Of a stretch of DNA of 64,000 nucleotides, positions 1 through 64,000 are shown one piece after another. Every line of letters starts with the position of its first letter. Positions within the stretch are counted from its first letter, which is position 1. The notes under the pieces are model-generated. The model made no database searches, was not told where the DNA came from, and saw nothing but the letters and a program-made list of their open reading frames with translations. The DNA is from Membranipora membranacea. Taxonomy: Eukaryota; Bryozoa; Gymnolaemata; Cheilostomatida; Membraniporidae. The stretch covers positions 9,297,387 to 9,361,386 of the forward strand of contig OU612069.1 of NCBI GenBank assembly GCA_914767715.1, written 5' to 3'. The position numbers were made by a program, and so were the translations under genes.

Positions 1-244
1 TTTTACATAAGTCTACCAGACACAAATGAATGCATTGTTGTAAAAGAGTTATTGAAAAATGCTCAGATGTGTGGCTTTATCTCTAAAGTAATCAACTAAT
101 ACTGAGTTGAATAGTGATTTAATTAAAGATAAATAATCAACAGAGGAATAAACAGGAATAACTTTTAATTAGCTTTCGCTCAGCAACTGGTTAACGCTGT
201 GTCTAACTTCGGTATATATTTAGGTAGAACTTTTTGTCTAAATT

Positions 245-360
245 TACGCCTAGCTTTGCGTATAGCTTAGCGCCTAGCTTTGCGTATAGCTTTACGTCTA
301 GCTTTGCGTCTCGCTTTGCGTCTAGCTTTGCGTCTCACTTTGCTTCTCGCTTTGCGACTA
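245..360. repeat. 12-bp minisatellite
   Basis: About ten imperfect head-to-tail copies of TAGCTTTGCGTC, with variants such as TAGCTTTGCGTA and TCGCTTTGCGTC. There is no open frame of note and no neighbouring gene. Seen directly in the sequence. Confidence 0.8.
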
Positions 361-508
361 ACCAGGCTAGTTTTCAGGCGAGGCTGTAAGGATCAAGCCG
401 TGTATTGGAAAACACTCAAATGATTCAGCTTTCAGAAAAATATGATTGTAACTGTGGCAGCATCAAACTTTTAGATTAAGGGTGGTTTCAGCGCTAAAAC
501 TTGGTTTG

Positions 509-573
509 GATAGCTGGTAGTAGCCACTTTGGGTTGGGAAAGTGGTTGGTAATGAATGCTACTACCAGCTATC
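509..573. other. Hairpin with a perfect 16-bp stem
   Basis: GATAGCTGGTAGTAGC at 509-524 pairs perfectly with GCTACTACCAGCTATC at 558-573. Inside the loop, CACTTT and AAAGTG can form a second short stem. The 65-nt size would suit a small-RNA precursor, but a miniature transposon end would look the same. It ends just before the foldback at 583. Confidence 0.6.
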
Positions 574-582
574 CCGACAATG

Positions 583-1119
583 TTTAAATACTTTGTTTGA
601 GGCTGCTCTTTTGTATCACATCTTATTCTCCATATTTTATTCTATCATGTGAGCGATTTTCAGCTTTAGAATCCAAATATTGAGGAAGTTATGGCCTCTC
701 AAACTTCCAGGGTGATTGCCTTCAATCGGTATTGGGAATAAGCGGATGTTTCCCCTGGGGTATGTCACAACCATAGACATGTGACACAGACATTATGAGT
801 TATTAGTTAATACACTAATAATCACAAAGATGATGATCAAAATTCAGACCTGGGTGGGAATCGTACCCAGGGTCCCCATACCTAGAGGCAACAACGCTAC
901 CATCACGCCACTTGGACCAACTAGGTTAGATGGTTGTGACGTACGCTAGGGATTGCCGGCTGATTCTTACTGCCGATAAATTGCCATTACCTTGGAAGTT
1001 TGAGAGGCCATAACTTCCTCAATATTTGGATTTTAAAGCTGAAAATCGCTCACATGATAGAATAAAATATGGAGAATGAGATCTGATACAAAAGAACAGC
1101 CTCAAACAAAGTCTTTAAG
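583..1119. repeat. Foldback element (arms about 130 bp) with tRNA-like centre
   Basis: The left arm (about 583-714) and right arm (about 987-1119) are inverted copies. They share, for example, TATTGAGGAAGTTATGGCCT and its complement, and ACTTTGTTTGAGG and its complement. The 270-bp centre contains a tRNA-like sequence on the minus strand (about 840-925). This is a non-autonomous foldback or MITE; no clear target duplication was found. Confidence 0.75.
840..925 (-). repeat. tRNA-like (SINE-like) sequence
   Basis: The minus strand reads like a Pol III A box (TGGCGTGATGGTAGCG) followed by a B box (GGTACGATTCCC). The acceptor and anticodon stems do not pair well, so this is a tRNA-derived repeat or tRNA pseudogene, not a working tRNA. 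It sits in the loop of a foldback element. Confidence 0.5.
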
Positions 1120-2670
1120 CGCTTAAAATAGGTTTATGGTTACAGTACCTGTGATGTCATGTACAGTTCTATCACCTGTGTCACTTGTGCTGGCATGTCT
1201 GCTGCAGTCAATACTGAAGGGTGGCACAGTGCTAACAGGTGCCCCTGACAATGACACGCCGCTGTGAGCTGCTGAATGGTAATCTAGTAATGAAAAACAG
1301 ATCAATCGATTTGGCAGCCGGCCTTTGCAATGTGAACTGTTGTGGAAGTTAGAATTAAACAGTATTATCAAGTTAAAAAACACTATTAGCACCATTATAA
1401 ATAGGCAGGGAGAATGTAGGTGCCAATGGTGTCCCTGATGTAGGTGCCAATCTATGTTGCCACATATTTCAAAAATTTAAAAAGCAGCCGTAGATACAAC
1501 CATCTGGATTGTATTGAGGGAGGATTGTGCTGCATATCCACTCGTCCATGGAGTTTGCTCCGAAAACACTTACCCAAATTTAACAAACACCAAAATAATT
1601 TTTGCTATCCTAAGCCGTTTATGAGATACAACGGAATTTACAAGCTTTGGCATAAATAGTAGGTTTCATCATTGGAGACCAGCATGTGTATGAAGAGTGT
1701 ATATGGGGCCAATTTGACCAAAGAAAATGTGCCCACCCCCAATTAAAGAATTAAATTGAGGCGGGTCACTTCCCATCTCTGCATATAAATAGATAGGAGT
1801 AAGTGATAGCGAGCTATGTTAGTTTTTCTAGATCGAGGGTGATTAAATTTTGGCTAGTACCAATTGTTAGCCAGCTATGGTTGAGGTTGGACAGCGAGGA
1901 AATGTTGGCTAGCATAAATTTCACTAATTCAAACGTTTCCTCTCACGATTGTTTTTTTCTCTAGGTGACTATCTCTGCATAAATAGATTCATGTGTTAAC
2001 ATTCAGAGACACACACTGTTAAATTGATGCGATAATGACAGTAATGCCAATAATGTTATTACGATGTGTTTTGGACTTACTCGTTGGTTTGCCAAAAGAA
2101 GGAGGGATAACAAGGTTGTAAGCGTGCCTTCTCTGGTAGTCATCCATCAACTGAATTGTTCCTGGATGTGTGCTCTGTAAGAACAAACAAGAACTGTTAT
2201 GGCTGGAAATCAATTTATGATGTATTTGGTGCCAAAATACATACCCCGATGTGAAATGAGTCTGGGTCTGTCTGAGACATTATCTGGAAAGTTTCCTGAG
2301 CATCAGACTTTCCAGATACTGTCCGAGGCAGTCCAGACTGAGTTTTTTATTCCTGGGATTATGTCATTTTCATGTTCACATTGACAGGGATGGCTATCTG
2401 TGTTGGCTGTCTAGGATAATGTGGACCAGCCATAATAGCCATAATAGTAGCTAGCAAAGCTGTGGCTGGATCGCTAGAAATCTGGATATTCGGTAATTGA
2501 GATAATCGGAATCGATCCATTTTTTTATACTGCAGCGCTGACAGTGACTAGAGTGTGCGGCTAGTTATGCCCGACCCCTCATTTTGAAAAAGCGGTACTT
2601 ATTGCAAGCTAATTTTACTCATCCTCTTATTCATTACATAAGCACTCGCCTTACCGAGCTAAAATTGGTG
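1120..2670. other. No gene recognised
   Basis: AT-rich sequence without a convincing exon. The short open frames here lack splice-site support and similarity to any protein I recognise. Confidence 0.5.
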
Positions 2671-2671
2671 C

Positions 2672-2905
2672 TTACTTGCTGTTTGCGAAGAAACAGAAGA
2701 TTGGGCTGCCCCTAAAGAGGGTTGCAAGGTGCCCTAAATCCTCATACTGAGAATGTGATACATCCCAGAAAACTAGAATGCATCCTAGAGGTAAAGCCAT
2801 GGTGGGCCTCCTAATCGTGGGTGTGCAGCGAGCTGCCAAAACTGAACTGGCACTAATCCGCCATTGGCAGTGACACTTTGATCTAAGCTAATAGGCCGAG
2901 GGTGC
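2672..2905 (+). repeat. Dispersed repeat, copy 1
   Basis: About 230 bp that recurs in reverse orientation at 13004-13229. Both copies share, for example, GAAACAGAAGATTGGGCTGC, CATTCTAG/CTAGAATG and CTACCAAAACTGAA-like blocks. No coding frame is conserved. It is an interspersed repeat of unknown class. Confidence 0.75.
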
Positions 2906-3303
2906 TTACTGTGTTAATGTGTTAATGTCAACTTAGTGATATTTAGCTGTAGCTAGTATTTTCTCCTCTAGAGTAAATCACTGAAAGTAATGTGCAGTGC
3001 AGGCTTTGGACAATGCTTTGCATATGCTTCAAAATGAAACAGATGCTTTTTGTCTACTTTATTGTAGCCTGTTACAGGTACTGGAAAATCTTAGGGCAAA
3101 TAGTGATTGACAAGATTCAATCAAATTGAATAGTGTCAAAATAATCTGACAACTGACATTTTTCCTGTATAAAGATACACAACAATTATCATGACTAGTA
3201 TTTGTCACCATTATGATTGATGGGATTGGAATACAAGTTGCACCGTGTTAGTTCTTTTTAAATTAAATAGTGACAACAACAGCAACAATAGAGCAGCGTA
3301 ACA

Positions 3304-3395
3304 ATATCCCCACAATGCAACTCTTATCTGGAATTCCCGGAAAGGACGGGGAAATCCATGTCAGGGAAATCTTTATTGCAGTTGCATTGTGGGAT
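3304..3395. repeat. Miniature inverted-repeat element
   Basis: The ends ATCCCCACAATGCAACT (left) and AGTTGCATTGTGGGAT (right) are inverted copies about 92 bp apart. The same ends occur at 29142-29264, and one end with adjoining sequence (ATAGAGCAG plus CCCACAATGCAAC) lies at about 52120-52165, so this is a small MITE family. Confidence 0.65.
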
Positions 3396-3528
3396 ACCAT
3401 AGAGAGGGGGATGAAGATGTATCATGTTAACAAAGGATACAACAAGCTCAATTCTATTGATGAGCTGTAGTTGTAACTTCTAACGTAGATGAGCCTCTTT
3501 AGCTTTCAGGTCAGAATATAAGGAGTAG

Positions 3529-3612
3529 GAGGTGGCTCAGTTGGTTAGAGCGCTGTACCTTTAGTATGCGAATGTTGAAGGGCCTGGGTTCAAATCCCAC
3601 TGTGGTCCATCG
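3529..3612 (+). repeat. tRNA-derived sequence, possible SINE head
   Basis: A-box-like GGCTCAGTTGGTTAGAGCGC is followed 40 bases later by a B box, GGGTTCAAATCCCAC. The 5' and 3' ends pair only partly and the anticodon region is irregular, so a functional tRNA is unlikely. The unrelated 130 bases that follow could be a SINE body. Confidence 0.55.
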
Positions 3613-3797
3613 ACTACCGGGGTGTGGTGCGCCCCCAAGTTGGCTCCGACCTGCCTGCAAACAGAGAGCAACCTGGCGCAGATATTACAGCCTCACCACT
3701 ATGATTTCGCTACCCATGCTTCGGGATGTGGCGTGTGACATTCTGATTTAAACTTTTCGTGATGATCCATGGCTAAATATTAGAAAGCAACCTTGAC

Positions 3798-3968
3798 CTT
3801 GAGGTGTGAGCGAAGGTTAGATCTTGTTTTGTCACTGCATGCCACTTCTCTGCCACAGTGTAGGCATATACATCTGAAGTTACCAACTCTCCCATCCTCA
3901 GGAGGAAACTGAAAGTGCTCCAGATATTTGTGTATCGCAGGCATTACTCCACTGCTACGACCCATCAC
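3798..3968 (-). pseudogene. BED-type zinc-finger exon (hAT/ZBED-like)
   Basis: The minus strand encodes about 57 residues from a Met codon at 3968. They carry the BED-finger pattern: an aromatic-rich HKYLEHFQF start, CLHC, then DKTRSNLRSHLK ahead of a possible donor (CAAG|GT at 3797). BED fingers open many hAT transposases and host genes derived from them; they bind DNA. No transposase exon follows at lower coordinates, so this is probably a relic of a hAT element or an isolated first exon. The identification rests on the motif only. Confidence 0.5.
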
Positions 3969-4153
3969 CAGATCTGCAATTCGACATCAAATATTTGTTC
4001 TGTCGGAAGATTTTCGGATGTCTTTCAACAATAATTAAAATCTCTGACGGACTTTTTTCTTTTGTGAGAGGCCTGCTGTCTGCTTTGAAAATAAGTTTTG
4101 TTCTTAGCAATGTCTAATAATCCAGTACAACTTTTGTTTGCCAACTTTATAAG

Positions 4154-7100
4154 TCACATACAAAGATTTTGATGATGATTTGCTATTAACAGCAACTGGT
4201 CTTACTAGTGAACTGCAAGCTATCAAGTCTAATCCTCTCACCTGTGCACCGCCAATGCAGGTAGAGTGGTGTTCTAGTGGTCAACCACGCAATGTATCCA
4301 TTTATCCACACTGCTCGTTGGGACTCAGTTCAATCAATTTATTCCAAGATCTGCACTAGTAGTATGAACTGAACACATAAATCCAAGCTTGATTGAGCGA
4401 TGCTTTGGTAAATACTTTACTTGCTGCAAGCTAGCCAAGTAATTGAACACTAGTTGGTAATCAAATCTAATTGGCCTTGGTATTCAACTCGCAAATCACT
4501 GATGCATGCCAGAAAGGGCTGAAGGTTATTTGATTAGGCTTTTGTCCAAATGCAGCTTTAATCACCTACTGTATAACCACTATAATTTGCTTAGATCTGT
4601 TTGTGCTTGACTTTCTGGCGGTTGTCGGTTAGCGTTTTCAGTCCCCACATTATAGACAGGGAATGACAATATATTGATGGCAGAGAAAAATTGAAAATTA
4701 TTCCCATTCCAGCCCTCAAACTATTAAGAATATGTAGATAATCATAATTAAATTGAAGAATTAGGGAATATGTGGTACCGCAGTTGATTATATTTGGTCA
4801 CTTATCTCTGCAACATTGTCACCATCAGCTTTATTGCCTGGGTGACTATAATGTATTTGCATCTGATCTGAGAGCTGTTACCATTCAGTTTCCTTTTTCT
4901 TCATAATAACACCAGAAGTACATTCTTCAAGATGTGATGATGGCGGGATGCTGGTAGAGGCATTTCATTATAATCGATTATAATCGATATAATCTGCTAA
5001 CTGCAAATCATTGAACATACAATAGTTTTTCATTTTAATATAAGGTGTGAAAGAAATGTTGGCTGCAGGTCTAGTTAGGCGAATTTGGGGGTGACTCCAA
5101 GTTAGGCGAGCACTAAATTACATGGTTAGCTGAGTCTATAGAATTGAAGGCGCGTAAGTAAATGTTAGCTAGCCTTGAAGTTAGCAACTTTCAGCAAGTG
5201 CGAATGCGGAGATTTCCTCCTGCAAATACAGTTCTCCTTGAGGGTGTTTGCAAGTATCCGCAACGGATGTTGCAAAATTTTTATCATTTGACATCAGCGG
5301 CTGTTATAAATCAATCCATCATCAAACAGATATGATATTGATATGGATTGGCGGTTTTGTCGCATTTATTTACGTCTTTGACAACCTAGGCAGAAAAGGG
5401 TCTTTTGAATTTTGATAATAGCAGCATTAGGTTACATACCTACGCACCTCTTTAATTTAAAATTCTAAAAGTAATCCCATTCACAGGTCACACAATGTGA
5501 AGATTAATACCTAATGACACACCTCACTCTTTTGCGTAGTTTTTACGTTATGTCGAAACTTAGAAAAAACGTCGATAATACTGGTGTTTGAAATTTGACA
5601 AATGATTGTCCAGAATATACAAGTTTGACTCGTGTTTATTGTCTCTGTAGAGAGGCTAACTTGTTTGCAAGCTGCAATAGAGCATGCCGTTAAGTTACCC
5701 ATAATGCAATATCATAAAATTCTGTGTGAGTTCAGGTTATTAATATGAGATTGGCCTGTAAGTTTAGGCAACGCCCATTCCAAGATGCATTATGGGAATA
5801 TTGGCATCATCCCCTATTAATACACACCTCTTGTTTTCTTTTCAGTTTGTATATCTTGTGCTGACAGCTACTAAGACGTTACCTGAAAATACCGAACTCG
5901 GTCAGATTCATGTGATACTAAGAGTGACTAACGTACCAAGACTTACAGGGTAGGTCAGTGACCACTGATATATAATACATGGATGAGGGGTATATATCTG
6001 ACCCTGAGCAAGCATTATGGCTATTCATGTCATGTCCACAAGTCCAGAATCTAGAATAGCTGACACTTGTATAAAATTTTGTCTAGCAGCTTGCCTGAGT
6101 TTTTAAACGTTGTTACTGGGACGTCGATCAATGTATAACGTGAAAGCTGCCAGATTTATAGCTTAATTTAGATTCTGACACAAAGTTTTATACTGATGGC
6201 ATATCTGCACAAATAGCCACGCTATGTATTTTACCACTGATCCATAAATTCACGTAAATGTCAGTGACTGTCCCAGTGCTACAAAGTACTAACTGGCAAA
6301 ACCACAAAAATGGAGTTAGGAGCACTTCTGGATTCTTCATAAACATTTTTCATCTGTTATTAAAAATTCTAACGATAATTCGAATTTTGAATTGCTAAAA
6401 AGCACCGATCATTATTTCGGTTTTGCAAAAGCGCCAGTTAATACTTTGTCGGTGCTGTTGTGAATCAAGAGGGGGATACTTGTGGGATACCAATTGGGAC
6501 ATCAAGGCACTCGATGTTGTAGAGGCTTTTGCAGGTTTTTAGCCTGCCCCGCATATCATTCGACTTTATCGTAGAGTTTAGTCTTGGATTAACTATTTTT
6601 GATCTTTGGTGTCCATTCATAACAATTGTCTTGATGTAGATGACAAATCTCTTCAATGTAAGGTAACGGGACAACTCCTGCCTACAAATAACTGTCTGCT
6701 CAAACAAAGTGGTAACAAAAGCATAAGCTAAAGTAGGTTTTTTTACAAATTGTTTATGATATATTCTTGTAGCGTAGTCTCAACACCTCATGCAGTACGG
6801 TTACTACACATTAGTCTTGTCATGCAGCCACCAAAAAACCAAAGACTGGGGCCGCATGACAAGGCCAACTAAACATCATAAAACTTTTGTACATTTTTGA
6901 TGTTGATTTTAATTATTTTGGCTTCCGCTTGCCGCCAGGTACACATTGTCAGATCAGACTTTGATGTGCCAGTCTCTAGCAGTACAAGGTACATCGGTGA
7001 TGAGAGGTAAAATAACAGAGATATCCAGTCCGATGAAATATACGTAAGTATCATCAAAGCTTTTGATCCTAAATTACATTTTTAACTCAATTTGGCCTTG

Positions 7101-10100
7101 GCTTAGTACTTTTGTAGCCTAAGCATCCAAAAGTAGTGGAGCTAGTTAAATCACCATCCCTCCCTATGTCAGCCTTGGCACTTAAGCTAAAACAATCTTT
7201 TCTGTGCATTTTGGCGCTAGCCTGAGCGTCGAAAAGTAGTAGTTAGTAGTGGCGCTAGTTGAGCCACTACCCTCTCTATGACATCTCTGAGATTCCAATT
7301 TGGCCTTAGCTTAGTACTTTTGTAGCTTGAACATCCAAAAGTAGTTAGATATTAAAGAAGAACTTGTTGTGCTACTCCCTCTCATAGTTCTGGCACTCTA
7401 GCTATAAATTAATTTTTGGGTTTGTGATTAGAACTGTGTCTGATTTTTAACGTATTTTTAGTTTGATTGGTTATGGAATCTTCGAAATAAATGTTATGTT
7501 CGATAATCAAACTATATGTAGCGCTGTAGGCCATTATCACAGTGTAGGTAAGAGGACAACTTATCTCTTTCACTGGCTTCTAAATTACAAATAGCTTACT
7601 CTTACTATTTTATTTGACACTTAATTTTTGATACAAACTTGAAATACCTATTTGACACTCCACTGTCACAACAAAGACATCAATTAGTCATTTGTCACTT
7701 GCGTGACACTCTACTGAAAATTTTTTGACAATCAATATCTATTAATATATTTGAAACAGATTGAAACCCTCCCCATCTCGAAATATTGTGCCAGCATTAC
7801 CAGCAAACTATCAATCTCCATTCTCAAATGGACTCATATCAAATGTAGGCATGGTTGTTGCGTCATAGTCGTAAAAGTTGCATATCATTGCAAGTTTTCA
7901 ATTTGCAGTTTTTGTAAATCCTCTTCGCTCAAAATATAATTTTGCCACTCTGGGCCAATACTGTACTTATGTATACAGAGTTGAATCATGTTTGTCAGAG
8001 TTTGGAGTTGCGTTCCCCTTTTACAGTCAGCTTCACAGTTATCTAAGAGGATCGATTCATATATATACTATATACATTTTTATTACATCAACCATCCCCG
8101 GAAATATTCTTCCTGATGTGCAAAGAAAACCAAAAAACCACTCGAAATAAAGCTCAATTTAATGAAAACATGTGGTTTGACAATGCAAATTTAAATGGTT
8201 GTTGATGAACAAAGATGATGAGGAAGGTTGTTAAAGCAGAAATAATTATGAATCAAATAGAAGTTTGTGGGCGGATGTAAGATGTGGTATCACGAAAACA
8301 AAATTCTCAAATTTTCTTGTACTTGACAGCCAGGTGGCGTGTTATTTCTGCCCTGTGGCGGGCTGTGAAGGGTCATACGGATTTAAGTATGTTCGTATCC
8401 ACATACCAGGAGCAGCCGAACAGACTACAGTCGGTAAAATATTCACATGTACTGTGTGCGGAGCAATACTGAGGGAGGAAAAGTCCTATCGGAGGGTATC
8501 AGGTATTATCACCTGTATAAACCAAACCCCATTAGTCGATGGACTGCATTGGGATTTTAATCCACGAACTTCATTATTTGCATGTTAAAATGAGGCACTC
8601 TAACAAAATGAGGCACCTCCTACTCCTGATGTTGGGGATAGTGTTGTCTAAGAGTTCGTATGGCTGCAATGCGAGTTAGGCCATGAGACTATCAACCGCT
8701 CATGCCGCTATCTCGCATTGCAGCTGTCAGAGCACTTGGAATAGGAATAATGCATAGAACAGAGCACGGAATGATGAGATGGTGGAATATCAATCAAGAC
8801 ATTTGAAAATAGTGATAAATTTTGATGTTGTTGAAAGATGAATAAATAAATGGAATTAATAATCATGCCATCAAAATGGATTTTGGAAAAATTGTTGATT
8901 TGATTTCCATTTAATTCTGCATTTCCAATTTAAATTCCAATAACAACTATGCTTCAGCAGTTATTTTAAAGGTTTTTTTTCAGATAAGCTTATTTTACAT
9001 CTAAACATTATGAACTTATCGAAGGACACTTCAAACATCGCCGGCATCGGATCAGAGTGCGATGTAGCTCAGGAGTTAGACCCAGGCTTTGTGAGGCAGA
9101 GAATGAGAATCGTGTGTAGAGGTGAGAATAGACAAGGGGGTGTTAGTGACTATCATCCAAAAAGTGCATTGAATCTCAGGCTATAGGCTATTTCTCATGT
9201 TTGTAGGTTTGATATTTGCCTCAAACAGAGTCTTGATATCAGCAGTAAAGCTAGACTGGTATCTACATTGCACTCAAGTCATCTCTGTTGATGCAAGAAG
9301 TTGTTGGCAGCTATAACAATTCTGATAGCCCTGATGATCATAGAGTTCATGTTATAAAGTTACTTGGAGTAATGTGTCAAAGTCGAAACAGTTAGCAGCT
9401 CTATACTAAAGAGTACGGAATTCATCTGCCCCTGCCCATGTGGTAAACTTCTTATGTGGACTGCCACGGGTAGATGTGTAAATGTAAAATGTAAATCACT
9501 ATTTCTAAGCAGCTCTCCACCTATCTTTACAGAAATTAAACATATTACACAGATACATATACATCAGCTGTGGGCAACCTGCGGCCTTTTTGCCAGTGCG
9601 GCCCAATGGGTAATATTTTGCGGCCTGATTGTGGCCTTATGCCTGTAAAACTTTTTATAGATCAATTTTGATTCCCCTTTTTTTATATGGAGAACCAATT
9701 ATGCATAGCGCTCTGTAAGCTCAAAATATTTCTAAAATGTGGCCATTCTGTATTATGCAAGAATCTAAGCTTCCCAGCCACTCTTACTACTTTATCAAGT
9801 TGTTGTCCTTTCGAAATAACACAAAACAGTGACCTTTGAATGTTAAAATTACAAGTTTCTCTAACATTATAGTAATTTTTTTTTTGCAAAACAGCCTCTG
9901 TGGACAAAATCTCTCTTTGAGACAAATGCTCCTGCATTATGGCTGAAATATTCCATATTGAATTCTTCATTTCACAATCATTTGCGAAAATTTCCCTCCT
10001 TTGAGAGAGGGCGGGAGCTGTAAGGTGACAACTTTGACAGGATCACGAAAAAGTATTTAAAAAATTTTTTTTGCTCCGTGAAAATACTTCCTTCTCCATC

Positions 10101-12934
10101 AAAACAGTCCTGTATGAACTTTATTTACACTTTAACCCCTGGGAGGGCGCTACAGCACCCCTCCCGCACCCTACCTGCGCTTTGTCATACACATGAAACA
10201 TGGGGATACACCCATATACACAATGAAATCATGAGGTAAAATGACATCACAAAACTCAAGAAGATTAGATAAACCAGTATTTCTGCTGAGTTGATGGTTT
10301 TTGCAACATACTGCAGTTTTTAGACATAGATCTGTTTTAGTTTTTACAAAATAGGAAGTGCCAAAATTGCTACTCCAGTTCCAATTTTATCCCTGAAAGA
10401 TATGTTGCGGCCTTTTGAGTTGAGCCGGCGTAAAATGAGGCCTTTTTCAAGAAAAGGTTGCCCACCCATGATATACATATTCAACTTAGCGCCCTGCTGT
10501 ACAAGGTAGGAGTGGGCAAGCTAAGCTAATGCATTGAGTGCCCACCTCCATTAGCAGCATGGGTAGTGACTGGGATTCGAGCAACCAACCCTCAGACTGT
10601 CTAGGTACGCCATATACCCCATCCTGCCTGCCTACCATTATCGAAAGGCTTTTGCAAGTGGTACCAAGTGGTAGAGTTAGTTTAAACTGTAGACTTTACA
10701 GCGCTGTGTGTTTATCACAAAAATACAAATATATATATTTATATGGTTATATGGTTATTGTATTTCAATATTTCAGATGATCAGGCACTACATAGCTATA
10801 GCATAGGAGAGACTGTCACTGTTACTGGGAGGCTTGTGTATGATAATCTGATACCTAAACACCCTCAAGTCTACTTAGAGGTCTGTCAAGAGTAAATTGA
10901 ATTTGATATAACTCGGCGATAATGTAAATGGTATTTCTGGGGGGGGATCTTTTAATTAGAAAGACCGATGATTACTCAAGCAAATTATCGCTATCACATC
11001 GCTCAAAATTATCACTCACTTGGTCTTTCAATTAGACAAAATTGTTCACTCAAGCAAGGAGTTAACTCCTTGACTCAAGTAGCTGAATAATTGGTTGCGG
11101 CTTTTCTTCCAAACAATATGTGTCTCAGTGTTCAATTTTTCTAGCATCGAGGTCCATCAAGATTCCATCCAAACTGAATGGTATTGGGACTACTGGGCCT
11201 TTGCACCATATGCCCTCACCAATCTGCCTCTTAACTGGCGGGACTGGGCCTCCATCATTTTTCGGTCTCCAGATCTCCAAATCTTGCTCAAATTAACCAG
11301 GTATCAATAATTATTCTGGTTTCTTTAGAAGTTCCCCCCTCAGAACAGGATAGGAGATAACTCCTGGTCCTGTCCTGGTGATTCTTTTTATTCAAACAAC
11401 ATTATTGTATTAATTTATTATAACTACTACCTGTTACAGGCAAATACGGTAGTCCAACATCAAGTAGAAGAACCGGCAAACAGCATTAAAGAGGTGGATT
11501 TATCACGACTGCCTGAGCCAATACAACAATTGTACAAAGGTAAGGTCTGAACATAAGTAAGAGAATAGAATACAATGAATAAAAATGAATACAATCTAAG
11601 ACATGATCATTTTTATTATTATTCTTTATCTTCCACATTTCTTCTTTCATTTATTATTGTTTTGTTTTGGCATACTAGGAAGAACATCATGTCAATAATG
11701 AAGATTGCTTGTCAATAAATGTTTAAAAGAAAAAAGGATAACAATGTGAAAGAAAGTTGTATCATGACCTATTATCCTAAATTGGCAGCGTCATCATCTA
11801 TACATGTGCCTGAAATTTTTTTCCCGTTTGCAGCTTATTCTTTGTAGACAGAAGAGAATCAATGTGGAGCTTCGCTCAGGCCATGGCTTATCTTGCTGGT
11901 GGTAAGTTTTAATTCAACTTGTAATACTGCAAACCGTCCTTTGTTTGTAGCTATAGGATTGATTTTAAACTTCCAAAACCTACTTGCCATGTAATCATAA
12001 GATGTATTTGTTTTTCTTGTGTTTCTTGTGTGATGAAGAAATCTTAGCTCTGCGTATTATAAAAAATTCATGCCCATAACTTACCATAACTTATCCGGCC
12101 ATCCGATCAACTTATCTAATATGATTTATTCTATGTATTAAAATTTCTATATAATTACAATATTATATTAAAATTATATTGACTTAATATTTCATTAAAT
12201 GATTTAAAAAATTGATAAATTAGGCTTTACTAGTCGACCAAGGATGCTAGCAGATGAAAAACCAATTACTGTTCTTTAGAAACTCGGAAGGAACGAGATA
12301 TATTATATTGAATGTCTATGTAGTGTGAAGATTTTGCGATCTGTAAAATGCATACAGTGTATGCACACTGATCATATATTATACTATTGTGTGTATATCT
12401 GTGATCATCAGAGCATGATTTAATTCACATAGCTTGGGAAGAGTATGGTGGGATGTCCACAGGTTAGTACCTAGCTAGGGTGGGCTAACTCCTCTTTTTT
12501 ATTATACTATTGGCTTTTTTATGGCATTGATATTAAACATGTGTTACATTTAGATTTAAAAAAAACTAATGCATTGGCCAATCAGATAGTTTGAATACGT
12601 TGATCTGCTTCTCGGACAGACCATGGGGGGGGGGGTCACGCACCACCCTCAGTCACATGTAATATCCACCAGGTTTTCTTCTTTGTAGAATGTATATCTC
12701 CGGCAGGTACTTTTGTAAAGCTGAAGTTGTCTCTCTTGCTCAGTCTACTCAGCCAATCCTGCAATGTGAGTATTGATAGAAAATCGAGATCAATTGAATT
12801 TTGTTTACGTTTTAATTATGACTTGATTATTGATTAAATATATTTTTTTAGTTCATCTGTATATTTAGTTATAACCTAACATTGCCAAAATTAAAGTCAT
12901 GCAATATTTTCTTTTTAAACGGCGGAGATATCTC

Positions 12935-12975
<41 letters not shown>

Positions 12976-15900
12976 ATATTATATATATTGTAAACATTAA
13001 TAATCCTATTGGCTAAGATTAAAGTGTGACTGTTAATGGCCGATTAGTGCAGGTTTCAGTTTTGGTAGCTTGTTGCACACCTATGCTCAGGAGGTCTTTT
13101 ATGACCTCACCTCTAGGATGCATTCTAGTTTTCTAGGATCCATCACATTCTCAGCATGAGCCTTTAGACCACCTTGCGTCCTTCTTTAGGGGCAGCCCAA
13201 TCTTCTGTTTCTTTCTAAATAGCAAGTATATTTGTATTTTCTCTACCCTGTAGGGACTGAATGTGTTGTGTGTGGGACAGGAGGCACTGATTATTAGGAG
13301 ATTGTTAGCTTACTTCTCAGAGTTACTACCAAACTGTGTGACTCACTCCGATCACTCGAGCCTCATAGCTGACATGAGAGATGATCGGCAGACTACAGCA
13401 CAATACTTTATATCTGGTAATAGACCCAAATTTTTTTAAATTATTGATTTAAAAAGATTTTCCAATTTACGTAATCAGTCTAGGCTAATTTATTTTTGCC
13501 TGCCCTATGCTGCAAAGTCGAACATATGCCTCAACAGTCCGCACATGCGCAGAGTGCACAGTAAGAGGTACCGCCTCTCCGCTCACACCCTCCTACTCAT
13601 TAAAGACTATCCAAAGACTAATGCATGTTATAGTCAGGCAGTTATTTATGATAAAGTTTTGCATAATAAGTAAATAAGTAAAGTGTTTGTTTATTCTATT
13701 GCACTTCCTGGAGACCGTGACATCATAATGCAGAGAATGGGAGTTACTTGCCCTTATTGGAGGCACTTTTTCCACCATCGTTAATTCATGCCAAGTAGAG
13801 CATTGAAATTTTTGACATGCAAATCGGAGAAAACTCATAAATAAATGCCTGAATATAATATGCATAGGTCTTTGGGTAGTCTGTAATGTGTAGGAGGGTG
13901 TGAGGGGGGAGGCGGTACCATGCACTCTGCGCATGTGCGGACTGTTGAGGCATACGTTCGTCTCTGCAGTATAGGGCAGACATAAATAAGTTCATCTAGA
14001 CTGGATATCTACATTGGAAAATCTTTGTAAACCCATAATGTAAAGATTTTTGGGTCTAAATGGAACACTGGCTTTGCTATCTTTGACCTTGAACTTTTCA
14101 TGTTGCCTTTCTTGATGGAAGGCAGCACCACTGTCGCTGTGCTGCAGAGATAGTCTATGTCGCAAGTCTATCCGGCGAGCAGAATGCTTACTGTGTGAAA
14201 TAGGCATAAGGGGAAGCCATGTAATTTATTACACTTATGTTTAGCATTTGTGGTCCAATATCTACCTCAAATGCATTTCTGTCAGCTGAAACATTAGAGG
14301 TAGATATTAACGCTTGACATTGGATCAGGTGTGACTGAATTTCGCTAACAAAGATGGAAGTTTATATAATGAGGTTGAGTGTATGTAGTTAGCCGAAGGT
14401 TTTGCTATTTCAGGTGTATGTGTGACTATGTGAAATTTCCCTCCTGTGAACGATTCTGACTTCCAGAGTATGTGAAATACCAGATTTTTAGACATAGTTG
14501 AGAACACATACAAATGATACCCCCCCCCCCCAAATAGAAATAGCCTAAATTAAGCTAAGGTAATCTATTGATAAAATATTAATGTATGTTGCCTTTATAT
14601 TTGTGAACAAATTCACTGAACCTCAGCACATGACTTTTGGGGAGAGCTAAAAATGATTAGCTATAGGGATAGGGATAGAGTTTATTACAGTCTCTGAAAA
14701 GAGAAATAATATGGTGTTTCGACAGAGCTAAAGGTTGAGCCAATTTAAATTTGCAATCAACTGGGGGAGATAATTGCTAATGTCTGATCTCATGTGGATG
14801 TTCTATGAAACAGATTGTTTTATATTATATTATTCATGTTATTTTATATTCATATTTATATTATATGTATCATTCTATATTTTACAGGTGGATCATGTCT
14901 AAATGCTCACCACTCAGTGTGTGTGGTACCTGATATCAATGCCCTCACCAAACAAGACAATATACATCTAGAGAGAGGTGTGTTTGCGAATCGTTGCGGA
15001 ATATGTTTTAATTATGAATTGTGTAACTTTTATTCGGCGAGGAACAATATTAAACCTTTTAAGCACCTCTACATGTCATACAGGCGCTTTGGTTATTCAA
15101 TGGACTGAAAACAGTATCCTTGTGTCTGCGTGGCATGATATAACAGTTGTGTGTTAACCCTCATCTATTCGAGCAACAATACATTTTCACTTTTGCACTT
15201 CATGATGTTTTCTGGAAATCCTGGGGATAATCTTCTAAACAAGTATAGATTAAATAATGACTTATTTTGTCGCATTTATAGCCTTAGAGTACGGCAAGGT
15301 GCTACAATCGGTTCCAGGGTGCTCAGACTATATAAGTATAGATGTACAGTGTAAGATATGGGCCTGCGCTGATAGTAGAACAAACTCTAAGGCTAAGACT
15401 GGTTCAAGTCGGGGTGTACCCATATCAGCCAATAAATTACCTGTGAACCCATGCTACAATCAGTGAGTATTGTCTTACCTCTCTTACCACCTCTGCTTTA
15501 GTACATACTAGAACTTTGATACGCAAGGAGTCTGCCTAAAACAAGTTGTTCTTGATCCTTGATCTTGTACCTTGTCATTTATTGTGTAAGGAGTATAATT
15601 TTCATAAGAGCAACTTCACTCTAACCGATGAGAGCGACTATTGTTAGCAGTTGGTACTGTTAAATTAAATTGGTACATCCCTTTATATCCTAACTATCAA
15701 TGGAATTAATTGTATGGTTTTTTGGGTAGATAAATCTTACATACAAAATCAGTAATGAGTTTGATCCAATTTGCCTGCATTCAAGTTGCTCCCCTCCACC
15801 AGTCATGCCACAGGCCAAGGCATTTTGGGAGGGATAACGCATAGTACATGACAGGAAGCTGTTACGGTTGGCGGAAGATTTTGCGTAAATGGTTTGAGGT

Positions 15901-18900
15901 TCGCCCCCAAAAACAGCTCTAGTTTCTGCAAAAATTAAAAATGATGGATATGGTTGGAATTCAACCACATCTGAAGTGGGACCCTCCCCCCCCCCCCCCG
16001 CACAATATGGGAGACACCCTTTCATATATATATATATGATCTGTCTAAATAATAGGTTTTTCCCATTACTCATGACCACTTTATTAATGATTTTGTGAGT
16101 CAACGTCCGTCTTGAAATTTTTGAACTATTCAACTTGTACACACTTTAAATGATATTTAAAGTATAAGTAAAGTAAAAATAAAAGTATAAAAAAGCTAAA
16201 AATAAAGTAAAAAATTAAAAAATATATATTGTGTAATTAATTGACTTTTTGTCCATTGTTGTTTCATATCTACATCTTACGCAAGTATATACACCAAATT
16301 TTGCAACATGCACTATTGTCTGTGTTATGTAATAAATCAATCAATTGTTATCTAGATGCAAACACAGGTTGTGAGCAGAGTCTCCAAGTTTGTCCTGTTA
16401 CTGTAAAACATGGCATCAATTGTGTGACAAGGTACCAAACTAATCAATGGTTAACAGGATTGCGTTACTTGGCTTATACTCAAGATGTCAAATATTCATC
16501 CTGAACATCATCAATTTAGTTAGTATGGGAAGTATCGTCTATGGTTGGTCAGATGATATAAAGTTCCAATGATCTCAGACCTGGCAGACCCGGGCTGCAC
16601 TTACTGCGCTCATAGTAAACAATCAAAACAGTTTTGATAGTATCCTGATTATGGATATAAAAATACAGTATAGATTGGTCATAATATTATGCTCCTGCCT
16701 ATCCAATAATAAAATTGCTGCTTTGGCCTCAGGTCTAAGAATTTAGGCTATCTAGATCATAAGGCTTGTCAATACACTACAGTGTTAGCCAATCAAGTTC
16801 TTACAATGCTGTGATTAGCTGAAAAGTTGTTTATTGAAATAAGGTCTTACTTAAGCGAGGCAGCCTGACATTGCGGGTGGCAAAAAGACCATGCGGGCTG
16901 GAACATAATGCAGAGCTGAAGTAATGCAATGTCCGATCTATACTGTATTTCTATATCTTTGAACTTGATACAGCAATACTATTTTCTTTGGGCAGAGGGG
17001 ATTTAGGATGGGTGGATGGAGCAAGGAGTTAAAGTCTTTAACTCCTTGGGGGGAGCAAGTGATTAGGTGGAGGCCTCATACTTATGTTTTTCCTTATTTT
17101 CCAGGCTCTTTGATCTGGTGCTGCTGACTGATGACTTGTCTAGCGATTATCTGGAGGAGATCTCATATCATAGTCTGCTACAGGCACTTTGCTACAACAA
17201 CCCAAACAGGGAAAACTCAAGAGAAAACTTGGATTCTGTCCTCAACGAGGAGGCAGCTTCCGGTTACATCGAGAGAATTTGTCATTCACAGCTAAAGCTG
17301 GTGAATAGAGTATATTTAAATTTATTTAATATACACTTCATTAATGATCAATGTACCAATGTACAACATAAAGATCATGTTTACAATAAGTGAAAAATTA
17401 AAAAAATTATTTGATCAGTCAATGAGTAAAGAGGAAATCGAATGTCAGTTGATCTGAGCTTTGAAAGCCTTCATTAATCATGGATACAAAGTTTCTGCTA
17501 CCTACTTTACCATTACATTTGAGATCTAAAGATCAGTTCGGTTCATTCAAAACATTACTATTCAACCACATATTATCGACTTGACCAACATCATTGATGG
17601 TATTATTCCTTTCTGTTTCTTTTTTTTATTTTAAAATTATTTTTCTCTGGCACTGAGTGCAAAACATTTCGAATGAGATGACTTTGGTTGCCAATAAAAG
17701 TATATATATATATTGAACATAATTTGAATAAAGATAATGGTTTTTTTTGTAGAAAGACTCGGCAATATACTGTTAAACCTCTATCTGAACTCTTCTTTTT
17801 CCTCTCTTCTCTACTTTAATATTTTAGTTATATTATATTACATTTTTTTCTTATTTTTATTTCATTTAGTTTATTGAGCTGGCGCGGAGTCTCACAGTAA
17901 CATTTCCGGAAGATGTGAAGTCATATTTAGCTAGGTTTTACCTGGCTGGTCGACAAGTACGCAGTGAGATCGGGAATGCTATTCCAACTTCCTCTCTCAA
18001 AACTATGTGAGCTTTTCTCTTACTCCAGTTAGAAGAAAACCTTAGTGTATCTAGTTAAAAATTGAACAACTTCTCACTTTAATTTGTTCTTATTTTTAAG
18101 ATGAGGTTTTGTTGTCAAACCAATGAACTCACTCATTGGTCAAACAATTACCTATTTTTTGAAGCGATCCGCCATCTCAGTAAACAGGATTAAATCAGTC
18201 TAATTGAATGAATTAACTGACAGTGCGATAAAATAGGATAGTCTGGCACATAAAGTGCTGTTTGTTGTAAAAGATAAATCCTTCCGACTTTTTTATTGAT
18301 AGTAAAAAATCAAAAGGAAACTCAATTATATCGCCTCGAATATGTTCCATATCCATGTTACCTAAATTAGCCTGCTAACCCTAATTATAACATTAAATTA
18401 TATCATAGTATCTATATTATATATATATATATATCTATGTTATATATATATATATATATAACTCAGTGCTGTGTTGTAATCACATAAGTATATAGAGCAG
18501 ACTGGCAGAGAGAAACCAAACTTTATCATGATTTCTTGATGCAGCTGTGTATACAGTATACTATTGTGATGTTTAATCTTAAACAATTGTTACTTGGCAA
18601 TGAGTTCACCTTCCTCAATTATTTTAGGCTATTAGCATATTAAATTGTTGTTGTTTAATGAATCATGAGTCATGTATGCATCTTTTAACCTAGCAAATAA
18701 TGTCAGGAGTGGTAGTTGTCCTCTCTCCTGTCATGGGGACATAACTGTTGACTTCGATTCATGATAGGATTTTTTTGTCCATGATGCGTACAAGTTTTTA
18801 GCAAGTATATACATACAAGCAACACAACGACATCTGATTATCAGATTTGGATTTTCAAGTTAATGTTGAATGCATAAAAATACCTGTTGATAATTCCATT

Positions 18901-21900
18901 GTTAATTGTGAATAATAATTATATTTATATAAATGTAATAGTTATGGATAAAAAGTATGAATTTTTTTAACATACTTTATGCAGGCATTTATTCTTTTGT
19001 GGATTCGATGATGTTGTTATATTAGCTGTTTATTTTTGTATATTCTCATACTTATGATTAAAATTCTCCACAGGTTATCTTTAGCGGAGGCCCACGCGCG
19101 ACTCTCACTGCGATCTGTAGTGACCCAAGAGGACGCCCTTTCAGCTATACTCCTCTATGAGGAATGCGTGACATCACAGACCCATCACTCTGTGCTGAAC
19201 GTCACACATGAGCCTCACTGGAACCCGTCTACTGTACAATACTATCTAACACAACAGGTAAGGGCGGAGGAGGGTTACACATGAGCCTCACTGGAACCCG
19301 TCTAATGTACAATACTATCTAACACAACAGGTAAGAGGGGGGGGGGGTCTCACATGAACCTCACTGGAACCCGTCTACTGTACAATACTATCTAACACAA
19401 CAGGTAAGAGGGGGGGGGGTCTCACATGAACCTCACTGGGACCCCTCTACTGTACAATACTATCTAACACAACAGGTAAGAGGGGGGGTGTCTCACATAA
19501 ACCTCACTGGAACCCGTCTACTGTACAATACTATCTAACACAACAGGTACGAGGTGGGGGTCTCACATGAACCTCACTGGAACCCGTCCACTGTACAATA
19601 CTATCTATCTCAACAGGTAAGAGGGGGGGGGTCTCACATAAGCCTCACTGGAACCCGTCTACTGTACAATACTATCTAACACAACAGGTAAGAGGGGGGA
19701 GGTCACACATGAGCCTCACTGGAACCCGTCTACTGGACAATACTATCTAACACAACCGGTAAGAGGGGGGAGGTGTCACATGAGCCTCACTGGAACCCGT
19801 CTACTGTACAATACTATCTAACACAACAGGGAAGAGGGGGGGGGGAACACACATGAGCCTCGCTGGAACCCGTCTACTGTACAATACTATCTAACACAAC
19901 AGGGAAGAGGGGGGGGGAACACACATGAGCCTCGCTGGAAACCGTCTACTGTACAATACTATCTAACACAACAGGTAAGAGGGGGGAGGTCTCACATGAG
20001 CCTCACTGGAACCCGTCTACTGTACAATACTATCTAACACAACAGGTAAGGGGGGGGAGGGAACACACATGAGCCTCGCTGGAACCCGTCTACTGTACAA
20101 TACTATCTAACACAACAGGGAAGAGGGGGGGGGGAACACACATGAGCCTCGCTGGAACCCGTCTACTGTACAAAACTATCTAACACAACAGGTAAGAGGG
20201 GGGAGGTCTCACATGAGCCTCACTGGAACCCGTCTACTGTACAATACTATCTAACACAACAGGGAAGAGGGGGGGGGGAACACACATGAGCCTCGCTGGA
20301 ACCCGTCTACTGTACAATACTATGTAACACAACAGGTAAGAGGGGGGGGGGGGTCACACATGAGCCTCGCTGGAACCCGTCTACTGTATAATACTATCTA
20401 ACACAGCAGGTAAGAGGGGGGGGTCACATATGAGCCTCACTGGAACCCGTCTACTGTACAATACTATCTAACACAACAGGGAAGAGGGGGGGGGGGGAAC
20501 ACACATGAGCCTCGCTGGAACCCGTCTACTGTACAATACTATCTAACACAACAGGGAAGAGGGGGGGGGGAACACACATGAGCCTCGCTGGAACCCGTCT
20601 ACTGTACTATACTATCTAACACAACAGGGAAGAGGGGGGGGAACACACATGAGCCTCGCTGGAACCCCTCTTCTGTACAATACTATCTAACACAACAGGT
20701 AAGGGGGGAGGTCTCACATGAGCCTCACTGTAACCCGTCTACTGTACAATACTATCTAACACAACAGGTAAGGGGGGGAGGTCACACATGAGCCTCACTG
20801 GAACCCGTCTACTGTACAATACTATCTAACACAACAGGTAAGAGGGGGGGAGGTCACACATGAGCCTCACTGGAACCCGTCTACTGTACAATACTATCTA
20901 ACACAACAGGTAAGAGGGGGAGGTCACACATGAGCCTCACTGTAACCCGTCTACTGTACAATACTATCTAACACAACAGGTAAGGGGGGAGGTCTCACAT
21001 GAGCCTCACTGTAACCCGTCTACTGTACAATACTATCTAACATAACAGGTAAGGGGGGGAGGTCACACATGAGCCTCACTGGAACCCGTCTACTGTACAA
21101 TACTATCTAACACAACAGGTAAGAGGGGGAGGTCACACATGAGCCTCACTGGAACCCGTCTACTGTACAATACTATCTAACACAACAGGTAAGAGGGGGG
21201 AGGTCACACATGAGCCTCACTGGAACCCCCGTCTATTGTACAATACTATCTAACACAACAGGTAAGGGGGGGAGGTCTCACATGAGCCTCACTGGAACCC
21301 GTCTACTGTACAATACTATCTAACACAGCAGGTAAGAGGGGGGGGGGGGGTCACACATGAGCCTCACTGGAACCCGTCTACTGTACAATACTATCTAACA
21401 CAACAGGTAAGAGGGGGGGAGGTCTCACATGAGCCTCACTGGAACCCGTCTACTGTACAATACTATCTAACACAACAGGTAAGAGGGGGGGAGGTCTCAC
21501 ATGAGCCTCACTGGAACCCGTCTACTGTACAATACTATCTAACACAACAGGTAAGAGGGCGGAGGTCTCACATGAGCCTCACTGTAACCCGTCTACTGTA
21601 CAATACTATCTAACACAACAGGTAAGGGGGGGAGGTCTCACATGAGCCTCACTGGAACCCGTCTACTGTACAATACTATCTAACACAACAGGTAAGAGGG
21701 GGGGAGGTCTCACATGAGCCTCACTGGAACCCGTCTACTGTACAATACTATCTAACACAACAGGTAAGAGGGGGGAGGTCTCACATGAGCCTCACTGTAA
21801 CCCGTCTACTGTACAATACTATCTAACACAACAGGTAAGGGGGGGAGGTCACACATGAGCCTCACTGGGACCCGTCTACTGTACAATACTATCTAAGACA

Positions 21901-24900
21901 ACAGGTAAGAGGGGGGAGGTCGCACATGAGCCTCACTGGAACCCGTCTACTGTACAATACTATCTAAGACAACAGGTAAGAGGGGGGAGGTCTCACATGA
22001 GCCTCTCTGTAACCCGTCTACTGTACAATACTATCTAACACAACAGGTAAGGGGGGGAGGTCTCACATGAGCCTCACTGGAACCCGTCTACTGTACAATA
22101 CTATCTAAGACAACAGGTAAGAGGGGGGAGGTCGCACATGAGCCTCACTGGAACCCGTCTACTGTACAATACTATCTAAGACAACAGGTAATAGGGGGGA
22201 GGTCTCACATGAGCCTCGCTGGAACTCGTCTACTGTACAATACTATCTAACACAACAGGTAAGAGGAGGGAGGTCTCACATGAGCCTCACTGGAACCCGT
22301 CTACTGTACAATACTATCTAACACAACAGGTAAGGGGGGGAGGTCTCACATGAGCCTCACTGGAACCCGTCTACTGTACAATACTATCTAACACAACAGG
22401 TAAGAGGGGGGGGAACACACATGAGCCTCACTGGAACCCGTCTACTGTACAATACTATCTAAGACAACAGGTAAGAGGGGGGAGGTCGCACATGAGCCTC
22501 ACTGGAACCCGTCTACTGTACAATACTATCTAAGACAACAGGTAATAGGGGGGAGGTCTCACATGAGCCTCGCTGGAACTCGTCTACTGTACAATACTAT
22601 CTAACACAACAGGTAAGAGGAGGGAGGTCTCACATGAGCCTCACTGGAACCCGTCTACTGTACAATACTATCTAACACAACAGGTAAGGGGGGGAGGTCT
22701 CACATGAGCCTCACTGGAACCCGTCTACTGTACAATACTATCTAAGACAACAGGTAAGAGGGGGGAGGTCGCACATGAGCCTCACTGTAACCCGTCTACT
22801 GTACAATACTATCTAACACAACAGGTAAGAGGGGGGAGGTCTCACATGAGCCTCACTGGAACCCGTCAACTGTACAATACTATCTAACACATCAGGTAAG
22901 AGGGGGGGGAGGTCTCACATTAGCCTCATTGGAACCCGTCTACTGTACAATACTATCTAACACAACAGGTAATGGGGGGGGAGGTCTCACATGAGCCTCA
23001 CTGGAACCCGTCTACTGTACAATACTATCTAACACAACAGGTAAGAGGGGGGAGGTCTCACATGAGCCTCACTGGAACCCGTCTACTGTACAATACTATC
23101 TAACACAACAGGTAAGGGGGGAGGTCTCACATGAGCCTCACTGTAACCTGTCTACTGTACAATACTATCTAACACAACAGGTAAGAGGGGGGAGGTCACA
23201 CATGAGCCTCACTGTAACCCGTCTACTGTACAATACTATCTAACACAACAGGTAAGAGGGGGAGGTCACACATGAGCCTTACTGGAACCCGTCTACTGTA
23301 CAATACTATCTAACACAACGGGTAAGAGGGGGGAGGTCACACATGAGCCTCACTGGAACCCGTCTACTGTACAATACTATCTAACACAACAGGTAAGGGG
23401 GGAAGGTCACACATGAGCCTTACTGGAACCCGTCTACTGTACAATACTATCTAACACAACAGGGAAGAGGGGGGGGGGAACACACATGAGCCTCACTGGA
23501 ACCCGTCTACTGTACAATACTATCTAACACAACAGGTAAGAGGGGGAGGTCACACATGAGCCTTACTGGAACCCGTCTACTGTACAATACTATCTAACAC
23601 AACAGGGAAGAGGGGGGGGGAACACACATGAGCCTCACTGGAACCCGTCTACTGTACAATACTATCTAACACAACAGGGAAGAGGGGGGGGGGGGAACAC
23701 ACATGAGCCTCACTGGAACCCGTCTACTGTACAATACTATCTAACACACCAGGTAAGAGGGGGAGGTCACACATGAACCTTACTGGAACCCGTCTACTGT
23801 ACAATACTATCTAACACAACGGGTAAGAGGGGGGAGGTCACACATGAGCCTTACTGGAACCCGTCTACTGTACAATACTATCTAACACAACGGGTAAGAG
23901 GGGGGAGGTCACACATGAGCCTCACTGGAACCCGTCTACTGTACAATACTATCTAACACACCAGGTAAGAGGGGGAGGTCACACATGAGCCTTACTGGAA
24001 CCCGTCTACTGTACAATACTATCTAACACAACGGGTAAGAGGGGGGAGGTCACACATGAGCCTCACTGGAACCCGTCTACTGTACAATACTATCTAACAC
24101 AACAGGTAAGAGGAGGGAGGTCACACATGAGCCTCACTGGAACCCGTCTACTGTACAATACTATCTAACACAACAGGTAAGAGGGGGGGAGGTCTCACAT
24201 GAGCCTCACTGGAACCCGTCTACTGTACAATACTATCTAACACAACAGGGAAGAGGGGGGGGGGAACACACATGAGCCTCACTGTAACCCGTCTACTGTA
24301 CAATACTATCTAACACAACAGGTAAGGGGAGGGAGGTCTCACATGAGCCTCACTGGAACCCGTCTACTGTACAATACTATCTAAGACAACAGGTAAGAGG
24401 GGGGGAGGTCTCACATGAGCCTCACTGTAACCCGTCTACTGTACAATACTATCTAACACAACAGGTAAGGGGAGGGAGGTCTCACATGAGCCTCACTGGA
24501 ACCCGTCTACTGTACAATACTATCTAAGACAACAGGTAAGAGGGGGGGAGGTCTCACATGAGCCTCACTGTAACCCGTCTACTGTACAATACTATCTAAC
24601 ACAACAGGTAAGGGGAGGGAGGTCTCACATGAGCCTCACTGTAACCCGTCTACTGTACAATACTATCTAACACAACAGGTAAGGGGAGGGAGGTCTCACA
24701 TGAGCCTCACTGGAACCCGTCTACTGTACAATACTATCTAACACAACAGGTGAGGGGGGAGGTCTCACATGAGCCTCACTGGAACCCGTCTACTGTACAA
24801 TACTATCTAACACAACAGGTGAGGGGGGAGGTCTCACATGAGCCTCACTGGAACCCATCTACTGTACAATACTATCTAACACAACAGGTAAGGGGAGGGA

Positions 24901-27078
24901 GGTCTCACATGAGCCTCACTGGAACCCGTCTACTGTACAATACTATCTAACACAACAGGTGAGGGGGGAGGTCTCACATGAGCCTCACTGGAACCCATCT
25001 ACTGTACAATACTATCTAACACAACAGGTAAGGGGGGAGGTCTCACATGAGCCTCACTGTAACCCGTCTACTGTACAATACTATCTAACACAACAGGTAA
25101 GGGGAGGTCTCACATGAGCCTCACTGGAACACGTCTACTGTACAATACTATCTAACACAACAGGTGAGGGGGGAGGTCTCACATGAGCCTCACTAGAACC
25201 CATCTACTGTACAATACTATCTAACACAACAGGTAAGGGGAGGTCTCACATGAGCCTCACTGGAACACGTCTACTGTACAATACTATCTAACACAACAGG
25301 TGAGGGGGGAGGTCTCACATGAGCCTCACTGGAACCCGTCTACTGTACAATACTATCTAAAACAACAGGTAAGAGGGGGGGAGGTCTCACATGAGCCTCA
25401 CTGTAACCCGTCTACTGTACAATACTATCTAACATAACAGGTAAGAGGGGGGGGGAGGTCACACATGAGCCTCACTGGAACCCGTCTACTGTACAATACT
25501 ATCTAACACAACAGGTAAGAGGGGGGGGGGGTCTCACATGAGCCTCACTGGAACCCATCTACTGTAAAATACTATCTAACACAACAGGTAAGAGGGGGGG
25601 AGGTCTCACATGAGCCTCACTGTAACCCATCTACTGTACAATACTATCTAACACAACAGGTAAGAGGGGGGGGAGGTCACACATGAGCCTCACTGGAACC
25701 CGTCTACTGTACAATACTATCTAACACAACAGGTAAGGGGGGGGGGAGGTCTCACATGAGCCTCACTGGAACCCGTCTACTGTACAATACTATCTAACAC
25801 AACAGGTAAGGGGGGGGGGGGGGTCATCTGCTTTTTGTGAGGAGAGAGGATTTGAAGTTCAAAAGTATTCTGATGGAGGTTTGGAGCTTGTTTAGAACTG
25901 AGGACAGAGTGGAGAGGTTTGTGACGGGCAGGCGTCAGCTCCCGTATGAGGATCAAATCTAAGGATTTTGAGCTAGGATAATGAGGGATTTGTAATTTTA
26001 TTATGTGAAGATTATGGATTTGAGTGGTATAGTCACCTGCCAGGCAATCAGTGCCTCCAGAGGAGTGGGTTCGAGTCCCATTGATGGGACGTTCCTTGAT
26101 TTGTCATCCCAGTCTCAGACACCCTTTGGTGTAGTTGCTTCCTGTTGAAATCTTCCAGTTGTTGTTAGGGCTGTACTATCACCTACCGTAATCGCGGCCC
26201 CCTTTATTGTGTATAGAAACAATGATTTTGAGAACAAAATAGCTGTGCTGTTGAGAATTAACCACAATATTAGAATGATATTATCACATAACGGTAATCG
26301 GAATCTTTCTCTCGAACAAATATGTGTCTGATTGATTGATTGTTTACATACAATTACAAAATCATGACAAGGATGATTAAAGGGCAACCTAGGTTTCAAA
26401 CAACTTCTCATTGATGGCCATTGATTAATAGCAGATTGCACCTTCTGCATTGGGAAAAAGACAAAATATATTTCGGATGATTATTCAGCCAGAATTCTTG
26501 TGAAACATTTCTTCCATCAGGTACTCAAACTCAGCTAAAAGAGAATACCACATAGCAGTTTCCTGTTCATGTTATTATTTACCCTGTGCTCTATAATTAT
26601 TACAGCAAAGTCTTGGAACCTCCCCTAAACTGAAGTGTTACCCAGCTTAGAGTCAGCAACTACTTTGAGTTTTGCATCGCGTAATGCACAAAGCTGATGC
26701 TGCCCAGCACATTATTTGCTACCCATTAATGCATTGCTGTGAAACCTATGTGTCTGATTGATTGATTGTTTACATACAATTACAAATTCATGACAAGGAT
26801 GATTAAGAGTTGTATGCATGTGACAGCTCTCATTGTAACTCAGTTATCCATGGAATTGTTGTATTAAAATGGCTTAGATGGCATATAAAACATGACAATT
26901 AGGGGCAAGTCTGCGATCTCTTGTTTTGAGGTAAATGTGATGACATTAAAAGGCCAAATTAATATATGATCATCATTATCTCATTGTTACATTGTAGAAT
27001 GATGAAGGAATGGAGACTCTGAAAACTCTGGTGGATAACTTCTGTAAGATCCATTGCTCGAGCTCCATTGAAGAATGA
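4154..27078 (+). CDS. MCMDC2-like protein (minichromosome maintenance domain-containing 2)
   Basis: Sixteen exons join in phase to about 664 codons: 4154-4260 (start uncertain), 5846-5949, 6939-7043, 8330-8502, 8984-9121, 10777-10880, 11440-11539, 11848-11901, 12689-12765, 13254-13416, 14888-14977, 15282-15462, 17105-17300, 17870-18006, 19074-19257, 26998-27078 (TGA). Landmarks remembered from vertebrate MCMDC2 appear in order: a zinc-ribbon-like block (CYFC...CTVC in exon 4) with YGFKYVRIHIPGA, a GTFVKLKLSLLLSL block, and LSLAEAHARLSLR near the C terminus. The vertebrate protein is about 680 residues and acts in meiotic recombination; Drosophila has related mini-MCM proteins. About the first 20-40 residues and the start codon were not found. 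The last intron, 7.7 kb long, carries the splice-donor tandem array. No ATPase activity is claimed. Confidence 0.88.
5697..5811. repeat. Short MITE
   Basis: CCCATAATGCAATATC at the left and AGATGCATTATGGG at the right form imperfect inverted ends about 115 bp apart, just upstream of the second MCMDC2-like exon. No coding content and no clear target duplication. Confidence 0.45.
7089..7352 (+). repeat. Imperfect tandem duplication, about 208-bp period
   Basis: AATTTGGCCTTGGCTTAGTA at 7089 recurs as AATTTGGCCTTAGCTTAGTA at 7297. Both are followed by CTTTTGTAGC and CATCCAAAAGTAGT. A more diverged partial copy around 7208-7250 (TTTTGGCGCTAGC, GAAAAGTAGTAG) lies between them. All lie in an intron of the MCMDC2-like gene. 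Confidence 0.7.
8663..8724 (+). other. microRNA-precursor-like hairpin in intron
   Basis: GCTGCAATGCGAG (8663-8675) pairs perfectly with CTCGCATTGCAGC (8712-8724). After a small internal loop, CATGAG pairs with CTCATG, leaving a loop of about 11 nt. This gives a 62-nt stem-loop in the sense strand of an MCMDC2-like intron. Similarity to a known microRNA seed was not established, and a short palindromic repeat is the alternative. Confidence 0.5.
9565..10470. mobile_element. Non-autonomous hAT element, 906 bp
   Basis: The left end CAGCTGTGGGCAACC matches the reverse complement of the right end (CATGGGTGGGCAACC) at 12 of 15 positions. A perfect 8-bp duplication, ATATACAT, flanks both sides (9557-9564 and 10471-10478). 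The CAG start, the GGGCAACC core and the 8-bp duplication are typical of hAT transposons. No transposase domain is visible inside; the minus-strand frame at 9683-9970 is not recognisable. It sits in an intron of the MCMDC2-like gene. Confidence 0.85.
10951..11040. repeat. Imperfect inverted repeat
   Basis: TAATTAGAAAGACC and GGTCTTTCAATTAGA are inverted copies, enclosing two ATTACTCAAGC/ATTATCACTC-like blocks. The small palindrome CAAGGAGTTAACTCCTTG follows at about 11056, and a related palindrome recurs at 17021-17052. Probably MITE remnants. Confidence 0.5.
12938..12972. repeat. (TA)n microsatellite
   Basis: A run of alternating T and A in an intron of the MCMDC2-like gene. Similar short TA runs lie at 18418-18460 and 43470-43498. 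Confidence 0.9.
13004..13229 (-). repeat. Dispersed repeat, copy 2
   Basis: Reverse-orientation copy of the repeat at 2672-2905, located between two MCMDC2-like exons and ending about 25 bp before the acceptor of the exon at 13254. Confidence 0.75.
13424..14060. repeat. Foldback element with about 230-bp arms
   Basis: The left arm (about 13424-13665) and right arm (about 13830-14060) are inverted copies. Shared blocks include TAGACCCAAA/TTTGGGTCTA at the outer ends, GATTTTCCAAT/ATTGGAAAATC and CAACAGTCCGCACATGCGCA and its complement. The element begins within about 10 bases of the donor after the exon ending at 13416. No coding content. Confidence 0.8.
16650..16968. repeat. Small foldback (MITE-like)
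   Basis: GATATAAAAATACAGTATAG near 16653 is an inverted copy of CTATACTGTATTTCTATATC near 16937-16956. The adjoining segments resemble each other more weakly. Intronic, with no coding content. Confidence 0.5.
19205..25823 (+). repeat. Tandem array (about 90 copies) of an exon end plus its 5' splice site
   Basis: The unit is about 69-78 bp. It contains the last roughly 50 bases of the penultimate MCMDC2-like exon (peptide HEPHWNPSTVQYYLTQQ), then GTAAG, then a run of 5-13 G and a short GTCTCACAT linker. The first copy is the real exon end (donor at 19258). Copies differ mainly in G-run length, in GTAAG/GGAAG/GTGAG at the donor, and at a few recurring positions such as ACTGGAACC/ACTGTAACC and AACACAACAG/AAGACAACAG. 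The second copy brings an in-frame TGA at about 19282. A few consecutive 69-bp units stay open in frame (24750-24950), but most do not. This is local amplification, not a protein-repeat domain. Confidence 0.95.
26020..26095 (+). repeat. tRNA-like sequence (Leu/Ser-type layout)
   Basis: A-box-like GAGTGGTATAGTCA, a possible long variable arm (CAGTGCCTCCAGAGGAGTG) and a good B box (GGGTTCGAGTCCCA). The 5' half does not fold into normal D and anticodon stems. Probably a tRNA-derived repeat in the last MCMDC2-like intron. Confidence 0.4.
26325..26815 (+). repeat. Direct repeat pair
   Basis: TGTGTCTGATTGATTGATTG followed by TTTACATACAATTACAAA and TCATGACAAGGATGATTAA occurs at about 26322-26382 and again at about 26749-26808. 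The two copies are about 427 bp apart and nearly identical. Intronic. Confidence 0.7.
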
Positions 27079-27111
27079 TTTTAAACTGGTCGGAATATTT
27101 GGAACTTCTCT

Positions 27112-27335
27112 CTGACATCTTGTACAATATTAGAACCTACACCCTGCCTAATATTTAGAGCAAGAAATATTTAATACTTCGATTGAGCAGATAACCTCTT
27201 CGTTTACATGGGAATTTGCAATAATAGTTTGCAGACGTAGGCAGGGAGTGTGGGATACCCTCCCACCCTCCCTGGTGTAGGCAGGGTGGAGGTTTTGTTC
27301 TAATATTGTACAAATTGTCAGAGAGTAGTTGTCTT
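27112..27335. repeat. Inverted repeat downstream of the MCMDC2-like stop
   Basis: TTGTACAATATTAGAACCTA with CACCCTGCCTA (about 27119-27152) is inverted at about 27274-27312 (TAGGCAGGGTGGAGGTTTTG, TTCTAATATTGTACAA). It falls in the likely 3' UTR or immediate downstream region, so a transcript could fold here. Confidence 0.65.
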
Positions 27336-28070
27336 ATCTTTATTTGAGTAAGCCTTATGCACACCTGGCCCACATTTAAATACCTTATTCAGTGTTTATA
27401 TTATTGGTTGGTTGTTTCAGTAATCACAGATACTGTTTTTATAGCTGCTGTTTAGTTCAGCCAAGCTTAGCTTCAGCTGGCCCTAATGTTATCGTCTGTG
27501 AGCATTTAAATTTGTGAATGTTTTCTCTGTCATAATATGTGTCAGTGGCTAAAGACAACAAAAACAAGCCTGATCACTTTACGGAAATATTATGATCTCG
27601 CTCATGTTGTTGGTAGCATTTTAACTGCTTTTGTTTTTGTTATTTGTTATTGTTTATGACATTCCTGTTTTTTGTTAACGATTAGTTTATACAAATATAT
27701 TTAAAACCTCAGATCAACACTGTGTTATTCACTTTAGCCATGCAGTTATAAATCAATTAAAAAAATATATAGCTGTCTAATTTGAATGAGAATTGAATAT
27801 TGATAGACCTGGAACAAAAGACAAGCTGTGATTAATCAGCAGTGGGTCATAGATTAATGTCCCGATTCATCCGAAAATCAGGCTATGTACAGCGATAAAA
27901 CACATTCTCTGTCTAGATAGCCATTTGCACTCAGTGGGTGGATCACACAACGCTTTAGACTGAAAGCAATTGACGGATTTGCCTGTTGGACTTCAGACTC
28001 ATAATCTACACCAACACTAAAATTAACGATAGGAAGTTGCTTTATTTCTGCTTGTGTAATTCCTCTTAAA

Positions 28071-31000
28071 ATGGTTCACGGATTATGTGTCGCTGCCGTC
28101 ATATTATCGGCATCTCTTCTGGTGATTATATCAAGTGACTTTGCTACTGGATTTGTGACAGCAGATGAGCAGAAGACCAGATCAGATGATTTGACATCGA
28201 TGCTCAGTTTCTTCCAGTCTTCACCGCGTGACTCTCCGGTGAAAGCTCGCTCCACCAATAAGCCTCCCTCCTCAGACAGCACGTCGTCAGGCGGTAAAAG
28301 TAAGAAAAAAAAGAGTAAGGGTAAATGTAAATGTCAGCGACAGGCATCGAGAAGACTGAGGAGGGAGATTAAAGACATCGCCTTTAAGAGCTGCGACTCT
28401 CAAGGTTAGGAACTTAGGCTTTTATTAGCCACTGATATCTACTTTTATTGGCCGCTGATCTCTACTTTCCAAGCTTTTTCTTTCTCCATCGTTTGCAAAG
28501 GATGTTGAAATCACAGTAAAATACTGAGATCCGTATAAGTTGGGAATAAACTTTGTCATAAAAGTTTGGCACAATACTCTCAACAAAGTTTTCAACGGTT
28601 TTTATGATCTATGTGGGTCTGGAGAGGCCTAGATGACGGTTTTTGAGGCTCATAGGATTGCTTGTGATGGCAGACAAATGTTCCAAACTAGATTGCTTGT
28701 CAGTGATATAGATTGCCCTATATAGTTCTTAGCAGGTACAATACATAATCTGAGTCTGAACCAGTGTATGGATTCGAAAGGTTTACATGTCATGGCCTAA
28801 TATAAAATGACTGCTTGCACGTTGTAGTTATTAAAGGGTATGAAGTTTACAGCATTAGGCAGAGTAGCCCAGCTGATCATAATCAAACGAATATTACAAA
28901 TGTGTTATTGTTTACGGTTTTTTGTGGACCGAAGATTTTGATTTTATGGCAATGCTTTGATACCAAGTTATTCCACCTGAGTAGCATACAAGTTCACATT
29001 CGGAAAGCATTCCATTGCTTTCAAAATACTTCATGCTGCTGTTTACATCCGTTGACACGGACTGGGGGCAAGAGTCTGGGAGGGGGCTCAGACTAGTAAA
29101 AGAACAGTTGATGCAGCAAAGAAATTCAGTGTGTTTACAAAATCCCACAGTGCAACTTGGAATTCCCAATGGGACAGGGCCAGGCCAGCACACACCGTAC
29201 AATCTAAAAATAATACTTTCTTTTGAATCTCACCCAAAATATCCAGGTAGTTGCATTTTGGGATACTCTCTATGATTAAATTTAATTAGAAGCCTGTGGT
29301 TTCATCTTCACTATACTCATGCTGATAAAATATACCAATCTGTGCTCTCAATATTATTGTTTGTAGAGACAATACTGAGTGACAGTGAGATGGTACTGAA
29401 CTTTGGTAACCTTACAGTCAGCCCTAAACCTCTGATAGCACCTGGTGATATGCTGGTGAACTTTTATGTCGATGTGCTACAAAAACTTCCAGCAAACATG
29501 CAGGTGACCTTCAATATTTATAGGTTGTGTTCAGTTTAGTTGTGTTTGGTTGTTGCGGTTGTGGTTAATTAGATTCTTTTTTTAACACTTATATTGGAAG
29601 TCGATTTTATTCCAGTTCATATGCTATTCTTATTACAAACTCTGCTGCAGTGTGCCTGGTGTTTTGCATCCATGTGTTGCCAGTGGCGTATATTAGCACT
29701 CACGGCCCACGGAGTTCCGTGTGTGGCTGAATAGCTCAGTGTGTAGAGCGCCTGCCTTTAAATCAGATTGTTGAGTGTTCGAATCCCTTCAATGTCAGCT
29801 TTTATCAAATGGGTGCTTTATAACTGGAGCATTTTTACTGTAATCTTCTCTACTGCTATTGAGTTGTTTTCTGAAAGTACCCAACAGCTCAGTGAGCTAT
29901 TGAAATACCTCTCTGCTTGCACTATTTTGCTGCCGATATGCAAAAATTTCCATGGTGGGCGCCCCTCCCACACCCTCCCCGATCATTATGCTCATCTCTA
30001 AAATGTCAGTGAGTGAAATTTTTTAGAATATACGCCCCTGTGTGTTGCTGAACACAAAAACCATAAATCCTTTGAGGTTCCATTGTTTTTGATGTATTCA
30101 TCTGAATTTGTACAGAGTTGTCTGTCTTTTGAGAGAGAGAGGATAATTCCTTGTATGTATTATTATCACTCTTCCTCAGAGTAAAGTTAAAACTGTTTGT
30201 TCATCTGTCATGACTAACTATGTAGTATGTTATCTAGATCGTAGAAGTATCAATCACAATAAAGTAGCTGGTAGTAGTCCGCTCAAGAGAGCATGAATCT
30301 ATTACGTCAATAAACCATCCCCTTGTACTATTATTTATTTTGCAGGTAGACGTCGATGTCTACAAGTACATGTTTGATACACTACCTGTCAAAGTACCCT
30401 GCATACTAGTAGCCCATTCTGATGGGATCAGACTAGGATCATGGTAAATCTAGATATCTTGTTCATATGATTCTATTCGTAGCTAACTTCTGATTATTTT
30501 GGACTGGATTGTTTTTCCGTTAGAGAGAAAACTTTTCCATAGATTTTATGAGAAGGAGTCTTATTATCAATTATTGTTGCTGTGTTTCAGTAGATAGGGA
30601 GGTACAGAAAACAATACATTCATAAGTAGGTGAAACCTTGACCCAAGCCTATTAATCTTTTATGGCGTGCGACAAGCGACAGTGTGATACGATACCCAAG
30701 GCAAGGTGGAACGGAAATTAGCTGCAAAAATTTTAAAGTTTATTTTACTCCATCGCAGCCTTAGAGTCTGGTATAAGCATGGTCAAATGCTGAAACAAGT
30801 GTCAATATCCGCCGACTTTTAATAGCTCTAAACTTCTTTTTGCAGTACATACACCGATATCATGACAACGATACGAGGGGACACATTATGCCCATCATTC
30901 TCACAAAATGGTTTTCCATGTGACAGAGAGAAGATAACACCGGGCAGGTACAAGTTTAATAGTCCGATCCCTGTTATCATACCAAATATGAACAGCATAT

Positions 31001-31785
31001 TTGATGTGCTTGTTAAGGTAAGAACCTGTCAAATTAAGACTACAGTAATTTATAATCCAATGCAATGTCACATTGTCAGAACCTTCCGGCTTAACAGTAG
31101 GTAGGGGGGTTGTGGGAAATTGGAATGCAGGCAGAATAGATCAAATTTTATCTTGTCACAATATTATTTCAGCTTCATGTGCTTTGGGCCAACTACTGAA
31201 AGCAGAATGGTCTTTGTTCAGTTCAATTCAAACTTGTGGTCTACTTCCTAGAGCTTCACAGTATACCATCAAGATATATTTTGCATATCTAGTCAATCAA
31301 TAATATATTATATTATATAATTTGACAACAATACTATACAGCTACCTCTGACTCCCCCCTGCACCATATTCTGATCTCAGGTTACCAAGCTGTCCCCTTT
31401 TTGTCATACAGAATTTTCTATTACAACTCAAATATGTGTCATATTTGTATACACTGTGAACTTTTCTTTTACGACATTAATCTTTTTAATTTCAACTTTT
31501 GCATCACAAAATGGAGTTATTCCCTCACTTGATGACTTCTGCCTTTTGTTTAGCTTGTGATGGGCCTGTTTAATTCCTTATTATTTTGATTTACAGGGTG
31601 TCTACAAGCTACAAGCTACTTTTGTTGATACAAGAACCAAATTGGAGGTCGGCTGCTTTGAGGCAAACTGGACAATCTCTAAAGTTCACAGGAAAAGCGA
31701 GAACAGACAGACATCATATAGAGCTAAACGCTGGGCTGATCAAAACTTGCCAAATAATTTGACAGTTTTTTCATCAATGGTTTAA
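28071..31785 (+). CDS. Secreted GM2 ganglioside activator-like (ML-domain) protein
   Basis: Five in-phase exons encode 309 residues: 28071-28404, 29367-29503, 30346-30443, 30846-31017, 31597-31785 (TAA). Residues 1-27 form a hydrophobic signal peptide. Residues 28-100 are a Ser/Lys-rich linker with a KKKKSKGKCKCQ cluster. The rest matches the GM2A fold in layout: KSCDSQ, LTVSPKPLIAPGDMLVNF, VKVPCILVAH, GSCTYTDIM, GDTLCP, GFPCDREKITPGRYKF, then GCFEANWTIS. GM2A-type proteins bind glycolipids in lysosomes and present them to beta-hexosaminidase. The conserved cysteines expected for the family (CD, IPC, GSC, CP, LPC, GC equivalents) are present. The linker and a basic tail of about 35 residues are additions relative to the vertebrate protein. 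The exact ligand cannot be inferred. Confidence 0.85.
29142..29264. repeat. MITE, same family as 3304-3395
   Basis: ATCCCACAGTGCAACTTGGA at the left and TAGTTGCATTTTGGGAT at the right form inverted ends about 123 bp apart. It lies in the first intron of the GM2A-like gene. Confidence 0.55.
29722..29800 (+). repeat. tRNA-like sequence
   Basis: GGCTGAATAGCTCAGTGTGT with AGAGCGCCTGCC resembles a tRNA 5' half, and GTTCGAATCCCTTC resembles a B box. The anticodon and acceptor stems pair poorly, so it is more likely a SINE head or pseudo-tRNA than a working gene. Located in the second intron of the GM2A-like gene. Confidence 0.5.
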
Positions 31786-31878
31786 CTGCCCTGTGATTGA
31801 GGAACTTTATGTAATTTTTTGGCTCATCAGGACATCCAACTAGCACATATAGTAATTTTTAAAGGAAGTGTATAGTAC

Positions 31879-31889
31879 AATAAATAAAG
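31879..31889 (+). terminator. Polyadenylation signals of the GM2A-like gene
   Basis: Two overlapping AATAAA hexamers lie about 95 bases after the stop codon at 31785. The position suits a short 3' UTR. Confidence 0.6.
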
Positions 31890-31938
31890 GAATAGTTTAT
31901 TTCTGTATTTTGATGGCTATGTCTTTGTAACATATAAA

Positions 31939-33783
31939 CATCGAGTTATTATATACTCTAGAATTGACAATGCAGTGCTCAAAACGTCCTACTTAATTAT
32001 TGCGAAATCCACGACGCGACGCAATCTGGTTGTTCATGGCCAGTGCCTGTATCATATAATTTATCATTGAGAATTTAGGAATTGGGTATGAAAATTTAAG
32101 TTTTAGAGCACTTATAGCCATTTTTTCGGAAAAATTTTCATGGCACACCATGTGGACCACTTGAAGGTATTTTCACTTGCATCCATTGGAAAAATTTTCT
32201 ATTTTTTCCCATCAAAATAAGCCAAAACCCCAACCGCAAACACATCATCGTTATGAAAAAAAATTACCGGGCTAGCTTGTTTTTTCCACGTTTCTCTCAA
32301 CCATAAGTTGGAATCTGTCTCTTTTACTCATATGTTAGCCATCAAGTGAGTTAATGTTATTTGTTCAGTATAAGGTGTACATATAGCTTGTGGAAAAGCT
32401 GACTGGAGGTTAAAAGTTGGCCGCTAAGTTCCACCATTTGCAGAAGCAATTTACATACGGTTCTGACTAAGATTCGGCGTTTAGATTTGGCTATGCCATT
32501 TAGAGCTCTAAATTCCCTCTCCGGTGGTGTCCTCTAGTTTATGAATTCGCAAAACAATTCAACCATACACAGCAGGTTTTGAAAGCATATAAATGAATGC
32601 ATTTTGTAACAATCTTTTTGATAAGTCACTATGTATCAAGTGCATCTTTGAATGGAAATCTCACATGCATACCTTTCCAGACTGACTCAAGATTTTTCAG
32701 AACAATACACACTAATGTGACATTTTAAGTTGACGGATATTTCTCAGATTTCTCACCATACTTGAAATAATGGACCATTTGCTACAGAGCGGTCGTTGTG
32801 GATGTTTGATACAAATGTCTGGTATGGTTATTATGACTATGGTTGATTGTTTGTGTTTGTAGATTAGTTGAGATGGCAACTTCAGCATCATTCATAATAT
32901 TCTGTATATACTCCAGTAAAGGCGCTGGCAGTTGACGTATACATGTGTATTTGTTTGCATAGTTTTGAGGGAAGGGGGATTGGTGTAGTACTAGTAGAAG
33001 TGTTCAATCCTTTGAAATGACCAGAGTTAGTATTTCATACAGCTGTGATTCTCCGGCAGAAATGGATTGATGCATAACAATATAAGAGAGGCAGCCAAAA
33101 AGTGATCTAATGAGCAATGAGGACTGACAGTAACGCCACATCTGATTATAGCACCAATCTTAATTGATCTTCTTTGACATAAGAAACAAAAAACCTATAA
33201 TAATACCCTCAATAAAGTAACGTTATGTGGAGAGCAAATCTGAATCTTGACATTATGTAAACTGTGACTGAAAACGAGGCAAGCTGCAAACTTTTACACC
33301 TCCGATCACTTGTTCACAGGCTACTCGTTCTATATTTAATCAAAAATAAAATAAACCCACTGAATGTGTAACATATGAGTAAGAGAGACAGGACACAGCT
33401 TATTTGGCTGGCAAGTGGCAGCAGAAAAAACAAGCTAGCCCGGTAATTTTTTTTCATCACAATGATGTGCTTGCGGTTGGGGTTTTGGCTTATTTTGATG
33501 GGAAAAAATAGAAAATTTTTCCAATGGCTGCAAGTGAAAATACCTACAAGTGTTCCACATAGCGTGTCATGAAAAAAAATTTTCCGATAAAATAGCTATA
33601 AGCGCTCTAAAACTTAAATTTTCATACCCAATTCCTAAATTCTCAATGATAAATTATATGATACAGGCACTGGCCATGCACAACCAGATTGCGTCGCGTC
33701 ATGGATTTCGCAATAATTAAGTAGGACAAAAACTGATGCTATTTTTGTACACATCGACCACTCTAGAGTATATAATAACTCTA
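31939..33783. mobile_element. Long-TIR foldback transposon, Mutator-like candidate
   Basis: The outer 20 bp are perfect inverted copies (GAGTTATTATATACTCTAGA at 31943 and its complement ending at 33782). The arms run about 345 bp (31943-32286 and 33425-33782) with a weaker stretch near the outer end. A perfect 10-bp direct repeat, AACATATAAA, flanks the element (31929-31938 and 33784-33793). The 1.1-kb centre has no recognisable coding frame. Long inverted ends with a 9-11-bp duplication point to a non-autonomous Mutator-like element; the class is an inference. Confidence 0.8.
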
Positions 33784-34170
33784 AACATATAAATCAGATG
33801 ACCCCACCAAGGATACGCCACTGTCTGCTTGATATGTAAAAACAGCTGGAAGATCTATATCGTCTTAATACAATGTTGGATATAATAAATAAATATAATA
33901 AACAATCTTATAGAGTTGTCATATCTTTTTACAGGAGAAGACAACTCGAAAATAAGTGAGCTATCATAACAAATGTGTTGTCGACGTGGTAAGGTATAAT
34001 TCAAGCAACAGGTATACTTAACTCTTAAGAAACTCTTGACAGGCTGCCCAAACCCCCTTTTTGTCATGGGCACTGCACCAGAATAACCAACTTTGTCTCC
34101 ATTCAATTGCGTGCATCGATAGCTTTGCACAGTATAACTTAACCACAATGGTTTCACTACTCTCACTTAC

Positions 34171-34248
34171 GATGCTGTATACATTTTCAAAGGCTTCCGT
34201 GGCCTGTTGAGCTTTATCCCTAGCGTCCTTACTTTGGCACTCAGTGGC
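34171..34248 (-). CDS. Candidate isolated exon, coiled-coil-like
   Basis: On the minus strand, 26 codons lie between a good acceptor (CTCCACACAG) and a strong donor (GTAAGTGAG). The peptide ATECQSKDARDKAQQATEAF and six further residues are charged and alanine-rich, with a heptad-like pattern. No partner exons were recognised. It could belong to a minus-strand gene, or be chance. Confidence 0.25.
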
Positions 34249-34249
34249 C

Positions 34250-36540
34250 TGTGTGGAGATTAATATAATAATATAATACATAATATATAATATAATGTTA
34301 ATACATTGTATGATAATAGGGTGGAGTGGGTGGTAAGTTATATTGCAGATTATTTTTTGCTTGTTAAGAAAGAATAAAGTGATTGAGAGATGACTCTGAT
34401 AGGAGACAACTTCAGCCGCATGCGACAACCTTCATAGGTTGTAGTCATAGCGTGGACAAAAAGCCATAGAGATAATATTACCCTTACCTCAGGCCATAAA
34501 TTTACAATATACAACCAGTCTTTTACGCCCGAGCCTTAAACACTCAAGATAATGTACAACAGTATATATAGTAAATAGCAATGTGATTCGCTTCCGCACT
34601 TATCACAGTTAAAGTATTCTACAGTTTGAATACTGCGCATAAACTCAACTTCAATAGCAGTGTACATATTTAAGCTAGATAACACAGCCATGTGCTCAAC
34701 TGGATTGACCTATGCATTAGCTGATAAGAAAATGCCGAGGTCATATTATAGGCATTTCAATATCAAATTGAATAGTTGCATTCCGTTAACTGACTGTGTT
34801 GTGACCATTCTTAGTGTGAAGTTTTACCCCTAACAGCGCACAGGTGTACTTCTGCTACTGCTCAAATTTATCAATCTAGAATAAGGCTTATTCCAACACC
34901 GAGAGACTTGACTGTATAGCCAATCAACAGATTGAACAGCTGTAAGTGTATATGCATTTAAAATTTTATCATCTGTGCCTCTGGAAGAAAAGTGATCATG
35001 CTCTACTGTAGTGAGGGTGGAATTTGAATAAAGGTTCAATTGGCTTACCAATACTCTGGCTCTCATGAATTGAAGCTATGTCACATACACTGTATGTGAC
35101 ACGCCTAGGTGCATGACTCTACATGAAGTTAGGCATTGTATATTGCACTGTCATGGTTGCCATGGTCCTAATCTGATTAATTGTTATACTCTTCCGCATT
35201 TACTTCCATTTTTTGCACATTTAATTACCATCTAAATGCGGAGGTTGGCCATCAAAATAATGACGTATCATCCCACCTGTTTCTATTTTTACGACCTATT
35301 TATACAGGTCAGTATAAAGAACAGTGGTTTTTGCTCTGAAGATTCAGTTACAACTTGGCGTTGCAACTTATCAGTTGCCTGGGGCATTTGCCCCAGGGTG
35401 TAGTTCAGTAATAAAATCATCAAACTGCCGAAAAACTGCATTCAGTATTGTAAAGTAATCTCATATGAACTCTGCCAGCAGTGAACTGTCGTGATCTTTC
35501 TCGATCCGACAGCTACTCATGATGTGTTGGTAATAGGTTGCCCCTTTGGAATACATTATAATCTCTGTAGTCTTTGATTCCTCCTTTGTGCAAATTATAA
35601 CAACTCAGAGCAGCAGGTTCAGACTTTTTCACATGCTGTATTTCTTGTATTTTCAAAATTTCTTACTTGGGGTGATACAAACAGAAGTTTCTTTTACAAT
35701 GCAATAACTGGAATTTTTTCCTCCTGTAATAGTTCACTGAATGTCAAAGGTGTCACTACCCTGATCATCTTAAGTCACTAAAACTATGTCCGTCTCAAAG
35801 TTGTTTGAGGAAGTTGTCTAGGTAATTTTTCCTAATATGTCTCTGTATGTAAATCAAATCATGTGTTATTGTCTGTGGGTGAGACAGTGCACAAATTAGG
35901 ACGGTTTTAGCTGTGTACACAATGCACTAGATCACACAGTCACACGCTAAGAGCCTTAAGTGTTCAATATGCTGATAAGAATTAACTGTGTCACATGCTA
36001 GACGGCTCAGTGTTAAGTTGAAAGATAGCGTTGCTATGACTGACCATGAAAACATGTTTTTATCAGTCAGAAGTTTTATAATACACAGCATGGTTAACCT
36101 GTTGCTAACGCTGCCATCACATAAATCAATGGCTATACAAAGTGTGCTAGGGCGGTCTATCCAGTTTCTTTTTACCTGTAAAGAGAATGGATTTGTCTGT
36201 CTGAAATAAGAGAAGCATGGAAATATTCATAGGGTGTATTAAAGGATTTTATATTTGTGATCATTCCCTTAACTTGATTTAAATGGTGGTGATAGAAATT
36301 TAGTTTGACCTACAGAGTAACCTGCTGGGAACACCCAGGTGAAGTGGTAGTAGATATGCAGAAACTTATAATTCCCAGATACAACCAACCATCATTTCAT
36401 GCTTTGGTGTATTCATCATCTGTGAATCTAACTCAAACATGGATCATTATGATATATAAAAGGGCTTGTAGCTTTTTATGACAATATGAACTCAACAAGA
36501 ACTGACTTTGCCTTCTGCAGCCTTCCACATTGTTTTCCTT
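34250..36540. other. Intergenic region before the TRIM-like gene
   Basis: No gene recognised. The only notable structure is a perfect palindrome at 35079-35101: TGTCACATACA, one central base, TGTATGTGACA. It could be a transcription-factor or nuclear-receptor-like site, or a relic. Confidence 0.4.
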
Positions 36541-36553
36541 GTAGGAGTAAAGA

Positions 36554-39500
36554 ATGGCTGCTTCAAACCCTGTTCTTGTGAGTGAAGATATTCTAAAGAA
36601 TGAGCTTGAGTGTCCTGTCTGTATGGATGAAAAGAGACTTCTACTTCTACCCTGCGCTCACAGATGCTGTCCAGACTGCATAAGTAAGTAAAATACTTGG
36701 GTTCTTCTGAAACTGTCCAATATGATCTATTTCTGTTTCAAAAAGAGACAGCCAACTGTCTACTCTTTAGCCCATGCGGCATAGGAGAAGGAAGCTAAGA
36801 CTGGCTTATCTTGAAAGCCGCTCATAATAGCATAAACATTCTATCTGACTCTGAACTCTTAAACAAAGTTGGTGAAAACATATTTTCAAATTCAGGTAGA
36901 CTGGATCAAACTGTTCTATCTGTCGCTTAGTAAAATTTATTTAATTTGCAAATTATGAAGAAAGCAGGAGCAGGAACCAACAATGTCACTTATTATGAGG
37001 CCGCCATTTATCTTATTTTATCAACAGAGAGAATAGCAGGAGAGGACGGACACCTGGAGTGTCCGACTTGCAGAGCACCAGCTCATGTACCAGACCAGGG
37101 GTTCCCAGTCTGTGTTCTTACAGGACATATCCAGGACATCCTAATAGAAGCTAGAGAGAACAGGGATGCCTCTGTAGTTCCTGACCTGAGCACTCCTACT
37201 GCTAGGAAGGGTTGGTAATTTATTTTATTTTTGTTCATATATTTTTAGAGGGGCGTTTTGAAAGCGCACTACTTTTATTATGTAAGCATTCTCGGATGAG
37301 AAGTCATAAATTAAACAAACAAACAAACAAAAATTTAATCCAGTGTCGGCTTTTAGTCATCAGTCATATCATAAAAATCTTTATTTATGTTCAGGTAGTG
37401 AAAACCTGGGTATTGTCAAGTATTCCCTAATTTTCTGCAAGCCATTTGACCATCATGTTTATGTGCCTTTTGCAGGTGAAACCACAAAGTGTGATGTATG
37501 TGCAGAAGAAAATGTGAATGTTCGCTGTAACAATTGCCGCCAATTTCTCTGCTTTCGGTAAGACCTATCAGCATATTTTTTTAGGACTTTACTTCGCACC
37601 AAGTTCTTTTTGTCGATTATTTTTACCATAGCCTGGTAATACACAATTGCTTAATGGATAGTGTGGGATTAATTTGCAGCCTTTAAAGAGGGAGTTCAGT
37701 TCAGATTCACTTTCTCCCAACCCAATCCAGGTTGATAGATCAACCAATTCCGATTCTGTACATTTGCTCCATTTTGGCGCCAGCCAAATACCTCACGAAG
37801 ATTTGTTTACATTGATAAGGGGGAATTTGATGTCATGTGTGGGACACTCATAAACAATGCCCCATCAATCAATAATGACTGATTTACATTTAGCAACTTT
37901 TCTCAGTAAATAGTTATTATATTTGAAAATCGTTATAGCTACACATTCCTCAACTATTAATTGACACTGCTGATGGATTTTTGAAAGCTAATTTTATTTT
38001 TTCAATTGAAAATTAGATATGAAAAAGAGTAGGAATACAATAATTTTGAGTTCAGTTTATTGTTAAATGACAGGGTCACAATGTGTGCCACAGCAGGTGC
38101 ACTGCAAATATTGAGTTTCTCTGCTATGCTATGCTCAGATTATTACCGTGATGTCAAAAGATATTAGGATTTAAATTTGAGCATAGCAAATTGGTAAAAG
38201 TAAGCCTCTTAAAAAAATTTTGTCCATATTATTACCCCCCCCCCACCGCACAAACAAATCTCTGTAGATAGACCTCCAAGTGTCTGCAATTAATGCTGGA
38301 TCTGAATTACACTATGCTCCATCTTTAAAGTAGGCCTAATTATAACCTATCTGATATGTACCACAATAGTCATGATCATAACAAAGGTTTTCTTAGCCAG
38401 GCAGCTGTTTACTGTGTTCATATTTTAGCAGTAAAAGGTTCAAAACTCTTCTGAATAATAAAAACTGAAAATTGGACAACATTGTGGAGAAATACCTGCA
38501 GTTATGCAAGGAAGCTTCATCCAGTTGTTGTCATAGGATAAGTTTCATTGTTGGAAAAACCGACAGCGAATCTTTTAATTCTGAATGCTTATCTGAGAAT
38601 TGTTGATTTTATCAGGTGGAACATAGACGGATGCTACGGTCAACTACCTTCATCTTTTAAAGTTTTTAAGTTGACCCAAACAGAGTAATATAGTTGTTGG
38701 ATAGTGCTATATCTTAAAATACTATTTATATAGAGAGCTGCCCCACTGCCATGTATTTTGGTATTAAATTTTCTGTAACATCTGATGATATCAAAGCCAG
38801 GAAGGTCTACAATGGGATTTGGAGTTTCAGATTTTGATCATTGTTCTGAAATATAAGAAATTTCAAGTGAGTTTGATAAACTTAGACTTTCATGGAATAC
38901 AGTTTGTTCGTTAAAGACTCAACATTGTGGGGAAGAATGCTGAGGCTATTATGTCCAGACTTTCCGCTAGAATTGGTTAGTGAAGAGATGTTATCCAAGA
39001 GTTGGTTGTGGAGGTTTAGCTTCTATTCAAAGATATTTGCACTTTGGTCCTGTGTTGAAAGTGGAGTTGAGTTAGCTGTCGTTATGTTTAGTTTTTCTGC
39101 ACGGAGTATTACAATTAGACCGTGGAGAGTGACATTGTCACGAAGTGCTCTCTCCAATTGATTATGATTATCGAATGTCTCTTTTACAGTGCGTAGGTAC
39201 TTATTTTCCGCTGTCATTGGTGGGTGGATTGATGAGATGTCGCCAAATTTTCTTGAGTCTCATTCAAGGGTTCTTTATGGGAGATTGATGCAGGAACTCC
39301 CTTTGACATGACAATATTTCAGTTCGGCTCCATTGGAAGACGATAGTGTTGAACTTGTGTTCATTGATGAAGTCTATCATGACAGATCTTTCTGCCTATT
39401 GAGCGACTACTTTACAGACGTCATTGTGATTGAAGTTTCTAAAGTCTTTATTTTTGCTGTGTATGGCAATGACAATGCAATTTCCAGTTTTTTGTTTTCC

Positions 39501-42500
39501 GCGGTTTTGTCTTCTTTATGAGATGGGTCCTAGATTTTAAGACTTATGTGAATCACTGTTAATTTGCTGTGCCGATGGTTGTGCCGATGGTTGTTGTTGA
39601 TGTAGTGGGGGTGGTTTATGCTGTTTTTACTGCAATATGTTTCTGGTGGAGAGGATGGTGCCGGCCTTGAAAGCCCCATGGCTGCTGCATCGGCCATGGC
39701 TGCTGCATCGGCCATCGCTGCAGCTGAGGTTCTTTATAGATTAGAATATTAAATTTTATCGAATCCCGGCAAACCTGAATTTTAGATTTAAATATTCATT
39801 CATTGTTAGTTGATCTGGTGTTTTTCATAGATTTTGACAACATTGAGAAGTGTACTACATGAGAATTGTTCAAGCTGGCTTGTACAAGAAAATGATATTC
39901 ACTGACAACAGATATGAACTGCCCCCAAATAGGGGTTGACCACTGAACAGGGGTAGAATTTATGAACATTAACTTCACTTCACAGCAAGAATAATTATGT
40001 AGGAGAAGCAGTTTTTTTGGGTTTTACTATGCAGCTAACATTTAACAATATCATACACATTCATCAAACTTTCGAAGGGTGAATGATTCCTGTCACTAAC
40101 TCTAAATTTAAAAATGGAGAAGAATTGTTTTCAATGTAAAATTTCTAGCAATTTTTATAGGAAATATCATTAAGAGTTCTCCAACTTGGTCCCAAATGTA
40201 TAATTCCTGCTGAAATAATCAGGCAGGGATTAGCAAGCAGGCTAACCACTTGCCCCATTTACTATCCTCCGTAAGAATAGGTGCTGGTGGTAAAGAGTCC
40301 GCAATGCACAACCCTGAGTCATGAACATAACGCAAGATCCTTGCGTTTCACCTTTGCTACTTGTTTGACCTGACATGGCCCATTGCCTGGAGCCTTGGTA
40401 ATGTTTTCGCTGTCTTTCCATCTTGTAAGAATGTGTTTCCATGCTGTCAGATGTTTAATATTTTGAACAGATGTGCTGTCAGTAACAAGATGTGTGTAAC
40501 AGCAAGTACACAGCATATTACAACACTGATTGAACAAACATTTGGTGACAGATCACAACAGCTTAAACAGTGGCAAGAAACAGTTCAAACAGAGGTGAGA
40601 TGATACACTAATATCTACATGAAGAACCGACTAATCAGTTATGCTTGTGGATTTGTTGTGAAAGGTTACACTGTGTTTTGACAGTTCAGCTCAGTATGGC
40701 ACATAAAATAGGATCACTGATATATATTTTGGTGTATTGATATCCATCCAAGACTTATGTTAATTGTGTGAGACAATCCGGGTCTATGTATTTTGGCTCA
40801 AGATTGTCTTACATTGCTTCACGACTGACTCACAAGAAACCTTATGATCTATCACGCACCAATAGCCTGCAATAAGTAAAAAGATCAGTTCAAAGTGTTT
40901 CAAACAGAGCCATTCATCTTCCAGGTTAGCTTCATAGAAGCAGAACTGACTCCTTTGAAGAATGAGAAAACGGCTCTACAGAAGGAGAGAAGAGAACTGG
41001 AGACCAGGCTGAATGCAGTAAATCAGAGGATAACTGCAGTAGAAAAGGGCATCGATGAGAAACAGAAGTCACTGGATGATAAGTCTTCTGTACTAAAGGC
41101 TGCAGAGATGATAGAGTCAGATGGGGATGTTGTAGAGATCATCAGGCTCACTGAGCAGATATGTGGTGAGTGATTCAATCTGTGAGGATCATACTGATTG
41201 TAAAGCCCATTCGAAATCATGAACATTACCTCCATAACAAAAGGTATATTCAATTCTTCCTGTTTGTTCGCAGAACTCTACATGTTGTATGGTAATCCTA
41301 TTTTCTTCCAAAGCAGAAATTGTTGTCTCAATAAAACTGTCAAAACTCTAAGAAGCGCAAATAAATAACAGTAACTCTCCTTTATATAAGCATGACTTCC
41401 AATTTTCCTTTTCATACAACAAGTGAAATTTCACTGAATATCATATCATAACTATGCAATGTTTAAATTGACATACATTGCTCTGTTGCTTTTCTGATGG
41501 CGTAGTCTTGCCTGCAATGACAAAGCATAAAACAATTACTACTAAACGTTCGGCACAAACAAAATTTTGCTGATTTTTTATATGATCATAAAAAATGAAT
41601 GCTGATACATTTGATGAATACAGTGAACACAGTGAATTATACAAAAATGGAAATTCCTACCCAGCCTAAGATTAAAGAAATTGATCAAGTTTCAAACCTA
41701 TAACACAGATTTCAACCTCTGTATCAGCCTTGGTTGTCACCTATATTTACGGTGTTTAGACAATTCTGTGTTTTCATCATCACAAATAACTAATTCGGCA
41801 AATCATGGCATCACAAGGTTTAGAATTTGAATTTAGTTTCAGGTTCAATGCGTTGACATTTGAAACAATTTTTAATTTACCCTCAGCCATGAAGCGGTCC
41901 CTCAAACTCCTGGTGCCATGTAGGGAAAATATGTGCCTTCTCTACAATTCTTTACATCCTTTAAGCTGGTGAAGTCAAGAGCTTTGTCTAATTAGCTGTC
42001 ACTATTTCAGCTATCTCTTTGATTTCTATCATTCTATACTACGGTCTTAGACTACTCCCCTATAGGAGTTTAATTTAGCTAGAGTTTAATTTCGCTATCT
42101 GGACCTGGTACTAAATTTCACTAGTACTAAATTTCGGGGGCATAAATATCCATATGATTGCAAGTCAGACCCTTAGACCACTACACCACGCTAACTTGCA
42201 TGCTTGGGTATGGTGTATTCCTGTATAATTGTACATTGTTTATGAAACTATGGTGAGTGAGTTTAATTTAAGATACACTAAATTTCGCAACCTAGGCAAC
42301 AACGCGAAAAGCGAATCCTAAATGCCGCGGAAACTAAACTCCTATAGGGTAGTTTGTGTAAATTATTTGCCGATTCAGAATTCAACAATATCATTCTTAC
42401 TTGGGTGATAGCAGTTGTAAAAGTCGTTGTTGACTTTATTAGTTGTCTCCTCTTTATCTATGATTTGACAACTCTGTAACAAGCCCACTAGTATTGTTTT

Positions 42501-43468
42501 CTTACACGTATCCAAATTTCGATTCCAGATCCAATGCATGGACCTCTTCCCATCTCAAAGCCACCAACAGCTAAAACTGAACCCCTAAAGCCTCAGTCAC
42601 CAGCAGCTCTTCAGTTCATTTCTGAGCACCGGACCAGAACTCCGTGTTTAGCAGCAGATCACCACAGCATCACTGGCGACATACTGCTTCGATGTGCTGG
42701 TGGTGTGAAGATATTCAGCAGAGATAGCAGAGAGGTTAAAAATTTGACCAATCATGTGAGGGCTCAAGTAGTAGAGTACAAAGGTGAAATATTCATCTCT
42801 CATCATGATCTAACAGTCATTAAAGTTAATAAATACAACATGGATACAAAGTCCACTGAGCTGCTCTACTCATTCCCCATGAAATCAAGACTAGCATCCT
42901 ACCTGAGTGTATCAGATCGCTTCATCGCTTCGTTAGATCCGGACAATAATACAATAAAACTCTACAATAGAGAAACAGAAAACAATAACAACTCTGGAGG
43001 AGCCTCTAGAAGTCTGCTCAGTGAGCTCTTCCTCAGAGAACCACAGCAGACACTGCTAAAGACACTAACATTGCCTGAATATAAAGTCCTTATCAGCCTA
43101 TGCTTCCTACCTGATGGTGATCTGCTGGTGACTGGACATGACACTAAGAAACACATGCTGAACAAGTACAGACTAGGAGAGGATCCAGAGAAGGACATCA
43201 GACTAATCTGGTCATGTGACCAGGTATCACAAGCAGCCGGTGTAGCAGTAGCAGATAGCGGACTCATCTTTGTGAACGGAGTGATGAATAAAACAATCTA
43301 TGTGGTGAGCCCTGAAGGTAAGAAAATTATAAATAACAGCTAAAATTATGATTGCCCATTACAATTAAATTACTATTACTAAAACAAATGCCTTGACAAC
43401 AGGATAATTCTAGAGCGGCAAAAATGACACGACTTCTGACGATGTATAGAAACACCAGATGAACCATC

Positions 43469-43499
<31 letters not shown>

Positions 43500-44721
43500 C
43501 ATGTTTAAAAATATTCTTTTTGCCAGCGCGACACAAAAATATTTTCCAAAAATCCTAAAATTTTAAAATCGCAATTTTCATAAAATTAAAATTAAACGAT
43601 GGAGCTTAAGTCATAAATTGATTTTTAACTATACAAAAACATTTTAGGTAATTTTTAAATCCCAAAATAAACACATTTCGATCCTGAAGAGTAAAAAATT
43701 GAACTTGGTTATCAGGTTTTAGAGACAAAACAGCACCAACTGTCGACAATATCTTGATATTCCTACCATGACCAATTTGTATTACTTACATATTCTTTTA
43801 TCTACATTTAATTATTGAGTATTGAGGTTTCTGGTCATGCCGCAAGGTGACATCCCAATCACATCTATTTACTTCAAAATTCAGCTCATTGTGTCATACT
43901 AACAATCCGCCCATGTGGTCATGTGACCTCTTTTTTTTCTGTGAATCAAATTATGCCACTTCAAATGCTTTTTAAATGCTGTTTTTGTTACTTTTCAATA
44001 ATATTTGCCTTGATGGGGAGTTAGAAATCCACGCCCCTGCCATTGCAGCCACTAGATCAAAAGAGAAATCTGCATCCTAAGAGGTCAATGTTAACAACCG
44101 GTGTTATCCTGTGGATATAAACCTACTGGGAGAGGAGGGGACGGCTCCTTCTGCTTTTTGTGTGGGAGGTTGGCGCCCTCACTGTGGGGTATGGTTTATC
44201 TCTTGCCGAGTAGGCTGCTTTCCGGGCTTACCCTGGGGACAATAGCCTTTGTTTTCTTGACAATCGGATGTTGCCACACTAGTCCTTGACTAACTTGACT
44301 AGGCCGCTGCCTTATTTTATTTCATGATTTCAGTAAATTTATTTTAAATACAATAAATTTTTGAAGAAACCAAAAAAATTCATTTCAATATTGATACTAC
44401 TCGTATAGTATGTATACCTTATTTCCTATTGAATCTTCTTATGTTACTGCTGTACGCTCCAGTAATTCTATAATATTAGTTATTTGTGAGCATACTACTG
44501 TACTTACTGTGTGATAAAAGTTTTCTATTGTTAGAAACTGAAAAAAACTATATCCATAAGTATAATGTCCGACAATTTATTAACTTACAGGTGAGAAAAT
44601 GAAGCAGTACTTATTAGATAGACTCCCGAGTCACTATGAGTATATCAGTGTAAGGGGTGATGAACTGGCTGTAGCCGGATGGGGGGAGAAAAAGCTGCTT
44701 TTGTTTAAGATTGTGTGGTGA
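36554..44721 (+). CDS. TRIM-like RING / B-box / coiled-coil / beta-propeller protein
   Basis: Seven in-phase exons give exactly 560 codons including the stop: 36554-36683, 37028-37210, 37476-37557, 40471-40594, 40925-41165, 42529-43317, 44591-44721. A RING finger (CPVC, CAHRCC, PDC, CPTC) spans roughly residues 19-60. A single B-box (CDVCAEENVNVRCNNC, FLCFRC) lies near residues 107-135 and is split by a 2.9-kb intron. A coiled coil rich in E, K and Q follows to about residue 255. The last 300 residues show repeated beta-propeller-like blades (for example DGDLLVTGHD, DSGLIFVNGV, GDELAVAGWG). RING proteins of this layout are usually E3 ubiquitin ligases; the substrate is unknown. An acceptor-like CTTGTAG just before the start suggests an upstream untranslated exon. 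Confidence 0.85.
39023..39259 (-). pseudogene. Unrecognised coding-like relic
   Basis: The minus strand is open for about 79 codons (DISSIHPPMTAENKYLRTVK and on to LSTQDQSANIFE, stop), with protein-like composition and a coiled-coil flavour. Farther upstream on the same strand the frame is broken by stops. It lies in the third intron of the TRIM-like gene. No family recognised; probably an old transposon remnant. Confidence 0.2.
42050..42358. repeat. Foldback/MITE with tRNA-like centre
   Basis: CTACTCCCCTATAGGAGTTT at the left and AAACTCCTATAGGGTAG at the right form imperfect inverted ends about 300 bp apart. ACTAAATTTCG and GTTTAATTTCGC blocks recur inside. The centre (about 42160-42205, minus strand) holds an A-box-like TGGTGTAGTGGTCTAAGG. 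Located in the TRIM-like intron before the propeller exon. Confidence 0.65.
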
Positions 44722-44958
44722 AAACTAGGAATGTGATAGAAAATACAGACAATGTGGATGAGTTGGCCTACATAGCATACATACATATTTACATTGACTT
44801 TCTACCCTCATACTTACATATTTATCTTTACTGAGATAACCTATTATTGACATTTGACAAACAGTGATGAATTAGCTGAGTTTAAACCACTGCTGCCACA
44901 CAGCCAAATGTGTGCTTTTAGAATTCTGTATAGCTCTCTGTATAATCACAGCATTCTC

Positions 44959-45140
44959 ACATAATGGGCAAATAATTTGCACAAACTGATCGTCAAAATT
45001 AGGGTATGAAATCAATTATCTACCGCATCAGGTGACATAGCTACCGTCTTACTAATGCCGAGTGTACACGTCATAGGCTGGTGCGTAGATTTCATGCCCT
45101 GATTTTGAAGATCAGTTTGAGCAAATTATTTGCCCATTAG
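44959..45140. repeat. MITE with about 50-bp inverted ends
   Basis: TAATGGGCAAATAATTTGC at the left is inverted at the right (GCAAATTATTTGCCCATTA), followed inward by AAACTGATC and GATCAGTTT. The whole is about 180 bp, possibly with a TA duplication. A diverged piece with the same ends appears at about 47995-48075. Confidence 0.75.
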
Positions 45141-46968
45141 AAGACAATTATGAGATTTAAGTCTTAATTAATTAAATCGGAGCTATGCGGAATTCAATGA
45201 GCACATATTTGCATGAGTGGCAGCAGTAGTTTAAGAATATAAGTATGTTCCATCTCGTGATGTAAGCTGTAGCTTTGTTTGATGTTAATATATCTAGATA
45301 TTGAGAATACATAAGGACTGTTGTGGCACCCCAGATTTCCTAACCCCACAACTGAAACCCTGGGTAGTTATAGTTTGTTTCATTTGATACAGCTAATAAC
45401 AAATAGTCAAGGCCTTATTAAAGTATGAAAGATAATACTGTCATTATGATGATTTAGAACAATTAACATTTAGGTAACATGTCAATCATGCTTATTCCAT
45501 CATCATATTGAAGTTTTAATTTGACACGGCATCACAATATTTAGTTCTTTTTCGGTACTAGCTATATCTAACGCAAATAATCTTGTTTGTTCAAAAATCG
45601 TTGAGGTATGAATTTTTTGTTTTAAATCTGGCTGGTTTATTGAACTCCAAATCCAATATAATACTGACAACTTTTTTAATTTGTTTTCCGTTTTATTGTG
45701 ATGAATACTTTATAAAAGGATATTTACATTTATTATCTTTTCCGATGCTCTAATAATTATTGCTAGTGCCATGTATGAAATATAAAAATATTATTTATGA
45801 CAATTTGTATTGTTGTTTTTCACTCAGGAAAATTGGTTTTGAGCAAACAATAGACATTGGAATGAATGAGAAGTCGCCATGGAGAATAATTATTTGCTCG
45901 GTTGTTCTTTTCATTGTTTATGTACGGTCAAGTGCAGCCCAAATTTATATAACAAAATTAATATTATTGGTACATTTGAATATTTCAGTCTGAGATGAAG
46001 AAGACGGTATCAGACAGCTGACCATCTAAGCTTAGGTTGGCTCACAGTGTGTCTTAAAATTAAACATTTTTGCGATTCATAATAACCTAACTCAGACTGG
46101 ATAGCGATCATTCTCACTGGGCGCGATCTGAATTCTATTCCATTCCCACTCTAGGGCCATGGAAGTCATTTCAATATGAATTTTATTTAAAGTTAAACCA
46201 TAACTTCATTTGCAGTCAAGATCCAGCTATGCTCCATTCTTATTTTCATATATCAGCTGACCCTAAACCAAGTTTCCAATCCATTTCAAGTTTGCAGATG
46301 CACCAGATGCCCCAGCCCAATACGATATAAGGATCATCAGCATAAAAAGATTTGACCTCATGAATCATAACTCAGGTTGACTCAGGATTATGTATAAATA
46401 ACCTCTACAGTTAATTGCATGTGCCACGGCCACGCTATGTGTCTTATACAATCATCACAGACAGGTTGACTCAGGAAGGAATGGTACTGCAAACTCTTAG
46501 GAGCACTTGTAGAATCTGCCACTACATTTTACTTGAAACATTTTGTTACATTTACAATCTGGTATGATCCGGATTACCTCATGGTCAAGGGACAGTTGAA
46601 AGTAAATATCTGGCTAAAGCGGGAATTCAACAAAAGTTCTCATCACCACCATCTAAAGATTAATAAGAGCCGTATCTCAGCTTGGCCCATAGACACCGAG
46701 AACTGCAATTTTCAGAAATTATTAGTTTCAGGTATCTGAACCCTTAGTTTTTAGCCCAAAAATTACACACTTTTTGAACTGAGGATCACTTTTATAAGAG
46801 CCACGAGATTGCTGAAAACAGACAGATGGAGATACAGCTTTTTGAGCTAAGGCTAGGAGAATGACGTATCTCCTAGTAGGCGTTTTCCATTGACACAGCA
46901 GTTGTGTACAGTATTCTCATCATATCATCTCTTCATTTGTTAAGCTTGGTTAACCAGGGCTGACAGGA

Positions 46969-47120
46969 GTAAATAATGGCTGCCTCAAACTAAGTTGTTG
47001 TGAGAGAAGATGTTTTGAATGAGAATGAGCTGGAGAGCCCTGTCTGGTGTCTGTATGGATGAGAAGAGACTGTTACTTCTTCTCTACGCTCACAGGTGTG
47101 GGCCTGACTATATATCAGTA
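46969..47120 (+). pseudogene. Broken copy of the TRIM-like first exon
   Basis: The segment copies 36545-36690. GGAGTAAATAATGGCTGCCT matches GGAGTAAAGAATGGCTGCTT, and TGTCTGTATGGATGA, AGAGACT, CGCTCACAG and CAGTAAGTAA-type donor sequence follow in the same order. It is disabled: codon 6 is TAA, an inserted GGTG shifts the frame inside the first Cys pair, and the later RING cysteines are altered. No matching downstream exons were recognised, so this is a partial gene duplication that decayed. Confidence 0.8.
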
Positions 47121-48277
47121 AGTAATATAAGTGAAATACCATATCCAATCAATCTTTGTAGCATTGCTATAAGGTATGAATCGGACATGAAGATTTTCAT
47201 CCGATTGAATTATAGCAGTTTGAAACGGAAAAACGTACAGACATCTGTGAGGAAGAAATTTGTCCGAAAATTCTTGTGCCTTCATACTCAGTGCCTAAAA
47301 TTGATACTGAAAATGCAACGGGTTATATTCGATATCCCATAACTAATAAAAATCATGTATTGCCAATTGGGATATTGTATTTCAAAAATTGGGAATATTG
47401 ATTCCCATATAATCTATATCAGTATCTCTGTAAGGATGACATCAGAGGTGAATAGACAAATTCATATCATCATCATTAATATGTCATCATGTTTAAGAAT
47501 GTGCCAAGATTCATGACTGATTGTGCTGTCATCGAAATTAATTGATTGAATATTCATTTGCTCGCTGTATCCTGACTACCTTTCGTTACCATCATATTAA
47601 CTGCTGTATTTCTATTGGTTTATATATTTTATGTCTCATATATATAAGAAGTTTTACTATCTAATAAACTAGTTAATAAGTTGCAACAACGATGTAGCGT
47701 AGTACTTCTAAGTGATCACAAATACCCACCGCAACTTGTGAGGACAGCGCACCCTTACATCTTTAACTTCTGGGTTTGAGGTTATGGATGTTTCAGCCAC
47801 TCGTAGTTGGTCAACATAATAACAGCTGGTCAATATTTTGTGATGCCTGCAGACTCTTGAAAGTAAGCAACAATAAACGATAATTATTTTACAATAAGAG
47901 CTCACACTACTGCTACCACTCAGGCAAATTTGTGCTCATTGCATTTTGTAGATAAGATAACTATTGAAGTTCTAATACCAGAATCGTCACCCAATTGGCG
48001 AGCAATTCGCACAAACAGGTTTTCAAAATCTCTCATCTGATTTTGATGATTTGCTTTTTATTTGCCCATTATATGGCAATGCGAAAAGGAACTTTAATAT
48101 TATAATATAAAGCTGGAAACTTGTGGATTTCTGCCATCAAAAGCGAGGCGATCATGATCATATTCTACCTGTTTTTTAAACAACAAGCCCTGTTTAAAAA
48201 CTTATTTCTGCATGTAGGCGAATCACTGGAGTAAAATATGAAAATTGCAACTTGACACCACAAATTTAATCCCCCTC

Positions 48278-48306
48278 TATCCATCTATCTATCCATCTAT
48301 CTATTT
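48278..48306. repeat. Tetranucleotide microsatellite
   Basis: Interleaved ATCT and CATC units (TATCCATCTATCTATCCATC) immediately before the first copy of the 250-bp duplicated segment. Confidence 0.8.
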
Positions 48307-48307
48307 A

Positions 48308-48556
48308 TGCTGAAAATATTCTAATAACCAGTCCTCCTTGTTTATCGTTTTCTGGTGAGAATCGTTGAGAATTTATCATTGGAGTGACGTTATCTCCCCT
48401 GTTTTTATCGCACAATTCATTAAAGAGTCATATCGCAGAAACCACTGAAAGAGGTTGGGAGACCTGAGAAGCGATTATTTGAAAACCATGACTGCGGACC
48501 TCCCACTAAGCGCAAACTGATCATCCAGTCACTGCACTGATGTGTCTCCAATAACT
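48308..48556 (+). repeat. Duplicated segment, copy A, with short conserved frame
   Basis: About 245 bp similar to 49446-49697. After a possible acceptor (CGCAG) a frame reads KPLKEVGRPEKRLFE, then NHDCGPPTKRKLIIQSLH and TGA at about 48538. About half of the codon differences from copy B are silent. It may be the last exon of an unrecognised gene; no upstream exons were identified. Confidence 0.5.
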
Positions 48557-49445
48557 TCTCTGGCAAGATTAGTAGTTTGCAGCAGTTTACCAATCTCTTA
48601 TCTCTTATCTCTTATTTGAGTCAAGATTATTGCTATGCTGAGGTAAAAAAAATCGAATTGTACTCTTAATAGGGAGGTAGCAGTGACGTAAGGAGCAATA
48701 CCTCGGAACAAAGGGAGTCTACCTAAGAATAGGAATAGAAAGCCCTTCAGAATGCTTTGGAATGCCTAGGTTCGTAATTGTATCATTGCAGCACAAATAC
48801 CAGAGCTGCGTCTCCGCAGATAGATTCACAGCTGGCACAGAAAGCTTTGATATAGTCTGTCATCAAAGCCTTAATACACAAAACAGCTTCTCATGTTTCC
48901 GACAAACAGATCAGATACCCAGGGCTGATTCTTCAGATGAGCATTTTGTGTCTGCTGATTCACCCATAAAAAGTGTACCCGTGTTTTAGCTTGGCTATCA
49001 AATAATGAGCTTGCATGGCTGTTGACACCCCTAATTTTAATTTCCTCCACTGTGGATTGATAGATAAGAATATACATGTAAGTTCATTGTTCAGATAACG
49101 ATGAGCCAAAATTCTGATATTTTTTAATTCCTATCAATCAATTCTGCTGTGAAAGTTCCTGGTCAAGACAAAACATCGCTCAAAACTTCAGCCCATGAAT
49201 CAGTTTTACCAAGTGAATATTTTTATGACTATGACGAACTTGGCGGGGCTAATTTAAAATGTATATATTGCCTAAATGTATCTGTTTTTGTTTGATCTCC
49301 ATTTAATTCATAGAATAAAATGATGGTAAAAACAGATACGGAAATTCCTTGTTCTGATAAGCCCAGGCTAAGATAATACATTTATTATCATTTTGAGTCA
49401 TCAATGTCTCAACGGAGGTTTTAGAAATGAGCTACATCTATTTTT

Positions 49446-49700
49446 CCTGAAAATATTCTAATGACCAGGCCTCCCTGTTTATTGAGTAAATCTTGTGACA
49501 GGATTCTGGTGAGAATCGTTGAGAGTGTATCCTCGAAGTGATGTTATCTCCCCTGTTTTTATCGCACATTCCATTAAAGAGTCAGATCGCAAAAAACACT
49601 GAAAGAAGTGGGGAGACCTGAGAAACGATTATTTGACAATCCTAACTGTGGAGCTCCCACTAAGCGCAAACTGATCATCCAGAAACTGCACTGATGTGTC
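49446..49700 (+). repeat. Duplicated segment, copy B
   Basis: Second copy of 48308-48556, about 1.14 kb downstream. The frame reads TLKEVGRPEKRLFD, then NPNCGAPTKRKLIIQKLH and TGA. The acceptor-like CAG of copy A is CAA here, so this copy may not splice. Confidence 0.5.
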
Positions 49701-49960
49701 TCCAACATTGCCTTAATAATAAACCTAGACAGGACACTATACAGCTGAAGTGAGGCACTTAATTGTGGGGCAACGTAACGTCATTGGAAGGTGTAGAAGC
49801 AATGATATCATTGATTTAATGAAGGTTTTTTGTTCATAACTCAATCAATTTTGATCGGACTTTGAACTTTTGGGTTATCCTTCTTTGCGGGACGCGCATA
49901 CGAAGCACCAACCTAGAAGGAGAAACCAGTAGGTAAATGTGCAATCTTGAAGAGATCCTA

Positions 49961-50560
49961 CACTGTAAAAACTAAAGGTACAAACACGGTACAGAAAAAG
50001 GTACATTGAGGGTACCAAAATTTGTGACAACATAGGTACCCTTTTCCGTACCCTTTTGAGGGTACCAGATTGTACCATAATATGTGAAAAGGTACACCTC
50101 AATGTGCTACTTGCGTACCTTCTTGAAGGTACGCTCATGTACCATGTATTTCAAAATGGTACATTATTTTGTACCTTATAATGGTACGAGCATGTACCAT
50201 GATTTCTGAGAAGGTACACTAAAATGCGCCCTTGGCGTACCTTGTTTAGTGGTACGCTCATGTACCATGAGTTATGAAATGGTACAGAATTAGGTACCGT
50301 TTCTAGTACCCTGTTATGGTACGGTCATGTACCATGCTAAGAAAAAGGGTACCTATGTTGTCACAAATTTTTGTACCCTTTCTAGTACCCTTTTAGTACC
50401 ATTTTAAGTACCCTTTCATTGGTACGGTTATGTACCATGCTAGGAAAAAGGGTACCTATGTTGTCACAATTTGTTGTACCCTTTTTAGTTCCCTTTTTAG
50501 TACCCTTTCAATGGTATGGTCATGAACCATATTTTATTCCAGGAACTGTACCCACCGGTA
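49961..50560. promoter_or_regulatory. Left subterminal repeat region of the CACTA-like element
   Basis: More than twenty GGTAC or GTACC motifs in both orientations within 600 bases. They are often arranged as GGTACG-N-CATGTACCAT palindromes, and a longer block GGTACCTATGTTGTCACAA occurs in repeated and inverted form. In plant CACTA elements such arrays bind the transposon's DNA-binding protein. That role here is inferred. Confidence 0.75.
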
Positions 50561-50977
50561 CGTGTTATTATGCAACATGCTGGAATTAGGAATATTATTA
50601 TATTCTGAATTACATAAATGGACAGAGCTAAGATAGGAGACAATTATTTATTTACACTATAATAATTAGTGCTGAAATGAGCAAAGCAATACAAGATAAT
50701 CAATCAATAGACCAAAAAAAGGCATGCCGACTTCCATAGTTCACTGCTGAATAGAAAGGTTAGTGTGTAAGTTTTGTTATTGGGCCTATTCATTGCATTG
50801 AATTGTCAAGGGCATCGGCATGATCTGATATTAGAGGAAAATTGTACTAAATTCTGACCGTAGACAGCTTAATCATAATAAAAGGCATAAAAAATTACAA
50901 GAAATGCAAAAAAAAGAGTTGTTTTGTGATAAAATTTTTACTCCAGGCTATTCCATAACAGTAGACAAAGACTCAAG

Positions 50978-53900
50978 TTAATAAAACGATGCAGAAAGCG
51001 ACAACTTATCGATAAGAGTTGTGACTGCTGCCACTTTGATTTTTGACTTACATTTTAAGCCTGCACAATATTCTAGCAGGGTCATACAGCTTTTTGGCTG
51101 GTAATGTATTGCCAGAATATGGTGCAGGCTGAAGAATGCAGCAAGAGCTTCTGCCGGTGTCGACCTCTGAATAATCTCAGTTCTGTTGAGCGATATGGTG
51201 ATGCTGTTCTTGTGTATTACTAGCACCAGCTTCTTGGACACATCTTGCAGCTGCAAAAGAATCACACAGAAAATGTTAATATGTAACAAAAACTCACGTC
51301 CATTTATAGTCTCGATACCCTGTGATACCGTGTGAGAAACCTTGATGTTGTTTGTTTTTTTTTGTGTCAGTATCAGTACGGGTCTACGGACTGGATCATG
51401 ATGGGGCACAGGAGCATTTGAGGTCGGATGCTCTTTTTGACACCACCGTGACACGCCGGGAATCAAACACAAGACCCATGCCTTACCCATTGCGCCACAA
51501 AAAACTACAAATAAGTGTTGTTGATACATAATAAGCCTTTGCCAAAGAGGCATAACAGAGACTGTGTGAGTGAAAGGTTATAACATGTACCTTTTTATCT
51601 AACCAGGTAATATAAGTATTCAAACACACTTGCCCCTTCTAAAAATCAGGGTTATTTGGGAAGCGATGCAACGAACCATTTCCATCGAAACTGTGACAGA
51701 AAAATAATCAATTCAAAGTTCCTTGTTTGTCAGAAACACTAGATATGATATACACAAACTTACATCTTCTTTCTCATAGTAGAGGTGATTCTGAATTTCT
51801 CCTAAACTTAAGGGCAACAGCATCAGGCCCAATGTACTGAGAGACATATCATCATCTATAAACAGAAATATGACTGACATAAAACTATGAAACAAAGTGC
51901 CCTACACATGTTTAGTATTACCAGCTCATTTACCACTCTCAGGGTGTTCAATTTTTACCATGGGTGCTTTTTGGTACATTCACATTTAAGTGAGTAATTA
52001 TTGCGATTGGATGCATCTTAATCCTTCACCCAATAATCCTATATCCTATCCCAAAATACAATTCAGATCAGGTTGACTATTTAGTATAATTGATATCTAA
52101 CTGCTCATCCTGGGATCTCTGATTGATGTTGCATTGTGGGAATGGTGTTGGTCTGCTCTATTAGATCATTTTTATCTGAAAAAAAATAGCTACCTTGTCC
52201 TTGATGTTTCTTTAAATAGGGCTGAGCTTTCTTGTATTCTTTTAGCATAGTTTGGAAAGCCTTGCCCAACGTAACCAGCAACTTCTCAACTCCTGTCTCA
52301 AACACTTGGGAGGCTGGACACCTTCCCATTCCCAATCCACACTCAACAGCCGCCAGTTTGAGAGCTTCAGTGTACATCTGCAATAAAAAAAGGCAAATAA
52401 ATACATTATAGCTTATTTGTCATTGAATTGTAAGCGTAATTGACCCTTACTGTCAAGGGGGTTATTGGAATTATACTCATTGCAATAAGGGTACAACAAG
52501 TCAAGACGCCATAGTAATGAGTATCTCAAAACATTGGATGGAACAGTCGCAATCACTTGACAGTGGTCCTCAGTCACATTTAAAAGGGACAGACTTACGT
52601 GCTCAGTTGTGAACAAGTCAGGCCATTTCCTCATCTCTGACACTGGATCGAGAACTGCAGCAATAATGCTCTGCATCCGCATCTCCCGTGTTCTGGCCAG
52701 CATTTCATGCACTTCCTCGCTCTCTGGTGCAGTCTGGACATATTCGATCTCCGTATCGGCGGCTGCAGCACTAGGAACCTAAAAATATAGCCACAGTTAT
52801 TGATGAACTTGAATGTTGTAATACGTTTGTTGCGTAGCAGCATTATTGCATTGCCACAAGATTCTGATTCCGTTTACCCAATTCAGACAGTGTGAGGCAC
52901 TAGCTTTTGTATATTGACAAGTGATAACAGATATAATTTGCTGTACCTTGCTTCTTTTCACCGGTGATGGCGGCGGAATAGCTTCTGCAGCAGCACTGGA
53001 TGTAATCGTCGACCTTTTCTTGGCAGTAGTATATTTTTGCCTCATCTCTAATACCTCAGGGCTCACCAGGTTCTTCCGATAGTCTTTGAACTTTCGTTTG
53101 AGCTTCTTCCTCCAAAAATCGCTGTGTGGTGAGAAAATCATTATTGTTCAGAGCGAACCAGTTTCTCCATGAACAGGTTTTGATTTTTGAGTACAGACAT
53201 GTTAGATGACATGAAGTGAAGCTGATACTGGTAACTCTAAGCTGCTTACTCAAGAATTTAAAACTTTCAGATGACTGGTAATGATTCGTTTAATTGAAGC
53301 AATACCTCAGAAACATGCATTTTCTGACATAATATAATGATGGCATACTTACATTCCGGTACAGGATGCGCTGTCATCAGCGAGAAATGGGTATTTATGT
53401 ATTAATGATTCACATACGTGCTCGTACTGCCTCGCTGTTGGATACCTACAGAGGAGAATGTAAGTTCTTTGGTTAATCTATTGTGTTGGTTGAGCTCTAA
53501 TCACATGTAAATCAGACAACTGAAAATAACGGGGTCTTCACTCGTTTTTGAATTTATAGTATATACAACTAAATAGGACAAATATTTCATTGTAAAGATG
53601 GCGTATACCTAAATCCTTCAGGACCAATAAAAATAAAATATGTATAGCAATTTTGTTTGAATATCCTTACAATTATTAAAATGGTAAGCTAAATGGGCTA
53701 TCACCAGATCATACTGAAACTGGCATTAGTACCACATCCACAAGAATTACATTGTTGGCGGAAAGGTTAATGCTGAAAAATCCTGAACATTACAAAATAA
53801 CAACTCACGCTGAATCTGTAGGGAAAAACTTAAGCATGTCCTCGTGAAGTATACGAATGATTGTGCTCATCAGCCTCTCGTGTAGTTTCGTGTTTTCTTT

Positions 53901-54812
53901 CAGCGAGCACAGCTGGGTCCTCAGTCGATCCGGAAATTCAGGAATGGTGTACATAGAGGGCCAAGTTATAACTGGTGTAGGTACTACGATACCTGAATCA
54001 AGTCTAAAAAATAAAAAAAACAACTGAATAGCAAATTGTTAATTCAAAAAGTAATATTTCTTGGAAGCTAGGGCTGAGGCTTGTTATTGATTTCAAACTG
54101 TTCTGTGATAATAAAAACATCTTTGTTGCGACTCAAAGATGGTTAGTATAATGTGAATATATTTAGCAGCTCATCAGGCCAGATCGCAAGCTGACACTGG
54201 AGCACTGGGCTACAAATTGGAATGCACCAGTTGAGACTTTCAAAAAAGGTCTGGATTTACTCAAATGACAAGCAGATTGAGCAAAAGTAAATTTCATCTG
54301 ATAACAGATTTTGAAGGGAAAATGCATACCTGTCTGCTCCAGAAGTCATTACTGTTGGAACCACAAACACCTTCTCTTCCTTATCCAAAATATCGAATAC
54401 TGCTGAGTCTTCTATCTCTGTCCCATCGCTGATCTCAAGCCTAACCATTGTCAAGCTGAATGCAGTTTTCACTGTAACCAAGAGAAAAAATGTTAAGTAC
54501 TCCTGATATAGGTTGTAACTGATTCACACTTTTAAATGCCATATATTATGATTGTGCAACGACTTTGTCACCAAGGTACAAGAATGAGCAAAAAGTCTGA
54601 ACTGTAAATGCTAAGACTGTCCAATGAGTTCATTGGACTGTCATATGAAAAGAAGAAATTGTTTTCAGTGTTGTGAAGTGCTATGTATACATGTGTAACA
54701 ACCTCTAAATATTATAAAATATACCTTTATCTTTGAATTCTTGGAAATCCTTAGCAACAATAAACTTCTTAACGGTTTCATCCCTACTCCACACTTTTCT
54801 TGTTAAACTCAT
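50978..54812 (-). CDS. Companion protein of the CACTA-like element (SAMD3-like family)
   Basis: Nine minus-strand exons join in phase to 474 codons including the stop: 54812-54725, 54471-54330, 54003-53809, 53445-53353, 53121-52947, 52778-52599, 52377-52194, 51855-51764, 51250-50978. The first 75 residues resemble a PB1-like fold (KFIVAKDFQEFKDKV, LEISDGTEIEDSAVFDIL). Next comes the block YPTARQYEHVCESLIHKYPF with FWRKKLKRKFKDYRK, familiar from proteins annotated sterile alpha motif domain-containing 3-like in fish and invertebrates. A basic stretch (KKRS, PVKRSK) suggests nuclear import. The C terminus has a hydrophobic LAAFFSLHHILAIHY block. No SAM domain is evident. By position it may be the DNA-binding or regulatory partner of the transposase, as TnpA is in En/Spm. 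The ATG lies 2 bases after an acceptor. Confidence 0.8.
51361..51490 (-). repeat. tRNA-derived SINE-like insertion inside the transposon
   Basis: On the minus strand, TGGCGCAATGGGTAAGGC (A-box-like) is followed by TTTGATTCCCGGCG (B-box-like) and about 80 bases of tail ending near an A-rich run. It lies in the last intron of the companion gene, so it arrived after, or travelled with, the CACTA-like element. Confidence 0.55.
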
Positions 54813-54877
54813 ATCTACAATAACAAAATTTTATAAAATGAATTAGCTACATCCGCAGGCAGTGGTACTTGGTGTTA

Positions 54878-57373
54878 TTAATACTTTGCTGGTAGTGCAC
54901 ACAATAAAACATGGATGTTTCCATGGATAGTGTAGCAAAGGGCGGGAGTTCTCACATACAGAGATGACAGATCCTGAAATACAAGGCTTGGGCGTGCAGA
55001 ACATATATATGTCCATGTACAATCATCGAACTTAGTTGGTATAATTTCAGTTCCACCTAGATACCACTTGCTGCGGATGTTTACAATGTACTCAACTTTG
55101 TAAAAAAGTGGAATGTCCTCATGAACCATTCCTGAGATTAATACACATCCTTTGGAATACTTGCATCCATTGGCCATTACCCAAGATGCATCAAAAACTG
55201 AATCCTCTTCAAAATATCCCACATTTGCTGCATCTTTGATACGATTACAGATATCCTCAGGGAAGTCTGATAGTGACTTTCTATGACCTGGACCACAAAC
55301 ACCATTGCCAGTAGGAACAAAGCTATCTGATGACATTAGCACAGCATGCAACGTCTGACATCTTGTTGACAAGGTTTTAGTCAGGTTTTTGAAATTCTTT
55401 AGCTTTCGTGTGAGGTCTTTGAAGTATTGATGTTTGCCTTCAAATCGCATGGTCCAATACCTCCTTGGGGGGCCAAACATGTCAATAAGACGAGGGTAGT
55501 GGATCAGAAAATGACATTTGGGTGTCAGTCTGCCAGGCGCCAAATCATTGAAAAGTTTATTATGGGTAGCTATCAGGTTAGCTAAGTAACCTAAGTTGTC
55601 CCTTGGAACACAATCTGCAAGTAAAATCTCACCAATTTCCCTACACTTAACCAACAGGCGCCATGCCTTGTTATCACTGCCTACCACAATCTCAGTACCT
55701 AGGATGAGTGGAAGATGGACAAGCAAGCACCATTTTTGGGATCCTGTTCCTTTGAACTTGCCATCTTTCAGGTTCTGGCCTGTAATGTCCATATTATATG
55801 GATTCAAATGAGAGTTACTCAGCTTGTACCTAAAACCTTTAATCAGCCGATTAATTCTAGTCAAGGTTATTATTCCAGCATCTTTCAGTTGACTGAGCAC
55901 AATAGAGATAACAAGGGGGACGACACCCTCAAGGAAGTCATGGAACACATCTGGTAACAGCATACGAGTCAGATCAATACTCTGGGCATGTAACCTAAAT
56001 AGGATCGAATCAGTCTTAACACCACATGGATCAGAATCAGCAGCGGCTTCCAACGACCGCAAATTATCCACAATAGTTTCTGGAGTCCTTAGGTGACACT
56101 GATTTTCCAATAATTTATTTGAAAGCTCTCCGTATCGACAATGACAGAAACGACATATATGACCAGACGAAAAATTTGTTTGGTAACCCCCTAAAGCATG
56201 AGCTGATAAATTGTCTCCACAGAAAGCCAACAAACGGACAGACAACTCCCTACCAGTCTCAAGGATGATGGGATTGGCCACTAAGTCATTTAGCTCATCA
56301 ATGAGCGGTTTGAAAATCTTTCCATAGCCATAGATTTTTCTCAAAGCATCAGGAATAAGCCCATACAAAAATATATGACGAGACTGTGATCTCATGTTCG
56401 GTGGGAGGCATGCCAGTGTGAAATAAACAGCGCAGACTTTATGTTTGATTCTAAAAGCACCTATTGGATTGCATACCTCAAGCTCATCTGTGTAAAATAT
56501 AAGATCTAGCGTATTGGAAACGGCGGTGAATGCTGTTCCATCAACAAAGTCTCTCAATATTGATTCATGAGGCTGAACTGACATATAGCTTAGGATCTCT
56601 GATAGCACGTTTTCGTTGGCTGTCAGTGCACGTAACGTTTTACGGAGAGGAATAATATGCATATCTAAAGACTTTCTGTTTTCGGTGGCAATGTCTTCAT
56701 CAAGCGGGGAGATTCGATGGGCAACTGGAGCTACATAGTATGGGCTCTTCTCAATATACTGAGTAACATGCCAATCACTGCTTACATTGGAGAATAAACT
56801 CTCAAAATATTGATCCCCTAATATTTGACTCTGTTCAGGTGACAATGTTACATTGCCGACTAGCTCTGTGAAAAATCCTTGGAACACTGATGCTATTTCA
56901 GAAAATATCCCTCTCGCTGTGGATTTTGGTAACATGTATTGTTCCTGCGCTTTGATAAATGTATTGGTGATTGCATCAGATGTTATTTGATGTAATTCTG
57001 ATAGATTTCTACATTGATTTTTATCAGGAACTTCAGAATTTTCAGTCACAACATTTTGAGTGGTTTCACATTCAAAATCAAACTCAAACTCAGGCTGCGT
57101 TAACATATATTGCTCACGGTGTTCTTGTTGAACAATTTCCCCCTCATGCAAGACCGAATCATTGGATGAAATGCCACTTTGCTGCCTGGTAGCATCCCTG
57201 TGTTTTCTGTAACCATGAACTCTGAAGCTAGCGCTGCTTGTAAAAGTTTGACAGCAACCGTCAATTCCACAAGTAATTATAAATGGCTCTCCAGAATGAT
57301 TGGTTGCCAGATGTGTGCAAAGGCGCCTAAAACTCAAGCAAGATATGCCACACAGACTACATGTAAACCTCAT
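54878..57373 (-). CDS. CACTA/EnSpm-like transposase with N-terminal C2H2 fingers
   Basis: A single uninterrupted minus-strand frame of 831 aa from the ATG at 57373; an in-frame GTG at 57400 extends it but is less likely. Two C2H2-like fingers open the protein: CSLCGISCLSFRRLCTH, and CGIDGCCQTF with HGYRKH. The core resembles transposases of the CACTA/TNP2 kind. It has FYTDELEVCNPIGAFR, VYFTLACLPP, then PLIDELNDLV, AFCGDNLSAHALGGY with CRFCHC, LPDVFHDFLEGVVP, and MRFEGKHQYFKDLTRK near residue 670. Candidate catalytic acids are the D of TDELE, the D of CGDN and the E of RFEGKH; these are inferred, not proven. No internal stops or frameshifts. It lies within the first intron of the companion transcript if that is spliced from 57419 to 54814. 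Confidence 0.85.
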   Translation of the reverse strand: MRFTCSLCGISCLSFRRLCTHLATNHSGEPFIITCGIDGCCQTFTSSASFRVHGYRKHRDATRQQSGISSNDSVLHEGEIVQQEHREQYMLTQPEFEFDFECETTQNVVTENSEVPDKNQCRNLSELHQITSDAITNTFIKAQEQYMLPKSTARGIFSEIASVFQGFFTELVGNVTLSPEQSQILGDQYFESLFSNVSSDWHVTQYIEKSPYYVAPVAHRISPLDEDIATENRKSLDMHIIPLRKTLRALTANENVLSEILSYMSVQPHESILRDFVDGTAFTAVSNTLDLIFYTDELEVCNPIGAFRIKHKVCAVYFTLACLPPNMRSQSRHIFLYGLIPDALRKIYGYGKIFKPLIDELNDLVANPIILETGRELSVRLLAFCGDNLSAHALGGYQTNFSSGHICRFCHCRYGELSNKLLENQCHLRTPETIVDNLRSLEAAADSDPCGVKTDSILFRLHAQSIDLTRMLLPDVFHDFLEGVVPLVISIVLSQLKDAGIITLTRINRLIKGFRYKLSNSHLNPYNMDITGQNLKDGKFKGTGSQKWCLLVHLPLILGTEIVVGSDNKAWRLLVKCREIGEILLADCVPRDNLGYLANLIATHNKLFNDLAPGRLTPKCHFLIHYPRLIDMFGPPRRYWTMRFEGKHQYFKDLTRKLKNFKNLTKTLSTRCQTLHAVLMSSDSFVPTGNGVCGPGHRKSLSDFPEDICNRIKDAANVGYFEEDSVFDASWVMANGCKYSKGCVLISGMVHEDIPLFYKVEYIVNIRSKWYLGGTEIIPTKFDDCTWTYICSARPSLVFQDLSSLYVRTPALCYTIHGNIHVLLCALPAKY

Positions 57374-57418
57374 TGAGAAGAATGATACTGGTACGGTCAC
57401 ATTATAAGAATAACTTAC

Positions 57419-57540
57419 CGATCTCTTTGCTGGATATTCACTGTAAATCTGTAATTGTGTGAGTTTCAGTGGTGTTCTCTGTGTGCTCTCTCTCTCTCTG
57501 AATGCTTATAGCCAAGTAATGCTTAGTAAGAATTATATCA
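57419..57540 (-). other. Candidate shared untranslated first exon of the transposon
   Basis: On the minus strand a strong donor (GATCG|GTAAGTTA, GT at 57418-57417) lies 45 bases before the transposase ATG. Splicing from here to the acceptor TTGTTATTGTAG (ending at 54815) would remove the entire transposase frame and place the companion ATG two bases into the next exon. Unspliced RNA would expose the transposase frame. A CT run (57483-57497) lies within this exon. Confidence 0.5.
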
Positions 57541-57543
57541 GTT

Positions 57544-57552
57544 CTATATAAC
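57544..57552 (-). promoter_or_regulatory. Possible TATA box of the transposon
   Basis: The minus strand reads GGGTTATATAGAAC, a TATA-like element about 130 bases upstream of the putative first-exon donor and 170 bases upstream of the transposase ATG. Spacing is compatible with transcription of both element genes. Confidence 0.35.
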
Positions 57553-58312
57553 CCCTCTCATTCATTCAAAGATTGGGATGGTCATTTGTATAAACAAGAC
57601 TCCACTAATGATCAAACACATAGTTATGAAAACCCGCAATATATTTGTTTTGACAGCAAAGGATTATCTTGTTTTGGTTTTATTCAACCAACATGTTGAC
57701 TGATTCATGGACGAACAAAAAGAAATTCACTGGAAGAATCTCACGCTAACCTACAATATAATTGCTCTGACCCGGAATGTTTACTATATTTTGGTTGTAC
57801 TCAACCAACATGTTGACTAATTCATGGCTGAACAAATAGAAATTCACGGGAAGTAGCTCTCACTATCTGATAAATTTGTGAGATGCTAAATAATATGAAT
57901 AGAGCCATGAAGAGATCTGGTAAGCCTTTTCATAAATACTATGATAAAGGATGTGCAGTAATTCACGTTTCCATGCAGCTGTTGCCAACCAGTTTGATTA
58001 TAATGAGGTTTAAATGTTAATACAGGTACATCTTTTAATTCCTGTACAAAAATATCCTCTATACTGCCATTTTACACATTGCAGAATATACACTGAATAA
58101 GATAGTGTTTTTAAATTCTAATTGCCCAGCGACAATATTCAGTACCATTACACTTCGAAAAGTACTTAGACAACAACACTAATATTTTTGCATAAAATAA
58201 GCACATACATATTATACATTATGTTTAATTTAGACCAGTTAATACCAGCCAGCCAGCCAGGCATTCGCTCCATAAGTTCTAAATTTATTGCCTACAAGTT
58301 ACAAGGTCCTAA

Positions 58313-58623
58313 CCCATTTTTGTCCCATTTATGTACCATGAGACGTGTACCACAGTTGTACCTTTCCTGGACCTTTATGGCCATTTCTGTACCTTTTTCT
58401 AACTTGTACCCTTTATAACACTTTCATGGACCATATTCGTACCTCTTCAGAGGGTTACTCGGCACAATTCCAGAAGATGGTACATGATTGTACCATTTCA
58501 ACTGACATGTACCCCAATTAAGATGAATTGTACCCTCTAGGTACCATCTAACGCCACTTTAATGTACCCAGCAGAAGTCTGTACCTTTTTTGTACCATTA
58601 TAGTACCTTTAGTTTTTACAGTG
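58313..58623. promoter_or_regulatory. Right subterminal repeat region of the CACTA-like element
   Basis: About fifteen GTACC/GGTAC motifs in roughly 310 bases, ending in the terminal repeat. The motif matches that of the left end, in mixed orientation. Likely transposase or companion-protein binding sites by analogy with plant CACTA elements. Confidence 0.7.
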
Positions 58624-59481
58624 TATGAAAATTTATTTCGAGATCAAATGATTGGTATTTGATTTACTTGCGATTTTCAATTCCTTTAGCTGGTTAAATT
58701 GCACAACTACTTCAACCTGTAGCACACAGCCAAAAAACACAGTCAAATGGATAATTCAGGAACCTCCAATACAACAAAATGCTTTACATTCAGCTTTCAG
58801 ACCAACGTCAATGTAGTTATTGTAGTATACTTCAGCAGACATTGACAGACCGATAACGAGGCTCAGTATCAGGTTTCCTTTTATTGGACGCCATGGTTAG
58901 CCTCTGGCGGCAGGGCTTCAGTGTATCACCAGGGACAGATCAAATCTGCAAATATATATCAGGCGTTACAAGCAATACAAACTGGAACAGGTTGTATATA
59001 GTTCCACAAGCTGCAATTTTTATTAGACCTACACAAATGTTATTGTAATGCTTACTAAGTTAAAGTTAAAGTTGAATGTTTTGTGATGTGACAATACGCC
59101 ATGAGCTAATGGCCAGACGGCGATCTGTTCCCAAGGAGCTCATGGCAAAGAGTAAATCATTATAGTACATTTAGATAATGAGCAATTGAACAATGAACAA
59201 ATTAACAATGCATTTTTATGGTAAGTTTTCACATTAGATAGCTTGAGAATATGCTTATGTGATTAGTTATATTTATCAGTGATAAACTGCTACTTTGCTG
59301 AACGTTGCAGTTATCATATTGAGCCTTAATCCTGACAGTCAGTTAAAAAGCAGGGAGGGGGCATAGGCCTGTAGTTGCCTTAACTGTTGATAGAAGTGCT
59401 ACTGACACGTACAGTTTATGTACTGAGTGGTGTGCAGAAGTAGACCTATACTCATAGGCATATTAAGTTACAAGCATGCAT

Positions 59482-59545
59482 AATTTGCCCATGTCCAGTA
59501 TCAACCTACCCCACCCCCCTGGACATGGACAAATTATCTATGCTT
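59482..59545. repeat. Short hairpin
   Basis: AATTTGCCCATGTCCAG and CTGGACATGGACAAATT form an imperfect stem around a C-rich loop. The CATGTCCA...ATCAACC segment resembles part of the larger inverted repeat that starts at 59991. Confidence 0.55.
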
Positions 59546-59990
59546 TCACCTGAGAAGATTACGGTAGATCCAAATGAAATCTATAAAAAGCCCTGCCAAA
59601 GAAGATGAACTGTGCCTTATCATGTCTTAACAGTGTCACTGTTTTGATGTAAGAAATTACCCGGAGAAATTAACAAAGGCTGTAGGCCTATTATGACATG
59701 CGTGTATCATGTAGTAGGGATTCATTTGATTTTAGTCACCAGCTACTCCTAGTCACTGCAGCGATGTATGATGTTGTTGTAGCTAGAGGTAGAGTTGTTG
59801 GTAAAACTCAACTGCTTATAACTCCTATTCAAAATTACCGGCCAGACCACATCACCGCCATCATGCATGGAGACACTCCTTGTGCGATTTGTTAAAACAA
59901 CTGAAACTCAGGTGACTGGATGCAAATCATCATAAATAATAAAGGACAAGACATGTAAAAATTCAATTGAATTTATGCCTACAACTAACT

Positions 59991-60453
59991 CATGGGCCCC
60001 TGGGACTTACATGTCTTTACTTTGCCAATGTCCACTATCAACCACCCAAAAAACGCCAAACAGGGTAAGACACAAAATTTTTTTTTTTACAACCTACCTT
60101 GAAATCTCTCACACCAACTCACACCTCCTTCCTCTTTCATATGCTTCAGGTTTGAAGGTTCTAGTACAAACAGAGCTGCCTTTATGGACCAGAGAAAAAA
60201 GATGCCTCTACAAAATTCACAAAAATCTGAAAGTTAATTTTGTAGAGGCATCTTTTTTCTCTGGTCCATAAAGCCAGCTCTGTTTGTGCTAGAACCTTCA
60301 AACCTGAAGCAAATAAAAGAGGAAGGAGGTGTGAGAGATTTCAAGGTAGGTGGTAAAAACAAATAATTTTGTGTCTTACCCTGTTTGGTGTTTTTGGGGT
60401 GGTTGATAGTGGACATTGGCAAAGTAAAGACAAGCAAGTCCCAGGGGCCCATG
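59991..60453. repeat. Near-perfect inverted repeat, arms about 225 bp, loop 18 nt
   Basis: The left arm 59991-60217 and right arm 60236-60453 are almost complementary end to end: CATGGGCCCCTGGGACTT against AAGTCCCAGGGGCCCATG outside, GATGCCTCTACAAAATT against AATTTTGTAGAGGCATC inside. AACTAACT occurs just before the left arm (59983-59990) and again at 60459-60466, a possible but offset target duplication. Small open frames in the arms mirror each other and are not genes. It is a foldback MITE or a potential long-hairpin RNA source. Confidence 0.9.
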
Positions 60454-60469
60454 AACTAAACTAACTAAT

Positions 60470-61340
60470 AATTTTTTTTTTTCAAAAAATATAAACCTTT
60501 TGAAGCATTGTCCACATACATTCGTATCTTATTACCGCACTCACTGGTTTCTCAGACACTCCAAGCTGTTGCCTCAGGTGAAAATGATGTAGACTATATT
60601 AGCTAGGCACTTGACATTTCGTATCTTCGCAAATTATCTGATTATTGAATTTTTGAGTGGCTTTTACATTCATTCATTTTCGGCCATATTGTTTACATGA
60701 GTATGAAATAAATACTCTGTTGTCATCTAATTCATTGAATAGCACTTTGGTCCATGAAATAATCAAAATAGATCTGTAAATATTATGAAAAAAGAATGAA
60801 ATACTTCAATTTTTTACTTATCAACACTTCACAAACTGTCACAGCTGGTAATTCAAAGATTTGTGAGAAATAAGGGATTATTTACTTTATCAGCAATGAT
60901 ATCCCTTTCGCTCCCCAAGTATAACAGAGTTTGATTAGCCATTTACAAATCTAATGAAATTCATGCAAATTTTGTTATGTCCAATCAAAATCAATCAGAG
61001 AATATACTGTGTTTCAAACAAATTCATTTATTGAGTGTGAGTTTTTCATCTGCTAATTTTTTAACATGTTCTTGATCCTACAGTTTTTAATAACACTTAC
61101 TACTATCTGTTCCTCCTTGCTACCAGATGTACTTTTTGACGAGAAAGTACGTTAATAAGCTTTGACATAGCTGAAAAATGGAGAAGATATCAGAAACATA
61201 ACATCATCAAGTTGTTGTAAACATATAAAATATGTAGGGGGCCTAGGCTACTAGGTTATGTATGTAGGCCTATGTTATGCATGTACATTGATTTCAGAAC
61301 TGGTAATAATTTTGTAATTATTGAGTTGATATTGCTCCAA
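60470..61340. other. No gene recognised
   Basis: AT-rich intergenic sequence. No convincing exon, repeat or RNA gene seen. Confidence 0.4.
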
Positions 61341-61389
61341 GTTTTTTGTTTTGTTGTGTGGAACTAGAAGTATTGAGTCTACAATATAC

Positions 61390-61535
61390 AATGTCTCAAG
61401 ACTTCACAATGTCCCATGATTGTCGTGCCTTACAACGCCCAAAGACTTCCTTAAAATATCTCAAGACTGCCTTACAACGTCATAAGACTGTCTTACATCA
61501 TCAAAAAACTGCCTCAGGACTGTCACAACATATCT
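61390..61535 (+). repeat. Degenerate tandem repeat, about 25 bp
   Basis: Repeated blocks such as TCTCAAGACT, CCCAAAGACTTCCTTAAAAT, TCTCAAGACTGCCTTACAAC and TCATAAGACTGTCTTACATC. The in-frame peptide is repetitive (LKYLKTALQRHKTVLHHQKT), but there is no other sign that it is translated. Confidence 0.6.
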
Positions 61536-61965
61536 TATGAGTCTATTTGAGCACCAGCGACTCGCCAAAGTGTGTGTCCTTTCAGAACAAATAAAAAATT
61601 GTAATGTTTTACAAGCAAGCATTGAAGCATTGAAAAGTTAGTGAACTCATTGCAAATACTTAGATATATATTTGTCAGAAGATATCCTTTATATTCTCAG
61701 GTTAATGTCCGATCTCTGGTACAGTTTTTTACACACATGGGAGATGGTATAATCTCCAATAATGATGTGCTTTTCTCCCGTCCTTAGATGACAGGATAAC
61801 CTTACAGTCTGATCAGTTGATTGACTCCACACTTTCCTACATACAGAGCTGAGTGTTGACACTGTGATTCACCTCGTGTGAATTTTGTCACATTGCCTAG
61901 ATTCAAATGCAGTACATAGGTATTACATTTGTCCAAAATTTTCTCAATCTAGCAAGCTATTGTAG

Positions 61966-62488
61966 CAGAGAATGGACAGAGAGATGATGAAAGTATTTCA
62001 CTACATGAGACAGGTTGACCAAGATTTCAAGCATATTGTGTCCCAAGCTGAATCACACATCAGTCAAGTTGAAAAAGTGAGTTGATGATCAAGTTACAGC
62101 AGTAACAGTGTAAAAAGTGCAGTATATGGGTAGATTATCTAGTTTAGCTAGTTTTGGTAGCCTAATGTTAGCTAGCCGACTTGCTAATGGTTGGACCGCG
62201 TACAAAGTAAAGAGGATGAGTAAATTATCATCCATAATTTACACTACTACTTCAAGTCTGTGCAAAGAGGCAAAATTTTCCTGCTGCAAATACTGTACTG
62301 CTGTACTGCTACTTGTTGTATAGCAAAAAAGTTAATTTCTTGCTTTACCTTGAGCCTTCTAGCTCGGTTGTGGATTGGTTTTGTACCAGAAAAAACAACA
62401 TTGACATAATTGTGAATCATTCTTTTCTAGGTGTCAGTTGTCCCTCTTTACATTGATATAAATATCTTGGAGTTGCTAGATGTATGTG
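61966..62488 (+). CDS. Two candidate exons of an unrecognised gene
   Basis: Exon 61966-62076 (acceptor ATTGTAG, donor AAA|GTGAGTT) encodes QRMDREMMKVFHYMRQVDQD and 17 more residues, helical and charged. Exon 62431-62488 (acceptor TTTCTAG, donor GTG|GTGAGTG) continues in phase with VSVVPLYIDINILELLDVCG. The splice sites are good and the frame is consistent, but no family is recognised and neither a start nor an end was found. A third block at about 61787-61852 (DDRITLQSDQLIDSTLSYIQ, stop) has an acceptor but ends in TGA. Confidence 0.35.
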
Positions 62489-63121
62489 GTGAGTGATTCA
62501 GCATGATCATCTATGTCTCAATGTCTTTATTGGGTTCAAAAGCTCAGTAGAAATATATAAGAAGTACTGAATGTATGTACAGCAACCTAGTATTGAATAA
62601 TGATATGTTATCAGATAATAAGAATTCAAAGAATAAACATCTATATCTTTATTGAAACAAATCAAAATTCTGGTCATTGTGGCTGGGCTGATTCGGAAAA
62701 ATGAAAGAATAAAGTATCTCAGGTTTTTTCTTCATTTTCCCTCCACTAATATATCAAAGGCCGATTCTATTTTTAATGGCCAATTCTATTTTAACCACCC
62801 TCGGACTGAACGTTCTTCACGATCGTAGATCATCTAGCCAGCTGTTTCAGCGGGTAAGTTTCCTGATGATGGATAAGTAACAAAGTGAAAACCTTTTCGT
62901 GTGTACTGTTGAGGCAAAAATCACAAAGCTCAACGAAAGCTGATATAATGTCTTAAACATTTTCATTGTTTTGGGTGTGCCCCAAGATTCCAACTATGAA
63001 ACCACAGGTAATGCTCAATGATTTAACAGAACCAGGTCACTGAGAGAACAGAAAATTGCTCCAGCCCAAGGAATAAATACAAGTGCTAGCCTACAGCAAG
63101 TTTGGTCAATTCTTAAATTAT

Positions 63122-63331
63122 TCAAACCCCTAGCTTTTTCCTGACGGCACTCAATGTTTCTTGTTCTCGCTGATTGATCAAGAGAAGGCGTCTGTTATGT
63201 TCCTCGATTTCACTATTTCTGGAGGTGACTATTGTTTGAAGCCTGTTGACAAGCTGTGATAGATTGCACTGATCTAAATCTACTGGTGCCGCTGATCTAT
63301 TGGGCGGTTGTACTCTGGTCTGAGCGGGCGA
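63122..63331 (-). CDS. Terminal exon of an unrecognised minus-strand gene
   Basis: The minus-strand acceptor CTCGTTTTAG precedes 69 open codons and TGA (63124-63122). The peptide begins SPAQTRVQPPNRSAAPVDL and then becomes coiled-coil-like: LSQLVNRLQTIVTSRNSEIE, EHNRRLLLINQREQETLSAV, RKKLGV. Upstream exons would lie at higher coordinates, partly beyond the window. The 63438-63623 frame (VDNSRAHNHKLIDFWNML) could be one of them or a transposase relic. No family recognised. Confidence 0.45.
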   Translation of the reverse strand, partial: SPAQTRVQPPNRSAAPVDLDQCNLSQLVNRLQTIVTSRNSEIEEHNRRLLLINQREQETLSAVRKKLGV

Positions 63332-64000
63332 CTAAAACGAGAAAAACGATAGTGATCAGAATAAATATTTAAAAAGTATAGATAATGCTTAGGTTTAATG
63401 CTTTTGTCGGGTAATTCATGCAGATAGGCTACTGTACTTATATCAACCCAAACTGGCACATTATGAAGTTCTTGTGGACTTCGAAATTTATTTGCAACAT
63501 GCCCATATAGTCAGACACAATTGGCTTAAATTGCACCAAGCGTATTGGAAGCATATTCCAAAAATCTATCAATTTGTGGTTATGGGCACGAGAGTTGTCT
63601 ACCCAGAAAATACAAGAAAACAACTCTCAACTGGCTATTCGCTATTTTGATAAATGCCAAGAGCCTTTGATTCATGAAAACAAGGAGAATGCCAACCACA
63701 TATACCATTGACAGTTTCAGGATGTGCATCCGGACCACACATAGACAATTTATCCAGTTTTGGATGGTTTACCCTCCCCCACTGAGGTTAATTCTATATC
63801 AGTGGTTTCCCCCTTCTCAAATCACTGTAGCATTCCCTATTTTTCAGTGTTCTGACCTTGGTGATTGCCCTTAGGTCAAATGGAATGTTTCCTTATCAAC
63901 AACCAAAGTCTTCAAGCCTCAAACATGTTTGTAGATCTCTGCTCACTAGGTTTTAATCGGCATATATTTTAAAACCGACCTGGGAATTCTACAGAATAGT

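Follow-up and report, generated by a model that had tools for sequence, protein, structure and literature searches.

A structurally complete, probably autonomous two-gene CMC transposon with a CIDE-N domain gene in the bryozoan Membranipora membranacea

Is an 8,663-bp segment in the genome of Membranipora membranacea, at positions 49961-58623 of the 64,000-nucleotide stretch analysed here (the window; C5:9347347-9356009 in the assembly), a single transposon that has moved, and what could its second gene contribute? We found that the segment is one element, bounded by terminal inverted repeats of 20 bp (CACTGTAAAAACTAAAGGTA) that match exactly at 49961-49980 (plus strand) and 58604-58623 (minus strand). 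With up to three mismatches allowed, this sequence occurs twice in the window, at the two ends only, and 100 shuffles gave a mean of 0.02 matches; the shuffles and the 31 terminal 20-mers in the assembly rule out a chance inverted repeat. Inside the ends lie subterminal arrays, the left one rich in GGTAC/GTACC (49981-50560, with units of 103 and 122 bp repeated in tandem) and the right one at 58320-58603. Of the 120 occurrences of GGTAC or GTACC in the 64 kb (100-bp bins, overlaps included), 41 fall at 49901-50600 and 16 at 58301-58700. The perfect ends and the arrays had both been described in a first-pass annotation of the sequence, in whose structural description we found no error. Flank comparison placed the target-site duplication, TA, at 49959-49960 and 58624-58625; the TA duplication given in that annotation thus holds as a 2-bp duplication that is TA at this copy but TG at two others.

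The assembly contains 31 terminal 20-mers at up to one mismatch (23 exact, the window's two among them, and eight with one mismatch), and the other copies that the annotation had proposed to search for are present, including deletion derivatives that share the element's ends. Matching 2-bp flanks (TA or TG) border seven of the nine bounded copies. Two of the nine, L033 and L034, are 99.8% identical and share the flanks TC/TA; they stem from a single insertion that a segmental duplication copied, and the nine copies therefore represent eight events, seven of them flank-matched. The host segment of the element is itself one of six duplicated segments, and all five paralogous sites found are empty, which rules out segmental duplication in place of transposition for the window copy. 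The empty sites were anticipated with a single TA; they do carry one dinucleotide at the target, but it is CA. The left flanks, measured in four of the six segments, are 92-97% identical, so the element entered one segment after the segments had separated. Copies, matched flanks, and empty sites together establish that the element is mobile.

Recent movement, also claimed at first pass, is borne out insofar as the insertion postdates the split of the segments and identity to the nearest relative is about 96%, but present activity is unproven because scoring of 52 of the 99 candidates turned up a single full-length ORF1. That sole intact ORF1, together with near relatives that, where examined, are deleted or contain stops, would also suit a recently dead relic whose frames are still open and whose mobility is lost. 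We regard such a relic as doubtful, given the perfect 20-bp ends, the two open genes, and the five empty paralogous sites; moreover, among eight 3-kb derivatives that share its ends, six are mutually 95.9-98.1% identical, which indicates that some source mobilised them fairly recently.

ORF1 is an uninterrupted frame of 831 aa on the minus strand, from the ATG at 57373 to the stop at 54878 (54878-57373), in agreement with the transposase-like frame annotated before. It has two N-terminal C2H2 fingers and a predicted fold of the RAG1/Transib recombinase type, and conservation and the model lead us to infer that D296, D387, and E645 are its catalytic residues. A C(2)C pair (C407-C410) and an H(3)H pair (H621-H625) lie between the second D and the E, which is the D-D-E arrangement with C(2)C and H(3-4)H by which CMC/CMCT transposons are defined in the available text of PMC12730594. 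The element also has the CA..TG termini and a target duplication within the 2-5 bp range of CMC/CMCT. It resembles EnSpm/CACTA in the strict sense in its subterminal arrays and predicted many-exon second gene, but its duplication is 2 bp, not the 3 bp that Kojima regards as consistent with EnSpm (PMC12730594). The earlier CACTA/EnSpm-like assignment therefore stands at the level of the CMC/CMCT clade and departs from EnSpm in the duplication. KDZ (Zisupton) elements, with 8-bp duplications according to the same available text (PMC12730594), are ruled out by the 2 bp found here. The predicted core of ORF1 agrees with Transib/RAG, and the catalytic motifs are common to the whole clade, so that this core does not decide membership. 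Transib and RAG make 5-bp target duplications, in contrast to the 2 bp of the element. Its identity as a CMC transposon is in our judgement close to certain.

Profile searches bear on this placement mainly through the relatives of ORF1. Among the 12 members of the ORF1 alignment, five matched Transposase_21 (tnp2), five DUF4218, and four Plavaka at E <= 0.1 (best E values 2.3e-5, 2.2e-4, and 3.7e-4, respectively). ORF1 itself matched only Plavaka in Pfam, at 16.8 bits and under the curated cut-off of 26.3, and the link to tnp2 thus runs through the relatives. The profile test suggested at first pass accordingly placed the protein in no host family. We found nothing in favour of ORF1 being a host gene or a domesticated transposase with inverted ends that arose by chance, an explanation that we give almost no weight: the empty sites and the other copies refute it, the shuffles and the relatives' Pfam matches also speak against it, and these matches, the RAG1-like predicted fold, and the copies rule out a host gene family. 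A scan of IMG/VR with the transposase alignment returned nine stretches that fit a pattern, none of which was confirmed. The C-terminal end of ORF1 has a predicted BAH-like fold; the BAH family is absent from the Pfam matches listed for ORF1 at E <= 1 (and at E <= 0.1), and we therefore name the tail BAH-like only. BAH domains are carried by DNMT1, ZMET2, and MET1.

Gene 2 lies directly behind the transposase on the minus strand and comprises nine predicted exons that encode 473 aa (474 codons with the stop) with no internal stop. Exon 1, from the ATG, spans 54725-54812, followed by exon 2 (54330-54471), exon 3 (53809-54003), exon 4 (53353-53445), exon 5 (52947-53121), which encodes the basic stretch WRKKLKRKFKDYRK, exon 6 (52599-52778), exon 7 (52194-52377), exon 8 (51764-51855), and exon 9 with the stop (50978-51250), the last of which is also present in copies C3:33140223 and C5:17800307. 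All eight introns are GT..AG, and the nine-exon model with agreeing phases proposed before was reproduced. A second, decayed copy of gene 2 retains all nine exons; the comparison with it left out its two stop codons and eight gapped codons, and the reference for dN/dS is a dead copy. Exons 3-5 may resemble fish proteins called SAMD3-like.

The N-terminus of the gene 2 protein is a CIDE-N domain (PF02017; 32.0 bits against a curated cut-off of 23.5, E 1.3e-7), which covers residues 6-64 and profile positions 5-66 of 76. Its first part is encoded by exon 1 and its second by exon 2. The open frame with exon 2 alone scores 13.1 bits (E 0.1) and the joined protein 32 bits, a rise that independently supports the joint between the two exons. 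The domain very probably belongs to the element's own gene. The CIDE-N domain, the BAH-like tail, and the En/Spm-like transcription layout described below were all absent from the first-pass annotation.

DFF40, DFF45, CIDE, and Drep proteins share the N-terminal CIDE-N domain with gene 2, and, in the available text of PMC4229683, the domain mediates binding of the DNase Dff40/CAD to its inhibitor Dff45/ICAD. Gene 2 could on these grounds be a captured host CIDE-N gene that has no role in transposition and acts on the host, e.g., by damping the DFF/CAD nuclease at breaks. A whole-genome search for the family, run exon by exon, listed one match outside the element (C10:17230724) and missed even the window's own split copy. 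The C10 match would suit such a capture, and its comparison with gene 2 gave nothing below E 3. The remainder of gene 2 differs from these proteins, as does its position inside a transposon: for the approximately 400 residues behind CIDE-N, Pfam gives no family at E <= 10 and the solved structures give no DFF protein, the sole DFF-type match there covering the CIDE-N part. The adjacency to the transposase, with neither AATAAA nor ATTAAA between the two genes, fits an integrated gene of the element, and we consider a captured gene acting on the host unlikely. Among 7,998 database candidates scored, gene 2 had no homologue at E <= 0.001, and no DNA-binding fold was found in it. A distant transposase locus (L062, on C9) was examined for a neighbouring gene 2: the tblastn matches there (E <= 1) were to ORF1 alone, and on visual inspection the locus passes into other repeats; it carries no weight as evidence.

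The two genes may be expressed from one transcript. A candidate splice donor (TCG/GTAAGT, 57413-57421, minus strand, GT from 57418) precedes the ORF1 ATG by 45 bases, and a candidate acceptor AG (54815-54816, minus strand) stops two bases short of the gene 2 ATG, with identical bases in the second copy; together they suggest the layout of maize En/Spm. The donor ranks fourth of 537 GT sites, within the range of the gene 2 donors (3 to 53 of 537), and two unused GT sites outscore every donor of the model. It is conserved in nine of 11 covering copies, which stem from few families and count as one or two observations. A TATA-like sequence recognised by eye (TTATATAG, 57544-57551, minus strand) is a candidate promoter upstream of the leader, and the first AATAAA past the gene 2 stop is at 50647-50652 (minus strand). 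Alternatively, the genes could be independent, with separate promoters and no En/Spm-like intron 1: an intergenic TATAAA lies at 54835, the acceptor before gene 2 is just 56% pyrimidine, a value shared by the exon 6 acceptor, and the donor conservation is weak evidence. Set against these points are the high-ranking donor, the acceptor next to the gene 2 ATG, the gap of only 65 bases free of poly(A) hexamers, and the TATAAA being 23 bases from the gene 2 ATG, which is close for a promoter. We lean slightly towards En/Spm-like splicing, with the transposase inside a predicted intron 1 (57418 to 54815), and hold separate promoters to be somewhat the less probable arrangement.

Maize En/Spm, as described in the available text of PMC2613891, is 8.3 kb long, encodes TNPD and TNPA, and has 11 exons in tnpA. 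The element (8.66 kb) is alike in its CACTA-type ends, subterminal repeats, deletion derivatives, large transposase frame, and many-exon second gene (nine coding exons, probably plus a leader exon), and in a transposase frame that apparently lies within intron 1 of the second gene. It is unlike En/Spm in its 2-bp rather than 3-bp duplication, its animal host, the N-terminal CIDE-N of its second protein, and the two N-terminal C2H2 fingers of its transposase. The cargo described for CMC/CMCT elements in the available text of PMC12730594 is also different, namely TET/JBP dioxygenases of fungi and not CIDE-N.

We are fairly confident in reading the element as a structurally complete, probably autonomous, EnSpm-like two-gene CMC/CMCT transposon with a 2-bp duplication, which would work as follows. 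One promoter near the right end would yield a single primary transcript. This would encode the transposase if intron 1 (57418 to 54815) is retained, and the CIDE-N protein if that intron is spliced out. The transposase would use a D-D-E reaction of the RAG1/Transib type to cut at the CACTG ends and insert the element at a dinucleotide (TA, TG, or CA), and its BAH-like tail may bind chromatin. By analogy with maize TNPA, the gene 2 protein may bind the GGTACC-type subterminal repeats, a role that we propose tentatively. CIDE-N domains polymerise, and those of adjacent gene 2 molecules could link them, which would gather the two ends or regulate the promoter. RAG2 performs chromatin reading in the immune system. 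As a speculative extension, a self-assembling CIDE-N protein would serve as the TNPA, come from the transposase's own pre-mRNA, and coat the GGTACC arrays of the two ends, zipping them up by CIDE-N polymerisation; the RAG1-like transposase would read chromatin through its BAH-like domain and in this way combine in one protein tasks that are split between RAG1 and RAG2.

CIDE-N, familiar mainly from cell-death proteins, is a module for protein assembly and would be an unusual helper for a transposon; the available portions of the literature pairing CIDE-N with a transposon or transposase contained nothing on a transposon-encoded CIDE-N. Complete animal CMC elements with both genes open offer a chance to test the movement of this RAG-related branch, and the BAH-like tail raises the question of whether RAG1-type transposases have taken up chromatin reading repeatedly. 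If real and general, the pairing of CIDE-N with a transposase would provide a testable way to join distant transposon ends, and a candidate explanation for the higher CIDE-N counts of Hydra. In the available text of PMC7642931, two Hydra genomes have ten and seven CIDE-N domains and five other cnidarians one to three, and CMC is among the largest DNA-transposon components of Hydra genomes; these counts would fit a transposon-borne CIDE-N without demonstrating it. An uncharacterised Hydra vulgaris protein (LOC136080144) is 25% identical to ORF1 over 90% of the query and shares its catalytic and zinc residues.

The two-gene CACTA/EnSpm-like element that the first-pass annotation placed at 49961-58623 (8,663 bp) was reproduced in each of its structural claims. 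Its 20-bp inverted ends are perfect and have no further match in the window at up to three mismatches, TA lies on either side, and the subterminal arrays at both ends hold 41 and 16 of the window's 120 GGTAC/GTACC occurrences (overlaps counted, 100-bp bins). ORF1, the 831-aa RAG1-like transposase frame, runs uninterrupted on the minus strand from 57373 to 54878, and gene 2, on the same strand, comprises nine exons and eight GT..AG introns whose phases agree, giving a 473-aa product. The transposon type, the RAG1-like core, the deletion derivatives described below, and the two-gene layout are of kinds already known. Elsewhere in the window (19201-25820) lies a 6.6-kb tandem array of about 93 copies of a 71-bp unit, with 93% matches.

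The element is mobile. Searching the whole assembly (339 Mb, 18 contigs) for the terminal 20 bp returned 23 exact and eight one-mismatch copies, the window's two included, versus no exact and one single-mismatch copy of the reversed control pattern. Eight of twenty regions examined around these 20-mers are bounded by both ends (each within four mismatches) and measure 3.0-3.4 kb. They retain remnants of the ORF1 start and the gene 2 end, and thus derive, by internal deletion, from this element or one closely related to it. Identical dinucleotides flank seven of the nine bounded copies, window copy included (TA five times, TG twice), so the target duplication is 2 bp long and is not strictly TA; the other two, one insertion duplicated segmentally, have TC/TA flanks. 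These two (L033 and L034, at C1:33.81 and 34.28 Mb) carry the same 3-kb insertion in the same 12-bp flanks, are 99.8% identical, and lie about 464 kb apart; the pair is a young segmental duplication.

Empty sites, the decisive check among those that the first-pass annotation had named, were found where six duplicated segments cluster at intervals of about 47-92 kb (C5:9103008-9422079); the window contains one of the six. A search with the sequence to the right of the window copy listed six matches, all on this contig: the window and five paralogues (9.10-9.42 Mb). In all five paralogues, the left flank joins the right flank directly across a single dinucleotide, with the reservation that this reads CA, versus TA..TA around the element. 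Over 0.8-1 kb, the four measured paralogues share 92-97% identity with the window in their left flanks; on the right, identity is 83-89% in the longest piece. The element thus inserted into one of the six segments.

A genome search with ORF1 gave 51 matches (52 of 99 candidates scored), and among the matches listed the window copy alone is full-length. One of its nearest relatives, a derivative on C3, has lost the left end and middle but retains three blocks of 96.3, 96.4, and 98.7% DNA identity, with ten differences in 852 coding bases (six silent, four not) and an altered start codon. The other two are a partial copy on C5 (17.79 Mb), two pieces of which have 91 and 98% protein identity and a third 63%, and a decayed copy on C10 (8.64 Mb), at 70-80%. 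Among the eight 3-kb derivatives, six share 95.9-98.1% identity with one another, and the duplicate pair has about 90% identity to those six. The family thus moved as recently as a few percent of divergence ago, a date that concerns past movement, not present activity.

Residues 6-64 of the predicted spliced gene 2 product match Pfam CIDE-N (32.0 bits, cut-off 23.5, E 1.3e-7). The open frame with exon 2 alone reaches 13.1 bits, so that it takes the predicted splice to bring the domain over the cut-off, a result in favour of domain and splice alike. The nearest solved chains by sequence are Drosophila Drep-3 (E 0.0023 for the first 77 residues, 0.036 for the whole protein) and Drep-2 (E 0.21). 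A Pfam search of the other 400 residues gave no match, and the protein database yielded no homologue of the complete product (E <= 0.001, 7998 candidates scored). A second copy (C5:17790983-17800579) has the ORF1 3' end followed by all nine gene 2 exons in order, which shows that the CIDE-N domain belongs to the element. Eight of these exons have 93-98% DNA identity and exon 4 has 20 gap columns; the copy is damaged: it has two in-frame stops, its exon-2 acceptor is gone, and several additional kb separate exons 4 and 5. Between the two copies, dN is 0.036 and dS 0.087 over 463 codons (0.034 and 0.097 over the 75 codons of the CIDE-N portion), with 39 replacement changes in 1085 sites versus 24 silent changes in 304 sites across gene 2 (Fisher P 0.003). 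With one partner dead, a ratio near 0.4 would be expected of a gene that selection has maintained in the element's lineage.

Open-licence literature pairing CIDE-N with transposon or transposase yielded no evident case of a transposon gene with a CIDE-N domain; prior notice elsewhere is possible. CIDE-N is enriched in Hydra (10 and 7, versus 1-3 in five other cnidarians), and CMC elements are among the largest DNA-transposon components in the same Hydra viridissima paper, whose passages on them do not link the two (PMC7642931). The sole CIDE-N match listed by a family search of our assembly (C10:17230724-17230846, 31.4 bits) does not match gene 2 at E values below 3 and, by eye, is a host DFF-type gene.

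In maize En/Spm, the transposase frame derives from the intron-1 region of tnpA, and alternative splicing yields two proteins, of which TNPA recognises the subterminal repeats and neither is dispensable (PMC2613891). Candidate splice sites suggest that ORF1 likewise lies within intron 1 of gene 2. The putative donor, TCG|GTAAGT at 57418, 45 bases before the ORF1 ATG, takes fourth place among the element's 537 GT dinucleotides when scored with a simple frequency matrix; gene 2's eight predicted donors fall between places 3 and 53, and two unused sites come first. The putative acceptor (54815) ends two bases before the gene 2 ATG, and its bases are identical in the second copy. Only 65 bases separate ORF1 from gene 2, no AATAAA or ATTAAA occurs from the ORF1 stop to the gene 2 ATG, and AATAAA is present downstream of gene 2. 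GTAAGT is retained in nine of eleven covering copies, a weak sign since most of the nine are related derivatives about 70% identical, and a TATAAA at 54835, between the genes, counts against this layout. An En/Spm-like layout, predicted from sequence, is the most economical reading.

The transposase would probably act by D-D-E cleavage at the CACTG ends and then insertion at TA, TG, or CA; the ends, duplication, and conserved residues are present, and the chemistry is inferred from RAG1/Transib. The gene 2 protein may, tentatively, be a TNPA-like helper, which would bind the GGTACC arrays and use CIDE-N for its assembly; the domain itself is present, and the binding and role are proposed by analogy with maize TNPA. 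The main rival reads the same domain as directed at the host, e.g., toward the DFF nuclease, and seems unlikely to us.

More distant ORF1 matches (24-37% identity) show that other transposases of this kind reside in the genome. Eight loci match at near-equal score (26% identity, 246-aa frame, one TAA each): C3:27502135, C9:13043435, C5:17242232, C8:4634268, C5:29048724, C9:12342474, C7:6762082, and C11:11393602. They may form a further family of the same transposase type that was amplified recently, or its deletion derivative. Loci matching only or mainly gene 2 exons 5 and 6 (C5:26.75-27.84 Mb, C7:21.40 and 23.95 Mb; about 65-81% identity) are probably another deletion-derivative family. Two decayed element copies (L048, 4118-6642; L049, 4340-6594) each have gene 2 interrupted by some 2.2-2.5 kb of inserted DNA. 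The inverted ends of this insert include GGGGGGACTCACC (95% over 21 bp in L048, 83% over 24 bp in L049), and it is probably a different, nested element.
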